This document shows, piece after piece, positions 1 through 64,000 of a stretch of 64,000 nucleotides of DNA. The position numbers and the translations under genes were made by a program. The DNA is taken from positions 744,001-808,000 of the forward strand of contig AAUX01000001.1 in NCBI GenBank assembly GCA_000168995.1, given 5' to 3'. Position 1 is the first letter of the stretch. Every line of letters starts with the position of its first letter. The notes under the pieces were generated by a model. It was given only the letters and a program-made list of their open reading frames with translations, was not told the origin of the DNA and searched no databases. Source of the stretch: Methylophilales bacterium HTCC2181. Lineage in GTDB: Bacteria > Pseudomonadota > Gammaproteobacteria > Burkholderiales > Methylophilaceae.

Positions 1-1
1 G

Positions 2-58
2 CCATATTTGCCCGAACAATGGTTTAAAGATGTAAAATACGACAATATTCTGACCTAA
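2..58 (+). CDS. cvpA: C-terminal tail of a CvpA-like membrane protein (partial)
   Basis: A reading frame is open from the left edge and ends PYLPEQWFKDVKYDNILT before a TAA, 13 bp upstream of purF. CvpA, an inner-membrane protein, very often lies directly upstream of purF in proteobacteria, and its C-terminus typically has a Leu-Pro...Trp-rich ending like this one. Only 18 residues are visible, so the identity comes from position and a short match. It is probably co-transcribed with purF. Confidence 0.55.
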   Translation, partial: PYLPEQWFKDVKYDNILT

Positions 59-71
59 TTGAGAAGAAATT

Positions 72-1613
72 ATGTGTGGAATCATAGGAATTGTTGCTAA
101 CGAACCTGTCAATCAACTTTTGTATGATGGTTTGCTGGTATTACAACATCGAGGGCAAGATGCTGCGGGCATAGTCACAAGCGATGGCAGTCGTTTCCAT
201 ATGCATAAAAACAACGGTCTCGTTAAGGATGTTTTCCATACACGCCATATGAAAACATTGAATGGTAATGCTGGGATTGGTCATGTTCGTTATCCCACAG
301 CAGGCTCATCTTCGTCAGCAGAAGCTCAGCCGTTATATGTAAATTCTCCTTACGGCATAGTCCTTGCCCACAATGGCAATCTTACAAATGCCGATAAGCT
401 AAAAGACGATATGTTTAAGCTTGATCTTAGACACCTCAATACAAACTCCGACTCCGAAGTGTTGTTAAATGTTTTGGCTCACTCAATAGTAGAATCCACT
501 CAAGACAACGTATTAACATCAGACATTATTTTTGAAGCTGTAGCTTCGGTATTCGCTCGATGCAACGGAGCGTATGCCGTAGTATCTATGATTGCTAATT
601 TTGGCCTACTAGCTTTTAGAGACACCCATGGTATTCGCCCCCTTGTTATAGGTATTAAAGAGACTGAGGCTGGTCCTGAGTATATTGTTGCCTCAGAAAG
701 TGTCGCCTTAGATATGCTGGGATTTAGATTGTTGCGTGATGTTGAGCCAGGTGAAGCAATCTTTATAGATTTAGATGGTAATTTTTATTCAAAAAAATGC
801 GCTCAACAAGCAAAACAGACCCCTTGTATTTTTGAGTACGTATATCTTGCACGTCCTGACTCAGTTATTGATGGAGTATCGGTTTATCAAACACGCCTAA
901 ATATGGGCGGCACTTTGGCCAAAAAAATTAAAAGAGACTGGGCTAATTTATCCATTGACGTAGTGATTCCTATTCCAGATACTAGCCGCCCTTGTGCTCA
1001 AGAGGTTGCGTTAAAGCTCAATGTTAATTTTAGAGAAGGGTTTATTAAGAATCGCTATATAGGTAGGACTTTTATTATGCCCGGGCAAGCTCTCAGAAAA
1101 AAATCAGTGCGACAAAAATTGAACCCTATTAAATTTGAATTTCTGGGTAAGAATGTTTTGTTGATTGATGATTCAATTGTAAGAGGCACCACTTCTAAAG
1201 AGATAGTTCAGATGGCTCGGGATGCCGGAGCAAAAAATGTATATCTTGCATCAGCGGCCCCACCAGTAAAATTTCCTAATGTCTATGGTATTGATATGCC
1301 TTCGAGAAATGAACTTTTAGCTCACAATAAAACTTATGATGAAATCATTGATGAAATTGGTGCTGATGCACTGATATATCAAGATCTAGATGATTTAAAA
1401 TTGACTATTACTCAAGAAACGACTGCTATCAAAGACTTTGATTGTTCATGCTTTGATGGTAAATACATTACAGCCGATATAGATGAAGCATATCTGGCTA
1501 ATATTGAAAATGCTCGAGCCGATAAGGATGGTGATAATGAGTCCATTCCCAGCAGTCAATTAGATTTAAATTTATTAAATTACTCATCGGAAAATGAGGA
1601 GCAGCATGCCTAG
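72..1613 (+). CDS. purF: Amidophosphoribosyltransferase PurF
   Basis: Catalyses the first committed step of purine synthesis, transferring glutamine amide nitrogen to PRPP to give 5-phosphoribosylamine in the cytosol. The protein starts MCGIIGIV, so removal of Met exposes the Cys nucleophile of the N-terminal Ntn glutaminase domain (about residues 1-230); there is no propeptide. The phosphoribosyltransferase half carries the PRPP loop LLIDDSIVRGTTS near residues 363-375. The length of 513 aa is normal for the family. It follows the cvpA tail closely and is separated from metZ by a riboswitch and terminator, so the two downstream transcripts are uncoupled. Confidence 0.97.
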   Translation: MCGIIGIVANEPVNQLLYDGLLVLQHRGQDAAGIVTSDGSRFHMHKNNGLVKDVFHTRHMKTLNGNAGIGHVRYPTAGSSSSAEAQPLYVNSPYGIVLAHNGNLTNADKLKDDMFKLDLRHLNTNSDSEVLLNVLAHSIVESTQDNVLTSDIIFEAVASVFARCNGAYAVVSMIANFGLLAFRDTHGIRPLVIGIKETEAGPEYIVASESVALDMLGFRLLRDVEPGEAIFIDLDGNFYSKKCAQQAKQTPCIFEYVYLARPDSVIDGVSVYQTRLNMGGTLAKKIKRDWANLSIDVVIPIPDTSRPCAQEVALKLNVNFREGFIKNRYIGRTFIMPGQALRKKSVRQKLNPIKFEFLGKNVLLIDDSIVRGTTSKEIVQMARDAGAKNVYLASAAPPVKFPNVYGIDMPSRNELLAHNKTYDEIIDEIGADALIYQDLDDLKLTITQETTAIKDFDCSCFDGKYITADIDEAYLANIENARADKDGDNESIPSSQLDLNLLNYSSENEEQHA

Positions 1614-1656
1614 CTTCACCTTGATTTATTTTAAATGAAATGGATAATATAGAATG

Positions 1657-1716
1657 GTTAGCGCCGATTTGAATAATTCAGCTTGCGGGCGCTCTAAAAA
1701 TCAGCTAAAGCGGGTA
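1657..1716 (+). promoter_or_regulatory. SAM-II (SAM-alpha) riboswitch aptamer in the metZ leader
   Basis: The segment has the ordered conserved blocks of the SAM-II aptamer. A P1 stem AGCGCC (1660-1665) pairs perfectly with GGCGCT (1688-1693). Its loop carries GATTTG and GCTTGC, and it is followed by CTAAAAATCA and GCTAAAGCGGG, the strand that folds back into the pseudoknot. SAM-II riboswitches sense S-adenosylmethionine and usually precede methionine-synthesis genes, which agrees with metZ starting about 60 nt downstream. It was recognised by eye, not by a covariance model. Confidence 0.88.
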
Positions 1717-1747
1717 AACCCATCAGCAGCTGTTTGGGTTTTTTTTT
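1716..1747 (+). terminator. Intrinsic terminator coupled to the SAM-II aptamer
   Basis: AAACCC (1716-1721) can pair with GGGTTT (1736-1741), and the stem runs into an uninterrupted T-tract ending at 1747. It sits between the aptamer and the metZ start. An alternative short hairpin GGGTAAACCC (1712-1721) uses the same CCC strand and the 3' edge of the aptamer, so the two folds exclude each other. This suggests control by transcription attenuation. The direction of the switch (termination when SAM is bound) is inferred. Confidence 0.75.
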
Positions 1748-1777
1748 GTCTAAATTAGGTAAAGTGAATAAATCGTA

Positions 1778-2950
1778 ATGAATAAATTACCAAATAAATT
1801 TAACACTAATGCTGTCCGTGCAGGTATTAATATGACGGAAGAAGGGGAGCATTCAGAAGCAATGTTTTTAACATCAAGCTTTGTGTTTGAAAATGCGCAA
1901 CAGGCTTCGGATAGATTTAAGAATGTAGAAAAAGGAAATGTTTATTCTCGCTTTACAAATCCTACCGTTAGAGTTTTTGAGGAGCGGTTAGCCTCGTTGG
2001 AAGAGGCTGAGCAATGCGTCGCTACTTCAAGCGGAATGTCGGCGATACTTTCTCTTTTCATGTCTTTGTGCCAACCCGGTGACCATATCGTGGTCTCACG
2101 GAGTATTTTTGGAACAACCGTTCAATTATTCAACAATATATTGAAACGATGGGGTATAGACATAAGCTATGTTGATTTGAAAGAAGATTTAGAGTGGAAG
2201 GCGGCAATTACTAACAAGACCAAATTCTTTTTTGTTGAAACACCATCAAACCCATTGACCGAACTATGCAACATTAAAGATTTAGCCTCTATAGCTCATG
2301 AGGCGAATATTAAGCTGGTAGTAGACAATTGTTTTTGTACTCCAGCACTACAAAAACCATTATTGCATGGTGCCGACATCATTATTCATTCTGCAACTAA
2401 GTATCTGGATGGGCAAGGAAGGTGTTTAGGAGGAGCGGTATTAGGAAGCAAAGAAGATATGACTGAGGTTTATGGTTTTCTAAGAACAGCTGGACCAACA
2501 TTAAGCGCATTTAATGCATGGGTTTTTACCAAAAGCCTTGAAACACTCAATATAAGAATGCAGGCTCATTCTTCTAATGCTATGTTGCTGGCAACATGGC
2601 TAGAAAAACAAAAAAAGGTCACGAAAGTTTACTATCCTGGACTCGAGTCACATCCACAATATTCGTTGGCCAATACTCAGCAATCTAGTCCTGGAGGTGT
2701 ACTGTCGTTTGAAGTAAAAGGTGGTATGAGTGAAGCTTGGAGTCTTATTGACTCGACTAAGCTACTATCCATTACAGCCAATCTCGGGGATGTGAAAACA
2801 ACTATAACCCATCCCACTTCTACAACCCATAGCAGGCTTTCTGACCAGGAAAGGATTGAAGTTGGTATAAATGATAATTTGGTTCGGATTGCTGTTGGCC
2901 TTGAAGACATTGATGACATCATTGGTGACCTTAATTATCTTTTAAAATAG
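1778..2950 (+). CDS. metZ: O-succinylhomoserine sulfhydrylase MetZ
   Basis: A PLP enzyme of the Cys/Met gamma-elimination family that makes homocysteine from O-succinylhomoserine and sulfide, releasing succinate. At 390 aa it matches the MetZ subgroup and is shorter than MetY-type enzymes. The PLP-binding lysine lies in HSATKYLDGQ near residue 208; the substrate/PLP tyrosine motif YSRFTNPT and the C-terminal THPTSTTHSRL are present. The purF-metZ linkage is a common betaproteobacterial arrangement. Its leader contains a SAM-II aptamer and terminator, so expression should fall when SAM is plentiful. Cystathionine gamma-synthase is the main alternative but fits the context less well. Confidence 0.9.
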   Translation: MNKLPNKFNTNAVRAGINMTEEGEHSEAMFLTSSFVFENAQQASDRFKNVEKGNVYSRFTNPTVRVFEERLASLEEAEQCVATSSGMSAILSLFMSLCQPGDHIVVSRSIFGTTVQLFNNILKRWGIDISYVDLKEDLEWKAAITNKTKFFFVETPSNPLTELCNIKDLASIAHEANIKLVVDNCFCTPALQKPLLHGADIIIHSATKYLDGQGRCLGGAVLGSKEDMTEVYGFLRTAGPTLSAFNAWVFTKSLETLNIRMQAHSSNAMLLATWLEKQKKVTKVYYPGLESHPQYSLANTQQSSPGGVLSFEVKGGMSEAWSLIDSTKLLSITANLGDVKTTITHPTSTTHSRLSDQERIEVGINDNLVRIAVGLEDIDDIIGDLNYLLK

Positions 2951-3026
2951 CCAATAATTGGTTAAATAGCTTGCCTATACATGCTAAAATTTAAATGAAA
3001 ACTTATCCAAAAAACCTAGAGAAATT

Positions 3027-5594
3027 ATGAGCCAATTCGCAAAAGAGACGATCCCAGTCAGCCTAGAAGACGAAATGAAAAAGTCCTATTTGGACTACGC
3101 AATGAGCGTGATTGTAGGCCGTGCATTACCAGATGTAAGAGATGGGCTTAAACCTGTTCATCGTAGAGTTTTATATGCTATGCATGAATTAAGTAATAAT
3201 TTTAATAGACCTTACAAAAAATCTGCTCGGATTGTGGGAGACGTTATTGGTAAGTATCACCCTCATGGAGATACTGCCGTTTATGACACGATAGTAAGGA
3301 TGGCCCAAGACTTTAGCTTGCGTTATATGTTGGTTGATGGACAAGGAAACTTTGGTTCAGTTGATGGGGATAATGCTGCAGCAATGCGTTATACCGAAAT
3401 TCGAATGTCCAAAATATCGCATGAAATGCTTGCTGATATCGATAAGGAAACTGTCGATTTCGGACCAAACTATGACGGCTCAGAACACGAGCCATTAATA
3501 ATGCCAACCCGTATTCCTAACCTTCTAATAAATGGAAGCTCTGGTATTGCCGTGGGTATGGCTACAAATTTTCCTCCACACAATTTAACTGAAGTAATTA
3601 ATGGATTGTTAGCCTTGCTCCAAAAACCTGAAACATCAATCGATGAGTTAATGGAATTTATTCCTGGGCCTGATTTTCCTACGTCAGGAATAATTCATGG
3701 AATATCTGGTGTGAGAGATGGTTATAGGACCGGCAGAGGAAGGGTTGTGATGAGGGGTAAAACCCATGTCGAATCTCTTGAGAGGGGAAATAGAGAGGCG
3801 ATTATTGTCGATGAATTGCCATACCAGGTAAACAAAAAAACATTTATAGAAAAAATTGCTGAATTAGTAGGTGATAAGAAAATTGAAGGAATTTCAGATT
3901 TGCGTGATGAGTCTGATAAAGCAGGTATGCGCGTTGTTATTGAATTAAAGAAAGGTGAAATTCCAGAAGTTATACTGAATAATTTATACAAGCAAACCCA
4001 ATTACAAGACAATTTTGGTATGAATATGGTTGCTCTCATAGATGGACAACCTAGGCTATTGAATTTAAGAGAAATACTTGATGCATTTTTAAAGCATCGA
4101 CGAGAAGTCATTACAAGGCGAACCGTGTATGAGTTGAAAAAGGCAAGAGAGAGAGGGCATATCCTTGAAGGTCTTGCGGTAGCTTTGGCTAACGTGGATG
4201 AAATGATAAAAATTATAAAATCTGCACCAACTCCACCTGATGCAAAAAAAGAATTAATGGAAAGATCATGGGCGTCCGATGTAGTGTCATCAATGCTAAA
4301 AAAATCGTCGCAGGATCTTTCCAAGCCTGATGGTTTGTCAGTGTTGTATGGACTAAAAGAAGACGGATATAGGTTATCTGATACTCAAGCACAAGAAATT
4401 CTTCAATTAAGACTTCAGAGGCTTACAGGGCTTGAACAAGAAAAGATTGTCACGGAATACCATGCAATTATGGTTACTATTATTGATTTGTTAGATATTT
4501 TAAATAAGTCTGAGCGAGTAACGTCCATTATTTCCGAGGAACTAACAGAAATCAGATCACAGTATGGTGATGATCGGCGAAGTGAAATTGTTACAGACGC
4601 CTATGACTTATCTATTGAGGACTTAATAGCACCTCAAGATATGGTTGTAACACTCTCTAATTCTGGTTACATTAAAGCGCAAGTTCTTGATGATTACCGA
4701 GCTCAAAAAAGAGGTGGTCGTGGAAAACAAGCAATGGGTACAAAAGAAGATGACTTTATTGAGCAGATGTTTGTAGCTAATTCCCATGACAACATTCTTT
4801 GTTTTTCTAGCAGAGGTCAAGTTTACTGGCTGAAAGTCTATGAAGTCCCACAAGGGAGCCGAATAAGTAGAGGCAAGCCTATTGTGAATTTATTCCCCTT
4901 AATGCCTGGTGAAAAAATTAATGCTATTTTAGCCGTGAAGGATTTTGTTGATGATGAGTATATCTTCATGGCCACCGCTAAGGGTACTGTAAAGAAAACA
5001 CCACTTTCAGATTTTTCTAACCCTAGAAAATCAGGAATCATAGCGATCAAGCTTGCTAATGGTGATTATCTGATTGGAGCCGGAGTTACTAACGGTGAGC
5101 AAGACATTATATTGATCTCCAGTGGTGGAAAGGCCGTATGGTTTGATGAGCATGATGTCCGCAGTATGGGCCGCAATGCGGCCGGCGTAAGAGGTATGAA
5201 ACTCCCAGATACTGAACAGGTATTATCCCTGTTGATTGCTTCGTCGAATGAAGAGTCCGTCTTAGTCGCTACAGAAAATGGATATGGAAAGCGAACTGTT
5301 CTTTCTGAATTTAGAAAATCAGGAAGAGGAACGCAGGGCGTAAAAGCAATTCAAGTGAGTGATAGAAATGGGATTGTGGTTGCAGCTAAGCTAGTAGGTG
5401 ATCATGATGAAATCATGCTTATTACCACAGGTGGTGTATTAATAAGAACGCGTGTAAGTGAAATAAGAGAATTAGGAAGAGCAACTCAAGGCGTAACACT
5501 TATCAACTTATCTGACGGAGAAAAGTTATCAGGCATAGAGAAAATTGTTGAGTCTGACCATATAGATGATGGCCAGGATGACTTGCCAATATAA
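3027..5594 (+). CDS. gyrA: DNA gyrase subunit A
   Basis: The breakage-reunion subunit of gyrase, which supercoils DNA with GyrB. The catalytic tyrosine lies in [10 protein letters not shown] (Tyr122). The quinolone-determining region reads [12 protein letters not shown], with Thr at position 83 and Asp at 87. The C-terminal beta-pinwheel carries a GyrA-box variant QKRGGRGK near residue 560. The length of 855 aa is normal. The ATG at 3027 follows AGAGAAATT. The last codons overlap the start of serC, and the order gyrA-serC-pheA-hisC is typical of Betaproteobacteria. Confidence 0.98.
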
Positions 5595-6657
5595 CTTTTC
5601 TGCAGGCCCTTCAATGATTCCTAGGGCCGTACTTAACCAAGCACAAGAAGAACTGCTGGATTGGCATGGTACAGGCATGTCAGTAATGGAAATGTCACAT
5701 AGGAGCAAACAATACCTACCTATTATAGAGGAGGCAGAAGCCGGCCTAAGGGACCTGTTAAGCATCCCAAAAAATTATAAAGTACTCTTTCTTCAGGGCG
5801 GTGCTATTACCCAAAACATTATGGTCCCCATGAACCTTCTTGCCAATCGATCTGCGTCATATGTAGCCTCAGGGTATTGGTCAAAAAGAACCTATACCGA
5901 CGCACAAGTCTTCAGCAATATCAATATGGCTGCTTCATCAGAATCTATTAACTATACTCAAGCTCCTAATATGAAGTCGTGGAATTTTTCAAAGCAAGAT
6001 GCCTATGTTCACTTTTGCTTAAATGAAACCATCCATGGCGTTGAGTATTTTGAGGATCCAAAAATTGATGAAGTGCCCATTGTGTGTGATATGTCCTCCA
6101 ATATATTGTCTAGAGGAATTGACGTTAGTAGCTATGGAGTTATCTATGCTGGTGCACAAAAAAATATTGGGCCTGCAGGGCTAACTCTAATCATTGTAAG
6201 AGATGACCTGTTAGATTTTGCAGATAAAAAAACGCCAACAACTCTATCATGGAAAATACAGTCTGATAATAACTCGATGATCAATACACCATCGACTTTT
6301 TCAATCTATATGGCTGGGCTCGTCTTTAAGTGGCTCAAAGAGAAAGGTGGTTTAAAAGAAGTAGAAAAATTCAACATAAAAAAAGCTTCAGTCTTATACG
6401 ACTTTATAGATCAATCCGATTTCTATTATAATGATATTGATATTTCTAATCGGTCAAGAATGAACGTTCCATTCAGAATAAAAGATGATTCTCTGACTAT
6501 GACTTTTGTAGCAGAAGCTGAAAAAAAAGGGCTTTATCAGCTCAAAGGACACCGATTGGTTGGTGGCTTAAGGGCGTCAATTTATAATGCTATGCCGATA
6601 GAAGGCGTTAATGCACTAATACAATTTATGAAAGAGTTTGAAAAAAACAACACATGA
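5578..6657 (+). CDS. serC: Phosphoserine aminotransferase SerC
   Basis: A class V PLP aminotransferase that converts 3-phosphohydroxypyruvate to phosphoserine, and also acts in pyridoxine synthesis. The family start motif YNFSAGPSM is present, and the PLP lysine is in [10 protein letters not shown] near residue 195. Three in-frame ATGs exist (5566, 5569, 5578). The last is chosen because it places YNFSAGPS four residues from the start, as in other SerC proteins, and gives about 359 aa. It overlaps the gyrA end by 17 bp and its stop overlaps the pheA ATG (ATGA), so translation is probably coupled. Confidence 0.95.
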
Positions 6658-7715
6658 AAAAAGAATTAATAAAAATTAGGGAAGAAATCGATTCGATAGA
6701 TAAAGAAATTATCGACTTAATTTCGCGAAGAGGATCGCTGGCTAAAGAAGTAGGTCTGCTAAAAAAAGATGGAGTTATTTATAAACCTGAAAGGGAAGCA
6801 CAAATACTCGGATCCCTAAAGAAATATAATAAAGGACCTCTGAAGGCTGAGAGTATTGTGAATATTTTCAAGGCCATCATTTCCAATTGCAGAGCGCTGG
6901 AAAAAAAATTGAGCATCGCTTTTTTAGGGCCTTTAGGAACATTCAGTGAGGAAGCTACAAAACAGCACTTTGGTGAAAATATCGATGGATTGCCTGTTAA
7001 TAGCATAGATGAAGTTTTCAATCATGTTGAGAATGATATAACCCACTACGGTGTGGTACCTGTTGAAAATTCAACTGAGGGTGCGGTGAGTAGAACTCTT
7101 GATTTATTATTATTAAGAGATTTAAAAATTTGTGGTGAGATAACACTTCCTGTTCATCATTATTTGATAGCTAAAGCTAAAACCAGTAAAAATATTGATA
7201 AAATTTATGCTCATGGTCAATCTTTGGCCCAATGTCATGATTGGTTAATTAACAACATGCCTCATGTAGAAAAAATTGCTGTTACCAGCAATGCTGAAGG
7301 AGCACGATTGGCTTCTAAAGACCTTAAAGCAGCTGCTATTGCCAGCAGTCAAGCAGCAACCTTATACAAACTTAATATTTTATGGGAGAATATAGAAGAC
7401 GAATCTAACAACTCTACAAGATTCTTAGTAATCTCAAAAGATAATATTTTACGCAGCGGCAATGACAAAACATCAATCATTGTCGCAACAAAAAATAGAC
7501 CAGGAGCTATTGCAGATCTCGTAGCACCATTTTCGAAAAATAAAGTCAGTATGACTAAGCTTGAATCACGTCCATCAAAAATTGGTATGTGGGAGTATGT
7601 GTTTTTTATTGATGTTGAAGGACATCAGCTAGATAAAAGTGTGTCCTCATCCCTTAAACAGGTAGAAGAAAATGCATCTTTTATTAAAGTCTTAGGCTCC
7701 TACCCTGCAAGCTAA
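6654..7715 (+). CDS. pheA: Bifunctional chorismate mutase / prephenate dehydratase
   Basis: Makes phenylpyruvate from chorismate through prephenate. An AroQ-type chorismate mutase helix bundle covers about residues 1-85 (IDSIDKEIIDLISRRG). A prephenate dehydratase domain follows from about residue 92 (AFLGPLGTFSEEA to NSTRFLVIS). A C-terminal ACT domain from about residue 275 has the phenylalanine-binding LESRPSK motif, so feedback inhibition by phenylalanine is expected. The length of 353 aa is standard. The ATG overlaps the serC stop, and hisC follows after 4 bp. Confidence 0.96.
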   Translation: MKKELIKIREEIDSIDKEIIDLISRRGSLAKEVGLLKKDGVIYKPEREAQILGSLKKYNKGPLKAESIVNIFKAIISNCRALEKKLSIAFLGPLGTFSEEATKQHFGENIDGLPVNSIDEVFNHVENDITHYGVVPVENSTEGAVSRTLDLLLLRDLKICGEITLPVHHYLIAKAKTSKNIDKIYAHGQSLAQCHDWLINNMPHVEKIAVTSNAEGARLASKDLKAAAIASSQAATLYKLNILWENIEDESNNSTRFLVISKDNILRSGNDKTSIIVATKNRPGAIADLVAPFSKNKVSMTKLESRPSKIGMWEYVFFIDVEGHQLDKSVSSSLKQVEENASFIKVLGSYPAS

Positions 7716-7719
7716 GTTT

Positions 7720-8823
7720 ATGAACTCCATCAAAGTAGCTAGCTATATAGAAAGTATCGAGCCTTATCAAGGTGGACTTCCCATAAAAGAAGTTGCAAGA
7801 AAATTAAATATTGCTGAAAAAAATATTATTAAGCTAGCGTCAAATGAAAACCCCCTAGGAATAAGTCCGCTGGCAAAAAAGGCCATTACGGAGGCACTGA
7901 GTGAGGTACAGAGATACCCTGATGGTAATGGATTTTATTTAAAAGATGCATTAAGTCAAAAATTTAATCTTAATCCTGATCAGTTAATCCTCGGAAATGG
8001 ATCGAATGATATTCTTGAATTAGTAGCAAGAACATTTTTATCTGTAGATGATGAAGCAATATACTCGGAGCATGCATTTGCTGTTTATCCACTTGTAGTT
8101 AAATCTGTTGGGGCGATAGGAAGAGAAATTCCTGCACGAAACTATCAGCATGACCTTGATAGTTTTAGGGGCGCAATCACAAAAAAAACTAAGGTGATAT
8201 TTATAGCAAACCCTAATAATCCTACTGGAACTTTAATACCCAAAGATCAAATACAGGATTTTTTAAATAATGTTCCTTCAAATATTATTGTGGTGCTCGA
8301 TGAGGCTTATGATGAATACCTAGACGAAGAAAATAAATCTATTGCATTTGGCTGGTTAACGACCTATAAAAACCTTATTATCTCACGAAGTTTTTCAAAG
8401 GCTTATGGTCTTGCAGGATTGAGGGTTGGATTTGGAGCAGGATGTAATACGCTGATTGAGTTAATGAACCGAATTCGCCAACCCTTCAATGTTAACTTTA
8501 TTGCTCAGCAAGCTGCAATAGCCTCGCTCCATGATGAAGACTTTATTAGGCTTAGCCGAAAAATAAATAATGACGGAATGAACCAGATTGTATTAGCATT
8601 TGATAGTTTGGGAATTAAATATATTCCATCGCATGGGAATTTCGTAAGCTTTAAATTAGAAGACGAGACTGATGCAATGCTGTATTATCAGCATTTATTG
8701 AAAAATGGCATCATTCTTAGACCTATTGCTAACTACAAGTTACCGGAATTTTTGCGAGTTAGCGTTGGTTTAAAAGAAGAGAACGATCAATTTATAAAAT
8801 TTTTATCTAACTGTAAGCTATAG
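7720..8823 (+). CDS. hisC: Histidinol-phosphate / aromatic aminotransferase HisC
   Basis: A PLP-dependent fold type I aminotransferase. The Schiff-base lysine lies in SRSFSKAYGLAGLRVG near residue 227, and the NPNNPTG motif near residue 166 is intact. The length of 367 aa is typical of HisC. Its position after pheA matches the second, aromatic-pathway HisC copy of Betaproteobacteria, which may work on phenylpyruvate or hydroxyphenylpyruvate as well as imidazole-acetol phosphate. The substrate cannot be settled from sequence alone. Confidence 0.9.
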   Translation: MNSIKVASYIESIEPYQGGLPIKEVARKLNIAEKNIIKLASNENPLGISPLAKKAITEALSEVQRYPDGNGFYLKDALSQKFNLNPDQLILGNGSNDILELVARTFLSVDDEAIYSEHAFAVYPLVVKSVGAIGREIPARNYQHDLDSFRGAITKKTKVIFIANPNNPTGTLIPKDQIQDFLNNVPSNIIVVLDEAYDEYLDEENKSIAFGWLTTYKNLIISRSFSKAYGLAGLRVGFGAGCNTLIELMNRIRQPFNVNFIAQQAAIASLHDEDFIRLSRKINNDGMNQIVLAFDSLGIKYIPSHGNFVSFKLEDETDAMLYYQHLLKNGIILRPIANYKLPEFLRVSVGLKEENDQFIKFLSNCKL

Positions 8824-8830
8824 GATTACT

Positions 8831-9853
8831 ATGATTATTGTGATGAGTAATAATGCCACCGAGGAGCAGATAGAGGGTGTGCTAAACAAAATAAAAGATA
8901 AAGGCCTGGAGGGAAGCGTCTCAAAAGGTACAGAAAAGACGGTCATTGGTGCAATTGGAGATGAAAGGTTATTGGATCACGAACTTTTAGAATCCTTGCC
9001 TGGAGTCGAGCAAGCAATGCGCATTGTTAAGCCTTATAAAATTGTTTCAAGAGAATGGCGCAAAGACGATACTGTTATTGATATATCAGGTCACCTAATT
9101 GGTGGTGATAACATACAAATTATTTCTGGACCATGTTCGGTTGAAACTCCCGAACAAATGGCTAAATCAGCTAAAGCCGTAAAAGATGCCGGCGTTAAGC
9201 TAATGCGAGGTGGAGCTTTCAAACCCCGCACAAGTCCTTATAGTTTTCAAGGTACCGGTTTTGATGGTCTTGATATGTTTAGAAAAGCAGCAGATAAAGA
9301 GGGTCTTCCTATAGTCACTGAATTGCTTGATGTTCGACATTTAGATAAATTTCTTGAACAGAAAGTAGATGTAATTCAGATTGGTACAAGAAGTATGCAA
9401 AATTTTGAGCTTCTTAGAGAGGTAGGAAAGCTAAAGGTCCCAGTAATATTGAAGAGGGGAATGTCTGCAACAATATCTGAATGGCTCATGGCAGCAGAAT
9501 ATATAGCTGCTGGCGGAAATCATAATATTATATTCTGCGAGAGAGGTATCCGAACTTTTGAAACTTACTACCGCAATGTGCTTGATGTTACGGCTATTCC
9601 GGTATTAAAAAAAGAAACACATCTACCAGTAATTATTGATCCTTCACACTCGGGTGGAAAGGCCTGGATGGTAGCAGCGTTATCTCGAGCTGGTATTGCA
9701 GCTGGCGCTGATGGTTTGCTTGTTGAGATGCATCCCAATCCATGTGATGCATGGTGCGATGCTGACCAAGCAATAAATCCGGATGAATTAAAGTCCTTAA
9801 TGACAGAGTTAACAGCTATAGCAAAGATACTTGGTAGAACGATTTCTATCTAA
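8831..9853 (+). CDS. aroF: 3-deoxy-7-phosphoheptulonate (DAHP) synthase, KDO8P-like type
   Basis: Condenses phosphoenolpyruvate and erythrose-4-phosphate as the entry step of the shikimate pathway. An N-terminal ferredoxin-like regulatory domain (about residues 1-85) precedes the catalytic barrel, which shows GPCSVE (~99), KPRTSPYSFQG (~130) and DPSHSGG (~270). This is the class I-beta architecture known from Thermotoga and Bacillus-type enzymes, not the E. coli AroG type. The N-terminal domain suggests feedback control by aromatic amino acids. It starts 7 bp after hisC and closes the amino-acid operon. Confidence 0.92.
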   Translation: MIIVMSNNATEEQIEGVLNKIKDKGLEGSVSKGTEKTVIGAIGDERLLDHELLESLPGVEQAMRIVKPYKIVSREWRKDDTVIDISGHLIGGDNIQIISGPCSVETPEQMAKSAKAVKDAGVKLMRGGAFKPRTSPYSFQGTGFDGLDMFRKAADKEGLPIVTELLDVRHLDKFLEQKVDVIQIGTRSMQNFELLREVGKLKVPVILKRGMSATISEWLMAAEYIAAGGNHNIIFCERGIRTFETYYRNVLDVTAIPVLKKETHLPVIIDPSHSGGKAWMVAALSRAGIAAGADGLLVEMHPNPCDAWCDADQAINPDELKSLMTELTAIAKILGRTISI

Positions 9854-9880
9854 CTCATGGATTTCATGAGTTTGGTTTAG
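9852..9880 (+). terminator. Possible weak terminator after aroF
   Basis: A perfect 8-bp inverted repeat AACTCATG / CATGAGTT (9852-9859 and 9865-9872) with a 5-nt loop directly follows the aroF stop. The downstream TTTGGTTTAG is only moderately T-rich. It separates the amino-acid operon from the pqq operon, so a terminator is plausible but weak. Confidence 0.4.
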
Positions 9881-9951
9881 ATATTTTCCCCTGTTAGGTT
9901 TAATTAATCTAATTCAATATTCATCCTTAACTTAATTAAGATTGGAATAGT

Positions 9952-10866
9952 ATGCAGATACGAGTGTTGGGATCCGGTGCCGGAGGTGGTTTTCCTCAAT
10001 GGAATTGTAATTGTGAAAATTGTGCAGGTTTAAGAGCCAACAACCCTAACTTAAAAGCCAGAACACAGTCTTCTATTACTGTAAGCGGCAATGGGGAAGA
10101 TTGGGTACTATTTAACGCCTCCCCAGACATAAGAGCACAAATCGAATCTTTTCCTCCGTTACAACCAGCAAGAAAAATTAGAGATACAGGCATAACTTCA
10201 ATTGTTATTACTGATGGTCAGATTGATCATGCAACAGGCTTATTGATTTTAAGGGAGCATGACAAGCCATGGGACATTTACTGCACTAAAGCAGTCTATG
10301 AAGACATGACTACAGGCTATCCAATTTTTAATATTCTTGAGCATTTTCGAGGGGTGCATTGGCATGAAGTTTCTACCGAACAAGTGCCTTACTCGATCCC
10401 TAAAGCAGATAATTTAATATTCACAGCAGTACCCCTAAAAAGTGAAGCACCTCCATATTCGCCTCATAGGCATAACACTGTCCCCGGAGATAATGTCGGA
10501 TATAAAATAGAGGACACAAAGACTGGAAAAAATCTATTTTATGCGCCAGGTTTGGGTGTTATTGAAGATCATGTTTTGGAATACATGGCTAATGCTGATG
10601 CAGTACTGATTGATGGAACAGTCTGGACCAATGATGAAATGTCCCGACATGGAATTAATGATAAGTTAGCAAGCGAAATGGGCCATCTGGATCAGTCAAG
10701 CAAAGGCGGAATAATGGAAACATTGAGCGCTTTAAAAAAACCACGCAAAATATTAATCCATATTAACAATACCAACCCGATATTAAGAGAAGATTCTGAA
10801 GAAAGAAAAATTCTAAACTCACATAATATTGAAGTGTCATATGACGGTATGGACATAATTCTTTAA
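9952..10866 (+). CDS. pqqB: PQQ biosynthesis protein PqqB
   Basis: A metallo-beta-lactamase-fold protein of the pyrroloquinoline quinone pathway, thought to hydroxylate the tyrosine part of the PqqA-derived precursor. It begins with the diagnostic [13 protein letters not shown] and the Cys cluster CNCENC. The [11 protein letters not shown] segment replaces the usual HxHxDH motif, as is known for PqqB. The length of 304 aa is standard. A GGAATAGT ribosome-binding region precedes the ATG. It is the first gene of pqqBCDE; pqqA, normally just upstream, is absent from the 98-bp spacer. Confidence 0.96.
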
Positions 10867-10876
10867 GGAAATATAA

Positions 10877-11611
10877 ATGACAAAACCTTGGACAAGAGAC
10901 GAGTTTGAAGATCGACTAAGAAAGAAGGGTAAGGGGTATCATATATACCATCCTTTTCACGTAATGATGTACGAAGGAAAACTTAGCAAAGAACAACTAC
11001 AAAGCTGGGTTTTAAACCGTTTTTACTATCAGATAAGCATCCCATTAAAAGATGCGGCAATCTTATCAAATTGCCCCGTGAAAGAAATCAGAAAAGAATG
11101 GATAGTAAGAATATTAGACCATGATGGAGAGGGAGATGCTGACGGTGGGATTGAGGCATGGATTAATTTAGGTAGAGCAGTCGGACTAACACGAGAGGAT
11201 GTTACTTCTTTAAAGCATGTAAGTCCTGGAGTTAAATTTGCCGTAGATGCCTATATAAATTTCGCAAAACAAAAATCGTGGCAAGAGTCTGTTTGCTCCT
11301 CATTAACTGAATTATTTGCACCACACATTCATCAACAAAGAATTAGCTCATGGCCGTCTATGTACCCATGGATCGATGAATCTGGCCTCACATACTTTAA
11401 AAAGCGACTTACGGAAGCGAGACGGGATGTGGAGCATGGTTTAGGTGTAACCCTTGATTATTTTAGTAAAACACGTGAAACACAAGAGCAAGCTTTAGAA
11501 ATACTTCAATTTAAACTTAATGTTTTATGGGTTATTGCAGATTCAATCATGCTAGCATCATCTAATATTAAGGTAGAAGATCGAGACTACTTAAGGCAAC
11601 CAATAAACTAA
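10877..11611 (+). CDS. pqqC: Pyrroloquinoline-quinone synthase PqqC
   Basis: A cofactor-free oxidase that performs the final ring closure and eight-electron oxidation forming PQQ. The all-helical family signature is clear: [11 protein letters not shown] near residue 24, [16 protein letters not shown] near residue 48, and [14 protein letters not shown] near residue 81. The length of 244 aa is typical. It begins 10 bp after pqqB, and its stop overlaps the pqqD start by one base (TAATG), so the two are translationally linked. Confidence 0.97.
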
Positions 11612-11889
11612 TGACAATAGAACATAAAGATATATATAAGATCGCAGATCACCACAGATTTCAGTGGGAAAAAGCACAAGATTGTTATGTCATTTTATTT
11701 CCAGAGGGCATGGTCAAGTTGAATGGAGGGGCAGGGGAGGTGTTAAATTTAGTAGATGGAGTGGCCACTGTTGCAACAATTATTGAATTATTAACAGTTA
11801 AGTTTCCAGATGCTCCAAACCTGGAAGGCGATATTATCGGTATGATAGAACTAGGATTAGAAAAAGCGTGGATACAAAAGACTAACTAA
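11611..11889 (+). CDS. pqqD: PQQ peptide chaperone PqqD
   Basis: A small RiPP recognition protein that binds the PqqA precursor peptide and presents it to PqqE. At 92 aa it has the expected size and the family features HRFQWEKAQDCYVILFPEG and LNGGAGEVLNLVDG. It sits between pqqC and pqqE, with one base of overlap upstream and 14 bp downstream. Its presence implies that a PqqA peptide is encoded elsewhere in the genome. Confidence 0.95.
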   Translation: MTIEHKDIYKIADHHRFQWEKAQDCYVILFPEGMVKLNGGAGEVLNLVDGVATVATIIELLTVKFPDAPNLEGDIIGMIELGLEKAWIQKTN

Positions 11890-11903
11890 AGGGTAATAAA
11901 ATT

Positions 11904-13088
11904 ATGGCTGAACAAAATAATGGCGTTTCAAGCGCTACCACCACCACCCAACCACTATGGCTTTTAGCGGAGATTACCTATCGATGTCCTTTGCATTGTG
12001 CATTTTGTTATAACCCTACTGATTATGATAAACATACTCAAAATGAGCTTGATACAAAATCATGGTTAAGCGTACTGAATCAAGCAAGAGATTTAGGGGC
12101 AGCGCAGCTTGGAATATCGGGAGGCGAACCATTACTCAGAGATGATATTGAAATAATTGTTGAAGAAGCTCACCAGCTTGGCTACTACAGTAATTTGATT
12201 ACTTCTGGAGTTGGCTTAACAGACAAGCGAATTGATGCTTTTAAAAAAGGTGGGTTGGATCATATTCAGCTATCAATGCATGATATCACTGAAGAAATTA
12301 ATAATTTTATTACTGATACAAAAACTTTTCAGCTAAAGAAAAAAGTTGCAGCGATGATTAAAGATAGAGGCTACCCAATGGTGCTTAATGTTGTTATCCA
12401 TCGTTATAATATTGGTCATATTAAAGAGATACTTGAGATGGCTGAAGCGCTAGGAGCCGACTATGTTGAACTCGCTAATACACAATATTATGGGTGGTCA
12501 CTCATTAATAGAAATCAGTTGATGCCGACAAAAGAACAAATTGATCACGCTGAAATGGTAACTAACCAGTATCGTGACAAGGTTGGAAATAAAATGAAAA
12601 TATTCTTTGTCGTACCTGATTATTATGCCGAAAGACCAAAAAAGTGCATGAATGGATGGGGTGAAGTATTTATGATTGTAACGGCCAACGGAGATGTACT
12701 TCCATGCCATTCAGCTAGAGTTATTCCTAACTTAGAATTTCCTAACGTAAAAGATGATTCGATTAAAGGGGCATGGTATGAATCGCCTGCATTTAATAAA
12801 TTCCGAGGCGACGAATGGATGAAAGAGCCATGCCGATCATGCCCTGAAAAAGAGAATGATTTAGGAGGATGTAGGTGCCAAGCATTTTTATTAACCGGCG
12901 ATGCAGAAAGTGCTGACCCTGTATGTTCGTTATCACCAAATAGGCATGTTATTGAAAAAGCTGTGCTTGATGCACAAAACCCTGAACTGCAGGCAAAACC
13001 GATAATATTCAGAACGGATAAAAATTCAAAAAGGATTAATGAAGGCGAAGAGAAAGATCGTCTATCAGAATTTCATTCGGTCCCTTAA
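11904..13088 (+). CDS. pqqE: PQQ biosynthesis radical SAM enzyme PqqE
   Basis: Joins the Glu and Tyr side chains of PqqA by radical chemistry. The radical SAM cluster motif C28-x3-C32-x2-C35 is visible in RCPLHCAFCYNP. The C-terminal SPASM region supplies auxiliary-cluster cysteines (KKCMNGWG, PCHSARV, CRSCPEKENDLGGCRCQ, VCSLSPNRH). The length of 394 aa is near the family norm, with a slightly extended hydrophilic tail. An AAAGGGTAA segment precedes the ATG. It is fourth in the pqq operon. Confidence 0.97.
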   Translation: MAEQNNGVSSATTTTQPLWLLAEITYRCPLHCAFCYNPTDYDKHTQNELDTKSWLSVLNQARDLGAAQLGISGGEPLLRDDIEIIVEEAHQLGYYSNLITSGVGLTDKRIDAFKKGGLDHIQLSMHDITEEINNFITDTKTFQLKKKVAAMIKDRGYPMVLNVVIHRYNIGHIKEILEMAEALGADYVELANTQYYGWSLINRNQLMPTKEQIDHAEMVTNQYRDKVGNKMKIFFVVPDYYAERPKKCMNGWGEVFMIVTANGDVLPCHSARVIPNLEFPNVKDDSIKGAWYESPAFNKFRGDEWMKEPCRSCPEKENDLGGCRCQAFLLTGDAESADPVCSLSPNRHVIEKAVLDAQNPELQAKPIIFRTDKNSKRINEGEEKDRLSEFHSVP

Positions 13089-13107
13089 TTAAGGCAGTAT
13101 TCAGTTA

Positions 13108-14304
13108 ATGCGTCTCTTTTTCAATTCTAGGGTTATAACCCTCGCAATGCTCGCAAGTCTTGCGCCATTTGCTATTGATACTTACCTGCCTGCATTTCAT
13201 ATTATTGCTGAAGATTTTTCAACGTCCTCAGAATTCATTCAACAATCACTCACATTTTATCTTGTCCCCTATACGATAATGACGTTATTTCATGGGGCAA
13301 TATCAGACTCAATTGGGCGAATAAAAACCATTCAATGGGGATTGGCATTATTCTTTGGAGCCTCGATTGGCTGTGCCTTATCAACAACAGTAGAATCGTT
13401 GTGGTTTTTTCGAGCACTACAAGGTATTGGCGGGGGAGCAGGCAATGTTGTAGCCCGAGCTATGGTACGTGATCTGTATGAGGGGCCTCAAGCACAAAGA
13501 GTTATGGCTACAATACAAATTATTTTTGGAGTTGCACCGGCAATAGCTCCAATGATTGGTGGATTATTACTTGGTTTTGATTGGCACTCCATCTTTTTGT
13601 TTTTGGCATTATATGCAGCACTCATGATCGTAATGAGCTCCTACAAGCTTCCCGAAACAATGCCGTTAAGCAAGAGACTTCCGTTTTCTTATTCACACGT
13701 GCTCAATAGGTATAAATTGTTAATAAGCAATAATGAATTTTTATTCTTAGTAATAGCAGTTTCTGCTAATTTTTCTGCATTTTTTATCTATGTTTTAGCT
13801 AGCCCAGTTTTTCTTATGGATCATTTAGGCTTTTCTTATTCAGAGTTTGGTTATTTGTTTATACCAACAGTAGCAGGAATGATGGTTGGGTCTTTTATCT
13901 CAAAAAGATCGGCGGGAAGAGTTAGCCCTTCTAAACTCTTAAGAGTAGGTTATTACTGGATGTTACTAGTCGTTATATCCAATTTAATATTTTGTTTATT
14001 TTTCGAGAATATTCCTGCAATCAATATTGGTTTTATTGCATTGTATAATATTGGAATGGCAGCAGTAATGCCAGTAATTTCAATTGCTGCATTGGATGAG
14101 TTTCCAAAGATAAGAGGAACCGCGGCTTCTGGCCAAGCATTCTCTCAAATGTTTTTTTCTTCAATAGTTGCCGGAATTTTAGTCCCTTTATTATGGTTTT
14201 CAACTTTTGGACTTTCATTGGGACTTTTTATACTTTTGACTCTTGGAATAATTTCGATACGTAAAACCTCATTGTGGAAACGCGCCAATAGCCTAGTTAC
14301 ATAA
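13108..14304 (+). CDS. MFS efflux transporter, Bcr/CflA-like
   Basis: A polytopic inner-membrane protein with about 12 hydrophobic segments over 398 aa. It has the DHA1 drug-efflux signatures: an opening like Bcr/CflA (LASLAPFAIDTYLPAF), the motif GAISDSIGRIKTIQWG after TM2, and RALQGIGGGAGNVVARAMVRD. It starts 19 bp after pqqE with an AAGGCAG ribosome-binding region, so it is probably in the pqq transcript. A role in moving PQQ or an intermediate out of the cytoplasm is conceivable but inferred only from position. The gene end overlaps the opposing lipoprotein gene by 12 bp. Confidence 0.85.
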   Translation: MRLFFNSRVITLAMLASLAPFAIDTYLPAFHIIAEDFSTSSEFIQQSLTFYLVPYTIMTLFHGAISDSIGRIKTIQWGLALFFGASIGCALSTTVESLWFFRALQGIGGGAGNVVARAMVRDLYEGPQAQRVMATIQIIFGVAPAIAPMIGGLLLGFDWHSIFLFLALYAALMIVMSSYKLPETMPLSKRLPFSYSHVLNRYKLLISNNEFLFLVIAVSANFSAFFIYVLASPVFLMDHLGFSYSEFGYLFIPTVAGMMVGSFISKRSAGRVSPSKLLRVGYYWMLLVVISNLIFCLFFENIPAINIGFIALYNIGMAAVMPVISIAALDEFPKIRGTAASGQAFSQMFFSSIVAGILVPLLWFSTFGLSLGLFILLTLGIISIRKTSLWKRANSLVT

Positions 14305-14631
14305 AAAGGCGTTGAACGTTGCAGACTGGGTTCCTCTTCCCTTTTCATTAAACTCAGCCATAACTATTGTATTAGCACCCATCTGAAGGGCAGCGTTCTT
14401 GCTAAGCTGTATTAAGTCTTCGTGGATATATTCTGGGAGACGTTCAGCATAACCAGTAATCCTTACAGTATTAGAACCTTTGTCTAAACATTCCTTTAAA
14501 CTCTGCATGTTATCTGCTAAATTAATATTATCAGTCCCCTCGACCTTTTTAACAAAGTAGCCGTTACTGCACCCTGGTGAAAAAGCCAAAGCCAATAAAA
14601 GAACTAATAAACTATGTAGTCTATTCTTCAA
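14293..14631 (-). CDS. Small putative lipoprotein, DUF4156-like
   Basis: A 112-aa protein with a hydrophobic signal segment (residues 5-20) ending in FSPGCSNG, which could be a lipoprotein processing site although the -3 position is Ser, not Leu. The C-terminal pattern [11 protein letters not shown]...[12 protein letters not shown] resembles DUF4156 (YjeI-like) envelope lipoproteins of unknown function. It overlaps the end of fdxA by 11 bp, so it is probably translated from the fdxA transcript. The family assignment is from memory of the pattern and is moderate. Confidence 0.65.
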
Positions 14632-14947
14632 TCAACAACTCTTTTTTATTTGCCTGCCCCGCAAAAGCATCAGCATCAGGTAACGCATCTTTTTTTGCGG
14701 TAATGATAGGCCATACTTTTGCCAACTTCGCATTAATTTCAATAAATTCTTGTTGATCTTCAGGTACATCGTCCTCAGCAAATATAGCCTCAACCGGACA
14801 TTCGGCAACACATAACGTACAGTCGATACATTCCTCAGGGTCAATGGCTAGAAAATTAGGACCCTCGACAAAACAATCAACAGGACACACATCTACGCAA
14901 TCAGTATATTTACATTGAATGCAGCTTTCAGTTACTACGTAAGTCAT
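14621..14947 (-). CDS. fdxA: 7Fe ferredoxin FdxA ([3Fe-4S][4Fe-4S])
   Basis: A soluble electron carrier of 108 aa, the usual size for FdxA. Cluster ligands are in [18 protein letters not shown] and [17 protein letters not shown], followed by the family's acidic C-terminal extension with KVWPIIT. A good ribosome-binding site (AAGGATTGG) precedes the ATG. It lies 45 bp downstream of cysN in the same direction. Since no cysJ flavoprotein is encoded in the cluster, FdxA is a candidate electron donor to the CysI-type sulfite reductase. Confidence 0.93.
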
Positions 14948-14992
14948 AAACCAATCCTTTATAAATTCATCGTTATTTTAATTTATTTTTTA

Positions 14993-16285
14993 TTACTTAT
15001 CTATTGATTCGATCATTCCGGCACCAACGGTATGAAATGTCGACTCATCAATAATAATAAACGCACCAGTACCTCTATTATTTGCATATTTATCAACAAT
15101 GAGAGGCTGGGCTAATTTAAACGTTACATCAGCAATATCGTTAGTTTTTAAGTCATTTGCCTCTTCTAGCGCTAATGAATTAATGTTTATCTTGCTATTA
15201 ATACTGGCAATTTTTGCTTTTGATGTCCTTGATGTATGCATTATTAAGTACGTTCTATTTGTTGATAAATTTGTTTCAGACAACCAGCAAACTTTCGCTG
15301 TAAAACCTTTTGTTGACCTTAGCTCATCGTGAGCATGAACCAACATGTCACCTCTTGAAACATCTATTTCATCATGAAGTGACACGGTTACCGACTCTTC
15401 AAATATTCCCTTCTTTAAAATTTTATCACCAATTCGAATCTCTTTAATTGTTGATTCTTGATTTGAAGGCAATACTTTTATCTTATCATTTACTTGTAAT
15501 AAGCCAGATTCTATTCTACCCATGAATGCTCTGAAGTCATGCAACTCTTTATTATCTGAATCCCTTGGCCTACATACATACTGTATTGGAAGTCTGAGAG
15601 CCGACTCCTTAATGTCCTCTCTAGTATCAAGGTTTTCAAGCACTTCAAGCAGGGTAGGGCCTTTGTACCAATCTATCATGCTTCCTCTATCTACAATCAT
15701 ATCCCCATTTAATGCGGACATAGGAATGAATTGAATTTTGGTTCCAGGTTGGTCTAACTGAATTGCAGATGCAAATATTTTATAATCATCACATATGGAT
15801 TGGTATTTTTCTTGATCATACTCAATTAAGTCCATTTTATTTACTGCAATAACAATGTGCTTGATTCCAACTAACTTCGTAAGAAACGAATGCCTTTTGG
15901 TTTGAGTGAGGATGCCTTTTCTTGCATCAATCAAAATAATGGCAAGCTGAGAAGTTGATGCGGCAGTAACCATATTTCTTGTGTATTGTTCATGCCCAGG
16001 TGCGTCAGCTATAATATACTTTCTTGTACCAGTACTAAAATAGCGATAAGCAACATCTATGGTAATACCTTGCTCTCTTTCTGCTTGAAGACCATCTGTA
16101 ATCAAGGACAAATCAATTGCAGACATTCCTCTTTTTTTGGATGATTTTTCGATTTGACTTAGAGTGTCAGTTAATATTGTTTTAGTATCAAATAGTAACC
16201 TTCCAATCAATGTGCTTTTGCCATCATCGACACTACCACAGGTTAAAAACCTGAGCACCGTATTGTTTTTATTTGTATCATTCAT
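14993..16285 (-). CDS. cysN: Sulfate adenylyltransferase subunit 1 (GTPase) CysN
   Basis: The GTPase subunit that drives APS formation by CysD. G1 GSVDDGKST (~17), G3 DAPGHEQY (~94) and G4 NKMDL (~149) are intact, followed by EF-Tu-like beta-barrel domains. At 430 aa it ends after the barrel domains, so it lacks the C-terminal APS kinase (CysC) domain of CysNC fusions. The start overlaps the cysD stop by one base. It is the last of the core cys genes. Confidence 0.95.
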   Translation of the reverse strand: MNDTNKNNTVLRFLTCGSVDDGKSTLIGRLLFDTKTILTDTLSQIEKSSKKRGMSAIDLSLITDGLQAEREQGITIDVAYRYFSTGTRKYIIADAPGHEQYTRNMVTAASTSQLAIILIDARKGILTQTKRHSFLTKLVGIKHIVIAVNKMDLIEYDQEKYQSICDDYKIFASAIQLDQPGTKIQFIPMSALNGDMIVDRGSMIDWYKGPTLLEVLENLDTREDIKESALRLPIQYVCRPRDSDNKELHDFRAFMGRIESGLLQVNDKIKVLPSNQESTIKEIRIGDKILKKGIFEESVTVSLHDEIDVSRGDMLVHAHDELRSTKGFTAKVCWLSETNLSTNRTYLIMHTSRTSKAKIASINSKININSLALEEANDLKTNDIADVTFKLAQPLIVDKYANNRGTGAFIIIDESTFHTVGAGMIESIDK

Positions 16286-17187
16286 TAAAAGTAACCTTCT
16301 TTTTTTCGTTGCTCCATTGATGCCTCAGAAACTTGGTCATCAAGGCGAGTTTCCCCGCGCTCAGTAATTACTGTGGACGCTGTTTCCATGATAATTTTTT
16401 CTACTGTATCAGCCTCACTTATCACAGGAGCTGTACAGGTAATATCACCTACCGTTCTAAATCGTACAGTAATATTTTCCACTACCTCACCAGGTCTTAC
16501 GGGGGTCACATTGGTTATAGGAACAATTGCCCCAGATCGTTTCACTATGTCTCTTTTGTGAGCAAAGTATATACTTGGCAGCTCCAATTCCTCTCTTTCA
16601 ATATACTGCCATACATCCATTTCAGTCCAATTAGAAATGGGGAACGCTCTGATATTTTCCCCTCTATGGACTTTTGCATTATAAAGATTCCATAATTCAG
16701 GTCGTTGATTCTTAGGGTCCCATTGCCCAAACTCATCCCTAAAGCTCATAATACGTTCTTTTGCTCTGGCTTTTTCTTCATCACGTCTTGCCCCACCAAT
16801 GCAGCAATCAAACTCATGCTCTTCAATTGCCTCAAGCAAAGTAATCGACTGGTACTTATTTCTCGGCTCATCATCTTGTTTTAATACTATCGTACCTTTC
16901 TTCATTGAATCTTCCAGCGAAGACACAATAAGCCTTTCCCCTAATTCATTGGCTTTTTTATCCCTAAAATTAATAACTTCAGGATAGTTATGCCCGGTAT
17001 CAATATGCATAAGAGGAAAGGGGAACCGCCCTGGCCTAAAAGCTTTTTCCGCTATTCTTAATAGGCATAACGAGTCCTTACCTCCCGAAAAAAGCAAAAC
17101 TGGATTAGCGCATTGCCCCGCCACCTCCCTCATAATATGAATTGCCTCTGATTCTAACCAGTCTAGATGGCTTATCTTCTCTTTCAT
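16285..17187 (-). CDS. cysD: Sulfate adenylyltransferase subunit 2 CysD
   Basis: The catalytic ATP sulfurylase subunit, forming APS from ATP and sulfate. The PP-loop SGGKDS near residue 31 and the conserved HIDTGHNYPE, GGARRDEEKARAKER and RAFPISNWTEMDVW segments are all present. The 300-aa length is typical. It shares one base with cysH upstream and one with cysN downstream, which indicates strict co-translation of the activation enzymes. Confidence 0.97.
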   Translation of the reverse strand: MKEKISHLDWLESEAIHIMREVAGQCANPVLLFSGGKDSLCLLRIAEKAFRPGRFPFPLMHIDTGHNYPEVINFRDKKANELGERLIVSSLEDSMKKGTIVLKQDDEPRNKYQSITLLEAIEEHEFDCCIGGARRDEEKARAKERIMSFRDEFGQWDPKNQRPELWNLYNAKVHRGENIRAFPISNWTEMDVWQYIEREELELPSIYFAHKRDIVKRSGAIVPITNVTPVRPGEVVENITVRFRTVGDITCTAPVISEADTVEKIIMETASTVITERGETRLDDQVSEASMEQRKKEGYF

Positions 17188-17813
17188 TATTTACCCTCTC
17201 TGTTATGCAGTCCGCACTCACGCTTCTCATCTACTTTAGTTGGATCAAAATAATCATATTCATTTACCAGGCCATAATCCAGCATGTATGAGTCTAGCTC
17301 TTTATCAGAATAGTTATAAAAAGGGCTTATTTTTAATAATCCCGCTCCTGTTTGCGATGCGATGCCTATACCATCTCTAAAAGAAGTTTGTCCTTTCCTA
17401 AGATTTGTTACCCATAAATCTGGCTTTAGCTCAGCCATTGCCCGTCTAAAAGGCTCTAATTTTACTTGCTCAGTAAATTCGCTATGTTTTGGATCATCAA
17501 TATCAGGAACGGATCCCATGTAAACCTCTCTGTACGCTGAAGTTTGCTTCGGTGAATAAAGCTGAATATTTAGACTTAACATAGTAATAATTTTCTCTGC
17601 GTAAACGTAAGTGGCTTTGGTATTGTACCCAGAGTCACACCATACAATCTTTAGGTTGGGTAGGATGCTGGTACATAGATGCAGTATAGCAACTTCATAT
17701 GGCCTAAAATTTGTCGTCAGAACGGGTGCAGACCCGAGCGTAAATGACCATTCCATAATTTCTTGCGGAGATTTATTTGCTAATTGTTCATTATATTTTT
17801 GTATATTATCCAT
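17187..17813 (-). CDS. cysH: Phosphoadenylyl-sulfate reductase family protein CysH
   Basis: Reduces activated sulfate to sulfite. The C-terminal catalytic motif KRECGLH is present. The paired cysteines that bind the [4Fe-4S] cluster of APS reductases (CC...RKVxPL and CxxC) are absent; the equivalent site reads EQVKLEPFRRA. This favours a PAPS-type enzyme, although no cysC is seen nearby. An upstream start at 17906 would overlap DUF934 by about 90 bp. The ATG at 17813 (MDNIQKYNEQ), just past the DUF934 stop, is preferred and gives 208 aa. The segment before ECGLH is shorter than in E. coli CysH. Confidence 0.85.
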   Translation of the reverse strand: MDNIQKYNEQLANKSPQEIMEWSFTLGSAPVLTTNFRPYEVAILHLCTSILPNLKIVWCDSGYNTKATYVYAEKIITMLSLNIQLYSPKQTSAYREVYMGSVPDIDDPKHSEFTEQVKLEPFRRAMAELKPDLWVTNLRKGQTSFRDGIGIASQTGAGLLKISPFYNYSDKELDSYMLDYGLVNEYDYFDPTKVDEKRECGLHNREGK

Positions 17814-17817
17814 AGAC

Positions 17818-18438
17818 TCAGTCACTCCCTTGTTGATTTCGATCAAATCTTTTCCATGCTGGATTTGAGTTATCGGCAGCACCTTGATACGGGTTACTAA
17901 AATCATTTAACGCTAAAAGAGCATCATGTGGATCTCTATCTTCTCTGATTAGGTAACTATTAAAACCGGTTCTTTTCAAAAAGAATAATTGGTCTCTTAA
18001 TACATCTCCAAAAGCCCTTAGATCATTTTTGTATTGAAACTTAATACGCAGTTGAGTGCCAATAGAAAAAATTCTTCCATCAGCAAATTTACCAACTCGA
18101 ACTGCAATGAGAGGGAATTGATTAATATCATTTATCTCACTTTTAAATGATTCAATTTCTTCATGCGTATCAACCCAGATACCAATTTCGTTATTGGCTA
18201 ATCGATCTTTTAATGCATCTTTATTTTTTAAATAAACCTTAAGGGGAAGTAAGATTTTTCCATTCTCTGGTAGGACAGTAGCGTTAATTTGATCCTCAGA
18301 AGGGGAGTCCTCTCCAGTTAGTTTAAACATAACGACTTTACCGGCTTGCTTCCTCACTTCTTTAGCAGCTTCCGGCGGAATAACAGTAACCCATTCGTCC
18401 TTTACAATCGCATTATCTGTAATCAGTTGAGAGCTCAT
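17818..18438 (-). CDS. DUF934 protein, sulfite-reductase partner
   Basis: A 206-aa soluble protein of the DUF934 family, found next to cysI in many Alpha- and Betaproteobacteria. Seen here are the C-terminal family features GVWVDTHEE-like GIWVDTHEEI, FADGRIFSIGTQLR and FGDVLRDQLFFLKRTGFNSY. Its function is unproven; it is thought to assist the ferredoxin-type sulfite reductase. It overlaps the cysI stop by 4 bp and lies immediately upstream of cysH, which fixes it in the operon. Confidence 0.88.
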   Translation of the reverse strand: MSSQLITDNAIVKDEWVTVIPPEAAKEVRKQAGKVVMFKLTGEDSPSEDQINATVLPENGKILLPLKVYLKNKDALKDRLANNEIGIWVDTHEEIESFKSEINDINQFPLIAVRVGKFADGRIFSIGTQLRIKFQYKNDLRAFGDVLRDQLFFLKRTGFNSYLIREDRDPHDALLALNDFSNPYQGAADNSNPAWKRFDRNQQGSD

Positions 18439-20093
18439 GACTTAACCTCTTTAGCACCATAAACGCTTACTTTAAAGGGCTCTAATCCAATCCTAACTAC
18501 ACAATCAATAAAACTTTCATCTAGATGTCGTTGCGCAGTATATGTCCCAATAATTTTAGTTATTACTGCAGGCATTTCTTCAGCTGAGAATGAGGGGCCT
18601 ATAACTTTACCAATACTTGCAAAGTTACCTTGGTTTCCTCCTAAGGTGACCTGGTACCATTCACTTCCATCCTTATCGACACCTAAAATGCCAATATGTC
18701 CTACATGATGATGTCCGCAGGCATTCATACAGCCGGATATATTTAAGTCAATCTCGCCGATATCATGAAGATAGTCCATATCCTCAAATACTTCTTGTAT
18801 GGATTCCGCAATAGGAATACTTTTGGCATTTGCTAATGAACAAAAGTCCCCTCCCGGGCAGCAGACAATATCTGTTAAAAGGCCAACATTCGGTGTGGCT
18901 AGATTTTTAGACTTAGCTTTTTCCCAAAGATCGAATAAGTTATCCTCTTGCACATCAGCTAAAATCAAATTTTGTTCGTGAGATACACGCACCTCTCCAA
19001 AGCTATATTCGTCGGCTAGATCAGCAACCAAACGCATTTGCTCTGAAGTCGCATCTCCAGGAGCCTGATGATTAGCTTTTAATGATAAGGTTACCGACCT
19101 ATATCCTTTATTTTTATGTGAATGAGTACATCGATCAAGCCATTGCTTGAATGATTTGTTATCAAGATGGTCGTTTATTTTGTTTTGGGTATGTTTCTCA
19201 TAAGGTGGGTCAGTAAAGAATGAAGCCACTCTTTTTAACTCAGACTCGTCTATTGTATTCGGCCCATCTTTAATAAACTTCCATTCCTGCTCTACAAGCT
19301 CCCTAAAATGTTCAATCCCTAAGGCTTTAACAAGAATTTTAATTCTAGCTTTGTACATATTATCTCTTCTTCCATAGAGATTATAGACACGAAGAATTGC
19401 CTCGCAGTAAGTAAGAATATGTTCCCATGCTAGATCTTCTTTGATTACCGAGCCCAGAATCGGAGTTCGTCCAAGCCCACCACCAACCCAAACTTTAATT
19501 GCCCTTTTGTTTTCTTGATTAAGAAAAAACTCCAAGCCGATATCGTGTGCCTGAACAATTGCACGATCTTTTTTTGATCCGGTTACTGCTATTTTGAATT
19601 TTCTTGGTAATAAGGCAAACTCAGGATGGAATGTGCTCCATTGCCTAATAATTTCTGCAACATACCTTGGGTCAACTATTTCATCGGGCGTAACTCCGGA
19701 AAACTGATCAGTGGTAATATTTCGAATGCAATTTCCTGATGTTTGAATCGCATGCATCTCAACCAAAGCTAATTCTTTTAGTATTTTTGGTGTGTCTTCC
19801 AGCATAGGCCAATTAAATTGAATATTTTGTCGTGTGCTGAAATGACCATAACCGCGATCATACTTGTCAGCTATCAGTGATAATTTTCTAAGCTGTACTG
19901 ACGACAATAGTCCGTAAGGAATGGCTACACGCAACATCGGTGCATGCCGTTGTATATACAGACCATTCTGAAGCCTTAATGGTCTAAACTCCTCGTCCGA
20001 GAGCTCTTTATTAAGGTATCGAGATAATTGCCCCTCGTACTGGTTAACTCTTTCATCGACCAGCCTTTGATCTATCGCATCATATTTGTACAT
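18435..20093 (-). CDS. cysI: Sulfite reductase hemoprotein (nitrite/sulfite reductase family) CysI
   Basis: Reduces sulfite to sulfide using siroheme and a [4Fe-4S] cluster. Cluster cysteines are visible as CCPGGDFC near residue 411 and GCMNAC near residue 453. Two ferredoxin-like repeats with the siroheme-binding region (STRQNIQFNWP, TSGNCIRNITTD) precede them. At 552 aa it belongs to the type paired with DUF934. No NADPH-flavoprotein CysJ gene is present in the window, so electrons probably come from a ferredoxin. It lies 11 bp after the TSUP gene. Confidence 0.92.
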   Translation of the reverse strand: MYKYDAIDQRLVDERVNQYEGQLSRYLNKELSDEEFRPLRLQNGLYIQRHAPMLRVAIPYGLLSSVQLRKLSLIADKYDRGYGHFSTRQNIQFNWPMLEDTPKILKELALVEMHAIQTSGNCIRNITTDQFSGVTPDEIVDPRYVAEIIRQWSTFHPEFALLPRKFKIAVTGSKKDRAIVQAHDIGLEFFLNQENKRAIKVWVGGGLGRTPILGSVIKEDLAWEHILTYCEAILRVYNLYGRRDNMYKARIKILVKALGIEHFRELVEQEWKFIKDGPNTIDESELKRVASFFTDPPYEKHTQNKINDHLDNKSFKQWLDRCTHSHKNKGYRSVTLSLKANHQAPGDATSEQMRLVADLADEYSFGEVRVSHEQNLILADVQEDNLFDLWEKAKSKNLATPNVGLLTDIVCCPGGDFCSLANAKSIPIAESIQEVFEDMDYLHDIGEIDLNISGCMNACGHHHVGHIGILGVDKDGSEWYQVTLGGNQGNFASIGKVIGPSFSAEEMPAVITKIIGTYTAQRHLDESFIDCVVRIGLEPFKVSVYGAKEVKS

Positions 20094-20104
20094 AACTTAC
20101 CTTT

Positions 20105-20875
20105 TTAGTTTATTAGTAACTCAGTTCCTACACCCACGAGGATTAGAACCAAGATGTATCGCAGTTTATCTTCATTTATCTTGGAGCTTAAATAGCTTCC
20201 AATCCAAATACCCGGTATTGATCCAATTAGAAGCGAACCAAGCAACACAAGATCTACATTACCTAATTGGTAATGACCAAGACCTGCAAAAAGGGTCAGT
20301 GGAACCGCATGAGCGATGTCAGTCCCAATTATATTTTTAATTTTCATTCTTGGATAAATGAGAAGCAAAGCAGTTACCCCTAAAGCCCCGGCACCAACTG
20401 AGGTGAGCGTCACCATTCCACCAAGAACGAAGCCTAATAAAATAGTAACAATATTTTTATGCTTAAAGGGCTTCCACCCATCTTTTTTTGTTTTGTTGAT
20501 AATTAAAGGCTGTGACAATACTGATAAGGAAGTAAAAATGAGAGCTACCCCCAATGACATCTCAATAAAGCTAATAGTACTTTCTGAGCTTAGATCGATA
20601 TCCTGAATATACAGATTCATCAATATAGACGCAGGAATGCTTCCAACCAACAAACGCCCAACAATGCGCCAATCAATATGCCCAAATTTATTGTGGCTCA
20701 TCACTCCGAACGATTTTGTTATTGCTGCATAAAGCAGATCGGTACCAATAGCAACAGCAGGATTAATTTTAAAAATAATTACCAGTAGCGGTGTCATGAG
20801 TGAACCTCCACCCACACCAGTTAACCCTACTAGCAAGCCTACAACAAATCCAGATAATGAATATTCTATACCCAT
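20105..20875 (-). CDS. TSUP (TauE/SafE) family transporter
   Basis: A membrane protein of 256 aa with about eight hydrophobic segments and the family repeats GLTGVGGGSLMTPLL (N-terminal half) and TLTSVGAGALGVTALL (C-terminal half). TauE/SafE proteins move sulfite, sulfoacetate or other sulfur oxyanions. As first gene of the cys operon and divergent from cysB, it is most likely a sulfate uptake or sulfite export protein. The direction of transport cannot be read from the sequence. Confidence 0.88.
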   Translation of the reverse strand: MGIEYSLSGFVVGLLVGLTGVGGGSLMTPLLVIIFKINPAVAIGTDLLYAAITKSFGVMSHNKFGHIDWRIVGRLLVGSIPASILMNLYIQDIDLSSESTISFIEMSLGVALIFTSLSVLSQPLIINKTKKDGWKPFKHKNIVTILLGFVLGGMVTLTSVGAGALGVTALLLIYPRMKIKNIIGTDIAHAVPLTLFAGLGHYQLGNVDLVLLGSLLIGSIPGIWIGSYLSSKINEDKLRYILVLILVGVGTELLIN

Positions 20876-20975
20876 AAAAAATCAGTCAAATTCAATAAAA
20901 TAGGATGAAATATAGCAGGTTTTAATATAGTATTTTAATAATAATAACTTCTATTAATATAACTTTTTAATATAT
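20876..20975. promoter_or_regulatory. Divergent control region between the cys operon and cysB
   Basis: A 100-bp, very AT-rich spacer separates the start of the TSUP-cys operon (minus) from cysB (plus). It must hold both promoters, and CysB-type regulators normally bind such regions. No strong -35/-10 pair or clear operator dyad could be identified by eye, so only the role of the region is proposed. Confidence 0.45.
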
Positions 20976-21905
20976 ATGAAATTACAACAATTACGCTGTA
21001 TTTATGAGGTGGTGTTAAATAGCTTTAATATTTCATCAGCTGCAAAAACGATGCATACATCTCAACCCGGTGTGAGCAAGCAAATTCAACTTCTTGAAGA
21101 AGAAATTGGGGTTAAAATCTTTCAAAGGCATGGCAAAAGATTGGTTGGGTTAACTGATCCTGGGGCAAAAGTCTTTGAATCAATATCTGAAATTATTAGA
21201 GAAAGTAGGAATATTAAAAATATTACAGCAGAGTACGAAAATAACAATGAAGGGAAATTTACGATTGCAACCACTCATACCCAAGCCCGCTATAAACTCC
21301 CAAAAGTGGTCGAAACCTTTGTCAAAAAATACCCAAAAATAAATTTAAACATTCATCAAGGTAACCCTAGCCAGGTAACAGAGCAGATTCTTAAGGGAGA
21401 GGCTGATGTTGGTATTGCAACTGAAACGATAGGTGTGAATGACAAAATTTTCTGCATACCTTGTTATTCTTGGAATCGATCTTTAGTTATGCCAAAAGGA
21501 CACCCATTGGAGCAAGAAGAATCTATTACATTGCAGCACTTAGCCTCCTACCCTTTAATTACATACGATTATGCATTTACAGGAAGTACGATAGTTTCTA
21601 AAGTTTTCAAGGAGGCTAATGTCGAACCTAACATTATGTTAACGGCTATTGATGCCGATGTTATTAAAACATACGTAAATCTTGATTTAGGTATAGGCCT
21701 AATTGCAGAGATGGCTTTTGACAAAGAGAAAGATAGAGATTTGATTGCTAAAGACGTCAGTCACTTGTTCCCAGTAAGCACTACTTTCATAGGCATAAGA
21801 CAGGACACTTTTGTTAGAACCTTTACATGTGATTTTATTAGAATGTTCATACCTCATATGACTGATCATGAATTAAAAATTATCCTTCAAAAGAGGCAAA
21901 TATAA
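20976..21905 (+). CDS. cysB: LysR-type regulator CysB
   Basis: Transcriptional activator of sulfate assimilation that responds to N-acetylserine or O-acetylserine. An N-terminal winged helix-turn-helix (MKLQQLRCIYEVV, AAKTMHTSQPGVSKQIQLLE) is followed by the LysR effector domain; TTHTQARYKLPKVVE is the CysB/Cbl signature. The 309-aa length is slightly below E. coli CysB (324 aa). Its divergent placement next to the cys operon supports direct control of that operon. Confidence 0.93.
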   Translation: MKLQQLRCIYEVVLNSFNISSAAKTMHTSQPGVSKQIQLLEEEIGVKIFQRHGKRLVGLTDPGAKVFESISEIIRESRNIKNITAEYENNNEGKFTIATTHTQARYKLPKVVETFVKKYPKINLNIHQGNPSQVTEQILKGEADVGIATETIGVNDKIFCIPCYSWNRSLVMPKGHPLEQEESITLQHLASYPLITYDYAFTGSTIVSKVFKEANVEPNIMLTAIDADVIKTYVNLDLGIGLIAEMAFDKEKDRDLIAKDVSHLFPVSTTFIGIRQDTFVRTFTCDFIRMFIPHMTDHELKIILQKRQI

Positions 21906-21952
21906 CTAAAAATTCGGGTAATATATTTATTTAATCTAAAAAATTTGACATC

Positions 21953-23614
21953 ATGAAATCAGATTTAAGAATTGCGCAAGAGGCGAAACTGAAGCCTATT
22001 GAAGAAATTGCAGAATTAGTTGGGATTTCAAAAGATGCGCTAATTAATTATGGGCCCTATATCGCAAAAATAGATGCAAGAAAAATTAAAAAGCCCAGCC
22101 AACAAGGAAAGCTTATATTAATTACTGCAATGAGCCCAACTCCTGCAGGTGAAGGAAAAACTACTACAACAATAGGTCTTGCCGATGCATTAAATAGCTT
22201 AGGGAAAAAAGCCGTAATTTGTGTCCGAGAACCGTCATTAGGACCAGTTTTTGGAATGAAAGGTGGTGCTACAGGCGGAGGATATTCGCAGGTACTCCCT
22301 ATGGAAAACATAAATTTACATTTTACGGGTGACTTTCATGCCATTACCTCCGCAAACAATCTCCTATCTGCCCTAATTGATAACCATATTTACCATGGTA
22401 ATACCCTGGGTATTGATGTAGACCGTATCTCATTTAAGCGTTGTATGGATATGAATGATCGTTCAATAAGAAAAATTTCAGTTCAAAATGCAAGATATGA
22501 GTATCAAACCGGATTTGATATTTCGGTAGCTAGTGAAGTGATGGCTATTTTTTGCTTAGCTACCTCATTGCCTGATCTAGAAAAAAGATTGGGTGAGATA
22601 GAGGTTGCAAAAAATATAGATTCAACGAAGGAGCCAATACTAGCTAAAGACCTTAAAGCTCAGGGCTCTATGCTGGCCCTTCTTAAGGATGCTTTTATGC
22701 CCAACCTTACTCAAAGCATTGCTCATACACCAACATTTATTCATGGCGGCCCTTTTGCTAACATTGCTCATGGATGCAATTCTTTTGCAGCGACAAACCT
22801 TGCTATGCATCTAGGAGATTATGTTGTCACTGAGGCTGGGTTTGGAGCGGATTTAGGCGCAGAAAAATTTATTGACATTAAATGTAGAAAAACTGGGCTA
22901 AATCCAGACCTTATTGTTATTGTGGCCACTATAAGAGCTCTTAAATACCATGGGGGTGTTGAGGTTAAGGATTTAAATGAGCCAAATATGAACGCTTTAG
23001 AAGAAGGGTTTACGAACCTGCAAAGACATATTAAAAATTCTAACGAACATTACGGTAAGAACGTCGTAGTAGCGATAAATCACTTTGCGTCGGATACGGA
23101 TCAAGAAATAGCCTTTGTTCAAAAGGCTGTAAACAATCTAGGTTTTGATGCAGTTGTATGCCGTCATTGGGGGGAGGGCCCAAAGGGGGCGGTCGAGCTA
23201 GCAAAAAAAGTATTGCTACTAACAGAAGGCAAGAAAAACTCACCCATTAAATTTATGTATAAAGATAATGATAGTATCCAAGAAAAAATTAATGCCTTAG
23301 CTAAAAATATTTACCATGCCAAAGAGGTTATTTATGAGGACTTAGCTCAAGAGCAGCTAAAAGACCTTGCTACTAAATACATGAAATTCCCTGTTTGCAT
23401 TGCCAAAACACCGTATTCCTTTTCAAGTGACCCAGCATTAAAGGGTGCAGCTTCAGATCATTCGTTAATAGTGAAAGAGATCAAGCTAGCCAGAGGAGCA
23501 GAATTTTTAGTCATTATATGTGGGTCCGTTATGACTATGCCAGGGTTGCCTATGAAACCAGCAAGTGAGAATATGTCAGTCGATAAAGAAGGCAAAATAG
23601 AAGGGCTTAGTTGA
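21953..23614 (+). CDS. fhs: Formate-tetrahydrofolate ligase
   Basis: ATP-dependent synthesis of 10-formyl-tetrahydrofolate from formate, feeding C1 units to purines, formyl-Met and serine. The nucleotide loop TPAGEGKTTTTIGL lies near residue 62, followed by REPSLGPVFGMKGGATGGGYSQ (cited in part) and the HGGPFANIAHGCNS segment. The 553-aa length is standard. In a methylotroph this enzyme links formate from C1 oxidation to assimilation. No Shine-Dalgarno sequence is obvious. The stop is followed immediately by the yigZ start. Confidence 0.96.
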   Translation: MKSDLRIAQEAKLKPIEEIAELVGISKDALINYGPYIAKIDARKIKKPSQQGKLILITAMSPTPAGEGKTTTTIGLADALNSLGKKAVICVREPSLGPVFGMKGGATGGGYSQVLPMENINLHFTGDFHAITSANNLLSALIDNHIYHGNTLGIDVDRISFKRCMDMNDRSIRKISVQNARYEYQTGFDISVASEVMAIFCLATSLPDLEKRLGEIEVAKNIDSTKEPILAKDLKAQGSMLALLKDAFMPNLTQSIAHTPTFIHGGPFANIAHGCNSFAATNLAMHLGDYVVTEAGFGADLGAEKFIDIKCRKTGLNPDLIVIVATIRALKYHGGVEVKDLNEPNMNALEEGFTNLQRHIKNSNEHYGKNVVVAINHFASDTDQEIAFVQKAVNNLGFDAVVCRHWGEGPKGAVELAKKVLLLTEGKKNSPIKFMYKDNDSIQEKINALAKNIYHAKEVIYEDLAQEQLKDLATKYMKFPVCIAKTPYSFSSDPALKGAASDHSLIVKEIKLARGAEFLVIICGSVMTMPGLPMKPASENMSVDKEGKIEGLS

Positions 23615-24211
23615 TTGGATGTTATTGATCAGGCCTCCCAGTCAGAAGAGCTTGTTGTAAATAAATCCAAATTCATTGGATACACTTTGGTTGCTCAATC
23701 CAGGAGTGGTTTTTTAACCCAAGTTCATAACATTCAAAAAAAAAATCCAGGATGCAACCACATTGCATTTGCATACCAAATTAAGACTCAATCAGGCGTC
23801 GACTCCTATTTCAATGATGCTGGTGAACCTTCCGGTACGGCGGGAAAACCTTTACTAAACATTTTAGAAATGAAACATATTACCAATAGCGGGTTAGCAG
23901 TAGTCCGATTTTACGGTGGAATCAATTTAGGCACGGGGGGCTTGGCACGCGCATATAGCAAAGCTGGAATGATGGCGTTATCGAAAACAAAACTAACTCC
24001 TTTTGTATCTTTATTTTATTATAATTTAACCATTAAATACAATATGTTAGAAATAATTACTAATGTAATTCAAAAGAATGATGGCATTATTCTTGATAAG
24101 GATTTTGGCGAAAATGTAATGCTTTTAATTCAACTTACAAAAGAAGGGGCTGATGAAATTGTCATGCATTATCCATCAGTGAGTATCAATGAGCGAGAAC
24201 AGCCTTCATAG
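23615..24211 (+). CDS. yigZ: YigZ/IMPACT family protein
   Basis: A 198-aa protein of the UPF0029/YigZ family. The N-terminal domain has KSKFIGYTLVAQS, AFAYQI, DAGEPSGTAGKPLL and VVRFYGGINLGTGGLARAYSKA, all diagnostic; a smaller ferredoxin-like domain follows. Its function is uncertain, with links to translation or proline-peptide regulation proposed for the family. The frame starts with TTG directly after the fhs TGA. No upstream ATG is available, so a TTG start with translational coupling is the best reading. Confidence 0.88.
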   Translation: MDVIDQASQSEELVVNKSKFIGYTLVAQSRSGFLTQVHNIQKKNPGCNHIAFAYQIKTQSGVDSYFNDAGEPSGTAGKPLLNILEMKHITNSGLAVVRFYGGINLGTGGLARAYSKAGMMALSKTKLTPFVSLFYYNLTIKYNMLEIITNVIQKNDGIILDKDFGENVMLLIQLTKEGADEIVMHYPSVSINEREQPS

Positions 24212-24276
24212 CAAAATTAATTCTGTTAAAATTACAAATATAATTTAATTGCACAAGTAATTTTAAGGAGCCTAAA

Positions 24277-25551
24277 ATGAAGCTAGAATCAATCGCCTTG
24301 CATCACGGGTACGAGTCAGAAAAAACAACCAAAGCTGCAACCACCCCCATATACCAAACGTCATCATTCACTTTTGACAATACACAACACGGTGCTGATC
24401 TTTTTGACTTAAAAGTTGAAGGGAACATTTACTCGCGAATAATGAATCCAACTAATGCAGTACTTGAGCAAAGAGTTGCTGAGATGGAAGGTGGAATTGC
24501 GTCGCTGTCAGTTGCATCAGGAATGTCAGCTATTACTTATGCAATTCAATGCATAACTCGTACAGGAGATAACATAGTAAGTGTAAGCCAGTTATATGGA
24601 GGCACTTATAACTTATTTGCTCATACTTTTCCACAACAAGGCATCACTGTAAAAATGGTCGATGCTGAAAATTTTGAAGAAATTGACAATGCTTTCGACC
24701 AGAATACCAAAGCCTTATTTTGTGAAACTATTGGTAACCCCTTGGGTAATGTCGTCGACCTGGAAGCTTTGGCTAAAATTGCTCACAAACATGGCGTCCC
24801 CTTGATAGTAGATAACACAGTAGCAACACCTTACCTATGCAAGCCTTTTGACTTTGGCGCAGATGTTGTCATTCATTCGCTGACTAAATATATTGGTGGG
24901 CATGGGACAACCATAGGAGGAATTATTGTTGATTCTGGGAGGTTTGATTGGTCTAAAGATAAAGAAAAATTTCCTATGCTAAATGAACCAGACCCCTCAT
25001 ACCATGGCGTTGTATATACAGAAGCATTAGGCCCAGCAGCGTTTATTGGAAGATGTCGGGTAGTACCGCTAAGAAATACAGGAGCTGCACTGTCTCCCCA
25101 TAGTGCATTTCTTATTATGCAAGGACTTGAAACCCTTGGTTTACGAATGGAAAGGCATTGTTCAAACGCCATGGCTGTTGCCCAATACTTACAAGATCAC
25201 AAGCAAGTTAAATGGGTTAATTATGCAGGATTGAAGGATAGTAAATATTTTAAAAATTGCCAAAAAACTACCGGCGGGCATGCTTCAGGGATCATCAGCT
25301 TTGGAATAGAGGGTGGAGAAGAGTCTGGAGCAAAGTTTATTGATGCATTACAAATGATTTTAAGACTTGTAAACATCGGTGACGCCAAATCATTAGCTTG
25401 TCATCCAGCTTCTACCACTCACAGACAACTTAGTACTCAAGAACTTGAAGCAGCTGGAGTGAGTGAGGAGATGGTAAGGATATCGGTTGGTATAGAACAT
25501 ATTGATGACATTATTGCTGATATATCTCAAGCACTCCAAGCAGCTAAGTAA
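24277..25551 (+). CDS. metY: O-acetylhomoserine sulfhydrylase MetY
   Basis: A PLP enzyme forming homocysteine from O-acetylhomoserine and sulfide. At 424 aa it has the long MetY form, including the insertion with FPMLNEPDPSYHGVVYTE. The PLP lysine is in VIHSLTKYIGGHGT near residue 206, and YSRIMNPT and the C-terminal ACHPASTTHRQL are intact. It has its own AAGGAG site. It is a second homocysteine-forming enzyme beside MetZ, specific for the acetyl rather than the succinyl ester. No SAM riboswitch is visible in its 65-bp leader. Confidence 0.92.
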   Translation: MKLESIALHHGYESEKTTKAATTPIYQTSSFTFDNTQHGADLFDLKVEGNIYSRIMNPTNAVLEQRVAEMEGGIASLSVASGMSAITYAIQCITRTGDNIVSVSQLYGGTYNLFAHTFPQQGITVKMVDAENFEEIDNAFDQNTKALFCETIGNPLGNVVDLEALAKIAHKHGVPLIVDNTVATPYLCKPFDFGADVVIHSLTKYIGGHGTTIGGIIVDSGRFDWSKDKEKFPMLNEPDPSYHGVVYTEALGPAAFIGRCRVVPLRNTGAALSPHSAFLIMQGLETLGLRMERHCSNAMAVAQYLQDHKQVKWVNYAGLKDSKYFKNCQKTTGGHASGIISFGIEGGEESGAKFIDALQMILRLVNIGDAKSLACHPASTTHRQLSTQELEAAGVSEEMVRISVGIEHIDDIIADISQALQAAK

Positions 25552-25553
25552 TA

Positions 25554-26849
25554 ATGATAGTAGAGACATTATTAGGTTCGATTGTTGTTATAAGCCTGAT
25601 AATATTGTGGAAGCTCTTCAGTGCAGGAAAAGAAGACAAGACGATGAATCTTCTGGAAGAAAAACACCGCCAAATGCTTGTTGATATTAATGATGCACTT
25701 AATAAATTGTCGGATCGGTTTAATAAGACAGTAAGTGACGAATTAACTGCTACTAGAGAGTCCTTGCAAAAGCTGCAATTATCCCAGCAAGAATCATTAG
25801 CTAAAATTCGTGAAGATGTGATTGAAAAGTTACATACAACTCTTTCAGAACAAGGAAAATCTCAACAAGACAGCCTTCAGAATTCATTAAAAAATACTTC
25901 TCTACAATTGATTAACTCAGTTGAAAATCTAACCAAATCAGTTGATGACCGTTTACAAGAAATTACCGGTAAAGTTCATGAGCGCTTAGAAGAAGGGTTT
26001 AAAAAGACTAATGCGACCTTTGTAAGTGTTATGGAAAGACTTGCAACCATTGATGAGGCTCAGAAAAAAATTGATGGACTAACCACCAACATGGTCAGTC
26101 TTCAAGAGTTATTGGGTGATAAGAGATCTAGGGGTGCATTCGGTGAATTACAACTCGAAGGATTAATAAAAAATATCTTACCTCCGGATAGCTTTGCACT
26201 TCAGCACACTTTTTTAAATGGGTCGAGAGCCGATTGTGTCCTCTTCCTTCCCGACCCTACTGGAACGGTTGCTGTTGACTCTAAGTTCCCGATGGAAAAC
26301 TACCAAAAAATGTTCGAAATCAATTCATCTGATATCGATAAAGCGAAAGCACAAAAACAATTTAAACTTGATGTAAAAAAGCATATTTCTGACATCGCTA
26401 GAAAATATATAATTCCTGATGAAACTTCTGATGGTGCCGTGATGTTTATCCCAGCTGAGGCAGTATTCGCTGAAATCCATGCTTATCATCCAGAGCTGAT
26501 TCAGGAATCCATGGCTAAGAAAGTTTGGTTAGTGTCTCCGACTACACTCATGGCGGTATTAAATACTGCCAGGGCTGTTCTAAAAGATGTTGAAACAAGA
26601 AAACAAGTTCACATCATAAAGTCGGAGCTTGGAAAGCTTGGTAAAGACTTTGATCGATTTGATGGCCGCATGAAAAAACTTGCAGACAACATAAGGCTTG
26701 CCCATGAAAATGCACAGGATGTTCATATATCTAGCCAAAAAATATCACGAAGATTTTCTCAGATAGAAAGAGTTGAGTTGCATGATGATCCAAATGCACT
26801 TCTTGAATTTGAAGATAAAATTCATCCAGAAAACTCTAATGAAGATTAA
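25554..26849 (+). CDS. rmuC: DNA recombination protein RmuC
   Basis: A predicted nuclease-fold protein that limits DNA inversions and rearrangements. An N-terminal membrane anchor (residues 3-20, VETLLGSIVVISLIILWK) is followed by a coiled coil to about residue 170. The RmuC domain follows: GDKRSRGAFGELQLE, VAVDSKFPMENY and FIPAEAVFAEIH. The 431-aa length is normal. It starts 2 bp after metY and its end overlaps moaD. Confidence 0.93.
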   Translation: MIVETLLGSIVVISLIILWKLFSAGKEDKTMNLLEEKHRQMLVDINDALNKLSDRFNKTVSDELTATRESLQKLQLSQQESLAKIREDVIEKLHTTLSEQGKSQQDSLQNSLKNTSLQLINSVENLTKSVDDRLQEITGKVHERLEEGFKKTNATFVSVMERLATIDEAQKKIDGLTTNMVSLQELLGDKRSRGAFGELQLEGLIKNILPPDSFALQHTFLNGSRADCVLFLPDPTGTVAVDSKFPMENYQKMFEINSSDIDKAKAQKQFKLDVKKHISDIARKYIIPDETSDGAVMFIPAEAVFAEIHAYHPELIQESMAKKVWLVSPTTLMAVLNTARAVLKDVETRKQVHIIKSELGKLGKDFDRFDGRMKKLADNIRLAHENAQDVHISSQKISRRFSQIERVELHDDPNALLEFEDKIHPENSNED

Positions 26850-27099
26850 TATTCTATTTTTTGCCAGCTTAAGAGAATTATTTAATAGTGATTCTATGGA
26901 GGTAACCAAGCCGGAAAATATAATGTCAGTGCGGGAGTTATTAGATTTTTATGCAGATAATGAGAAGGGACCTTGGCTAGAATTATCCAAGCGGTTTTCC
27001 ACTATACGTGTCGCCGTTAATCATTCTATTGTTGATTGGGACACATTAATTAACGAAGGCGATGAAATAGCCTTTTTACCCCCAATTACAGGAGGGTAA
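26839..27099 (+). CDS. moaD: Molybdopterin synthase small subunit MoaD
   Basis: A ubiquitin-like sulfur carrier that donates the dithiolene sulfurs of molybdopterin. The chosen ATG gives MKINILFFASLREL, the classic MoaD start, for 86 aa ending in PPITGG with the C-terminal Gly-Gly that is thiocarboxylated. A longer frame opening at 26773 lies within rmuC and adds residues unlike MoaD. It overlaps rmuC by 11 bp, and moaE starts directly after its stop. Confidence 0.93.
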   Translation: MKINILFFASLRELFNSDSMEVTKPENIMSVRELLDFYADNEKGPWLELSKRFSTIRVAVNHSIVDWDTLINEGDEIAFLPPITGG

Positions 27100-27561
27100 A
27101 TGGTAAAAATTCAAAAAGAAGATTTTTCTATCGAAAAAATGACTACTGAGATCAAAGCATTGGGTAGCCATATCGGAGCCATAGTCAGTTTTATTGGTTA
27201 TGTCCGTGATTTTGATGTAAGTGAAAATAAAATACTTTTAGATATGCATCTTGAACATTACCCAGGTATGACAGAAAAAGTTTTAAATGATATTGAAAAA
27301 AAGGCTTTTTCTAGATGGGACTTATCGGCAGTGACAATAGTGCATCGAGTAGGAGTATTAAAATCAAACGATCCTATTGTCGCAGTAATTGTAGCTAGCC
27401 CACATCGAAATAATGCATTTGATGCTTGTAGATTTATTATTGACTTTTTAAAGACTGAAGCACCCTTTTGGAAGAAAGAGTCAACTGATTCAGGTGACTA
27501 CTGGGTTGACGATAAAAAGTCCGATCTAAAGCAAAAACAGTCTTGGGATAATCAGAGCTAA
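27100..27561 (+). CDS. moaE: Molybdopterin synthase catalytic subunit MoaE
   Basis: Converts precursor Z (cPMP) to molybdopterin with thiocarboxylated MoaD. The motifs IVSFIGYVRDF, LEHYPGM, VHRVGVL, ASPHRNNAFDACRFIIDFLK and APFWKKE are present, including the two lysines equivalent to the catalytic pair of E. coli MoaE. The 153-aa length is typical. It abuts moaD with no spacer. The pair implies molybdoenzymes such as formate dehydrogenase or nitrate/sulfite oxidoreductases elsewhere in the genome. Confidence 0.95.
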   Translation: MVKIQKEDFSIEKMTTEIKALGSHIGAIVSFIGYVRDFDVSENKILLDMHLEHYPGMTEKVLNDIEKKAFSRWDLSAVTIVHRVGVLKSNDPIVAVIVASPHRNNAFDACRFIIDFLKTEAPFWKKESTDSGDYWVDDKKSDLKQKQSWDNQS

Positions 27562-27635
27562 ATATGTCGGAACTCCTTAAACGGCAATGTTATTATTTAA
27601 CCAATCTTATTAGCCATATTCTAAGGTAAATACAA

Positions 27636-28508
27636 ATGAAAATAAAAAAAGTCGTTTTCCCCGTCGCAGGGCATGGCTCTCGATTCCTCCCAGCGACTAA
27701 GGCAACTCCGAAGGAGATGCTACCGGTAGTGGACAAGCCTCTTATTCAATATGCTGTAGAGGAGGCATTAGATGCAGGGTTTACCGATTTAATTTTTATT
27801 ACAGGGAAAACCAAACGAGCAATAACAGATCACTTTGATCAATCCCTTGAAATATCCGCTAATTTAACTGAGGATAAAAAGCAGCTTTTCCAGCAAATGA
27901 ACAATATCATTCCTTCGCATGCATCTTGCATTTATTTGCGACAAGGTGAGCCATTAGGTTTAGGGCATGCGATATTACAGGCAAAGCCGGTCCTAGGTGA
28001 CGAGCCATTTGCAGTTGTTCTTGCAGACGATCTAATTGATGCAGAAAAAGGTGTTTTAAGGCAGATGGTTGAAAATTATGACGATAATCAATCATCCCTT
28101 ATTTCAGTCCAAAAGGTTGCAAAACAAGATGCTTCGCAGTATGGGATGATAGCTACTAATGACAATAAGTTAAATATGCAAAAATTAACTAATATCATTG
28201 AAAAGCCTCATCCAAATGAAGCTCCCTCAGATTTTGGTGTGGTAGGAAGGTATATCTTCTCGAATCATATTTTATCTTTCTTAGAAAAAACTAATCCTGG
28301 AGCCGGTAATGAGATTCAATTAACCGATGCCATAAAATCTTTATTGCAAGAATTTCCAGTTTACGCTTATCACTTTGATGGAGTTCGTTATGATTGTGGG
28401 GATAAATTAGGCTTTATCAAAGCAAATATTGAATTAGCATTAAAAAATAAAGTATTTGGCAGTGAACTCCTTGATTACTTGAAGAAAAGGCTGGCTTCAT
28501 GGGGTTAG
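27636..28508 (+). CDS. galU: UTP-glucose-1-phosphate uridylyltransferase GalU
   Basis: Makes UDP-glucose for polysaccharide and envelope sugar synthesis. The nucleotidyltransferase signature GHGSRFLPATKATPKEMLP (residues 12-30), VDKPLIQYAVEEA, LGLGHAILQAKP and GAGNEIQLTDAI are intact. The 290-aa length matches the family. A 74-bp spacer separates it from moaE, with AAGGT before the ATG. The end overlaps hpt by 10 bp. Confidence 0.96.
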   Translation: MKIKKVVFPVAGHGSRFLPATKATPKEMLPVVDKPLIQYAVEEALDAGFTDLIFITGKTKRAITDHFDQSLEISANLTEDKKQLFQQMNNIIPSHASCIYLRQGEPLGLGHAILQAKPVLGDEPFAVVLADDLIDAEKGVLRQMVENYDDNQSSLISVQKVAKQDASQYGMIATNDNKLNMQKLTNIIEKPHPNEAPSDFGVVGRYIFSNHILSFLEKTNPGAGNEIQLTDAIKSLLQEFPVYAYHFDGVRYDCGDKLGFIKANIELALKNKVFGSELLDYLKKRLASWG

Positions 28509-29035
28509 CGGAATTAATATCAAGCTCTGAGGTTGTTTTTTCAAATAATGAGATCGAAACCTCTATAGGTGAGATGGCAGAAACATTGAATAAGACTTAT
28601 CGAGATCAACACGTTCTAGTGCTCCCAGTTCTTTCAGGAGCTATTCCTTTTGCCGGCCACCTAATTCCAAAGTTAACTTTCGAAGTGACTATTAATTATT
28701 TTCATGCCAGTAGATATGCCAAAAATATCGGTACTGATAACATTAAATTAATCTATGAGCCTCCTGATGAGGCTGTTAAAAACAGATCTATTCTAGTGTT
28801 AGATGATATTTTAGACCAAGGAGATACTCTTGCTTTTATCAAGCAAAGACTTTTAGTGAAGGGTGCTTTAGAAGTTTCTACAGCAGTGCTTTTTGATAAA
28901 GCTATTGGGAAGAGTAAACCAATACAGGCTGATTATATTGGACTCGATGTGCCTGATATTTATGTGTATGGTTTTGGTTTGGATTTTAATGGGATAGGGC
29001 GTAACATGGCAGACTTGTATGCCTATAATAATTAA
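28499..29035 (+). CDS. hpt: Hypoxanthine-guanine phosphoribosyltransferase-like protein
   Basis: A purine-salvage type I phosphoribosyltransferase of 178 aa. The PRPP-binding loop ILVLDDILDQGDTL lies near residue 100; PVLSGAIPFAGHL near residue 41 and the C-terminal FGLDFNGIGRNMADLYA agree with Hpt-like enzymes. It overlaps galU by 10 bp on the same strand, suggesting coupled translation. Whether it favours hypoxanthine or guanine cannot be told here. Confidence 0.88.
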   Translation: MGLAELISSSEVVFSNNEIETSIGEMAETLNKTYRDQHVLVLPVLSGAIPFAGHLIPKLTFEVTINYFHASRYAKNIGTDNIKLIYEPPDEAVKNRSILVLDDILDQGDTLAFIKQRLLVKGALEVSTAVLFDKAIGKSKPIQADYIGLDVPDIYVYGFGLDFNGIGRNMADLYAYNN

Positions 29036-29049
29036 TAAAACTATCCTTA

Positions 29050-31314
29050 ATGACAAATAAAACAAAAAAAACAAACACACCTAATATTCGAGAAAAAGAT
29101 CCACAAAAAGAACGTGAATTAACATTATACGAAAATCCTATACCCAGTAGAGAGCTGATACTAGAAGTAATGGCTGAAATTGGGATTCCGGTTAAAAAAA
29201 ATGATTTAGCTGGTTCTTTAGACATTAAAGAGGCTGAGTTAATATTTTTTGAAAAACGACTCAGGGCAATGGCACGTGAAGGTCAAATACTCATCAACCG
29301 AAAAGATGTTTTGTGCATTGCAACTAAATTAAGCTTAATTCCTGGAAAGGTGATGGGGCATCCGGATGGTTTTGGATTTTTAATTCCCGATAACAAGGAA
29401 GATAAAGATGTTTTTCTCTCTCCAAGAGAGATGTCTAAGGTATTTAATAGTGATCGGGTGATGATTCAGGTTACAGGGCAAGATAGAAAAGGAAGGCTTG
29501 AAGGAACTATTATTGAAATTCTAGATAGGGCTAACAAGGTAATTGTTGGAAGAGTAGTTCAAAGCAATGGAGTAACTATTGTTGCAGCCGAAGACAAAAG
29601 AATTAATCAGGATATTTTAATACCCTATGATGAAGACATGAAGGCAGAAGAAGGTCAGGTTGTGGAAGTTGAAATTACAACTCAACCAAGCCTAAGAGAA
29701 AAGCCTATGGGTAAAATAATTAAAGTGTTGGGCAGTTATACAGATAGCGGTATTGAAATTGAGATTGCATTAAGAAAACATCACCTTCCTTATCAGTTTT
29801 CTAGCGAAGCATTAAATCAAGCCAATCAATTTGGCGAAAAGATTGATCCGAAGGTAATTAAAGGAAGGATTGATTTACGTGAATTGCCTTTGGTTACAAT
29901 TGATGGAGAAACTGCAAGAGATTTTGACGATGCCGTTTATGCTGAGCCCATAGGCAATGAATGGAGGTTGGTTGTTGCAATTGCTGATGTAAGCTCTTAT
30001 GTTGAGATGGGGTCCGATCTAGACAAAGAAGCATTAGAGAGAGGTAATTCCGTTTACTTTCCTCGTCGAGTTATACCCATGCTTCCAGAATCGCTGTCAA
30101 ATGGATTATGCTCTCTCAACCCTCAAGTTGATCGGTTATGTATGGTTTGCGACATGCGCATTGATGCATCTGGTCTCGTGACATCTTATGAATTTTATTC
30201 ATCAGTAATGAATTCAAAAGCTCGATTAACCTATACCATAGTTGATGAAATACTCAATAAAAACAATCTGCAGCTCACAGAAAAATATGGCGCTGTCCAT
30301 GGCGATTTAAATAATCTTCAAAGTGTCTTTAAGTTACTCTTTAATCAGCGTCAAAAGAGGGGAGCCTTAGAATTCGATTCAACAGAAACGTCGATTGTTT
30401 TTACGGATAATGGAAAAATTGATCATATCAAACCTATCTATCGCAATGAGGCACACCGAATAATTGAGGAATGTATGCTGGCAGCCAATGTATGTTCAGC
30501 GGAGTTTTTATTGGATAAAGATGTAGATGCGTTATTTAGAAATCATGAAACTCCGACAGAAGAAAAATTAGAAAACCTAAGGGGTTTTCTTGTTGAGTTT
30601 GGTTTATTTCTTGACGGCGGTAACAAACCCACAGTTAAACATTACGGGCAATTGATTGAACAGGTAGCTAATAGACCTGATGCACACCTCTTGCAAACAG
30701 TGTTGTTAAGGTCAATGCAGCAAGCGGTATATAGCGATCAAAATAAAGGCCATTTTGGCCTTGCTTATGAGGCTTATACTCACTTTACCTCGCCCATTAG
30801 AAGGTATCCAGATTTAGTTGTGCATAGGGCAATTAAAGCAAAGGTTGAGCACAGAAAATTAAATATAAAAGATATAGCTCAACTGGGTGAGCATTGCTCC
30901 GGAACAGAAAGGCGTGCTGACGAAGCAACGCGTGATGTTGAATCATGGCTAAAATGTTATTTTATGCAGGATAAAATTGGTGAAGTCTATGACGCCACTG
31001 TTGCCGGTGTTACCGGGTTCGGACTTTTTGTTGAGCTTGACGGAATCTTTATAGAAGGGCTTGTTCATGTAACAGAGCTTGGTAACGATTACTTTACCTT
31101 TGATAAAAGTAAGCATGCCATGATTGGTGAACGAACACATTTATCTTACAGATTAGGTGATAGATTAAAAGTTAAGGTTGTTCGTGTTGATTTAGAAACT
31201 TCAAAAATTGATCTTTCCCTTATTGATGCAGAGGGAAAAGTTATCTTAACCAAAAAACCCCCTAAAACTAAAAATCACACCGATCGAAAACGAAATACAA
31301 GAAAGCGGAAATGA
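29050..31314 (+). CDS. rnr: Ribonuclease R
   Basis: A 3'-5' exoribonuclease of the RNase II/RNB family that degrades structured RNA. Domains in order are an N-terminal winged helix (SRELILEVMAEIG), two cold-shock domains, the RNB catalytic core with TARDFDDAVYAEP near residue 290, and an S1 domain (about 650-735, ATVAGVTGFGLFVELDG). A short basic tail (KNHTDRKRNTRKRK) follows. The 754-aa length is typical. Its stop overlaps the rlmB ATG (ATGA), the common rnr-rlmB pair. Confidence 0.97.
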   Translation: MTNKTKKTNTPNIREKDPQKERELTLYENPIPSRELILEVMAEIGIPVKKNDLAGSLDIKEAELIFFEKRLRAMAREGQILINRKDVLCIATKLSLIPGKVMGHPDGFGFLIPDNKEDKDVFLSPREMSKVFNSDRVMIQVTGQDRKGRLEGTIIEILDRANKVIVGRVVQSNGVTIVAAEDKRINQDILIPYDEDMKAEEGQVVEVEITTQPSLREKPMGKIIKVLGSYTDSGIEIEIALRKHHLPYQFSSEALNQANQFGEKIDPKVIKGRIDLRELPLVTIDGETARDFDDAVYAEPIGNEWRLVVAIADVSSYVEMGSDLDKEALERGNSVYFPRRVIPMLPESLSNGLCSLNPQVDRLCMVCDMRIDASGLVTSYEFYSSVMNSKARLTYTIVDEILNKNNLQLTEKYGAVHGDLNNLQSVFKLLFNQRQKRGALEFDSTETSIVFTDNGKIDHIKPIYRNEAHRIIEECMLAANVCSAEFLLDKDVDALFRNHETPTEEKLENLRGFLVEFGLFLDGGNKPTVKHYGQLIEQVANRPDAHLLQTVLLRSMQQAVYSDQNKGHFGLAYEAYTHFTSPIRRYPDLVVHRAIKAKVEHRKLNIKDIAQLGEHCSGTERRADEATRDVESWLKCYFMQDKIGEVYDATVAGVTGFGLFVELDGIFIEGLVHVTELGNDYFTFDKSKHAMIGERTHLSYRLGDRLKVKVVRVDLETSKIDLSLIDAEGKVILTKKPPKTKNHTDRKRNTRKRK

Positions 31315-32057
31315 GCAATAAAAAAATTATTTATGGATTTCATTCAATAACAAGCCGAATAAGATTGGATGCCAGCTCAGTTAAGGATGTATATCTTGAT
31401 GAGTCTAGAAATGATGCACGTATGGCAGACTTATTAAAGTTGATAAAAGAGAATGATATTGCTTTCCATCTCAGCTCAAAGGATCGTCTTGACGGAATGA
31501 TTCCAAGCTCTAAGCATCAAGGTGTTATTGCCAACATATTTGAGTCTAAACAAAAGTATGTAACGATTGAAGACGTATTAGAGGAAGTTACAAGTGAACC
31601 TCCGCTGTTATTGATTCTCGATGGGGTTGAAGATCCGCATAATCTAGGAGCCTGTTTTAGGGTTGCCGATGCCATGGGGGTGCATGCCATTATATGCCCC
31701 AAAGATAGTGCAGTAGGCGTTAATGCAACTGTACGAAAGGTAGCATGTGGAGGAGCTGAATCAGTCCCTTTTATTGCGGTGACCAATATTGGTAGAACAA
31801 TTAGGACCTTAAAGGATCAAGGGTTATTCATTATTGGGACAGACGGCGAAGCAAAACACAACCTATACCAAGAGAACTTAAAAGGACCTATAGCGATGGT
31901 TCTTGGCTCTGAGGGAAAAGGAATGAGAAGGCTGACTCGCGAACTCTGTGATTCCCTTGTGTCAATTCCTATGTTTGGTCAAGTAGAAAGCTTAAATGTC
32001 AGCGTTGCTAGTGGTATTTGTTTGTCAGAAATTCGGAGACAAAGAAGCCTAGTTTAA
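31311..32057 (+). CDS. rlmB: 23S rRNA 2'-O-methyltransferase RlmB
   Basis: A SPOUT (TrmH/SpoU) methyltransferase that modifies the G2251 position of 23S rRNA in E. coli numbering. It has an N-terminal substrate-binding domain (KKIIYGFHSITSRI, HQGVIANI) and the knot motifs DGVEDPHNLGACFRVADAMG, VLGSEGKGMRRL and LNVSVASGI. The 248-aa length is standard. It is co-translated with rnr, and its 3' end overlaps the convergent mqo gene by 9 bp. Confidence 0.96.
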   Translation: MSNKKIIYGFHSITSRIRLDASSVKDVYLDESRNDARMADLLKLIKENDIAFHLSSKDRLDGMIPSSKHQGVIANIFESKQKYVTIEDVLEEVTSEPPLLLILDGVEDPHNLGACFRVADAMGVHAIICPKDSAVGVNATVRKVACGGAESVPFIAVTNIGRTIRTLKDQGLFIIGTDGEAKHNLYQENLKGPIAMVLGSEGKGMRRLTRELCDSLVSIPMFGQVESLNVSVASGICLSEIRRQRSLV

Positions 32058-33518
32058 ACCAAGCTGAGAGTATATTTTTTTTCTGATTTGGCTTAATATT
32101 TTTGGATTTTTATTAAGCGAAATACCGTACCCTGGAACCATTTCTTTAATGGTTTTATCGTTAGTAAGATTAAACATAGTTGTCATGACGTTGAGCATTG
32201 AGTGAGCAGAAACCGAAGCCCCTGGTGAAGCACCTATTAATGCCGCGAGCGTTTTGTTTTTAGTAAATATTATCTCAGTGCCAAACTCCAGCTTAGCCCC
32301 TTCCTTAGGACACCCTTTCATTATCTGAACTCTCTTTCCCGCATCCATCAAAGACCAGTCTTCGTCCAATGCATCAGGGTAAAAATACTTAAGCTCTGCC
32401 ATTCTATTTTTACTTGACTGTAAAGATTGTTTAATAAGGTAAAGAAGTAAGCTAATATTTTTTGAAAAAACCCTAATCATTGTTCCTATATTATTTATTT
32501 TGATTGTTTTTGGCAGATCAAAAAAAGACCCATATTTTAGAAATTTAAAAGTAAACCCTGCAAAAGGACCAAACATTAAGGTATTTTTACCCTCAATAAC
32601 CCTGAGATCTAGATGGGGAATGGACATGGGGGGTGATTTCGGCAGAGCTTGACCATATACTTTTGCATTATGTTTTTTTACCACCAAAGGATTGCTACAA
32701 ACTAACCATTTTCCACTTACAGGGAAGCCAGCATACCCAGAAGCTTCCTTGACTTTCATTTGCTGAAGAAGGCTGATGGCTTTTCCACCTGCACCAATAA
32801 ATACATTAGATGCATACATGACCGTTTTATTCTTGGTTAGCAAGTTGCTGTAATAAATTTCCCATCCGTGATTTTTTTTGAGTTTGATAGTTTTCACGTC
32901 ACTGTTTAAGATTATTGTGACATTCGGTTGCTTGATAAGCAGGGCTAATAGTTGTTTAGTTAATTCACCAAAATTGACGTCTGTACCATGAGCAATTTTC
33001 GTCGCAGCTGCACTACTATCTTCATCTTTTTTGCTAATAAGCAAGGGCGCCCATGCTTTAATTTTTTTTCGATCTGTCGTGAATTCCATCTCTTCAAATA
33101 ATGGCTCCTTACTTATAGCCTCGTATCTTTTTTTAAGGTAAGCAATATTAGCTTCTCCTTTAACAAAACTAATATGGGGAGTTTTACGAAGGAATTTTTT
33201 GGGTTTGAATTGTGGGTATTTTTTATCCAGGTATGCCCAAAATTGTAAGGATGTTTCGAACATCTCATTAACTTCAATGGCTCTATCAAGATAGACTGAA
33301 CCATTTTTTATAGGGGTATAGTTAAGCTCACAATTACCTGCATGTCCTGTTCCGGCATTATTAAGCGCTTGGGAGCTTTCCATGCCACATTCATGAAGCC
33401 TTTCAATGAGTGTGACTTTAGTATTCGGATTAACTTCTTTCATTAGGACAGCAAGGGTTAGGCTCATAACCCCTCCACCTATTAAGGTGATGTCTTGATT
33501 AGATAGTGAATTTTTCAT
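32049..33518 (-). CDS. mqo: Malate:quinone oxidoreductase
   Basis: A membrane-associated FAD enzyme that oxidises malate to oxaloacetate and passes electrons to quinone. The N-terminal dinucleotide motif IGGGVMSLTLAVLMKE is followed by family segments SSQALNNAGTGHAG, GHAGNCELNYTP, DVNFGELTKQL and GAGGKAISLLQQ. The C-terminal GASPGASVSAHSMLNV is also Mqo-specific. The 489-aa length is normal. A TATAAT hexamer lies 8 nt upstream of the ATG and no Shine-Dalgarno is visible, so the transcript may be nearly leaderless. Confidence 0.95.
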   Translation of the reverse strand: MKNSLSNQDITLIGGGVMSLTLAVLMKEVNPNTKVTLIERLHECGMESSQALNNAGTGHAGNCELNYTPIKNGSVYLDRAIEVNEMFETSLQFWAYLDKKYPQFKPKKFLRKTPHISFVKGEANIAYLKKRYEAISKEPLFEEMEFTTDRKKIKAWAPLLISKKDEDSSAAATKIAHGTDVNFGELTKQLLALLIKQPNVTIILNSDVKTIKLKKNHGWEIYYSNLLTKNKTVMYASNVFIGAGGKAISLLQQMKVKEASGYAGFPVSGKWLVCSNPLVVKKHNAKVYGQALPKSPPMSIPHLDLRVIEGKNTLMFGPFAGFTFKFLKYGSFFDLPKTIKINNIGTMIRVFSKNISLLLYLIKQSLQSSKNRMAELKYFYPDALDEDWSLMDAGKRVQIMKGCPKEGAKLEFGTEIIFTKNKTLAALIGASPGASVSAHSMLNVMTTMFNLTNDKTIKEMVPGYGISLNKNPKILSQIRKKIYSQLGLN

Positions 33519-33526
33519 TGGCCGGA

Positions 33527-33532
33527 ATTATA
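33527..33532 (-). promoter_or_regulatory. -10 element of mqo, 8 nt before its ATG
   Basis: A perfect TATAAT is followed by TCCGGCCA and the mqo ATG. A start site at the usual 6-7 nt downstream would leave a 5' leader of only about two bases. There is no Shine-Dalgarno, and no convincing -35 hexamer at 17 bp spacing. Confidence 0.5.
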
Positions 33533-33558
33533 CCAAATTAATTCCTGCGATGAATAGT

Positions 33559-33587
33559 AAAAAACCCCCACATAGTCTGCAGAGGTT
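33559..33587 (-). terminator. Terminator downstream of tRNA-Asn
   Basis: Read on the minus strand, AACCTC (33587-33582) pairs with GGGGTT and runs into a T6 tract. It lies about 10 nt after the tRNA 3' end and upstream of mqo. The stem is six pairs including one G-U. It separates tRNA-Asn transcription from mqo. Confidence 0.65.
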
Positions 33588-33596
33588 CTTTTAATT

Positions 33597-33672
33597 TGGC
33601 TCCCCAACCTGGGCTCGAACCAGGGACACACGGATTAACAGTCCGTTGCTCTACCAACTGAGCTATTGGGGA
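33597..33672 (-). tRNA. tRNA-Asn (GUU)
   Basis: On the minus strand, TCCCCAATAGCTCAGTTGG starts a 76-nt cloverleaf with D arm, anticodon loop CTGTTAA (anticodon GTT), the TTCGAGCC T-loop and an encoded 3' CCA. The acceptor stem TCCCCAA/TTGGGGA is perfect. A strong promoter lies upstream and a terminator downstream. Confidence 0.97.
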
Positions 33673-33688
33673 ATAAATCGTAGGGGAG

Positions 33689-33717
33689 ATGATAAGCAGA
33701 AATTACATTCTGGTCAA
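33689..33717 (-). promoter_or_regulatory. sigma70-type promoter of tRNA-Asn
   Basis: On the minus strand, TTGACC (33717-33712), a 17-bp spacer and TATCAT (33694-33689) form a near-consensus promoter about 17 nt ahead of the mature tRNA 5' end. Confidence 0.75.
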
Positions 33718-33733
33718 CTAATCTAACCTTTTT

Positions 33734-34939
33734 TTATCCTTCTATTGCCTTTTTAATTCTCTTTATTGCCTCAACTAAATTATCCATTGAGGTTGCAAAA
33801 GATATTCTGAAATAGCCATCTAGGCCGAACGCTGAACCAGGAACTACAGCGACACCTTGACTCTCTAACAAATAGTCAGCAAAGGCTAAGTCATTTTTTT
33901 GATCAATCTTGCGAGACTCATACAATTGGTCTATTGCTTCGTGTGCATCACAAAAGGCATAGAATGCTCCTTCTGCAGGAATACATTTCACCCCATTAAT
34001 GTCGTTAAGGGCGTCTAATACGTACTCATGCCTTTCTTTGAATGCTTTTACCATTGGTATTATGCAATCTCTACTTCCTCTTAAGGCTGCTTCTGCGGCT
34101 ACTTGAGATATTGATGTGGGATTTGATGTCGATTGAGATTGCAATTTGCTCATAGCCGAGATGATCTCTTTCGGACCGGCTGCAAAGCCAATTCTCCAAC
34201 CTGTCATTGAATAGGCTTTTGACACGCCGTTTAAAACAATTACTCGATCTTTGAGTTTTGGTTCAACCATAAGGATGTTGTAAAAAGGATTATCTCCAAG
34301 GTTAATATGCTCATAAATATCATCTGTACCGATATACACATGCGGATGTTTTAGTAATATGTCTGCTAGTGACCTTAATTCATCCTTACTATAAACTGCT
34401 CCAGTAGGGTTTGAAGGTGAATTCAGAAAAACTAATTTAGTTGCATCAGTAATGCTCTCTTCGAGTTGGGAAGGCGTGATTTTAAACTGTTGACTAATAT
34501 CACACGTAACAATAATTGGCTTAGCGCCAGTCAACTGAACTATGTCAGCATAGGATACCCAGTAAGGAGCAGGAATGACCACTTCATCTCCCATTTCTAG
34601 AATTGCAAGGCATAAGTTGAAAATGCATTGCTTTCCACCAACGCCAACTATCACTTCATTAAGCATATAATCTAAACCATTATCAGATTTAAATTTTTCA
34701 ACAATAGCTTGTCGCAATGATACGGTCCCTGCCACAGCCGTATACTTGGTGAATCCATCTTTAATTGCTTGAATGGCAGCATCTTTTATAAAGTCAGGAG
34801 TATCAAAATCAGGCTCTCCTGCCGCAAGCGCAATAATATCTTTTCCTTCGGATTTAAGCTTGATCGCCTTTGCAGTAATAGCGAGTGTTGGAGATTCTTC
34901 GATTCGATTTACGCACGACGACAGAAGTTTTTTTGACAA
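33734..34939 (-). CDS. Class I PLP aminotransferase, aspartate aminotransferase type
   Basis: A 401-aa fold type I aminotransferase, probably aspartate (or aromatic/prephenate) aminotransferase of the AspB/AAT-Ib group. It shows AAGEPDFDTPDFIKDAA near residue 40, NSPSNPTGAVY near residue 177, the PLP lysine in NGVSKAYSMTGWRIGF, and the substrate-binding FRISFATS near the end. The only credible start is TTG at 34939 (MSKKLLSSC). A TAGAAT hexamer ends 5 nt before it, so it may be translated from a leaderless transcript. It would interconvert oxaloacetate and aspartate next to mqo. Confidence 0.9.
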   Translation of the reverse strand: MSKKLLSSCVNRIEESPTLAITAKAIKLKSEGKDIIALAAGEPDFDTPDFIKDAAIQAIKDGFTKYTAVAGTVSLRQAIVEKFKSDNGLDYMLNEVIVGVGGKQCIFNLCLAILEMGDEVVIPAPYWVSYADIVQLTGAKPIIVTCDISQQFKITPSQLEESITDATKLVFLNSPSNPTGAVYSKDELRSLADILLKHPHVYIGTDDIYEHINLGDNPFYNILMVEPKLKDRVIVLNGVSKAYSMTGWRIGFAAGPKEIISAMSKLQSQSTSNPTSISQVAAEAALRGSRDCIIPMVKAFKERHEYVLDALNDINGVKCIPAEGAFYAFCDAHEAIDQLYESRKIDQKNDLAFADYLLESQGVAVVPGSAFGLDGYFRISFATSMDNLVEAIKRIKKAIEG

Positions 34940-34944
34940 AATTT

Positions 34945-34950
34945 ATTCTA
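34945..34950 (-). promoter_or_regulatory. Possible -10 element of the aminotransferase gene, 5 nt before its TTG
   Basis: TAGAAT is followed by AAATT and the TTG start. No Shine-Dalgarno is present, and the -35 region (TTAATC at 17 bp) is poor. It belongs to a set of genes here with a -10 box almost touching the start codon. Confidence 0.4.
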
Positions 34951-35016
34951 CGCTTTAAGAAGATTAAGATTAAATAGTAATTTTACTTAAAAAAAATTGT
35001 TTAACAAATATTATAT

Positions 35017-36030
35017 TTATTTTTTACACTTATCTTGGCAATTAATAATTTCATCAAGCTCGTCAGCTCTCGCGGGATTTAAATCATTTAAGGAGGTAAG
35101 TATTTTTTTAGCCTCTACAGTGTTACCTAAGCTATTTTCTAGTATCCCGATACGAAACAATGCGTCGGAATTCATGGAGTCAATTGCTAATGCTCTTTTA
35201 TAATATTTAATTGCTTCTTTTATTGAATTAAGCATTTCATTAGCATAACCATGCTCATACCAAGCCTCAGTATTGTTGGCTTCTTTTTCAGTCCATTCTT
35301 CAGTCACTTTGATTAAAGTGCTCCATTCCTCTTTCACTTTTGGTATGGCGATTTTAAGAAAATAAGGCTTACGCTCTTCATCTTCTTCCCATAGTGCTTT
35401 GCCCTGAATAGGAAATTCTTTTTCTACCGGAAGATCTTTAAGTTTATGAATCCACTCTGCTGGCATAGAATAATAAGATCCATACCCGGTTGTCTTGAAG
35501 GTATTTATACCTACAAGGTTTCCTTTCATATCAAAGAGTCCACTCCCGCTTGCACCCAGTCTAAACTTAGCCGAGCTTAATATGATATTCCCACCGTCCA
35601 TGTCGTAACCGGATATCATATACCCACCAGTGGTTAATGGTGCGGGAGAACCACTTGAATGCCCCATGGCCGCAAGCTCTTGGCCCTTTATTAGGTCTTT
35701 GCTACTTCCGATCGGAACCGGTTTTTTATTTAATTGAAAAAGCGTTAGTAGGCAAAGATCTTGCCATCTATTTGCCTGAACACTCTCTATCGAGTATGAG
35801 GTATCACCCTGAGAAACCCATGGTTGCTTGGTTCTCCTGAGCACATGACAATTGGTAACAACTTGATTTTCACCGACAATCACACCAGAGCCATACGCCA
35901 GGGTACCGGTTTCGGTATATCCTCGAATCATAACAATTGAGACCCATGCATGCATCAATTTAGCCTGATCATAAGCTACAGCGTTTAACGAGATGGTGCA
36001 GAGAACAAGAACTTTTAATAAATTACCCAT
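35017..36030 (-). CDS. Secreted trypsin-like serine protease with C-terminal TPR repeats
   Basis: A signal peptide (MGNLLKVLVLCTISLNAVAYD, cleavage likely after residue 19) leads into a chymotrypsin-fold domain. The probable triad is His in VVTNCHVL (~58), Asp in DLCLLTL (~93) and Ser in GASGSGLFD (~158). Residues from about 235 form two to three TPR units (AWYEHGYANEMLNSIKEAIK, ALFRIGILENSLGNTVEAKK). There is no PDZ domain, so it is not DegP/DegS. It is likely periplasmic, with the TPR part recognising a partner. The substrate is unknown. Confidence 0.8.
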   Translation of the reverse strand: MGNLLKVLVLCTISLNAVAYDQAKLMHAWVSIVMIRGYTETGTLAYGSGVIVGENQVVTNCHVLRRTKQPWVSQGDTSYSIESVQANRWQDLCLLTLFQLNKKPVPIGSSKDLIKGQELAAMGHSSGSPAPLTTGGYMISGYDMDGGNIILSSAKFRLGASGSGLFDMKGNLVGINTFKTTGYGSYYSMPAEWIHKLKDLPVEKEFPIQGKALWEEDEERKPYFLKIAIPKVKEEWSTLIKVTEEWTEKEANNTEAWYEHGYANEMLNSIKEAIKYYKRALAIDSMNSDALFRIGILENSLGNTVEAKKILTSLNDLNPARADELDEIINCQDKCKK

Positions 36031-36100
36031 TGAATTGAACCCAAATTTATTTTATTTAATAGTATCAGGACTTATGGCAAACATTAAAGTTCGCAACCTG

Positions 36101-36106
36101 TATAAT
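36101..36106 (+). promoter_or_regulatory. Probable -10 element upstream of uvrB
   Basis: TATAAT lies 32 nt ahead of the uvrB TTG within the 108-bp spacer shared with the divergent protease gene. The -35 region is not close to consensus. AGAAGGTTAA downstream could serve as the ribosome-binding region, although the spacing to TTG is long. Confidence 0.4.
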
Positions 36107-36138
36107 TTATTTATTTTTAGAAGGTTAATTTATATATT

Positions 36139-38172
36139 TTGAGCCAACAATACCCTAATAGCCCATATCTTCTTCATAAGCCTTTTGAGCCTGCTGGAGA
36201 TCAACCCGATGCCATCGATAAATTGACCGAGGGAGTCACTAATGGTGAAAAATTTCAAACATTACTAGGGGTAACTGGGTCGGGAAAGACCTTTACCATT
36301 GCTAACGTCATTGCAAGAACGGGGAAATCTGCCATTGTGATGGCCCCCAACAAAACACTTGCTGCACAGCTTTACTCTGAGTTTAGGGAATTTTTTCCTC
36401 ACAACGCGGTGGAGTATTTTGTATCCTACTATGACTATTACCAACCGGAAGCTTATGTTCCCGGGCGTGATGTTTTTATTGAAAAAGATTCAAGTATTAA
36501 TGATCATATAGAACAAATGCGTCTTTCTGCTACTAAGGCTCTCTTGGAAAGAAATGACTCAATCATTGTTGCTACAGTTTCGGCTATTTACGGTATTGGG
36601 GACCCTATTGCTTACCAAGGTATGGTGTTGTATATCGAAGTCGGCGAAAAACTCCTTCAGCGCAACATTATTTTACGTTTAGTTTCTATGCAATATGAGC
36701 GGAATGACTTCGACTTTTCTCGTGGTTGCTTTAGGGTTCGGGGTGATGTGATTGATATATTTCCTGCGGAAAACTCGGAAACTGCTATCAGAGTGAGCTT
36801 ATTTGATGATGTAGTAGAAGGCATATCAACCTTTGATCCCCTAACAGGGCAGATATTCGAGAAAATTAAACGCTTCACAGTCTACCCTTCCAGCCATTAC
36901 GTCACTCCTCGCGATACCGTATTAAATGCAATGGAAAAAATTAAGGTTGAACTTCAGTCACGAATCAAAGAGTTTGTAGACCAAACAAAATTAGTGGAAG
37001 CTCAAAGAATAGAACAACGCACGAAATTTGATTTAGAAATGCTCAATGAGATTGGCTTTTGTAAGGGTATTGAAAATTACTCAAGACACCTATCGGGAAG
37101 AGGTGAAGGCGAGCCTGCGCCTACTTTGCTCGATTATCTGCCTAAAGATGCTCTCATGATTATTGATGAGAGTCATGTGACGATCCCTCAGATAGGGGGG
37201 ATGTCTAAAGGAGACAGAGCAAGAAAAAATAACTTAGTAGACTACGGTTTTAGGCTTCCTTCCGCTCATGACAATAGACCGTTACGATTCGAGGAGTTTG
37301 AAAAAATACTCCCTCAAACTATATTTGTTTCTGCAACTCCAGCGAATTATGAAGCCGAGAATTCAAAGATTATTGTCGAGCAGGTTGCTAGACCAACCGG
37401 GCTTATTGACCCCGAAATTTTCGTTAAGCCGGCTGATTCACAGGTAGACGACTTGCTTAGTGAGATTACTTTACGAGTCCAAAAAGATGAAAGGGTTCTA
37501 GTGACAACTCTGACTAAAAGAATGGCTGAGGACTTAACGGATTATTTAACTGAGCATAGTATCAAGGTGCGATATTTACATTCGGAAATAGATACAGTGG
37601 AAAGGGTTGAGATCATTAGAGACTTGAGATTAGGTAAGTTTGACGTAGTGGTGGGTATTAATTTACTTAGAGAAGGTCTTGATATCCCTGAGGTATCCTT
37701 GGTTGCGGTATTAGATGCTGATAAGGAAGGCTTTCTTCGCTCAGAAAGATCGTTAATTCAGACTGCGGGAAGGGCAGCTAGAAACCTCAACGGTAAGGTT
37801 ATTTTTTACGGCAACTCCATCACAAGAAGTATGAAAGCGGCGATTGACGAAACCAAAAGGCGTCGAGTTAAACAAATCCAATTTAACAAAGATAACAATA
37901 TCACTCCGGTTGGTATAAAGAAAAAAATAAAAGACATTATTGATGGGCTAGAAGACGTTGATGAGCATAAGCGGGTTCAAGAAGCCAAAAAAGAAAACCG
38001 AAAGTATGAGGATTTAACGGAACCACAGATACTTAAAGAGATTTCAAAATTAGAAAAAGTGATGCAGAAATTTGCAAGAGATTTGGATTTTGAAAATGCG
38101 GCAAAGACACGAGATCAAGTGAAGTTTTTGAAAGAGCGTGTTTATGGCGCAAATATAAAAGACCGTATTTAA
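36139..38172 (+). CDS. uvrB: UvrABC excision repair helicase subunit UvrB
   Basis: The damage-verification ATPase of nucleotide excision repair. Walker A GVTGSGKT lies near residue 45, the beta-hairpin [15 protein letters not shown] near residue 95, and the helicase motifs [10 protein letters not shown] and TAGRAARN further on. A C-terminal UVR motif (about 632-667) binds UvrC. The 677-aa length is normal. The start is TTG ([10 protein letters not shown]), because no ATG exists before the conserved FEPAGDQP segment. Confidence 0.97.
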
Positions 38173-38179
38173 AAAGCCA

Positions 38180-38207
38180 TTGATTTTATTACAGAAAACT
38201 CTATAAT
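38180..38207 (+). promoter_or_regulatory. Promoter of the rpsF ribosomal operon
   Basis: TTGATT (38180-38185), a 16-bp spacer and TATAAT (38202-38207) form a strong sigma70-type promoter. Transcription should start near 38214, leaving a leader of about 57 nt before rpsF. Confidence 0.75.
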
Positions 38208-38224
38208 ACGGATTCTTTAAATCC

Positions 38225-38254
38225 TTGTCTCACAGCATTTGCTGGAGGCTACAA
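38225..38254 (+). promoter_or_regulatory. Hairpin in the rpsF leader, possible S6:S18 autoregulatory site
   Basis: The leader folds as TTGT / CTC / A-bulge / CAGC, loop ATTT, GCTG / GAG / GCT bulge / ACAA, so 11 pairs interrupted by one 1-nt and one 3-nt bulge. It ends just before the AAGGAGAG ribosome-binding site. Leaders of rpsF operons in many bacteria carry a bulged stem bound by the S6:S18 complex. This one has the right place and general shape, but the conserved bulge sequence is not clearly matched. Confidence 0.4.
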
Positions 38255-38270
38255 ACCATAAGGAGAGTCT

Positions 38271-38696
38271 ATGCGACACTACGAAGTAGTATTTGTTGTT
38301 CATCCCGATCAAAGCGAACAGGTTCCTGCAATGATTGATCGTCTTCAAACATTAATCAAAACAAATAAAGGCAAGATACATCGCCTGGAAGATTGGGGTA
38401 GACGCCAACTTGCATACCCTATACAAAAAATTCACAAAGCCCATTATGTACTTATGAATATTGAATGTTCATTAGAAACGTTGGCCGAGCTTGAGCATAG
38501 TTTTAAGTTCAACGATGCTGTGATTAGGCATTTAGTTTTTGCTACGAAATTAGCCGTAACGAATCCTTCTGCAATGATGAAAGAAGAAAAATCTAAATCA
38601 TTGGTTGGTGATAAACCAAAAGAAGAGGCTCCAGTAAAAGCAGAAGCAGTTACTGAGACAAAGGCTAAGGTAGAAAGCAAAAAAGAAGAAGCATAA
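38271..38696 (+). CDS. rpsF: 30S ribosomal protein S6
   Basis: Binds the central domain of 16S rRNA together with S18. [22 protein letters not shown] and the RNA-contact region [18 protein letters not shown] are diagnostic. At 141 aa it carries a lysine/glutamate/alanine-rich C-terminal tail of about 35 residues, a variable feature of the family. A strong AAGGAGAG site precedes the ATG. It heads the operon rpsF-priB-rpsR-rplI. Confidence 0.97.
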
Positions 38697-38699
38697 GCG

Positions 38700-38981
38700 T
38701 TGAATAATTTTTCACTTGAAGGTGAAATTGTTCATTTAGAAGGTTTACGTTTTACCCCGGCTGGCTTACCCGTTTTAAGTATGCGAATAAAGCATCACTC
38801 TAAACAAAGCGAAGCGGAATTAAGTAAGATGGTAAATTTAGAAATTGAAGCGGTAATGATTGGAAAGTTAACAGGCTCAGACTTGGCATTAGGGAATAAA
38901 TGTTTATTCCACGGTTTTTTAGAAAAAAAATCGTTAAAGTCTAATCAAATTATTTTTCACATTACGCAAATAAATAAATAA
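38700..38981 (+). CDS. priB: Primosomal replication protein N PriB
   Basis: A single-strand DNA-binding OB-fold protein that helps restart stalled replication forks with PriA. At 93 aa it has the family start NNFSLEGEIVHLEGLRFTPAGLPV and the C-terminal FHGFLEKKSLKSNQIIFHI (cited in part). Its position between rpsF and rpsR is the standard beta/gammaproteobacterial arrangement. The start codon is TTG, 3 bp after the rpsF stop. Confidence 0.93.
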   Translation: MNNFSLEGEIVHLEGLRFTPAGLPVLSMRIKHHSKQSEAELSKMVNLEIEAVMIGKLTGSDLALGNKCLFHGFLEKKSLKSNQIIFHITQINK

Positions 38982-38993
38982 TAGGAGTTTGAC

Positions 38994-39221
38994 ATGGCAA
39001 GAGAAATGTATAAGAGAAGAAGGTATTGTAGGTTTTCAGCAGAGGGCATTAAAGAGGTCGACTATAAAGACATAGACCTTCTTAAGGACTTTATCACTGA
39101 AAACGGTAAGCTTATTCCAGCAAGAATCACAGGAACAAAATCTAAGTACCAAAGACAATTGGGTACTGCCGTTAAACGTGCAAGATTTTTAGCCTTGCTT
39201 CCATACACAGACAAACACTAA
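38994..39221 (+). CDS. rpsR: 30S ribosomal protein S18
   Basis: A small-subunit protein that pairs with S6. The 75-aa sequence includes [49 protein letters not shown] (cited in part) and the terminal DKH. A TAGGAGTT site precedes its ATG. It is the third gene of the operon. Confidence 0.97.
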
Positions 39222-39233
39222 GGAGCTTATATT

Positions 39234-39689
39234 ATGCAAATTATTTTATTAGAAAAAATTGCTAACCTTGGTGACTTGGGTGATGTGGTTGACGTGAAAG
39301 ATGGATTTGGACGTAACTTCCTTATTCCACAAGGTAAAGCAAAAAGAGCAACCGAAGCTAATAAGGCTGAATTTGAGGGGCGAAGAGCCGAGCTGGAAAA
39401 AGCTCAAGCTGCTTTACTAAAAGCTGCTGAAAAAAGAGCAAAAGACCTTGAGGGAGCCAAAGTTGAAGTGAAACAAAAAGCAGGAATTGATGGCAAGCTT
39501 TTTGGATCGGTTTCGAATATCGATATAGCAGAATTGCTTGTAGCTGCTGGTCACAAGGTGGAAAAAGCGGAGATACGCATGCCTGAGGGACCATTAAAAG
39601 CTATTGGTGATTTTGAAGTTACTGTAGCACTTCATCACGATGTGACAGCCAATATTTCTGTTACCGTGGTTGCAGACGAAACACAATAA
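39234..39689 (+). CDS. rplI: 50S ribosomal protein L9
   Basis: Binds 23S rRNA near the L1 stalk. The N-terminal domain [19 protein letters not shown] with [13 protein letters not shown] is followed by a long connecting helix and a C-terminal domain with [15 protein letters not shown]. The length of 151 aa is standard. An AAGGAGCT site lies ahead of the ATG. The operon ends in a strong terminator after this gene. Confidence 0.97.
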
Positions 39690-39707
39690 AAATAATTTAA
39701 TTTTTTT

Positions 39708-39734
39708 GGCTGCCAATAGGGCAGCCTTTTTTTT
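39708..39734 (+). terminator. Intrinsic terminator after rplI
   Basis: GGCTGCC (39708-39714), loop AATAG, GGCAGCC (39720-39726) and a T8 tract make a textbook Rho-independent terminator for the ribosomal operon, just upstream of dnaB. Confidence 0.95.
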
Positions 39735-39740
39735 ATTGGT

Positions 39741-39746
39741 TATAAT
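39741..39746 (+). promoter_or_regulatory. -10 element of dnaB, 6 nt before its ATG
   Basis: TATAAT is followed by CATAAA and the dnaB ATG at 39753. A start site 7 nt downstream of the hexamer would fall on the A of the ATG. No Shine-Dalgarno is visible, and the -35 position falls inside the rplI terminator hairpin without a consensus hexamer. Confidence 0.5.
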
Positions 39747-39752
39747 CATAAA

Positions 39753-41129
39753 ATGGCCGACGATCAAATAGAGAACTTAAAACTTCCCCCTCATTCAGTA
39801 GAAGCTGAACAATCCTTGTTGGGAGGCTTACTGATCGACAATGAAGGATTAGATAAAGTCTCTGATGTTATTAATCCCAAAGATTTTTATCGACACGACC
39901 ATCAAATTATCTTTAAGCACATCGTTAAGGTTATAGAAGCCAGCCAGCCAGCTGACATTATTACTGTCGGTGAATCGCTGGAAAAGAATAACGAACTCAC
40001 CACCATAGGCGGATTGGCTTACCTGGGCTTATTGGCAGAAAATACTCCCACATCGGCTAATATTCGGGGTTACGCCACGATAGTGCGTGAACGCTCGATT
40101 ATGCGCAGTCTTGTCCAAGTTGGTTCAGATATCGCAGAAAGCGCTTACTCTCCTCAAGGAAGGGACGCCCAACAGCTACTCGACGAATCGGAAGCTAAGA
40201 TATTTCAGATTGCCGAATCCGGTAAAAGAGACAATATCGGCTTTGAAGATATTCAACATTTATTACCTAAAGTGATCCAGGATGTAGAAAAACGTATGGA
40301 AAATGGTAGCGATGTTACTGGAGTCGCTACCGGCTTTACTGATTTAGATAAGATGACATCAGGACTGCAGCCTGGTGACCTGGTTATTATCGCAGGTAGG
40401 CCGTCTATGGGGAAAACTTCACTCGCCCTCAATATGGCAGAAAATGTGGCGATTGACTCGAAGCTTCCTGTTGCCGTTTTTTCTATGGAGATGGCTTCAT
40501 CACAACTGACCACCAGGCTTATCGGCTCAGTGGGGAAGGTAGACCAACACAAGATGAGAACAGGACAGCTTGATGACGACGACTGGGAAAAACTTACGGA
40601 TTCTCTAGGGCAGCTTAATGATGCACCTATCCATATCGATGAAGGCTCGGCGTTAAACTCCTTTGAGGTCAGAGCTAGAGCTAGGAGACTGCAAAGACAA
40701 GCAGGGCAGTTGGGACTTATTGTGATCGATTATATTCAATTAATGTCAGCACCCGGTGGGCGACAAGGTGAAAATAGGGCGACTGAAATATCCGAAATAT
40801 CACGCTCATTAAAGGCACTAGCAAAGGAATTAAATGTGCCAGTAGTTGCGTTGTCGCAATTAAACCGAAGTCTAGAGCAACGCCCAGATAAAAGACCGGT
40901 TATGTCAGACCTAAGGGAGTCGGGAGCTATTGAGCAAGACGCCGATGTTATATTGTTTATTTACCGTGACGAGGTCTACAACCCTGAGTCTGCTGATAAA
41001 GGACTGGCTGAAATCATTGTGGCTAAACAACGAAATGGACCTATTGGAAGAGTAAAGTTAACATTTCTTGGACAATACACCCGCTTCGAAAACTATGCTG
41101 GCGTTGGTTACGATGTTGGATTTGAGTAA
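39753..41129 (+). CDS. dnaB: Replicative DNA helicase DnaB
   Basis: The hexameric 5'-3' helicase at the replication fork. An N-terminal primase-interacting domain (PPHSVEAEQSLLGGLL) precedes the RecA-like core with Walker A GRPSMGKTSLALN near residue 215, Walker B VIDYIQLM near residue 325, and SDLRESGAIEQDADV. The 458-aa length is typical and no intein is present. The dnaB stop overlaps the alr ATG by one base. Confidence 0.97.
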   Translation: MADDQIENLKLPPHSVEAEQSLLGGLLIDNEGLDKVSDVINPKDFYRHDHQIIFKHIVKVIEASQPADIITVGESLEKNNELTTIGGLAYLGLLAENTPTSANIRGYATIVRERSIMRSLVQVGSDIAESAYSPQGRDAQQLLDESEAKIFQIAESGKRDNIGFEDIQHLLPKVIQDVEKRMENGSDVTGVATGFTDLDKMTSGLQPGDLVIIAGRPSMGKTSLALNMAENVAIDSKLPVAVFSMEMASSQLTTRLIGSVGKVDQHKMRTGQLDDDDWEKLTDSLGQLNDAPIHIDEGSALNSFEVRARARRLQRQAGQLGLIVIDYIQLMSAPGGRQGENRATEISEISRSLKALAKELNVPVVALSQLNRSLEQRPDKRPVMSDLRESGAIEQDADVILFIYRDEVYNPESADKGLAEIIVAKQRNGPIGRVKLTFLGQYTRFENYAGVGYDVGFE

Positions 41130-42205
41130 TGAGGGCATTAAAGGCAAGCTTTCATAGTGCAGCATTTTCTAGTAATCTTAAACGGGTTAAAAGTTATTCC
41201 CCTAACAGCAAAGTTATGGCTGTCCTTAAAGCTAATGCCTACGGTCATGGCTTAATAGAAGCCGCTCGAGCACTAAATGATGCCGATGGTTTTTCTGTTC
41301 TGACGTTATCCGAAGCTATTGAGCTGAGAGAGCATGGGTTTACTCAACACCTGTTATTGTTAGAAGGTTTTTTTAAGCCCTACGAAGTAAAGATATGTAG
41401 CCTTATGGGCATCGGAGCCGTCATTCATCATGCACAACAAATAGACTATATTAACCAGGTAAAACCGGTTAAACCCATCGACGTTCATTTGAAAGTTAAT
41501 ACAGGCATGAATCGTTTAGGCTTTATGCCAAAAGACGTTGATTTGATACTTAAGCAGCTCGAAGAAAGCCCTTACATTAATAAAATTGTCATCATGACCC
41601 ATTTTTCTGATGCCGATGGCGAGAAGGGTGTGGCTTCTCAGTTAGCTTGCTTTAATGAAATTAAAGGCATTGATATCTATGAGCGTTCTGTGGCCAACTC
41701 GGCAGCCATCATTAAGTATCCGGAAACCCACTTTGAATGGGTTCGTCCTGGCATTATGCTTTATGGCGCTAGCCCCTTTGATGACAAAACCGGAAATGAT
41801 TTTCAATTAAAGCCAGTTATGTCCTTGCGAAGTGAGATTATTGCAATCCAAACGCTTGAGGAAAGCCAGTCCGTAGGCTACGGATCAGTTTTTACTGCAC
41901 CTCATAAAATGACCGTCGGTATAGTCGCTTGTGGTTATGCTGATGGATACCCGAGACATGCACCTTCTGGAACTCCTTTAATGGTTGACGGAGTCATTAC
42001 ACAAACCGTCGGGAGAGTGTCTATGGATATGTTATACGTAGATTTGTCCTCCCTACCCAACGCCGGTGTTGGATCATCTGTCGAGCTATGGGGTAAGGGT
42101 GTTTTGGTTGATGAGGTTGCTCGCCAATCCCATACAGTAGGATACGAATTGTTATGCGCTATCTCAGCATCTAGTCGAGTCCCAATGGAATACCAGCATG
42201 GCTAA
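41129..42205 (+). CDS. alr: Alanine racemase
   Basis: A PLP enzyme providing D-alanine for peptidoglycan. The PLP lysine is Lys34 in VLKANAYGHG; the second catalytic residue (Tyr) lies in the SVGYGSVFTA region near residue 250, and VGRVSMDM is intact. The 358-aa length is standard. It overlaps dnaB by one base upstream and radA by 8 bp downstream, so the three are translationally linked. Confidence 0.95.
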   Translation: MRALKASFHSAAFSSNLKRVKSYSPNSKVMAVLKANAYGHGLIEAARALNDADGFSVLTLSEAIELREHGFTQHLLLLEGFFKPYEVKICSLMGIGAVIHHAQQIDYINQVKPVKPIDVHLKVNTGMNRLGFMPKDVDLILKQLEESPYINKIVIMTHFSDADGEKGVASQLACFNEIKGIDIYERSVANSAAIIKYPETHFEWVRPGIMLYGASPFDDKTGNDFQLKPVMSLRSEIIAIQTLEESQSVGYGSVFTAPHKMTVGIVACGYADGYPRHAPSGTPLMVDGVITQTVGRVSMDMLYVDLSSLPNAGVGSSVELWGKGVLVDEVARQSHTVGYELLCAISASSRVPMEYQHG

Positions 42206-43565
42206 AAATAAAATTGCTTATAACTGTTCTGAGTGCGGTGGCCAGTCAACTAAATGGCAAGGCCAATGCCCGCATTGTTTCGCTTGGAACACGTTAGTTG
42301 AGGAAATTATCGAGGGTAAGACTAACAACCGTTTTTCATCACTAGCTCAATCATCTAGTCTACAAAAACTCAGCGATGTTGAAACATCGGAAATAGATAA
42401 AAGAGAAACGGGTATTTCAGAGTTTGATCGGGTACTTGGGGGCGGTTTTGTTTTGGGTGGCGTTATATTACTTGGGGGTGACCCCGGTATTGGAAAATCG
42501 ACGATTCTAATACAAGCCCTATCAAAAATTACCTCACAACCTGACAGGCCATGTAATGTGATTTATGTCAGTGGAGAAGAATCTTCGCAACAAATTGCGA
42601 TGCGTGCCAAAAGGTTGGAGCTGGAGGTGTCCGATATTTCTATGCTATCGGAAATCAATCTTGAAAAAATTATAAAAAATATCGATAAGCACAAGCCTGA
42701 GGTTGTTGTGATCGATTCGATTCAAACCATTTACTCGGAAGAACTTACCTCAGCTCCAGGCTCGGTTACCCAGGTCCGTGAATGCGCCGCACAACTCACG
42801 CGGATCGCAAAGCAAAATGCTATCACGATGATATTGGTAGGTCATGTTACTAAGGAGGGTACCTTAGCTGGACCAAGGGTTTTAGAGCACATTGTTGACA
42901 CTGTGCTGTATTTTGAAGGGGACACTAACTCTAGCTTCAGAATGATCAGAGCAGCAAAAAATCGATTTGGCGCTGTGAATGAGTTAGGGGTTTTTGCGAT
43001 GACAGAAAAAGGACTTAAAGAGGTGACAAACCCTTCGGCACTTTTCCTTTCTCATCACCAGGACAAGGTGAATGGGGCATGCATTACGGTGACCCAAGAA
43101 GGATCAAGGCCTTTACTTATTGAAATTCAAGCACTCGTGGATAGTACGCAAGCCCATGCTCCTAAGCGACTATCGGTAGGCTTAGAAAATAATAGATTGG
43201 CCATGTTGTTAGCCGCACTCCACAAACATGCCGGCATCGCATGTAGTGACCAAGACGTTTTTGTGAATGCTGTGGGTGGCGTGAAAATCACGGAGCCCGG
43301 TGTCGATCTCGCCATACTTTGTGCGGTTGTATCTTCATATAGAAATAAACCTATCGACCAAAAGACGGTTATTTTTGGAGAAATTGGTTTGGCAGGTGAG
43401 GTACGACCTGTGCAAAGAGGTCAGGAGCGTATTAAAGAAGCAGCTAAATTAGGTTTTACTCGAGCAATTATCCCTAAAGCGAATCAAGCCAAACAAAAAA
43501 TTAATGGCATAGAGATCTATCCTGTCAGCACCTTAAATGAGGCAATAAAGCTGATCAGTGACTAA
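42198..43565 (+). CDS. radA: DNA repair protein RadA
   Basis: A RecA-related branch-migration helicase. An N-terminal zinc finger (YNCSECGGQSTKWQGQCPHC) precedes Walker A GGDPGIGKST near residue 90, the RadA-specific KNRFG motif near residue 252, and a C-terminal Lon-like domain (DLAILCAVVSSYRNKP). The 455-aa length matches the family. Its end lies 2 bp from the convergent hpnD end. Confidence 0.96.
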   Translation: MAKNKIAYNCSECGGQSTKWQGQCPHCFAWNTLVEEIIEGKTNNRFSSLAQSSSLQKLSDVETSEIDKRETGISEFDRVLGGGFVLGGVILLGGDPGIGKSTILIQALSKITSQPDRPCNVIYVSGEESSQQIAMRAKRLELEVSDISMLSEINLEKIIKNIDKHKPEVVVIDSIQTIYSEELTSAPGSVTQVRECAAQLTRIAKQNAITMILVGHVTKEGTLAGPRVLEHIVDTVLYFEGDTNSSFRMIRAAKNRFGAVNELGVFAMTEKGLKEVTNPSALFLSHHQDKVNGACITVTQEGSRPLLIEIQALVDSTQAHAPKRLSVGLENNRLAMLLAALHKHAGIACSDQDVFVNAVGGVKITEPGVDLAILCAVVSSYRNKPIDQKTVIFGEIGLAGEVRPVQRGQERIKEAAKLGFTRAIIPKANQAKQKINGIEIYPVSTLNEAIKLISD

Positions 43566-43567
43566 GC

Positions 43568-44416
43568 TTATTTAATCCATGACATCCCAAAGAATGTTGT
43601 GGTGGCAACCAATATTTTCTTTATCGGTGAGAGTCCAGTTGAAATGTTCAATATGTTATCGGGTTCATTGGACACAACTTTCCTAAGCAAAGCGTAATAA
43701 ATGTTACCCATGATTAAGCCAGGCAGTTGTTTACGCACATCCTCTTTTGGTAGGCGGCGCATAGCCGAACGATAAAAGTCATTGGCCTGATCCCCCAAGT
43801 GCTTTACTAACAAAGTTAGCTTACCATTTCTCTTACTACTTAAAATATCATCCTCAGTCAGACTAAATTGGTCTAGTAGATCCAGAGGGACATAAATGCG
43901 TCCACGATGGGCATCCTCACCTAAATCTCGAATGATATTAGTTAGCTGAAGTGCGATCCCTAAGTCATGAGCATACTTCAAGGTATCCTTATTAGTAAAA
44001 CCAAAAATTCTTGCTGAAAGAAGGCCCACCACCGATGCTGCACGGTAACAATACAATTGAAGCTGTTTAAAGTTTTCGTATCGATGAAAGTTAAGGTCCA
44101 TTTCCATACCATCAATAATTTCAAGGAAATATTCTTTACTGAGGTTATAGGTTGACAGATGAGGGAGGAGAGCACGTGAAACCGGATGCTGTGGTTTTTT
44201 TTCAAACAATCTATCAATCTCCACTCGCCATGCATCTAACCTACGCTTCCCTGTTTTATAATCTTTGCATTCATCGACGATATCATCGACCTCACGACAA
44301 AAGGCATACAGGGCGGTTAGGGCCATTTTTTTTTGCTTTGTTAAAAATAAAAACCCTAAAGCAAAGTTAGATTTGCTGGATTGAGTTTTCTGGAAGCAAT
44401 ACTGTTCTGGGCTCAT
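43568..44416 (-). CDS. hpnD: Presqualene diphosphate synthase HpnD
   Basis: A trans-isoprenyl diphosphate synthase of the squalene/phytoene synthase family, 282 aa. Both aspartate-rich motifs are present: CREVDDIVDECKD near residue 41 and QLTNIIRDLGEDAHRGR near residue 157. With HpnC next door it should condense two farnesyl diphosphates to presqualene diphosphate on the way to squalene and hopanoids. Phytoene or C30 carotenoid synthesis is the alternative. It overlaps hpnC by 4 bp. Confidence 0.88.
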   Translation of the reverse strand: MSPEQYCFQKTQSSKSNFALGFLFLTKQKKMALTALYAFCREVDDIVDECKDYKTGKRRLDAWRVEIDRLFEKKPQHPVSRALLPHLSTYNLSKEYFLEIIDGMEMDLNFHRYENFKQLQLYCYRAASVVGLLSARIFGFTNKDTLKYAHDLGIALQLTNIIRDLGEDAHRGRIYVPLDLLDQFSLTEDDILSSKRNGKLTLLVKHLGDQANDFYRSAMRRLPKEDVRKQLPGLIMGNIYYALLRKVVSNEPDNILNISTGLSPIKKILVATTTFFGMSWIK

Positions 44417-45252
44417 GACCTTATTATCGCCTTAAACAATAAAATCCCCCAATCCCATTTACTTAGAGTGGGGGATTTAACAAATAAATTGTCCTTACTG
44501 AGCTTCATCCTACTACTCAAGAGTCTGCTGGCCCCAATAAGCACTTTGATTTGAAGTTTAAGTCTTCCTGTTAGATGATGCTTTAAACTTTCACCGCTAT
44601 CAATATGGTGATCGATTATAGTAAGCCATGCATCTTTTAAATTACTCCATCGCGGTGTGAATTCTTTCCGATGAATCTCCGCTTCAGTAACATTGAATCG
44701 TTTAAAATACTCCTGGGGAATGTATATTCGGTTTTTAAGAAAATCTTCATGAATATCCTGAAGCATGCCTATCATCGCCAGAGCAATACATAAATGATTA
44801 GATAGGCTAATTGTTGTTTTATTTTGTTTTCCGAATAGTGTCAGTATCATTTCACCCGCAGGGCACGCAGCTTTATTACAGTAGTCAATAACTTCACTCA
44901 TGGTGTGGTAACGATCTTTTGCAATATCCTGCTCAAAAGCTGTCATCAATTGATACAAAAGACCTAGCTGCAAATTAAATTCATGGCACACCTGTTTTAT
45001 GTCAACAAATAAGGGGACGGATGGTTTGGTGTTGATACTATCAAGGCCTTCTTTATAATACTGTAATTGAGCTGTGCGTTGCGATGAGTTCCATGTTCCT
45101 TCATCCGCAATATCGTCACACTTCCGAGCGAATTGATACAGAATGATCGCTGCCTCCCTTTGTTTTTTTGGGAACAACATGGATGCAACAGGAAAGTTTT
45201 CGTAATGTTTTTTAACATTACGCGCATGATTTAACGTTATATAATGGGTCAT
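44413..45252 (-). CDS. hpnC: Hydroxysqualene synthase-type protein HpnC
   Basis: A second squalene/phytoene synthase homologue (279 aa) with aspartate-rich sites RKCDDIADEG near residue 43 and LQDIHEDFLKNRIYIP near residue 165. The first FARKCDD and the DY-poor second site fit HpnC, which converts presqualene diphosphate to hydroxysqualene. It is first of the hpnC-hpnD pair. hpnE, the amine oxidase that finishes squalene, is not in the window. Confidence 0.87.
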   Translation of the reverse strand: MTHYITLNHARNVKKHYENFPVASMLFPKKQREAAIILYQFARKCDDIADEGTWNSSQRTAQLQYYKEGLDSINTKPSVPLFVDIKQVCHEFNLQLGLLYQLMTAFEQDIAKDRYHTMSEVIDYCNKAACPAGEMILTLFGKQNKTTISLSNHLCIALAMIGMLQDIHEDFLKNRIYIPQEYFKRFNVTEAEIHRKEFTPRWSNLKDAWLTIIDHHIDSGESLKHHLTGRLKLQIKVLIGASRLLSSRMKLSKDNLFVKSPTLSKWDWGILLFKAIIRS

Positions 45253-45303
45253 GGTGAAAGTATGCCATACCCATAATTACTTTTTAATGTCATAGGATTA
45301 TTA

Positions 45304-46050
45304 ATGTTAGGTTTAATTGGCGGCACCGGGCTTGATACGATTGAGGGATTAGCCATTGAGTCATATGAAGATATTGATACCCCCTATGGAGCGATGTCAG
45401 CACCTATTGCGATATGCACCCTTAATGATAAAACAATTGCTTTTCTACCGAGGCATGGAGAGAATCATACTATCCCTCCCCACCTCATTAATTATCGAGC
45501 CAATATCTGGGGCCTTAACCATATGGATGTCACTGATATTATCGCTATAGCCACTGTAGGTTCGATTAATGACGACCTCCATCCAGGCTCTATTGTGATA
45601 CCTAGCCAAATCATTGATTATACACACGGTCGTGAACATACCTTTTTTGAAGGAAAAAATGAGCCCGTTAACCATATTGATTTTACCTACCCATTTTCAC
45701 CTAGCATCGCAGAGCTTATCCATAAAGTATCCCAAGAGCTTAGTCTTGACGTATCACTTGGGGGGACATATGCCGCAGTACAAGGCCCACGATTGGAAAC
45801 TAAGGCGGAAATTGATCGCTATGAAAGGGATGGGGCGACTATTGTTGGTATGACGGGGATGCCCGAGGCTTCGTTGGCGCGTGAGTTAACAATGAATTAT
45901 GCGGCCATTTGCCCCGTTGCCAATCAGGCTGCCGGAAGAGGAACCAGCAAAGATGGGATTTCTCATCATGACATCACAAAAAAATCTAAAGGGATGATGG
46001 ATGAGGTGTTACAAATAGTTGCTTCATTTATTCGTATATATGGCCATTAA
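45304..46050 (+). CDS. S-methyl-5'-thioinosine/thioadenosine phosphorylase
   Basis: A 248-aa purine nucleoside phosphorylase of the MTAP family. Motifs are [31 protein letters not shown] (cited in part), [14 protein letters not shown] and [21 protein letters not shown]. The pattern PPHxINYRANxW with DYTxGREHTxF and NHIDF resembles the thioinosine phosphorylase of Pseudomonas (PA3004 type) more than human MTAP, so the salvage may run through deamination to methylthioinosine. It overlaps the def start by 11 bp. Confidence 0.85.
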
Positions 46051-46555
46051 AGACATCTTAAAAATGGGTGACCCCTTGTTGTTGAGTGCCGCGCAACCTA
46101 TTGAAGCAGTTAATACTCCGGAGCTCAACCAAATCATTGAGGACATGATAGAAACGATGAAAGCAAATGATGGCGCCGGACTTGCCGCTCCGCAAATTGG
46201 GCTTTCTATTCAGTTAGTGATCTTTGGTTTTGATTCCAATGAGCGCTATCCTGATGCGGAGGAGGTACCATTTACCGTACTTATTAACCCAGAAATTATT
46301 CCGCTCGAAGAGGAGATGGAAGATGGTTGGGAAGGGTGCCTATCGGTACCAGGTTTAAGGGGAGTGGTTCCGAGATATAAATCGATTCACTATAAAGGCA
46401 TTGATCAGTTTGGACAAACTATTGATAGGAAAGTAGACGGATTCCATGCAAGGGTGGTACAGCATGAGTGCGATCACTTGATCGGTAAACTTTACCCTAT
46501 GCGAATGAATGATATGTCTTTATTTGGATTTCATGACACATTATTTCCAGAATAA
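46040..46555 (+). CDS. def: Peptide deformylase
   Basis: A metalloenzyme removing the formyl group from nascent proteins. The three family motifs are present: [10 protein letters not shown] near residue 45, EGCLSVPG near residue 96 and [13 protein letters not shown] near residue 138. The ATG at 46040 ([14 protein letters not shown]) is the normal start and gives 171 aa; a longer frame from 46019 lies inside the preceding gene. It is co-directional and overlapping with the phosphorylase gene. Confidence 0.95.
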
Positions 46556-46597
46556 ATTTCTACAATATGTGGTTTGCTATGATAAAATTTCGCATTC

Positions 46598-46687
46598 GGA
46601 AGAGTGGCAGAGTGGTTTAATGCACCGGTCTTGAAAACCGACGTGGGTTCGCGCCCACCGTGAGTTCGAATCTCACCTCTTCCGCCA
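46598..46687 (+). tRNA. tRNA-Ser (UGA)
   Basis: A 90-nt type II tRNA with acceptor stem GGAAGAG/CTCTTCC, anticodon loop CTTGAAA (TGA at 46632-46634), a long variable arm (CGTGGGTTCGCGCCCACCG), T-loop GTTCGAATC and encoded CCA. It marks the left edge of a gene-poor accessory pocket. Confidence 0.97.
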
Positions 46688-46770
46688 TTATATTTCAAAC
46701 ATAATCGTCTGTATAACCTATATATAATGGGTTTTAGCAAAATACATTTCATTAAATAAACTGTAAATTA

Positions 46771-46796
46771 GTCTATAGGGAACAGTCTAGGGAACA
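46771..46796 (+). repeat. Short tandem repeat GTCTA(TA)GGGAACA
   Basis: GTCTATAGGGAACA (46771-46784) is followed directly by GTCTAGGGAACA (46785-46796). The copies differ only by a TA insertion. They lie 84 bp after tRNA-Ser. Their role is unknown; two copies are too few to call a functional array. Confidence 0.6.
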
Positions 46797-46875
46797 GTTA
46801 AGTTCTAAAAACCCATGATTTTGGCAGTATATTTATCCGTATCAAGTTAGTAAAATAAGACATTAAGGATTACAT

Positions 46876-46974
46876 ATGTCACAAGATAGAGCCTTAATCT
46901 GGGTCATCATGGTCTTCATCTTCTTCTACAAAGTCATACGAGCCATTCAGATACACGAACCCCCACTAGTGTAA
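46876..46974 (+). CDS. Putative 32-residue single-span membrane peptide
   Basis: An ATG ORF of 32 codons preceded by AAGGA at 46865-46869, 6 nt upstream, a near-ideal Shine-Dalgarno spacing. The product opens MSQDRALIW and continues as a hydrophobic run VIMVFIFFYKVIRAI, then a polar tail ending HEPPLV. It would form one transmembrane helix with a short charged N-terminus. No homologue is recognised. Small size makes chance possible; the ribosome-binding site and coherent helix support it. Confidence 0.4.
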   Translation: MSQDRALIWVIMVFIFFYKVIRAIQIHEPPLV

Positions 46975-47057
46975 TGCCTTCATCATGACCTATGATAAGT
47001 AGGCTGTGCCAATGACAACCCATTGCCCACTTAATTATCTGGAGGTAAACTGATCTT

Positions 47058-47528
47058 ATGAAAATAATAAAAGATAGAGTTTCGGCAAGAAAAGATGAAG
47101 GCTTTGTGGTTTTTTTAATTGGTATGAGAATAAATAATTTTTGGAAGATTCATAAATGGTTTCCAATTTTTATAAGTTTTCCAAAAATGGTGAGCGAATT
47201 GATTAAAAACCAATCTTTAGGTTATTTAGGAGGGGAAAGTTGGTTTGGAAGAAATATTATATCTATTCAATATTGGGAATCTTTTACAAAATTAGAATAT
47301 TTTGCTCGTTCAAAAGATTTAACACACTTGCCTGAATGGCAAAAATTTATGAAGAAAGTTGGAACAAACGGAGAGGTAGGAATTTGGCATGAGACCTATA
47401 TTATTAAGAAAGGGCAATATGAAAATATCTATGCCAATATGCCACCATTTTTGCTTGGCAAAGTTGGCAAGTTAGAAAAAATTATTAGTTCAAATAATTC
47501 AGCAAAGAAAAGAGTAAGCAAAAAATAA
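47058..47528 (+). CDS. DUF4188 family protein
   Basis: A 156-aa protein matching the DUF4188 pattern: GFVVFLIGMRINNFWKIHKW near the start, then ISIQYWESFTKLEYFARSKD, GIWHETYIIKKGQYENIY and NMPPFLLGK. The family is described as monooxygenase-like with a dimeric ferredoxin fold and no settled substrate. A GGAGGT site lies 11 nt upstream. It is isolated between tRNA-Ser and the FkbM gene, not in a recognisable operon. A basic tail (KKRVSKK) closes the protein. Confidence 0.8.
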   Translation: MKIIKDRVSARKDEGFVVFLIGMRINNFWKIHKWFPIFISFPKMVSELIKNQSLGYLGGESWFGRNIISIQYWESFTKLEYFARSKDLTHLPEWQKFMKKVGTNGEVGIWHETYIIKKGQYENIYANMPPFLLGKVGKLEKIISSNNSAKKRVSKK

Positions 47529-47541
47529 ATAAAAAAACTCA

Positions 47542-47571
47542 TCCTACTCTTATTCCTAACACCCAGTAGGA
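47542..47571 (+). terminator. Possible terminator hairpin after the DUF4188 gene
   Basis: TCCTACT (47542-47548) and AGTAGGA (47565-47571) form a perfect 7-bp inverted repeat with a 16-nt loop, 13 nt after the stop codon. The following bases are not T-rich, so termination is uncertain. Confidence 0.3.
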
Positions 47572-47589
47572 AATTAATCGTACCTTCGT

Positions 47590-47595
47590 TATAAT
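47590..47595 (+). promoter_or_regulatory. -10 element of the FkbM gene, 6 nt before its ATG
   Basis: TATAAT is followed by TTCTTT and the ATG at 47602. A start site 7 nt beyond the hexamer would coincide with the ATG. There is no Shine-Dalgarno and no good -35 hexamer. Confidence 0.5.
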
Positions 47596-47601
47596 TTCTT
47601 T

Positions 47602-49155
47602 ATGAGTGAAAAAAATTTACAGATTGTTTTAAGTAGTCCTGGTCAAAAACTTGCAAAATTTCTTCATACAATAAAGACTAAATTTAGGTCCGAGAAAGTT
47701 GCAGAAATAAGACCATTAGAACCATACATAACCGAAGGGGCAGTAATTTTTGATATAGGAGCTCACTTCGGTCAATATGCTAAAGTTTTTGCCAAGTTAA
47801 ATAAATCTTCGGTGAAAGTATATTGTTTTGAGCCAGTTAATTACACTAGAGATATATTAACCGCAGTTCTTGAGAAGCATCCAAATACAATAATTTTTAG
47901 TAATGGTTTTTCCAACAAAAGCGGGGTCTTAAACATTAATATACCCATTAAAAAGTCAGGAAAAATTGGACCTGGCATAGCAAGTATATGCGAGGAAAGA
48001 GATAGGGATTATGTGGTTCAAGAAGCACATATTGACACCATTGACAATTTTATGAAGCAGCACAATGTTAATCGGTTAGATTTCATTAAGATAGACATAG
48101 AAGGACCAGAATACCTTGTTTTTAAGGGGGCAATAAAAACACTTCAGAAATTTAAACCTACAATATATTGCGAAGTTGTTGCTGAACAGATGTTGAAATT
48201 AGATATAAAAACGAATGAGCTTTTTAACTTTATGACTAATTTAGGTTACCAGTCTCATGTTTTTTGTAATGCTACTCCTTCAATAACCGCAGGATACGAA
48301 GGTCCTGCAGATTACTTATTTTTGCATAATGATAAAAGGTATAAAAAAAATGAGAGGTTTGGGTATTACTCCCCTCAAGGTCTTATCAAGGTTATCTATA
48401 TTTTGATAAAGATAGGGATAGGTTTTGGTAGGCTAAAAAAGATTTATGCGAAAATATTAACTAGAATAAACAAAAAAAATCCAATAGATATCATCTATCA
48501 TGGAGTTAAATTTAGGCTGTATCCTCATAACAACACCATAGAATCTAAAATGTTTGTTAGTTCAAGATTACGAGAAGGTAAGGAGTTAGATGTAATCTCT
48601 GGCTTTATTAAAAACGGAGGAACTTTTCTAGATATTGGTGCGAATATAGGTTATTACTCTTTAATGGCTGCGAAACTTGGTGCTACAAAAATCATCGGAG
48701 TTGAACCGAATCCAATAGTTCTAGACAGATTCAAAGCAAACATTAAATTTAATGGATTTGAGAAGCAGATTGAGACTTTTCAGATAGGTATTGGGGAGCA
48801 GCAAGGGACTGTGGAGCTTCGCCTGTCACAGACCGATATGGGAGGCAGCTCCATTGTTAATACAAAACTCAATTCAGATAAAATAAAGATAAAAGTTATA
48901 CCTCTATCAGAGTTACTTAAAAAAGAAGGTATTACCAAAGTTGATGTTTTAAAAATTGACATAGAGGGGTTTGAGGATAGGGCATTATTCCCTTACTTTG
49001 AAAAGCTAAACAAAAAGCATTACCCTAGACTTATTCTTATGGAAGACAGTAGCCAAACGGATTGGGATGAAAATATTCTTGAGTGGTTACTGGCTAATGG
49101 CTATAGAGTTTTGGCAAGAACAAGAGGTAATGTTCTAATCACCACAGAAGAATAA
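47602..49155 (+). CDS. Tandem double-domain FkbM methyltransferase
   Basis: A 517-aa protein with two consecutive FkbM-type SAM-dependent methyltransferase domains. Domain 1 has VIFDIGAHFGQYAKVFA (49-63), CFEPVN and FIKIDIEGPEYLVFKGA (161-177). Domain 2 has TFLDIGANIGYYSLMAA (341-357), GVEPNP and VLKIDIEGFEDRALFPY (449-465). A basic linker of about 60 residues (260-300) joins them. Both SAM motifs look intact. FkbM enzymes usually O-methylate sugars of polysaccharides or glycolipids. No glycosyltransferases accompany it here, so the substrate is unknown. Confidence 0.85.
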   Translation: MSEKNLQIVLSSPGQKLAKFLHTIKTKFRSEKVAEIRPLEPYITEGAVIFDIGAHFGQYAKVFAKLNKSSVKVYCFEPVNYTRDILTAVLEKHPNTIIFSNGFSNKSGVLNINIPIKKSGKIGPGIASICEERDRDYVVQEAHIDTIDNFMKQHNVNRLDFIKIDIEGPEYLVFKGAIKTLQKFKPTIYCEVVAEQMLKLDIKTNELFNFMTNLGYQSHVFCNATPSITAGYEGPADYLFLHNDKRYKKNERFGYYSPQGLIKVIYILIKIGIGFGRLKKIYAKILTRINKKNPIDIIYHGVKFRLYPHNNTIESKMFVSSRLREGKELDVISGFIKNGGTFLDIGANIGYYSLMAAKLGATKIIGVEPNPIVLDRFKANIKFNGFEKQIETFQIGIGEQQGTVELRLSQTDMGGSSIVNTKLNSDKIKIKVIPLSELLKKEGITKVDVLKIDIEGFEDRALFPYFEKLNKKHYPRLILMEDSSQTDWDENILEWLLANGYRVLARTRGNVLITTEE

Positions 49156-49376
49156 TTACTAAAAATTTACTTCCCACACCTCCCACTATAGCCGACGGGG
49201 GTGGAGGGGGTAAGGTTCTTTTCCTCACAAACCCTTATAACTCCGATTTATTCATAAATCACCAGAGTTTATCTTTGTAAGTTATTGAATATATTAATCT
49301 AAATTTATTTATAACTTATCTGTAATCAATGGTTTTAATGCCTATTTAATCCTACTTTCATAGCTGAAAAAGTTCT
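49156..49376. other. Non-coding spacer with a G-rich tract
   Basis: About 220 bp without a supported gene. At 49197-49215 it carries GGGGGTGGAGGGGGTAAGG, striking in this AT-rich DNA, with a C-rich partner CCCACACCTCCCAC just upstream (49173-49186) that could form an imperfect hairpin. The remainder is plain AT-rich sequence. Confidence 0.55.
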
Positions 49377-49400
49377 TTAAAAATCAATTTGCATTGATTT
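49377..49400 (-). terminator. Terminator downstream of tRNA-Ala
   Basis: On the minus strand AAATCAAT, loop GCAA, ATTGATTT forms a perfect 8-bp stem followed by TTTAAAG. It lies about 45 nt after the tRNA-Ala 3' end. AT-rich but well placed. Confidence 0.5.
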
Positions 49401-49444
49401 AATTAACTAGTTAGGACGGATTAGGGTAAGGTAGAACAAAGAAA

Positions 49445-49520
49445 TGGTGGAGGTAAGCGGGATCGAACCGCTGACCCTCTGAATGCCATCCAGATGCTCT
49501 CCCAGCTGAGCTATACCCCC
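49445..49520 (-). tRNA. tRNA-Ala (GGC)
   Basis: The minus strand gives a 76-nt cloverleaf: acceptor GGGGGTA, D arm GCTCAGCTGGGAGAGC, anticodon loop ATGGCAT (anticodon GGC), T-loop GTTCGATCC and encoded CCA. It forms the right boundary of the accessory pocket that begins at tRNA-Ser. Confidence 0.97.
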
Positions 49521-49533
49521 ACAAGAGCTGCTG

Positions 49534-49562
49534 ATATTAATTCCCTATAAGGCTTATGTCAA
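49534..49562 (-). promoter_or_regulatory. sigma70-type promoter of tRNA-Ala
   Basis: On the minus strand, a perfect TTGACA (49562-49557), a 17-bp spacer and TAATAT (49539-49534) lie 14 nt ahead of the mature tRNA. It is the closest match to consensus in the window. Confidence 0.8.
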
Positions 49563-49575
49563 TAAGTAAGTTAAC

Positions 49576-50022
49576 TCAGCCTCGGGTATTCGATTCTGAT
49601 GGGAACTGATTTAAATCTATTTTCTCCTGGGGTTTCCAGCCATTTTTTCTATGCTCTGCTACAACGTTAGTAAAGACCCCACCCCTAACAAAAAACTTCG
49701 CGGTGAGCTTCATGTATCTTGGATTCGTTGCCGCCACCAAATCATCTAAAATACTGTTGGTAACTGCTTCATGGAAGCAGCCTTCGTCCCTAAATGACCA
49801 TATGTAAAGTTTAAGACTTTTTAGTTCCACACAGCGTTCATCGGGGATATAATCGAGGTAGAGTGTTGCAAAGTCAGGTTGCCCAGTTTTAGGGCAAAGA
49901 CAGGTAAATTCTGGTATTTGCATGTGAATATGAAAGTCGCGGTTTTTGTTAGGATTATCAAAAACCTCTAAGTGCTTGGTGGGTTGAGCTGTGGGTTTAC
50001 CGCCTAATGACTGGTCACTCAT
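49576..50022 (-). CDS. queF: NADPH-dependent preQ0 reductase QueF
   Basis: Reduces 7-cyano-7-deazaguanine (preQ0) to preQ1 for queuosine in tRNA. The catalytic cysteine lies in [14 protein letters not shown] near residue 41, the QueF motif [20 protein letters not shown] near residue 67, and the C-terminal half is [11 protein letters not shown]. The 148-aa length fits the unimodular (short) QueF type. It has an AGGAC site, and its upstream spacer is shared with the divergent smc. Confidence 0.95.
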
Positions 50023-50109
50023 ATTTGTCCTATAATCTAATAATTTTAAAAGAAAATATTATACTGCTTTGAATAAACACTTTCCTAAAATAATACATAA
50101 ATTTACATA

Positions 50110-53100
50110 TTGAAACTTAGACAAATAAAACTCGCAGGATTTAAAACCTTTGTTGATCCGACAACAATCAAGCTCGATGGCGAATTAGCCGGCATTGTCG
50201 GGCCGAATGGTTGCGGTAAATCAAATATCATGGAATCCGTTAAATGGGTACTTGGATCTTCATCCGCAAAAGATATGCGAGGAGAATCTATGGACTCCGT
50301 CATTTTTAATGGCACCGACACCCGTCAAGCGATAGGAAGAGCTAGTGTCGAGTTAATTTTTGATAATGCAAATGGGGCTGCTCCAGCGGAGTGGGCAAGT
50401 TATGCTGAGATATCGGTTAAACGGATTATTGAGAAAGAGAAAGGCTCTACCTATCAAATTAATAACACCACAGTCAGAAGAAAGGACGTCGCAGATTTAT
50501 TTCTCGGGACCGGGTTGGGGGCAAGAGGTTACGCAATCATTGGTCAAAATACCGTATCTCAGATAGTTGAGGCAAAACCTGAGGAGCTCAAAAATTACCT
50601 GGAAGAGGCTGCGGGAGTGAGCAAGTACAAAGAAAGGAGAAAGGAGACAGAGTTTAGGTTAAGGGATACACGCGACAACCTAGAGCGCGTAAATGACTTG
50701 TTAAGAGAGATAAATCAGCAAATTACAAAATTAGAATCCCAAGCTCAAACAGCTAAGAAGCATAATGATTTCCAAGAAAAGTTGAAGCTAACCTACGCAC
50801 AGATTCAATTACTAAAAAAATGGATAGCTAATACTGCGTGGGAAGCATCAAAAGAAGTAGTTGCAGAGATCACCATTAAACTAGACCAAAAAAAAGCAGA
50901 GCTAACCAACATAGAGGCAGCGGTAGAAAGCACAAAACAAGAATTTGTTCAGGCGTCGGATGCAATCAATGTTAGTCAGGCAAAATTTTACGAAATGAAT
51001 TCGGGGGTTACGGATACAGAAAATCGGTTAAATAACCTCAATGAAAAAATAGCAAGGCTTGCTCAGCTGAAGGAGAGTAGTCGAAATAAATTTAATGAAT
51101 ATGAAAGCTTAAACACTCAACTCACCAATCAGCTCAAAGAAAGCGAAGAGGATTTAGCTGAAAAAAAACAAAAAATTGCATCCCTGTCAGAGGAGCTAAA
51201 AGAGCGAAGGTCTGAGCATAATACGGCGGAAGATAACTTTAAAAAAGCAAACCAGAGATGGCAGGAAAGTACGGCTAATCTTCAGAATATGGCAGAAAAA
51301 CTTAATGTTGAAAGTGCCACAGTCCACTTATCAGAAAACATCATAAATGATTTAAATAGCCGTATTGCGTCGTTAACAGCCGAATTAAAAATACTTGAAA
51401 GTAACGCGTTTCAAGTTACTAAGCCCGACACATTACAACAAAACGAAGACGAACTTATAGCCATAGCTAAAGCCATCGAAGAAGCGAGTAACGAGCAAGC
51501 AAATTATGCTGAAAGAGGGGACACCTTAAATAATTCTATCCTGGAACTCAAACGCGAAGTAAGCGAAGCAGAAATTCACATCAGCTCACTAAGGCAAATG
51601 GATAAAGAAGAAATTGACCCAAACACAATGAATGATTGGTTAAAAAGTATTGGCTTAGATGATAACGAAAATATTTTTACCCATGTCAAGATAAGTGACG
51701 GGTGGGAGGCAGCTTTAGGTAATATCTTAGGCACTAAAATCAATGCTTATCAATCGATTGGTAAAACCATCCCTAAAGATAAAAGACCTCCTTACTCCAT
51801 TACGATGGTTACATCTAGCGATGCCAATAATACACCGTTAAATAGTAAGCTAAAGTCAGCATTGGACGTTATAACCATTGATAAAAAAGAAATGAAACCG
51901 GTTATTCACGAGTGGCTTAACCATGTATACATTGCAAATCAAGATAATATTGAATTAGAAAGCCAAAAGCTACGCCATGGAGAAGTGTTAATCGCACAAA
52001 ATGGAGATATTTTTGGGATGAATTATCACATTCTTAATAAAGATTTTTCTGGAGAGAGCAACCATCTTCAACGCATGAAAAAGATAGAAGTATTTGAAAA
52101 AAAACTACCCGACCTTAAGGAGAGGCTTCTTTTAGCCGATAAAGCCAATACAGAAAATAAAAATCGACTGGGTGATGTGAAGGAAAGTCTGGTAACTTTG
52201 ATGGCAAAGAAAGCACATTGTGAAGAAGAAAGAAATACCCTAATTATTGAATATAATAAACAACTAAACCTTTTTGAGATCAATAAAAGCCGCACTCAGA
52301 CTGTTAGTAAAGATATGGAAAACTTAACCCTTCAATTGAAGGAGAGTATGGAAATGCTCAGTGCCAAGAAAAATTCTATAGAAGAAATTACTAAAAATAT
52401 TCAGTCAGTAAGCCTCACAAACGAAGAGCATAATAATTCAAAGACTCAAGCAGAGCAGTTATTTTATGAGAAGCGAACCCATCTCAATGAAAGTGAAAAG
52501 CTTGAGCAAGAGCTAGGATACAACATTAAGGTGCTGGTAAATAAGATTGAAGATGTGCAAGCTAGACTAGCAATCCTAGCCAAAGATAAAAATGAGCTTT
52601 TAACTCAATTAAACGAATCTCATAGTGAGGACCAACAAGGAAATATAACGCTTTTACAAGAAGAGCTAAAAGGAAAATTGGAATTAAAAGAAAATGCAGA
52701 AAAAGAGCTAATTCTCGCAAGAGATAGAGTGTCAGAAAAGGAAAACAAGTTAAGGGAAGAGGAAACGGCTAGACTGGAGTCTCAGCATGCACTTAACCCA
52801 GTTATTGAGTCTCTTCAACAATCAAGATTAAATGAGCGCGAGTGCAGTGTAGTCTTCGAACAATGCTGCCGAACACTGAACAACTGTAATATGAATGAAG
52901 AGGTTATAGAAAAAGACTTGAAGGAAGATGTTGTCCTGTCTGACTTAGAAGGACTATACGAAAACCTTGAGAAGAAAATTGAGCGCTTAGGTCCGGTAAA
53001 TTTAGCCGCTATATCAGAACTTGAAAGCATTCGAGAAAGACAAACTTATATTCAAAAGCAGGTAGAGGACCTTCAGGCAGCATCAAAAACGCTTCAAGAT

Positions 53101-53604
53101 GCTATTCAAAAAATTGATGCAGAGACTCGTGAAAAGTTAAAACTCACTTATCAGGAAGTAAACAAAAACTTTAATGAGTTCTTCAAGACATTATTTAACG
53201 GTGGCCATGCGCAGCTGGAGCTTCTTGGTCAGGAAATACTTGATACTGGGCTACAGGTTGTCGCACAACCTCCGGGCAAAAAAAATACAACGATTCACTT
53301 GCTATCAGGTGGAGAAAAAGCAATGACAGCAATTGCTCTGGTTTTTGCTTTATTCAAACTCAATCCATCGCCATTTTGTCTTATGGATGAGGTGGATGCT
53401 CCTTTGGATGATTCGAATACCCAACGATTTTGCGAGGTAGTTAAGAGTATGTCAAAAAACACACAATTTCTTTTTGTCTCACATAATAAATTAACCATGG
53501 AGATGGCGCAGCAGCTTATAGGCGTAACTATGCAAGAGCCTGGAGTATCGAGAATCGTCGAAGTTGATCTCCAACAGATACAATCAATGGAGCTAGCGGA
53601 ATAA
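50110..53604 (+). CDS. smc: Chromosome segregation protein SMC
   Basis: A condensin ATPase of 1164 aa. Walker A GPNGCGKSN is at residues 31-39. Two long coiled coils (about 165-500 and 650-1000) flank a hinge (about 505-640). The ABC signature LLSGGEKAM is near residue 1066 and Walker B FCLMDEVDAPLDD near residue 1090. The start is TTG (MKLRQIKLAGFKTF), giving the conserved SMC N-terminus; no ATG is available. It leads the order smc-zipA-ligA. scpA/scpB are not in the window. Confidence 0.97.
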   Translation: MKLRQIKLAGFKTFVDPTTIKLDGELAGIVGPNGCGKSNIMESVKWVLGSSSAKDMRGESMDSVIFNGTDTRQAIGRASVELIFDNANGAAPAEWASYAEISVKRIIEKEKGSTYQINNTTVRRKDVADLFLGTGLGARGYAIIGQNTVSQIVEAKPEELKNYLEEAAGVSKYKERRKETEFRLRDTRDNLERVNDLLREINQQITKLESQAQTAKKHNDFQEKLKLTYAQIQLLKKWIANTAWEASKEVVAEITIKLDQKKAELTNIEAAVESTKQEFVQASDAINVSQAKFYEMNSGVTDTENRLNNLNEKIARLAQLKESSRNKFNEYESLNTQLTNQLKESEEDLAEKKQKIASLSEELKERRSEHNTAEDNFKKANQRWQESTANLQNMAEKLNVESATVHLSENIINDLNSRIASLTAELKILESNAFQVTKPDTLQQNEDELIAIAKAIEEASNEQANYAERGDTLNNSILELKREVSEAEIHISSLRQMDKEEIDPNTMNDWLKSIGLDDNENIFTHVKISDGWEAALGNILGTKINAYQSIGKTIPKDKRPPYSITMVTSSDANNTPLNSKLKSALDVITIDKKEMKPVIHEWLNHVYIANQDNIELESQKLRHGEVLIAQNGDIFGMNYHILNKDFSGESNHLQRMKKIEVFEKKLPDLKERLLLADKANTENKNRLGDVKESLVTLMAKKAHCEEERNTLIIEYNKQLNLFEINKSRTQTVSKDMENLTLQLKESMEMLSAKKNSIEEITKNIQSVSLTNEEHNNSKTQAEQLFYEKRTHLNESEKLEQELGYNIKVLVNKIEDVQARLAILAKDKNELLTQLNESHSEDQQGNITLLQEELKGKLELKENAEKELILARDRVSEKENKLREEETARLESQHALNPVIESLQQSRLNERECSVVFEQCCRTLNNCNMNEEVIEKDLKEDVVLSDLEGLYENLEKKIERLGPVNLAAISELESIRERQTYIQKQVEDLQAASKTLQDAIQKIDAETREKLKLTYQEVNKNFNEFFKTLFNGGHAQLELLGQEILDTGLQVVAQPPGKKNTTIHLLSGGEKAMTAIALVFALFKLNPSPFCLMDEVDAPLDDSNTQRFCEVVKSMSKNTQFLFVSHNKLTMEMAQQLIGVTMQEPGVSRIVEVDLQQIQSMELAE

Positions 53605-53608
53605 TCAT

Positions 53609-56685
<3,077 letters not shown>

Positions 56686-56686
56686 T

Positions 56687-57550
56687 ATGAAACGAGAATC
56701 TACATTAAGTTTTATTTTTATTTTATTGTTTTCAAATGGAGTTTATTCGTATGATTCAAATAATCAGTGTGAGAAATCATTCAACTCCGGAGCTTATGAT
56801 AAAGCTATAGAGGAAGCAAAAAAACTGGAGCATAAGTATGATGCAAACTTTTGTGCTGCAAAGGCATATTACCGAAAAGGCGATCTAGCGGCATCAATAG
56901 CTGCATTTGATGAGAGCCAAAAGCACCCAGACCTACCTGTTGATCAATTGTTTGCTTATCTCTACAAAGGTATAGCACAAAGGGATATTGGGCAATTAAA
57001 AGCATCATCAGCAACATTCACTAAAGGCTTAGATACGGCCGCACTTGGCAACAGTAAATACATGCAAATGGAGCGTAAATTTTTGTATCAGTTGGGAAAT
57101 AACGCCATGCAAGAAGACAATGGCTTTGATGCTATAGATTTTTATGGTAAATCGCTTGCTATCTCATCCAATGATGATGAGAGAGCAGAGGGTTTTGCTG
57201 GAATATCATCCGCATATTTTAGATCTAATAAGATAGACCAAGCTATAGAGTATGGTGTAAAAGCGTCAACCACGTACCAAAGAACAGGTAAGCTGAGCCA
57301 GTATGCGGATATGCAGCTTACGCTGGCCTCTTACGAGTCAATAAATGCTAATTATCCACGAGCCATTAGGCTTTTGCAATCCATTGAAAGTTTTGCAAGA
57401 ACCAATGGGAGTAAGTACTACGAAGCTAAGGCTTTATTAACCTTAGCCGATGTATACGATGCTTCAAAACAATTGCTATTAGCCACCGAAGCAAGGGGTA
57501 AGGGTAAAGGCCTAGCAGAATCCATTGGGGCAGATGATTTGCTACGATAA
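56687..57550 (+). CDS. Secreted TPR-repeat protein
   Basis: A 287-aa protein with a signal peptide (MKRESTLSFIFILLFSNGVYS) and successive helical TPR-like units, such as CAAKAYYRKGDLAASIAAFDES (cited in part), LFAYLYKGIAQRDIGQLKAS, DDERAEGFAGISSAYFRSN and AKALLTLADVYDASKQLLLA. It is probably periplasmic and acts as a scaffold; no catalytic motif is visible. It starts 1 bp after ligA, so it may share that transcript. Its function is unknown. Confidence 0.72.
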   Translation: MKRESTLSFIFILLFSNGVYSYDSNNQCEKSFNSGAYDKAIEEAKKLEHKYDANFCAAKAYYRKGDLAASIAAFDESQKHPDLPVDQLFAYLYKGIAQRDIGQLKASSATFTKGLDTAALGNSKYMQMERKFLYQLGNNAMQEDNGFDAIDFYGKSLAISSNDDERAEGFAGISSAYFRSNKIDQAIEYGVKASTTYQRTGKLSQYADMQLTLASYESINANYPRAIRLLQSIESFARTNGSKYYEAKALLTLADVYDASKQLLLATEARGKGKGLAESIGADDLLR

Positions 57551-57615
57551 GTAGTTCTATATCTAATTTTACATAATATACATTATACGAACTAATAATT
57601 ATTAAGGAATAGAAG

Positions 57616-57849
57616 ATGGCGAAGATAGAAAACAAAATACTAGCGGTAAATCATGCTGAGCTAAATGCATGGAAATCAGAGTTGTTAAGAAAACAAACGC
57701 ATACCACCATAAAGTCAGGTAAAAAATGTACACGGATGAGTTGCTGCAAGATGCACACATTATTTAGATGTGGGTTAGGCACTGTAACTTATCTTCTCGT
57801 GATTGCTGCTCTTCTTAAATATCTCGGCGTATTTATCTTGAATATCTAA
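57616..57849 (+). CDS. Small Cys-containing single-span membrane protein, unknown
   Basis: A 77-aa ORF with an AAGGAATAGAAG ribosome-binding region before its ATG. The N-terminal 37 residues are hydrophilic and basic. Four cysteines cluster at residues 38-52 (CTRMSCCKMHTLFRC), and residues 53-77 form a hydrophobic helix (GLGTVTYLLVIAALLKYLGV) ending FILNI. The Cys cluster beside a membrane helix might bind metal or heme. No family is recognised. A strong inverted repeat follows its stop. Confidence 0.6.
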   Translation: MAKIENKILAVNHAELNAWKSELLRKQTHTTIKSGKKCTRMSCCKMHTLFRCGLGTVTYLLVIAALLKYLGVFILNI

Positions 57850-57853
57850 AAGC

Positions 57854-57875
57854 GGTAATTTAGACCTAAATTACC
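57854..57875. repeat. Perfect 10-bp inverted repeat after the small Cys protein
   Basis: GGTAATTTAG (57854-57863) and CTAAATTACC (57866-57875) are exact reverse complements, separated by two bases, and start 5 bp after the stop codon. No T-tract follows on the plus strand. It could be a transcript-end hairpin or a protein-binding dyad. Confidence 0.55.
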
Positions 57876-57946
57876 ACACAAGCCATCGATCTCGTCTACA
57901 CTCTGTATTTTTAGCCTAGTGGTAAACATTTCAGTCCAATAGTATC

Positions 57947-57973
57947 AAAAAAGCTTTGATTCCCTTTTGAATC
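57947..57973 (-). terminator. Possible terminator of the sdh-fum operon
   Basis: On the minus strand, overlapping the fumarase stop, GATTC (57973-57969) pairs with GAATC (57962-57958) and is followed by AAAGC and a T6 tract. The stem is only 5 bp, so support is modest. Confidence 0.4.
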
Positions 57974-59478
57974 TAATGAATATCGATGGTCTTCCATTTT
58001 TTTGCACCCTGTTCATGGATAGACATACCTTTAGTATCCACAGCAACGGTAACGGGCATATCCACTACCTCAAATTCACGGATCGCCTCCATCCCCAACT
58101 CTGGGAATGCTATGACTTTTGCTGACTTGATGGCCTTTGAGACAAGAAATGCCGCACCACCAACCGCAATTAAATAAGTTGACTCATGCTCCTTAATAGC
58201 TCTTACTGTATCTTCACCTCTTTCAGCCTTGCCGATCATACTCATGATTCCGCACTCGTTAAGCATAAGGTTGGTATATTTATCCATTCTGGTTGCAGTT
58301 GTTGGGCCTGCAGGACCAACAGCTTCGTTACCAACTGCATCAACAGGGCCTACGTAGTATAAAAAACGACCTTTTAGACTCAAGCCATCAGGAAGCTTCT
58401 CACCTCGAGTTAATATATCTTGAATTTTTTTATGTGCCGCATCCCTGGCTGTTAGAATATTTCCGGAAAGTAATAACGTTTGCCCTATCACCCATGACCC
58501 CATGTCCGCCTTATTGAGTTCGTTAACATTCACTCTCAACGCCTCTTTGCTTGGTTGCCAAGTAGCACTTGGCCATAGGTCTAAATTGGGTGGGTCAAGT
58601 TCGGCCGGTCCCTTACCATTTAACGAAAAGTGTATGTGTCTGTTAGCTGCACAGTTTGGAATGATGGCAACGGGAAGTGATGCGGCGTGCGTTGGGTATT
58701 CCTTAATCTTCACGTCGAGGACCGTTGTTAGTCCTCCTAGCCCTTGGGCGCCAATACCCAGGTTATTTACTTTCTCATAAATCTCCAGCCTCAGCTCATC
58801 TATGAGATTTTTCGCCCCATTCTTTATTAATAGTTGAATGTCAATAGGATCCATCAAAGACTCTTTTGCTAATAACATCGCCTTGTCTGCAGTACCGCCT
58901 ACGCCAATACCCAAGACACCGGGGGGGCACCACCCTGCTCCCATCTTTGGCACCGTATCAATAATATAATCTACTAAACTATCTGATGGATTAAGCATTT
59001 TTAGCTGGGCTTTATTTTCAGAGCCCCCGCCCTTAGCGGCGACAATTACCTCAATTTTATCGCCTTTTACCAAGCTAATATGCGTAATTGCGGGAGTATT
59101 ATCTTTAGTATTAAGTCTGTCACCCAGCGGATTATTGACAATGGATGCTCTTAGCGGGTTATCTTGGTTGAGATACGCTCTTCTTACCCCTGCATTTACC
59201 ATCTCCTCCACTGTCGATGATGATTCCCATACCACACCCATTCCCTGCTTAACAAATACCGTAACAATACCTGTGTCTTGGCAAAGAGGTCGGTTACCGT
59301 AAGCTGATAGCTTTGAGCTTGATAGAATTTGTAGGATGGCATCTTTAGCTGGCACCGATTTTTCTAACTCATAGGCTCGAGTCATGGCTAGTATAAAATC
59401 TTCTGAGTGATAGTAAGAGATATATTGCAACGCTGAAGCAATAGACTCTACAAAATCTTTTTCTTTAATTACGCTCAT
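57973..59478 (-). CDS. fumA: Fumarate hydratase, class I
   Basis: An oxygen-labile [4Fe-4S] hydratase interconverting fumarate and malate; class I members also hydrate mesaconate to citramalate. Candidate cluster cysteines lie in PLCQDTGIV (Cys66), GAGWCPPGVLGIGVGGT and NCAANRHIHF. The alpha domain (about 1-280) and beta domain (about 290-501, with TTATRMDKYTNLML) are fused as expected. The 501-aa length is normal. It shares one base with the acyl-CoA synthetase gene and ends the operon. Confidence 0.93.
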   Translation of the reverse strand: MSVIKEKDFVESIASALQYISYYHSEDFILAMTRAYELEKSVPAKDAILQILSSSKLSAYGNRPLCQDTGIVTVFVKQGMGVVWESSSTVEEMVNAGVRRAYLNQDNPLRASIVNNPLGDRLNTKDNTPAITHISLVKGDKIEVIVAAKGGGSENKAQLKMLNPSDSLVDYIIDTVPKMGAGWCPPGVLGIGVGGTADKAMLLAKESLMDPIDIQLLIKNGAKNLIDELRLEIYEKVNNLGIGAQGLGGLTTVLDVKIKEYPTHAASLPVAIIPNCAANRHIHFSLNGKGPAELDPPNLDLWPSATWQPSKEALRVNVNELNKADMGSWVIGQTLLLSGNILTARDAAHKKIQDILTRGEKLPDGLSLKGRFLYYVGPVDAVGNEAVGPAGPTTATRMDKYTNLMLNECGIMSMIGKAERGEDTVRAIKEHESTYLIAVGGAAFLVSKAIKSAKVIAFPELGMEAIREFEVVDMPVTVAVDTKGMSIHEQGAKKWKTIDIH

Positions 59479-61118
59479 TATCGTATGGTTGAGAATGCTG
59501 TAGCAGTTGATCGGTTGATATCTTTCCTCAATATTTTACCATTTTTCGTTCGAGGAAAATGGTTAGTTATGTAAACCACTTTGGGGGCTTTGTAGGATGC
59601 CAGGTTAGCCCTCCCATATTCGACTAAATCATCGGGATTGATGCTTGATTCTGATGCGAGAACATAAACAACAACAAGCACTTTGTCACCAGATACCTCA
59701 CCGATTACTGCGCAATCATTTACTTGCGGATGTGCTTTAAATACTCGCTCAATTTCATAGGGAGACACACGGTAACCAAAACTTTTAATAATGTCATCCT
59801 TCCTTCCCAAAAACCAAAGGTAACCATCTGAGTCGTAGCGAGCATAATCTCCAGTAAAAAACCATCCGTTATGCTTATATTTAGCTGTTTCTTCAGGCAA
59901 ATGCCAATACTCTAAAAAAAGTCCGGGATCGTCTTCTGGAACACAAATCATGCCCTCTTCTCCCGCTTTTATTTCCTCTAGAGTTTCAGGATTGATAAGC
60001 TTTATCTTGTGCCCCGGTTGAGGAAACCCTGCCGATCCTGGCCTAATAGGACGATGGACAGATTGAGAGATGTAATAGGAAAACTCCGACATGCCAACAG
60101 CCTCATATATATCTAATCCAAACCTTGAGTTCCATCGCTCAAAGACTTCATCGGATAAATGCTCTCCTGCACTCATGCAGTGTAAAAGGGATGGAACATC
60201 CTCTTTTGTCGATTGGGTTTTTTGTAAAATTTGACGATAAATAGTTGGTACAGCAATGAAGATTGTGGCGTTATGTTTATGGATTAAATCTACCCATTGA
60301 TTAGGATTATTCTTACCCTCATAAACGATAACGGTTTTACCCAAGTAAAGTGGATCCATAAGACCTGACCCGAGGACATAAGTCCAATTAAACTTACCTG
60401 TGTGGAGTATACGATCATGGACGGCACTAAAATTAAACCAATACTTAGATGCTGGGTTCCTTCCTAATAGTGCCCTATGAGCATGCAACACACCTTTTGG
60501 GTAACCAGTGGTGCCGGATGTATAAACTAGATAGGCTGGGTCATCAGATTTGGTGGCAGGGTTTGGGGTACATACTTCAATCTTGTCTATCTCAATACCT
60601 AGGTCCTTCACATCCAAATAGTCACTAGACAAGTCGTGGCTTGCTTGATGAATAAAGACAGCCTTAAGGAACGTTAATTCCTCTGCGATGGGCTCAAGAC
60701 TTTTCCATGTTTCATGATCGGTTACTAAAACGGCAGCCTCTGAATCTTTAGCAAGGTAAATAACCTCTGTAGCGGTAAGAAGTGTTGATGTAGGAACAGC
60801 AATGCACCCAGCTTTCATTGCTCCTAAAAATGCTATCGGATAATGAAGGCAATTGGGGAGCCTTACAAGTACGCGAGATTGCTTTTCCAGTTTTAAATTC
60901 TTAATAATTTCAGCAAATTGATTAGTCTTAGCCGCTAGTTCATCATAGGTAATGTTAGAGCTTCCTAGCTGATCATCTTCAACAATCATAGCTGTTTGTT
61001 TGCCATTCTTTAGGCTTATTTGTCTGTCTGAGCAGGCCTCACCAATGTTGAAGTATTCTGGAATAATCCATTCCCAGTCTTTATGGTCTGCTGATATATT
61101 TTGTGATCGATCAATCAT
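59478..61118 (-). CDS. AMP-forming acyl-CoA synthetase (ANL superfamily)
   Basis: A 546-aa adenylate-forming CoA ligase. Core motifs are YTSGTTGYPKG near residue 205, YEAVGMSEFSYYIS near residue 340, TGDYARYDSDGYLWFLGRKDD near residue 423 (cited in part), and the C-terminal catalytic lysine in RTKNGKILRKDI. It resembles the benzoate/medium-chain acyl-CoA ligase branch, and the substrate cannot be read from sequence. It lies between a CoA-ester lyase and fumarase, overlapping both. This suggests a dicarboxylic or hydroxy acid such as malate or citramalate as substrate, by inference. Confidence 0.88.
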   Translation of the reverse strand: MIDRSQNISADHKDWEWIIPEYFNIGEACSDRQISLKNGKQTAMIVEDDQLGSSNITYDELAAKTNQFAEIIKNLKLEKQSRVLVRLPNCLHYPIAFLGAMKAGCIAVPTSTLLTATEVIYLAKDSEAAVLVTDHETWKSLEPIAEELTFLKAVFIHQASHDLSSDYLDVKDLGIEIDKIEVCTPNPATKSDDPAYLVYTSGTTGYPKGVLHAHRALLGRNPASKYWFNFSAVHDRILHTGKFNWTYVLGSGLMDPLYLGKTVIVYEGKNNPNQWVDLIHKHNATIFIAVPTIYRQILQKTQSTKEDVPSLLHCMSAGEHLSDEVFERWNSRFGLDIYEAVGMSEFSYYISQSVHRPIRPGSAGFPQPGHKIKLINPETLEEIKAGEEGMICVPEDDPGLFLEYWHLPEETAKYKHNGWFFTGDYARYDSDGYLWFLGRKDDIIKSFGYRVSPYEIERVFKAHPQVNDCAVIGEVSGDKVLVVVYVLASESSINPDDLVEYGRANLASYKAPKVVYITNHFPRTKNGKILRKDINRSTATAFSTIR

Positions 61119-62251
61119 GACGGGTTGCCATAAGGCCAGTTTTGTCTTATCACTTGTTCTGGTAGCTTATTAAGTACTGATAGCGTAAATTTCACATCAC
61201 CCTCTTTTAACGCACCCAGCGCATAAGCTCTAAGAAGGGTTTGAAGCGCTTTCCCAAACATAGGAGGGTCTAACATCTCCCCATTGAATTTAATAGCACC
61301 ACCAAGTAGAGCATCCGCCTCTACTGCAGCCTCTAAAATCTTTACTTTAAGCGCAATATCCGTTGGAGAAGGCGTATAGGCTACTTTGCACAAATGAATA
61401 TGACTAGGATGAATCACTTGTTTTCCTGTTAACCCCATCTCCCTCTCTTTAACCGCATGCCTATACACAATTCTTGACTCCTCATCGCCGTGAAGATCAA
61501 GCCATCGACGCACATCACTTTGCTCCAAGAAGTCACTGGGCATAGACGATCCTCCAATAAGGGTCTCTACCCCACCAATAACCCCTTTTCCTGAAATACG
61601 CGCCTCAAACATAAGCTCATTCAAGAAATATGACAACTCATCTATCCAGTGCGTTGGTGTGATATTAATTCCCATAGCTTTTGAAAAGTCATGAATACCA
61701 AACACCACATGCTTCACTGAATCGAACGACATAAGGTCAGGAGCTATCTTAAGAGATTTTGGATGCTCGATGATGGGTTGTATGGTGATGGAAGGATTTA
61801 TTTTATTAAGATGGTTTGTTAGGTGTTTAATCTCTGAGGCACCATAAACTTCCCCGGCTTTTGCAAGCATGACAGCATCCACACAATCAGGCACCTGCTC
61901 AATGAACTGCATATCAAATTCATAGTCCACTGTTTTAAAAGAATTCACTCGGATAGCGATTGCCACATCAGGCCTGTTCGCACGAAGTAATGGTAGCTCA
62001 TGTAACATAAGCTCACGACTCATCTCTTTTTTCCTACATCCATCTTCTAGATCGAAGATTAATGTATGTGCCTCTGTCGTATAGGCGTGTTTTTTCATAC
62101 GCAAAGATGCCGCTTCTATACTTTCATAAACCCCAGAGGAAGGAGAGTATTTTACGGGAGGATAATAAAGCTGAATACCAGGCCATAAATCTCCTAGCAA
62201 ATCGACATTTAGAGTGTTTATAGTGCTATTCAGAGCATCTTCTTTTTTCAT
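61115..62251 (-). CDS. HpcH/HpaI-CitE family CoA-ester lyase
   Basis: A TIM-barrel lyase of the citrate lyase beta/malyl-CoA lyase superfamily. Visible motifs are LIFDLEDGCRKKEMSREL near residue 64, AIRVNSF, AVMLAKAGEV, IQPIIEHPKSL, VVFGIHDFSKAMGI with the metal-binding Asp, and GKQVIHPSHI. At 378 aa it is longer than CitE (about 290) or malyl-CoA lyase (about 320), with about 60 extra N-terminal residues. Likely substrates are malyl-, methylmalyl- or citramalyl-CoA. It shares one base with sdhE and 4 bp with the synthetase gene. No CitD/CitF partners are present. Confidence 0.85.
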   Translation of the reverse strand: MKKEDALNSTINTLNVDLLGDLWPGIQLYYPPVKYSPSSGVYESIEAASLRMKKHAYTTEAHTLIFDLEDGCRKKEMSRELMLHELPLLRANRPDVAIAIRVNSFKTVDYEFDMQFIEQVPDCVDAVMLAKAGEVYGASEIKHLTNHLNKINPSITIQPIIEHPKSLKIAPDLMSFDSVKHVVFGIHDFSKAMGINITPTHWIDELSYFLNELMFEARISGKGVIGGVETLIGGSSMPSDFLEQSDVRRWLDLHGDEESRIVYRHAVKEREMGLTGKQVIHPSHIHLCKVAYTPSPTDIALKVKILEAAVEADALLGGAIKFNGEMLDPPMFGKALQTLLRAYALGALKEGDVKFTLSVLNKLPEQVIRQNWPYGNPS

Positions 62252-62517
62252 TATCTTTTCCTGGACTGTTGAAGTGCGTTTGCATTAAAACTCTCTATTT
62301 TTAAAACGATTTTTTTATGTGCTGCTAAGGGGTTAGTTTTTTTTTGCAGTATATCGAGCATAGTCATATCGTCTATCATTAAAAATTCGAGTAGCCTTTT
62401 TTTATCATCTACACCCATCATAGAGGAGCCTTTATTAATAAATCCGGATAAAAACAAGTCGAGCTCCAGCAGCCCCCTTCTCGATCGATGCTTTATTTCT
62501 TTATCAATGTTTGTCAT
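62251..62517 (-). CDS. sdhE: Succinate dehydrogenase assembly factor SdhE
   Basis: A small protein (88 aa) that promotes covalent FAD attachment to SdhA. The diagnostic RRGLLELDLFLSGF is present near residue 13, followed by the helical bundle with LLEFLMIDDMTMLDIL. It overlaps sdhB by 14 bp and the lyase gene by one base, which shows that the lyase belongs to the sdh transcript. Confidence 0.92.
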   Translation of the reverse strand: MTNIDKEIKHRSRRGLLELDLFLSGFINKGSSMMGVDDKKRLLEFLMIDDMTMLDILQKKTNPLAAHKKIVLKIESFNANALQQSRKR

Positions 62518-63253
62518 GTTTTATAGTAAAAATTTTCTTAGTTTTTTTAGTGAATGTTGCCTTCTTTGCTTTAATTTGCATTTGCTTAATCCCTGTAATA
62601 GCTTTTGATGGGTTTAGCCCTTTAGGACAAACATCAGCACAATTCATAATATTATGACATCGGTATAAACGATCAGGATCATCCAGATCAACTAAGCGCT
62701 CTTCGCTGCCGTCATCTCTTGAATCAGCAAGGAATCGATAGGCCTGGAGTAATCCAGCAGGACCAACAAATTTATCAGGACTCCACCAGAATGATGGGCA
62801 GGACGTAGTGCATGCCCCACACAAAATACACTCATAAAGGCCGTCCAATTTTTTTCTGTCTTCAGGGCTTTGTAATCTCTCTTTTTTGGGTGGATCCTCA
62901 CTATTGATAAGAAAAGGTTTTACTGAATTGTATTGTTTAAAAAATTGATCCATATTGACAACCAGGTCACGAATTACTGGCAGACCAGGCATAGGTCTGA
63001 TAACTACCGGCTGTTTTAAATCACTTATTTTAGTAACACATGCCAGTCCGTTCTTTCCATTAATGTTCATTGAGTCAGATCCACATACCCCTTCTCTACA
63101 AGACATTCGCATAGACAAAGAATCATCAGTAGATTTAATTTTAATAAGCAGATCTAGTAACATGACATCCTTGTGAGTAACCTCGACATCGTAACTCTGC
63201 ATATAAGGTTTTTTATCTTTATCCGGATCAAATCGATAAATAGATATTTTCAT
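62504..63253 (-). CDS. sdhB: Succinate dehydrogenase iron-sulfur subunit SdhB
   Basis: Carries electrons from SdhA-bound FAD to quinone. The [2Fe-2S] site is CREGVCGSDSMNINGKNGLA (cited in part) near residue 52, and the [4Fe-4S]/[3Fe-4S] ligands are in CILCGACTTSCPSFWW and CHNIMNCADVCPKG. The 249-aa length includes a basic C-terminal extension (KKATFTKKTKKIF) that is slightly longer than E. coli SdhB. It lies 9 bp after sdhA. Confidence 0.97.
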   Translation of the reverse strand: MKISIYRFDPDKDKKPYMQSYDVEVTHKDVMLLDLLIKIKSTDDSLSMRMSCREGVCGSDSMNINGKNGLACVTKISDLKQPVVIRPMPGLPVIRDLVVNMDQFFKQYNSVKPFLINSEDPPKKERLQSPEDRKKLDGLYECILCGACTTSCPSFWWSPDKFVGPAGLLQAYRFLADSRDDGSEERLVDLDDPDRLYRCHNIMNCADVCPKGLNPSKAITGIKQMQIKAKKATFTKKTKKIFTIKHDKH

Positions 63254-63262
63254 AGCTTTCTC

Positions 63263-64000
63263 CTAGTACACACGTTCTTTTAGTGGAAACGAGTCGACGG
63301 TTAGTGGATGTAAATTCACCGGTCGATATGTAATGCTCTTATCTAAGGGGTTGTAGACCGTGTGTTTTAACCATCCATCATCATCCCTCTTAGGATAGTC
63401 GGATCGCGAATGTGACCCCCTACTTTCTTTCCGATTGCTGGCGGAGATAATGGTAGCTTCTGCAACTTCAATGAGATTTTTAACTTCTAATGCTTCAATA
63501 CGCGCAGTATTAAATATTTTTGATGTATCACTTATTGAAAGATTATCCACACGTACTCTAAGGTCCTTGATCTTCTTAACGCCCTCCTCCATAAGCTCTG
63601 GAAATCGGAAAACACCGCAATGTTCCTGCATGACTTTTCTTATCTCATTGCCCACTGCGCGTGGGTCTTCTCCACTTTGTCCTTGCTCAAGAAGTGACAA
63701 CCTTTCAATGGTTATATCACTAGCATTGCTGGGGAGTTTTTTTAATGGGTTATTTTTGCATCGATTAATTACATCAATACCGGCCGCTCTTCCAAAAACA
63801 ATGAGGTCTAATAGTGAGTTAGACCCAAGGCGATTTGCACCGTGAACTGATACACAAGCACACTCACCAACTGCGTAAAATCCTTCAACCACATTCCCAT
63901 GGGTAGTGTCTCTTACTTGGCCGTTCATTGTTGTGGGTATACCACCCATCATATAATGCACAGTAGGGACTACTGGAATAGGATCTTTTACCGGATCGAC
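63263..64000 (-). CDS. sdhA: Succinate dehydrogenase flavoprotein subunit SdhA (C-terminal part)
   Basis: The open frame continues past the right edge, so only the last 245 codons are seen. HYMMGGIPTT and VDPVKDPIPVVPT mark the capping-domain/FAD region. GECACVSVHGANRLGSNSLLDL (cited in part) and the C-terminal RKESRGSHSRSDYPKRDDDG are classic SdhA segments, with the catalytic Arg in the last. The upstream sdhC and sdhD are presumably beyond the edge. Confidence 0.96.
   Translation of the reverse strand, partial: VDPVKDPIPVVPTVHYMMGGIPTTMNGQVRDTTHGNVVEGFYAVGECACVSVHGANRLGSNSLLDLIVFGRAAGIDVINRCKNNPLKKLPSNASDITIERLSLLEQGQSGEDPRAVGNEIRKVMQEHCGVFRFPELMEEGVKKIKDLRVRVDNLSISDTSKIFNTARIEALEVKNLIEVAEATIISASNRKESRGSHSRSDYPKRDDDGWLKHTVYNPLDKSITYRPVNLHPLTVDSFPLKERVY

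Follow-up and report, generated by a model that had tools for sequence, protein, structure and literature searches.

The citramalate cycle was proposed in 1997 and is still debated. As drawn for Rhodospirillum rubrum, it leads from acetyl-CoA and pyruvate via citramalate, mesaconate, mesaconyl-CoA and methylmalyl-CoA to glyoxylate and propionyl-CoA, and the same review names the methylcitrate pathway among the ways of consuming propionyl-CoA (PMC8307300). A gene set of Arcobacter was predicted in 2007 to interconvert glyoxylate plus propionyl-CoA and pyruvate plus acetyl-CoA; the passages on this set describe AB1918 as a fusion of ligase-like and CitE domains and Arcobacter butzleri as not growing on acetate (PMC2147049). 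In Methylophilaceae, related genes are listed, in the parts of the papers that deal with them, as ‘methylcitric acid cycle’ with role unknown (PMC3728764, PMC4109929), one list comprising prpCBD, cyl1, maoC, cyl2, gntR, mdh, sdhABCD, cyl3, prpE, fum and can (PMC4109929). This cluster is highly transcribed in situ while the genes for the main C1 assimilation pathway (RuMP) go down (PMC3728764).

The window, that is the whole stretch of 64,000 nucleotides analysed here, carries six genes of such a cluster at its end:

57973..59478, minus strand: class I (4Fe-4S) fumarase (fumI), 501 aa; PF05681 310 bits, PF05683 267 bits
59478..61118, minus strand: ANL (AMP-forming-type) acyl-CoA ligase, 546 aa; PF00501 247 bits, PF13193 49 bits
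61115..62251, minus strand: lyase3, a long CitE/HpcH-type CoA-ester lyase, 378 aa; PF03328 46.4 bits (cut-off 25), PF15617 32.0 bits (cut-off 28.4)
62251..62517, minus strand: sdhE, FAD assembly factor, 88 aa; PF03937 (Sdh5) 40.2 bits (cut-off 27)
62504..63253, minus strand: sdhB, succinate dehydrogenase iron-sulfur subunit, 249 aa; PF13085, NF004616 363 bits (cut-off 228)
63263..64000, running past the window end, minus strand: sdhA, C-terminal part (whole protein 586 aa); PF02910, best NCBIfam TIGR01816 with 263 bits for the 232-residue part scanned

The order sdhA(partial)-sdhB-sdhE-lyase-ligase-fumarase on the minus strand and the spacings of 9, -14, -1, -4 and -1 bases given in the initial annotation agree exactly with the open reading frame coordinates, and Pfam profiles bear out its placing of a malyl/citramalyl-CoA-lyase-family enzyme, an AMP-forming-type ligase and a class I fumarase in one operon with sdh. 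The genes in its interval are real, but the operon was cut short: past the window end follow the rest of sdhA, sdhD, sdhC, a malic enzyme, a GntR regulator and then a divergent six-gene arm. The six window genes are half of a larger, conserved gene set with two divergent arms, gntR-malic enzyme-sdhCDABE-lyase3-ligase-fumarase and cyl1-Mch-cyl2-prpBCD, which is probably under joint control.

Lyase3 retains Arg101, Glu162, Asp188, His281 and Asp328 in 33 of 33 loci. From work on malyl-CoA lyase, the catalytic set of CitE/malyl-CoA lyases comprises Arg, Glu and Asp plus an Asp of the second subunit; the HpcH/HpaI domain and the retained residues place lyase3 in this family, and it is a candidate (S)-citramalyl-CoA lyase. 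With its low-confidence AlphaFold2 model (mean pLDDT 59.5; ligase 68.2), the 50 Foldseek rows shown were all CitE-family proteins (citramalyl-CoA, malyl-CoA, CLYBL, citrate-lyase-like), to be read as family placement only with an rmsd of about 16-22 in all rows but one. The models were too poor for pocket analysis, and an attempt to deduce the substrate of the ligase from the residues of its pocket was abandoned. Lys208 of the ligase is present in all 32 loci aligned at that position, Lys528 in all 31. Among the best 25 of 106 NCBIfam hits none reached its cut-off and TIGR02316 (propionate-CoA ligase, PrpE) did not appear; an assignment as acetate-CoA ligase AcsA was rejected at 226 of the 725 bits required by TIGR02188. 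We regard the protein as a candidate mesaconate or citramalate:CoA ligase. Cys66 and Cys184 of the class I fumarase are conserved in all 25 loci that carry the gene, Cys276 in all 23 that aligned at this position. The enzymes of this class from E. coli and Burkholderia xenovorans are described as hydrating mesaconate in the part of PMC4682846 concerned with them, and the fumarase is a candidate mesaconase.

In the divergent arm, prpBCD score above their equivalog cut-offs in an NCBIfam profile search. The maoC gene product, Mch, reaches 76.5 bits with PF19315 (cut-off 26.5) and matches the PDB entries 4e3e (2e-109) and the beta-methylmalyl-CoA dehydratase 8hgn (2e-93, residues 7-356 of 358), so that it corresponds over its length to known mesaconyl-CoA hydratase/beta-methylmalyl-CoA dehydratase; it stays below the cut-off of the haloarchaeal equivalog NF041625 (77.3 of 560). 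The equivalogs of itaconate degradation are not reached, neither RipB (Ich) by Mch (120.9 of 340) nor RipC (Ccl; cut-off 375) by cyl1 (121.9), cyl2 (45.2) or lyase3 (43.5). A thioesterase gene was not seen in the cluster, and the scan of its proteins brought up no CoA transferase, including the mesaconyl-CoA C1-C4 transferase which, beside mch, marks the 3-hydroxypropionate bi-cycle. Candidate genes for the citramalate cycle in the cluster are lyase3, fumI, ligase, Mch and cyl2, none being assigned to citramalyl-CoA hydrolysis. Inspection by eye revealed no transporter gene among the cluster's own open reading frames and no aconitase gene beside fumI or prpD, whereas the earlier Methylophilaceae list contains can, which may be one.

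The initial annotation had asked whether the gene order recurs in relatives or is unique to this genome. It was found in all nine 20-kb Methylophilaceae loci with lyase3 and, as far as the loci reach, in three more, and is thus not due to chance; for sdhE, tblastn gave no match in these nine loci. Lyase3 and Mch are retained or lost as a pair: when 100 family genomes were compared by eye, 57 had both and 41 neither, the exceptions being G061 with Mch only and G052 with only a lyase3 fragment. In each of the five class-level lyase3 genomes outside the family, cyl2, lyase3, ligase, cyl1 and Mch lie together. Apart from the Methylophilaceae-type arrangement the gene set is split over two loci; all eight betaproteobacteria with lyase3-ligase that were searched have Mch elsewhere in the genome, and Mch was found in G472 and G473. 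Neither fumI nor sdh was seen in the G259 locus and the four five-gene loci, nor was fumI seen in L015, and cyl1 of the five-gene loci is without one or more supposed catalytic residues. In 12 of 13 loci a second ligase is encoded on the minus strand no more than 700 bases upstream of lyase3; it was an acetate-CoA ligase above cut-off in both cases checked. A plasmid search with lyase3 gave distant matches only (<60% identity in 98 of 98 records); of 88 plasmid records with cyl2 four were opened, and a gene annotated mch adjoins cyl2 in one and is absent there in three.

The split loci share a palindrome. TCTTATATAAGA occurs exactly in 20 of 20 regions between gntR and cyl1 and, with at most one mismatch, in 13 of 13 separate lyase3 loci (eight exact), 30 shuffles of which gave a mean of 0.07 matches and a largest value of 1. 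For the AT-rich gntR-cyl1 regions of Methylophilaceae the nearest control is the window, in which 0.46 matches are expected per 64 kb at up to one mismatch. The four five-gene loci do not have the motif, nor do L092, L099 and L103, three of the other non-Methylophilaceae 4-kb loci. It is a candidate operator to which GntR may bind; a literature search on PrpQ/GntR found no publications.

Isocitrate lyase (TIGR01346), the marker of the glyoxylate shunt, was above cut-off in none of 23 module genomes, the window's genome included. In the order sample (threshold E <= 1e-60), 2 of 22 genomes with lyase3 had isocitrate lyase versus 195 of 377 without (p = 8e-5, kinship ignored); leaving out 13 Methylophilaceae, the figures are 2 of 16 versus 195 of 370 (p = 0.0016, kinship ignored), and by genus 2 of 8 versus 96 of 144 (p = 0.024). 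G496 and G773 possess both lyase3 and isocitrate lyase. Hits below the cut-off in G346, G160 and, for one of two, G470 were opened and by eye do not look like a hidden isocitrate lyase: L079 and L081 look prpB-like, and L080 looks like another PEP-mutase-type protein near a leuC-like frame. Crotonyl-CoA carboxylase/reductase (TIGR01751) was likewise above cut-off in 0 of 23 module genomes, again including the window's, which rules out the ethylmalonyl-CoA pathway as the home of Mch. Malate synthase is present in seven of eight module-bearing betaproteobacteria without isocitrate lyase and kept in 10 of 13 tested module genomes outside the family; it was found in none of 10 Methylophilaceae tested, the window's genome among them, nor in G259, G346 and G473. 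In line with the absence of sucAB suspected in the initial annotation, 2-oxoglutarate dehydrogenase E1 (TIGR00239) was above cut-off in 0 of 100 family genomes.

Our preferred explanation, to which we give a little less than an even chance, is that the six genes belong to a GntR-linked regulon in which a C5-dicarboxylate/CoA module (lyase3, ligase, Mch, cyl1, cyl2 and the class I fumarase in the role of mesaconase) is tied to the methylcitrate cycle (prpCDB) and to a C4 branch (sdh, fumarase, malic enzyme), and that together they would convert acetyl-CoA and oxaloacetate to glyoxylate and succinate, an equivalent of the glyoxylate shunt that regenerates pyruvate. Lyase3 would condense acetyl-CoA and pyruvate to (S)-citramalyl-CoA, the thioester of which would be hydrolysed by lyase3 itself or by cyl1; the class I fumarase would dehydrate citramalate to mesaconate, the AMP-forming ligase would convert this into mesaconyl-C1-CoA, Mch would hydrate the latter to beta-methylmalyl-CoA, and cyl2 would split it into propionyl-CoA and glyoxylate. 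Via prpC, prpD, aconitase and prpB, propionyl-CoA and oxaloacetate would finally yield pyruvate and succinate. On balance this would equal the combined reaction of citrate synthase, aconitase and isocitrate lyase, at the cost of one ATP cleaved to AMP. Every substrate, the hydrolytic step, binding of GntR to the palindrome and the direction of flux are what we infer from this gene content. Malate synthase in the isocitrate-lyase-free betaproteobacteria and the acetate-CoA ligase upstream of lyase3 suit acetate assimilation. The lack of malate synthase, and with it of an evident fate for glyoxylate, in the Methylophilaceae tested, G259, G346 and G473 counts against this explanation. So does the domain fusion in AB1918: it suggests that the lyase acts on what the ligase makes, and activation of citramalate or malate agrees better with this than that of mesaconate. 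Also counted against it are the missing thioesterase, the failure of A. butzleri with its similar set to grow on acetate, the two genomes with both enzymes, the neglect of kinship in the isocitrate lyase anticorrelation, the loci without fumI or palindrome and the incomplete five-gene cyl1.

A wider version, which we consider doubtful, is a complete citramalate-methylcitrate cycle towards glyoxylate, with PrpB replacing isocitrate lyase, in isocitrate-lyase-free betaproteobacteria; in Methylophilaceae, which are without 2-oxoglutarate dehydrogenase, the malic enzyme, sdh and fumarase of the cluster plus putative malate/pyruvate dehydrogenase functions and a malyl-CoA or other glyoxylate route would close full oxidation of acetyl-CoA to CO2 as a stand-in for the citric acid cycle.

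The main rival is the reverse direction, which we consider plausible but less likely than not: propionyl-CoA and glyoxylate would pass via beta-methylmalyl-CoA, mesaconyl-CoA, mesaconate, citramalate and, by the ligase, citramalyl-CoA to acetyl-CoA and pyruvate. This would be the 3-hydroxypropionate bi-cycle's glyoxylate-assimilation half run through free acids and, with the methylcitrate cycle, would dispose of propionyl-CoA and glyoxylate. This direction is favoured for Arcobacter in the passages on its gene set (PMC2147049) and agrees with the position of the ligase after lyase3 and its fusion to a CitE domain in Arcobacter, as well as with the lack of malate synthase in the Methylophilaceae tested. 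Against it, glyoxylate and propionyl-CoA would each need a source, a mesaconyl-CoA hydrolase would be required and is not seen in the cluster, and it leaves unexplained why module genomes are mostly without isocitrate lyase while malate synthase is retained in 10 of the 13 tested outside the family. Plain catabolism of propionate or of outside C5 dicarboxylates (mesaconate, citramalate, beta-methylmalate), with the extra genes widening the substrate range of a methylcitrate cluster, appears improbable: prpBCD above equivalog cut-offs, the name given to the cluster earlier and the part played by class I fumarase in mesaconate use by B. xenovorans, as described in the relevant section of PMC4682846, speak for it, whereas the cluster has no transporter gene of its own, the extra enzymes are superfluous for propionate, the set is retained in a 1.3-Mb genome and the palindrome also precedes the separate lyase3-ligase locus. 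Least likely, and improbable in our view, is the route first suggested for these genes, from succinate via fumarate, malate and malyl-CoA (made by the AMP-forming ligase) to acetyl-CoA and glyoxylate: contiguity of sdh, lyase, ligase and fumarase, the family of lyase3 and a malyl-CoA lyase step in the scheme of PMC2147049 agree with it, but it has no role for Mch, cyl1, cyl2 and prpBCD, although Mch is kept or lost with lyase3 and stays with it, as do cyl1 and cyl2, outside the family, where the five-gene loci and the G259 locus show no sdh. The divergent arm with Mch, two more CoA lyases and prpBCD, which the initial annotation missed, points instead to its second route, the C5 mesaconate/citramalate alternative, and to propionyl-CoA/glyoxylate chemistry.

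New here are the joint retention and loss of lyase3 and Mch, the palindrome common to the split loci and the isocitrate lyase anticorrelation. The gene set may let some water and soil bacteria replace the glyoxylate shunt by an unusual five-carbon-acid route and may account for acetate assimilation in certain betaproteobacteria that have no isocitrate lyase. With its genes defined and a candidate operator named, the citramalate cycle becomes testable by knock-out and assay.

The proposed chain is that of the R. rubrum citramalate cycle. As drawn, that cycle returns propionyl-CoA via the methylmalonyl-CoA route and employs a CoA transferase to activate mesaconate (PMC8307300); here prpCDB and an AMP-forming-type ligase would take these places. 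Mch and malyl/methylmalyl/citramalyl-CoA lyases are common to the glyoxylate-assimilation half of the 3-hydroxypropionate bi-cycle, which, in the part of PMC6593406 concerned, has the intramolecular CoA transferase Mct; no such gene is in the cluster, and free mesaconate plus the ligase would replace it. Likened by gene descriptions, ab1917-ab1921 of A. butzleri (CitE, ligase+CitE, hydratase, CitE, class I fumarase), together with methylcitrate genes that lie elsewhere, resemble the present set, and the passages of that paper on these genes draw a joint methylcitrate-citramalate scheme as is done here; unlike here, the ligase and lyase domains share one polypeptide and the favoured direction is towards acetyl-CoA and pyruvate (PMC2147049). 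The Methylophilaceae methylcitric acid cycle cluster has the same genes, found here in another genome of the family, one of 1.3 Mb: prpBCD, cyl1, maoC, cyl2, gntR, a malate-oxidising enzyme, sdhABCD, cyl3, ligase and fumarase occur in conserved order, lyase3 being cyl3 and the ligase prpE of the earlier papers. Its role, unknown there, is here tentatively taken to be that of a citramalate-methylcitrate pathway whose loci have a palindrome in common.

Re-examination of the window reproduced exactly the six genes (sdhA, partial; sdhB; sdhE; a long CitE/HpcH-type CoA-ester lyase, here termed lyase3; an AMP-forming acyl-CoA ligase; the class I fumarase gene fumI), the common strand and the spacings reported in the initial annotation. 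The window spans C3:744001-808000. Together with their neighbors on the same contig (C3) of this 1.30 Mb, 95% complete genome the six genes form a real, conserved pathway cluster, the genes of which are probably co-regulated:

C3 807263-809023, minus strand, sdhA, reaching past the window end
C3 809004-809360, minus strand, sdhD, past the window end
C3 809357-809728, minus strand, sdhC, past the window end
C3 809729-810916, minus strand, malic enzyme, 395 aa, past the window end
C3 810913-811620, minus strand, gntR (GntR and UTRA domains), past the window end
C3 811897-812778, plus strand, divergent arm, CoA lyase cyl1, 293 aa, closest PDB match 5ugr (malyl-CoA/beta-methylmalyl-CoA lyase)
C3 812750-813826, plus strand, divergent arm, MaoC-type hydratase (Mch), 358 aa, passing Pfam PF19315 (mesaconyl-CoA hydratase)
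C3 813828-814826, plus strand, divergent arm, CoA lyase cyl2, 332 aa, closest PDB matches 3qqw and 3r4i, both deposited merely as putative citrate lyases
C3 814823-815710, plus strand, divergent arm, prpB, NCBIfam equivalog cut-off passed
C3 815726-816868, plus strand, divergent arm, prpC, NCBIfam equivalog cut-off passed
C3 816886-818349, plus strand, divergent arm, prpD, NCBIfam equivalog cut-off passed

Along almost the whole protein, Mch matches PDB entries 4e3e (2e-109) and 8hgn, a beta-methylmalyl-CoA dehydratase (2e-93); lyase3 is 92% identical to its counterpart from Methylophilales bacterium UBA4017. The gene order, the conservation of which had been put forward for verification, is complete in 9/9 20-kb loci from other Methylophilaceae with lyase3, where sdhE was undetected by tblastn and a gap is left for it; three further loci from the family are concordant over their extent. 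Across 100 family genomes, compared by eye, lyase3 and Mch are both present in 57 and both absent in 41, the exceptions being G061 (Mch alone) and G052 (a lyase3 fragment alone), both at most 86% complete. The Mch match at G092:C18:14619-15677 holds one in-frame TAG and is a pseudogene or reflects a sequence error. On the suggested check for absence of sucAB from relatives, the E1 component of 2-oxoglutarate dehydrogenase exceeded the cut-off in 0/100 family genomes, with positive controls in E. coli and five others.

In the direction that we prefer, acetyl-CoA and oxaloacetate would be converted to glyoxylate and succinate. The chain leading to glyoxylate and propionyl-CoA would constitute a citramalate cycle, and the methylcitrate cycle would then regenerate pyruvate. 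A citramalate cycle with this chain is proposed for Rhodospirillum rubrum (PMC8307300), and hydration of mesaconate has been reported for class I fumarases from E. coli and from Burkholderia xenovorans (PMC4682846). Direction is the weakest point of this mechanism, and the main rival is operation of the same enzymes in reverse, which is favored by a ligase-CitE fusion reported in Arcobacter and by the finding that the tested Methylophilaceae have no malate synthase (C-terminal domain in 0/10, compared with 10/13 others).

Neither isocitrate lyase nor crotonyl-CoA carboxylase/reductase exceeded the cut-off in any of the 23 genomes containing the module (lyase3, ligase, Mch, cyl1, cyl2 and partners). 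Among 399 genomes sampled at order level, lyase3 occurs in 22 and isocitrate lyase in 197 at E <= 1e-60 (196 over cut-off); G496 and G773 alone have both, an anticorrelation with p = 8e-5 uncorrected for descent. With 13 Methylophilaceae removed, isocitrate lyase is present in 2/16 genomes with lyase3, 12 of these 16 stemming from one family (f204), versus 195/370 (p = 0.0016), and by genus the figures are 2/8 versus 96/144 (p = 0.024, again uncorrected for descent). G621, G716, G801 and G826 have lyase3 without isocitrate lyase, though they belong to the same genus as G496/G773.

At class level, lyase3 was detected at E <= 1e-60 in 6/369 genomes, including that of the window, and the other five, which lie outside the family, all possess the core of cyl1, Mch, cyl2, lyase3 and ligase. 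In L053, L054, L056 and L057 this core makes up a compact cluster of five genes, and the stretches fetched there show neither prp nor sdh nor fumI. At L055 (G259) it is joined by malic enzyme, gntR and prpBCD, with no sdh or fumI seen there, and adjoins ppsR and phosphoenolpyruvate synthase (L055:4659-7927). A partial phosphoenolpyruvate synthase gene also lies beside prpB-prpC in G346 (L079:2628-3500), a member of a different family, and these neighborhoods suggest gluconeogenesis from pyruvate. Another 13 betaproteobacterial loci (L005-L017) have lyase3-ligase separate from prp and sdh over the extent covered. It is followed by fumI in 10/13; of the remaining three, L009 and L017 are truncated and no fumI is seen in L015. 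A second ligase gene, over cut-off as acetate-CoA ligase in both loci checked (L008, L015), lies on the minus strand less than 700 bases upstream in 12/13 and 6.5 kb off in L016. Between ligase and fumI, L008 contains a TIGR00645 family membrane protein gene (10872-11645, over cut-off), and L007 and L012 have gaps of comparable size. Mch is encoded elsewhere in 8/8 searched betaproteobacteria with separate lyase3-ligase; the six regions fetched all read gntR | cyl1-Mch-cyl2-prpB-prpC, with prpD also present in three and sdhCDAB plus a citrate-synthase-like gene (two confirmed) on the opposite side in five. A Sphingobium plasmid (AP027342.1, L076:5738-8981) carries a run of 'Alpha-methylacyl-CoA racemase'-mch-cyl2, which may encode a CoA transferase, a hydratase and a lyase acting on mesaconate.

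The supposed catalytic residues of lyase3 (Arg101, Glu162, Asp188, His281 and Asp328) are kept in 33/33 loci, and the Arg, Glu, Asp and second Asp of cyl2 in 25/25 aligned loci (of 26). The position of the last Asp of these lyases is occupied in cyl1 by Glu (21) or Gln (3), and in the five-gene loci Arg is replaced by Gly (L053), the metal-site Asp by Asn (L054, L056, L057) and Glu by Asp (L057). Judging from these departures cyl1 may be other than an ordinary lyase, and its role in these four loci may differ. Rhodobacter possesses a malyl-CoA thioesterase paralogue, and by analogy a thioesterase function of cyl1 can be speculated upon.

All 20 loci examined, comprising 13 from Methylophilaceae, L055 and six from GC-richer betaproteobacteria, have an exact copy of the palindrome TCTTATATAAGA in the gntR-cyl1 region. 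The window's genome has two copies, at C3 811670 and C3 811803, the latter by eye directly before a TTGACA hexamer, and none inside the window. With at most one mismatch it precedes lyase3 in 13/13 separate loci (eight exact), about 52-134 bases from script-chosen start codons; when these 169 kb were shuffled 30 times, the mean was 0.07 and the maximum 1. It was found in 11/16 short order-level loci; L092, L099 and L103 (from G496, which also has isocitrate lyase) genuinely lack it in the 4 kb that each covers, and L088 and L090 (Methylophilaceae) stop short of the gntR region. The four five-gene loci yielded no copy. We infer that GntR binds TCTTATATAAGA, a candidate operator.

In the open-licence literature we found no citramalate-methylcitrate route for Methylophilaceae and, with search terms other than its letters, no report of the palindrome. 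The same gene list already appears in PMC4109929, and PMC3728764 calls the cluster's role unknown, its genes being highly expressed in situ and gntR among the most over-expressed. PMC6794327 interprets the absence of the cluster from Methylopumilus as loss, and PMC5120137 describes increased methylcitrate transcripts in OM43 with dissolved organic matter. Joint methylcitrate and citramalate cycles have been drawn for Arcobacter (PMC2147049), citramalate-cycle reactions and the methylcitrate pathway are treated as potentially combinable blocks (PMC8307300), and the betaproteobacterium Accumulibacter is named as a holder of partial bi-cycle genes (PMC6593406). To the known gene list and an old partial prediction, this work adds the definition of a module, a candidate for its operator and a role that can be tested.
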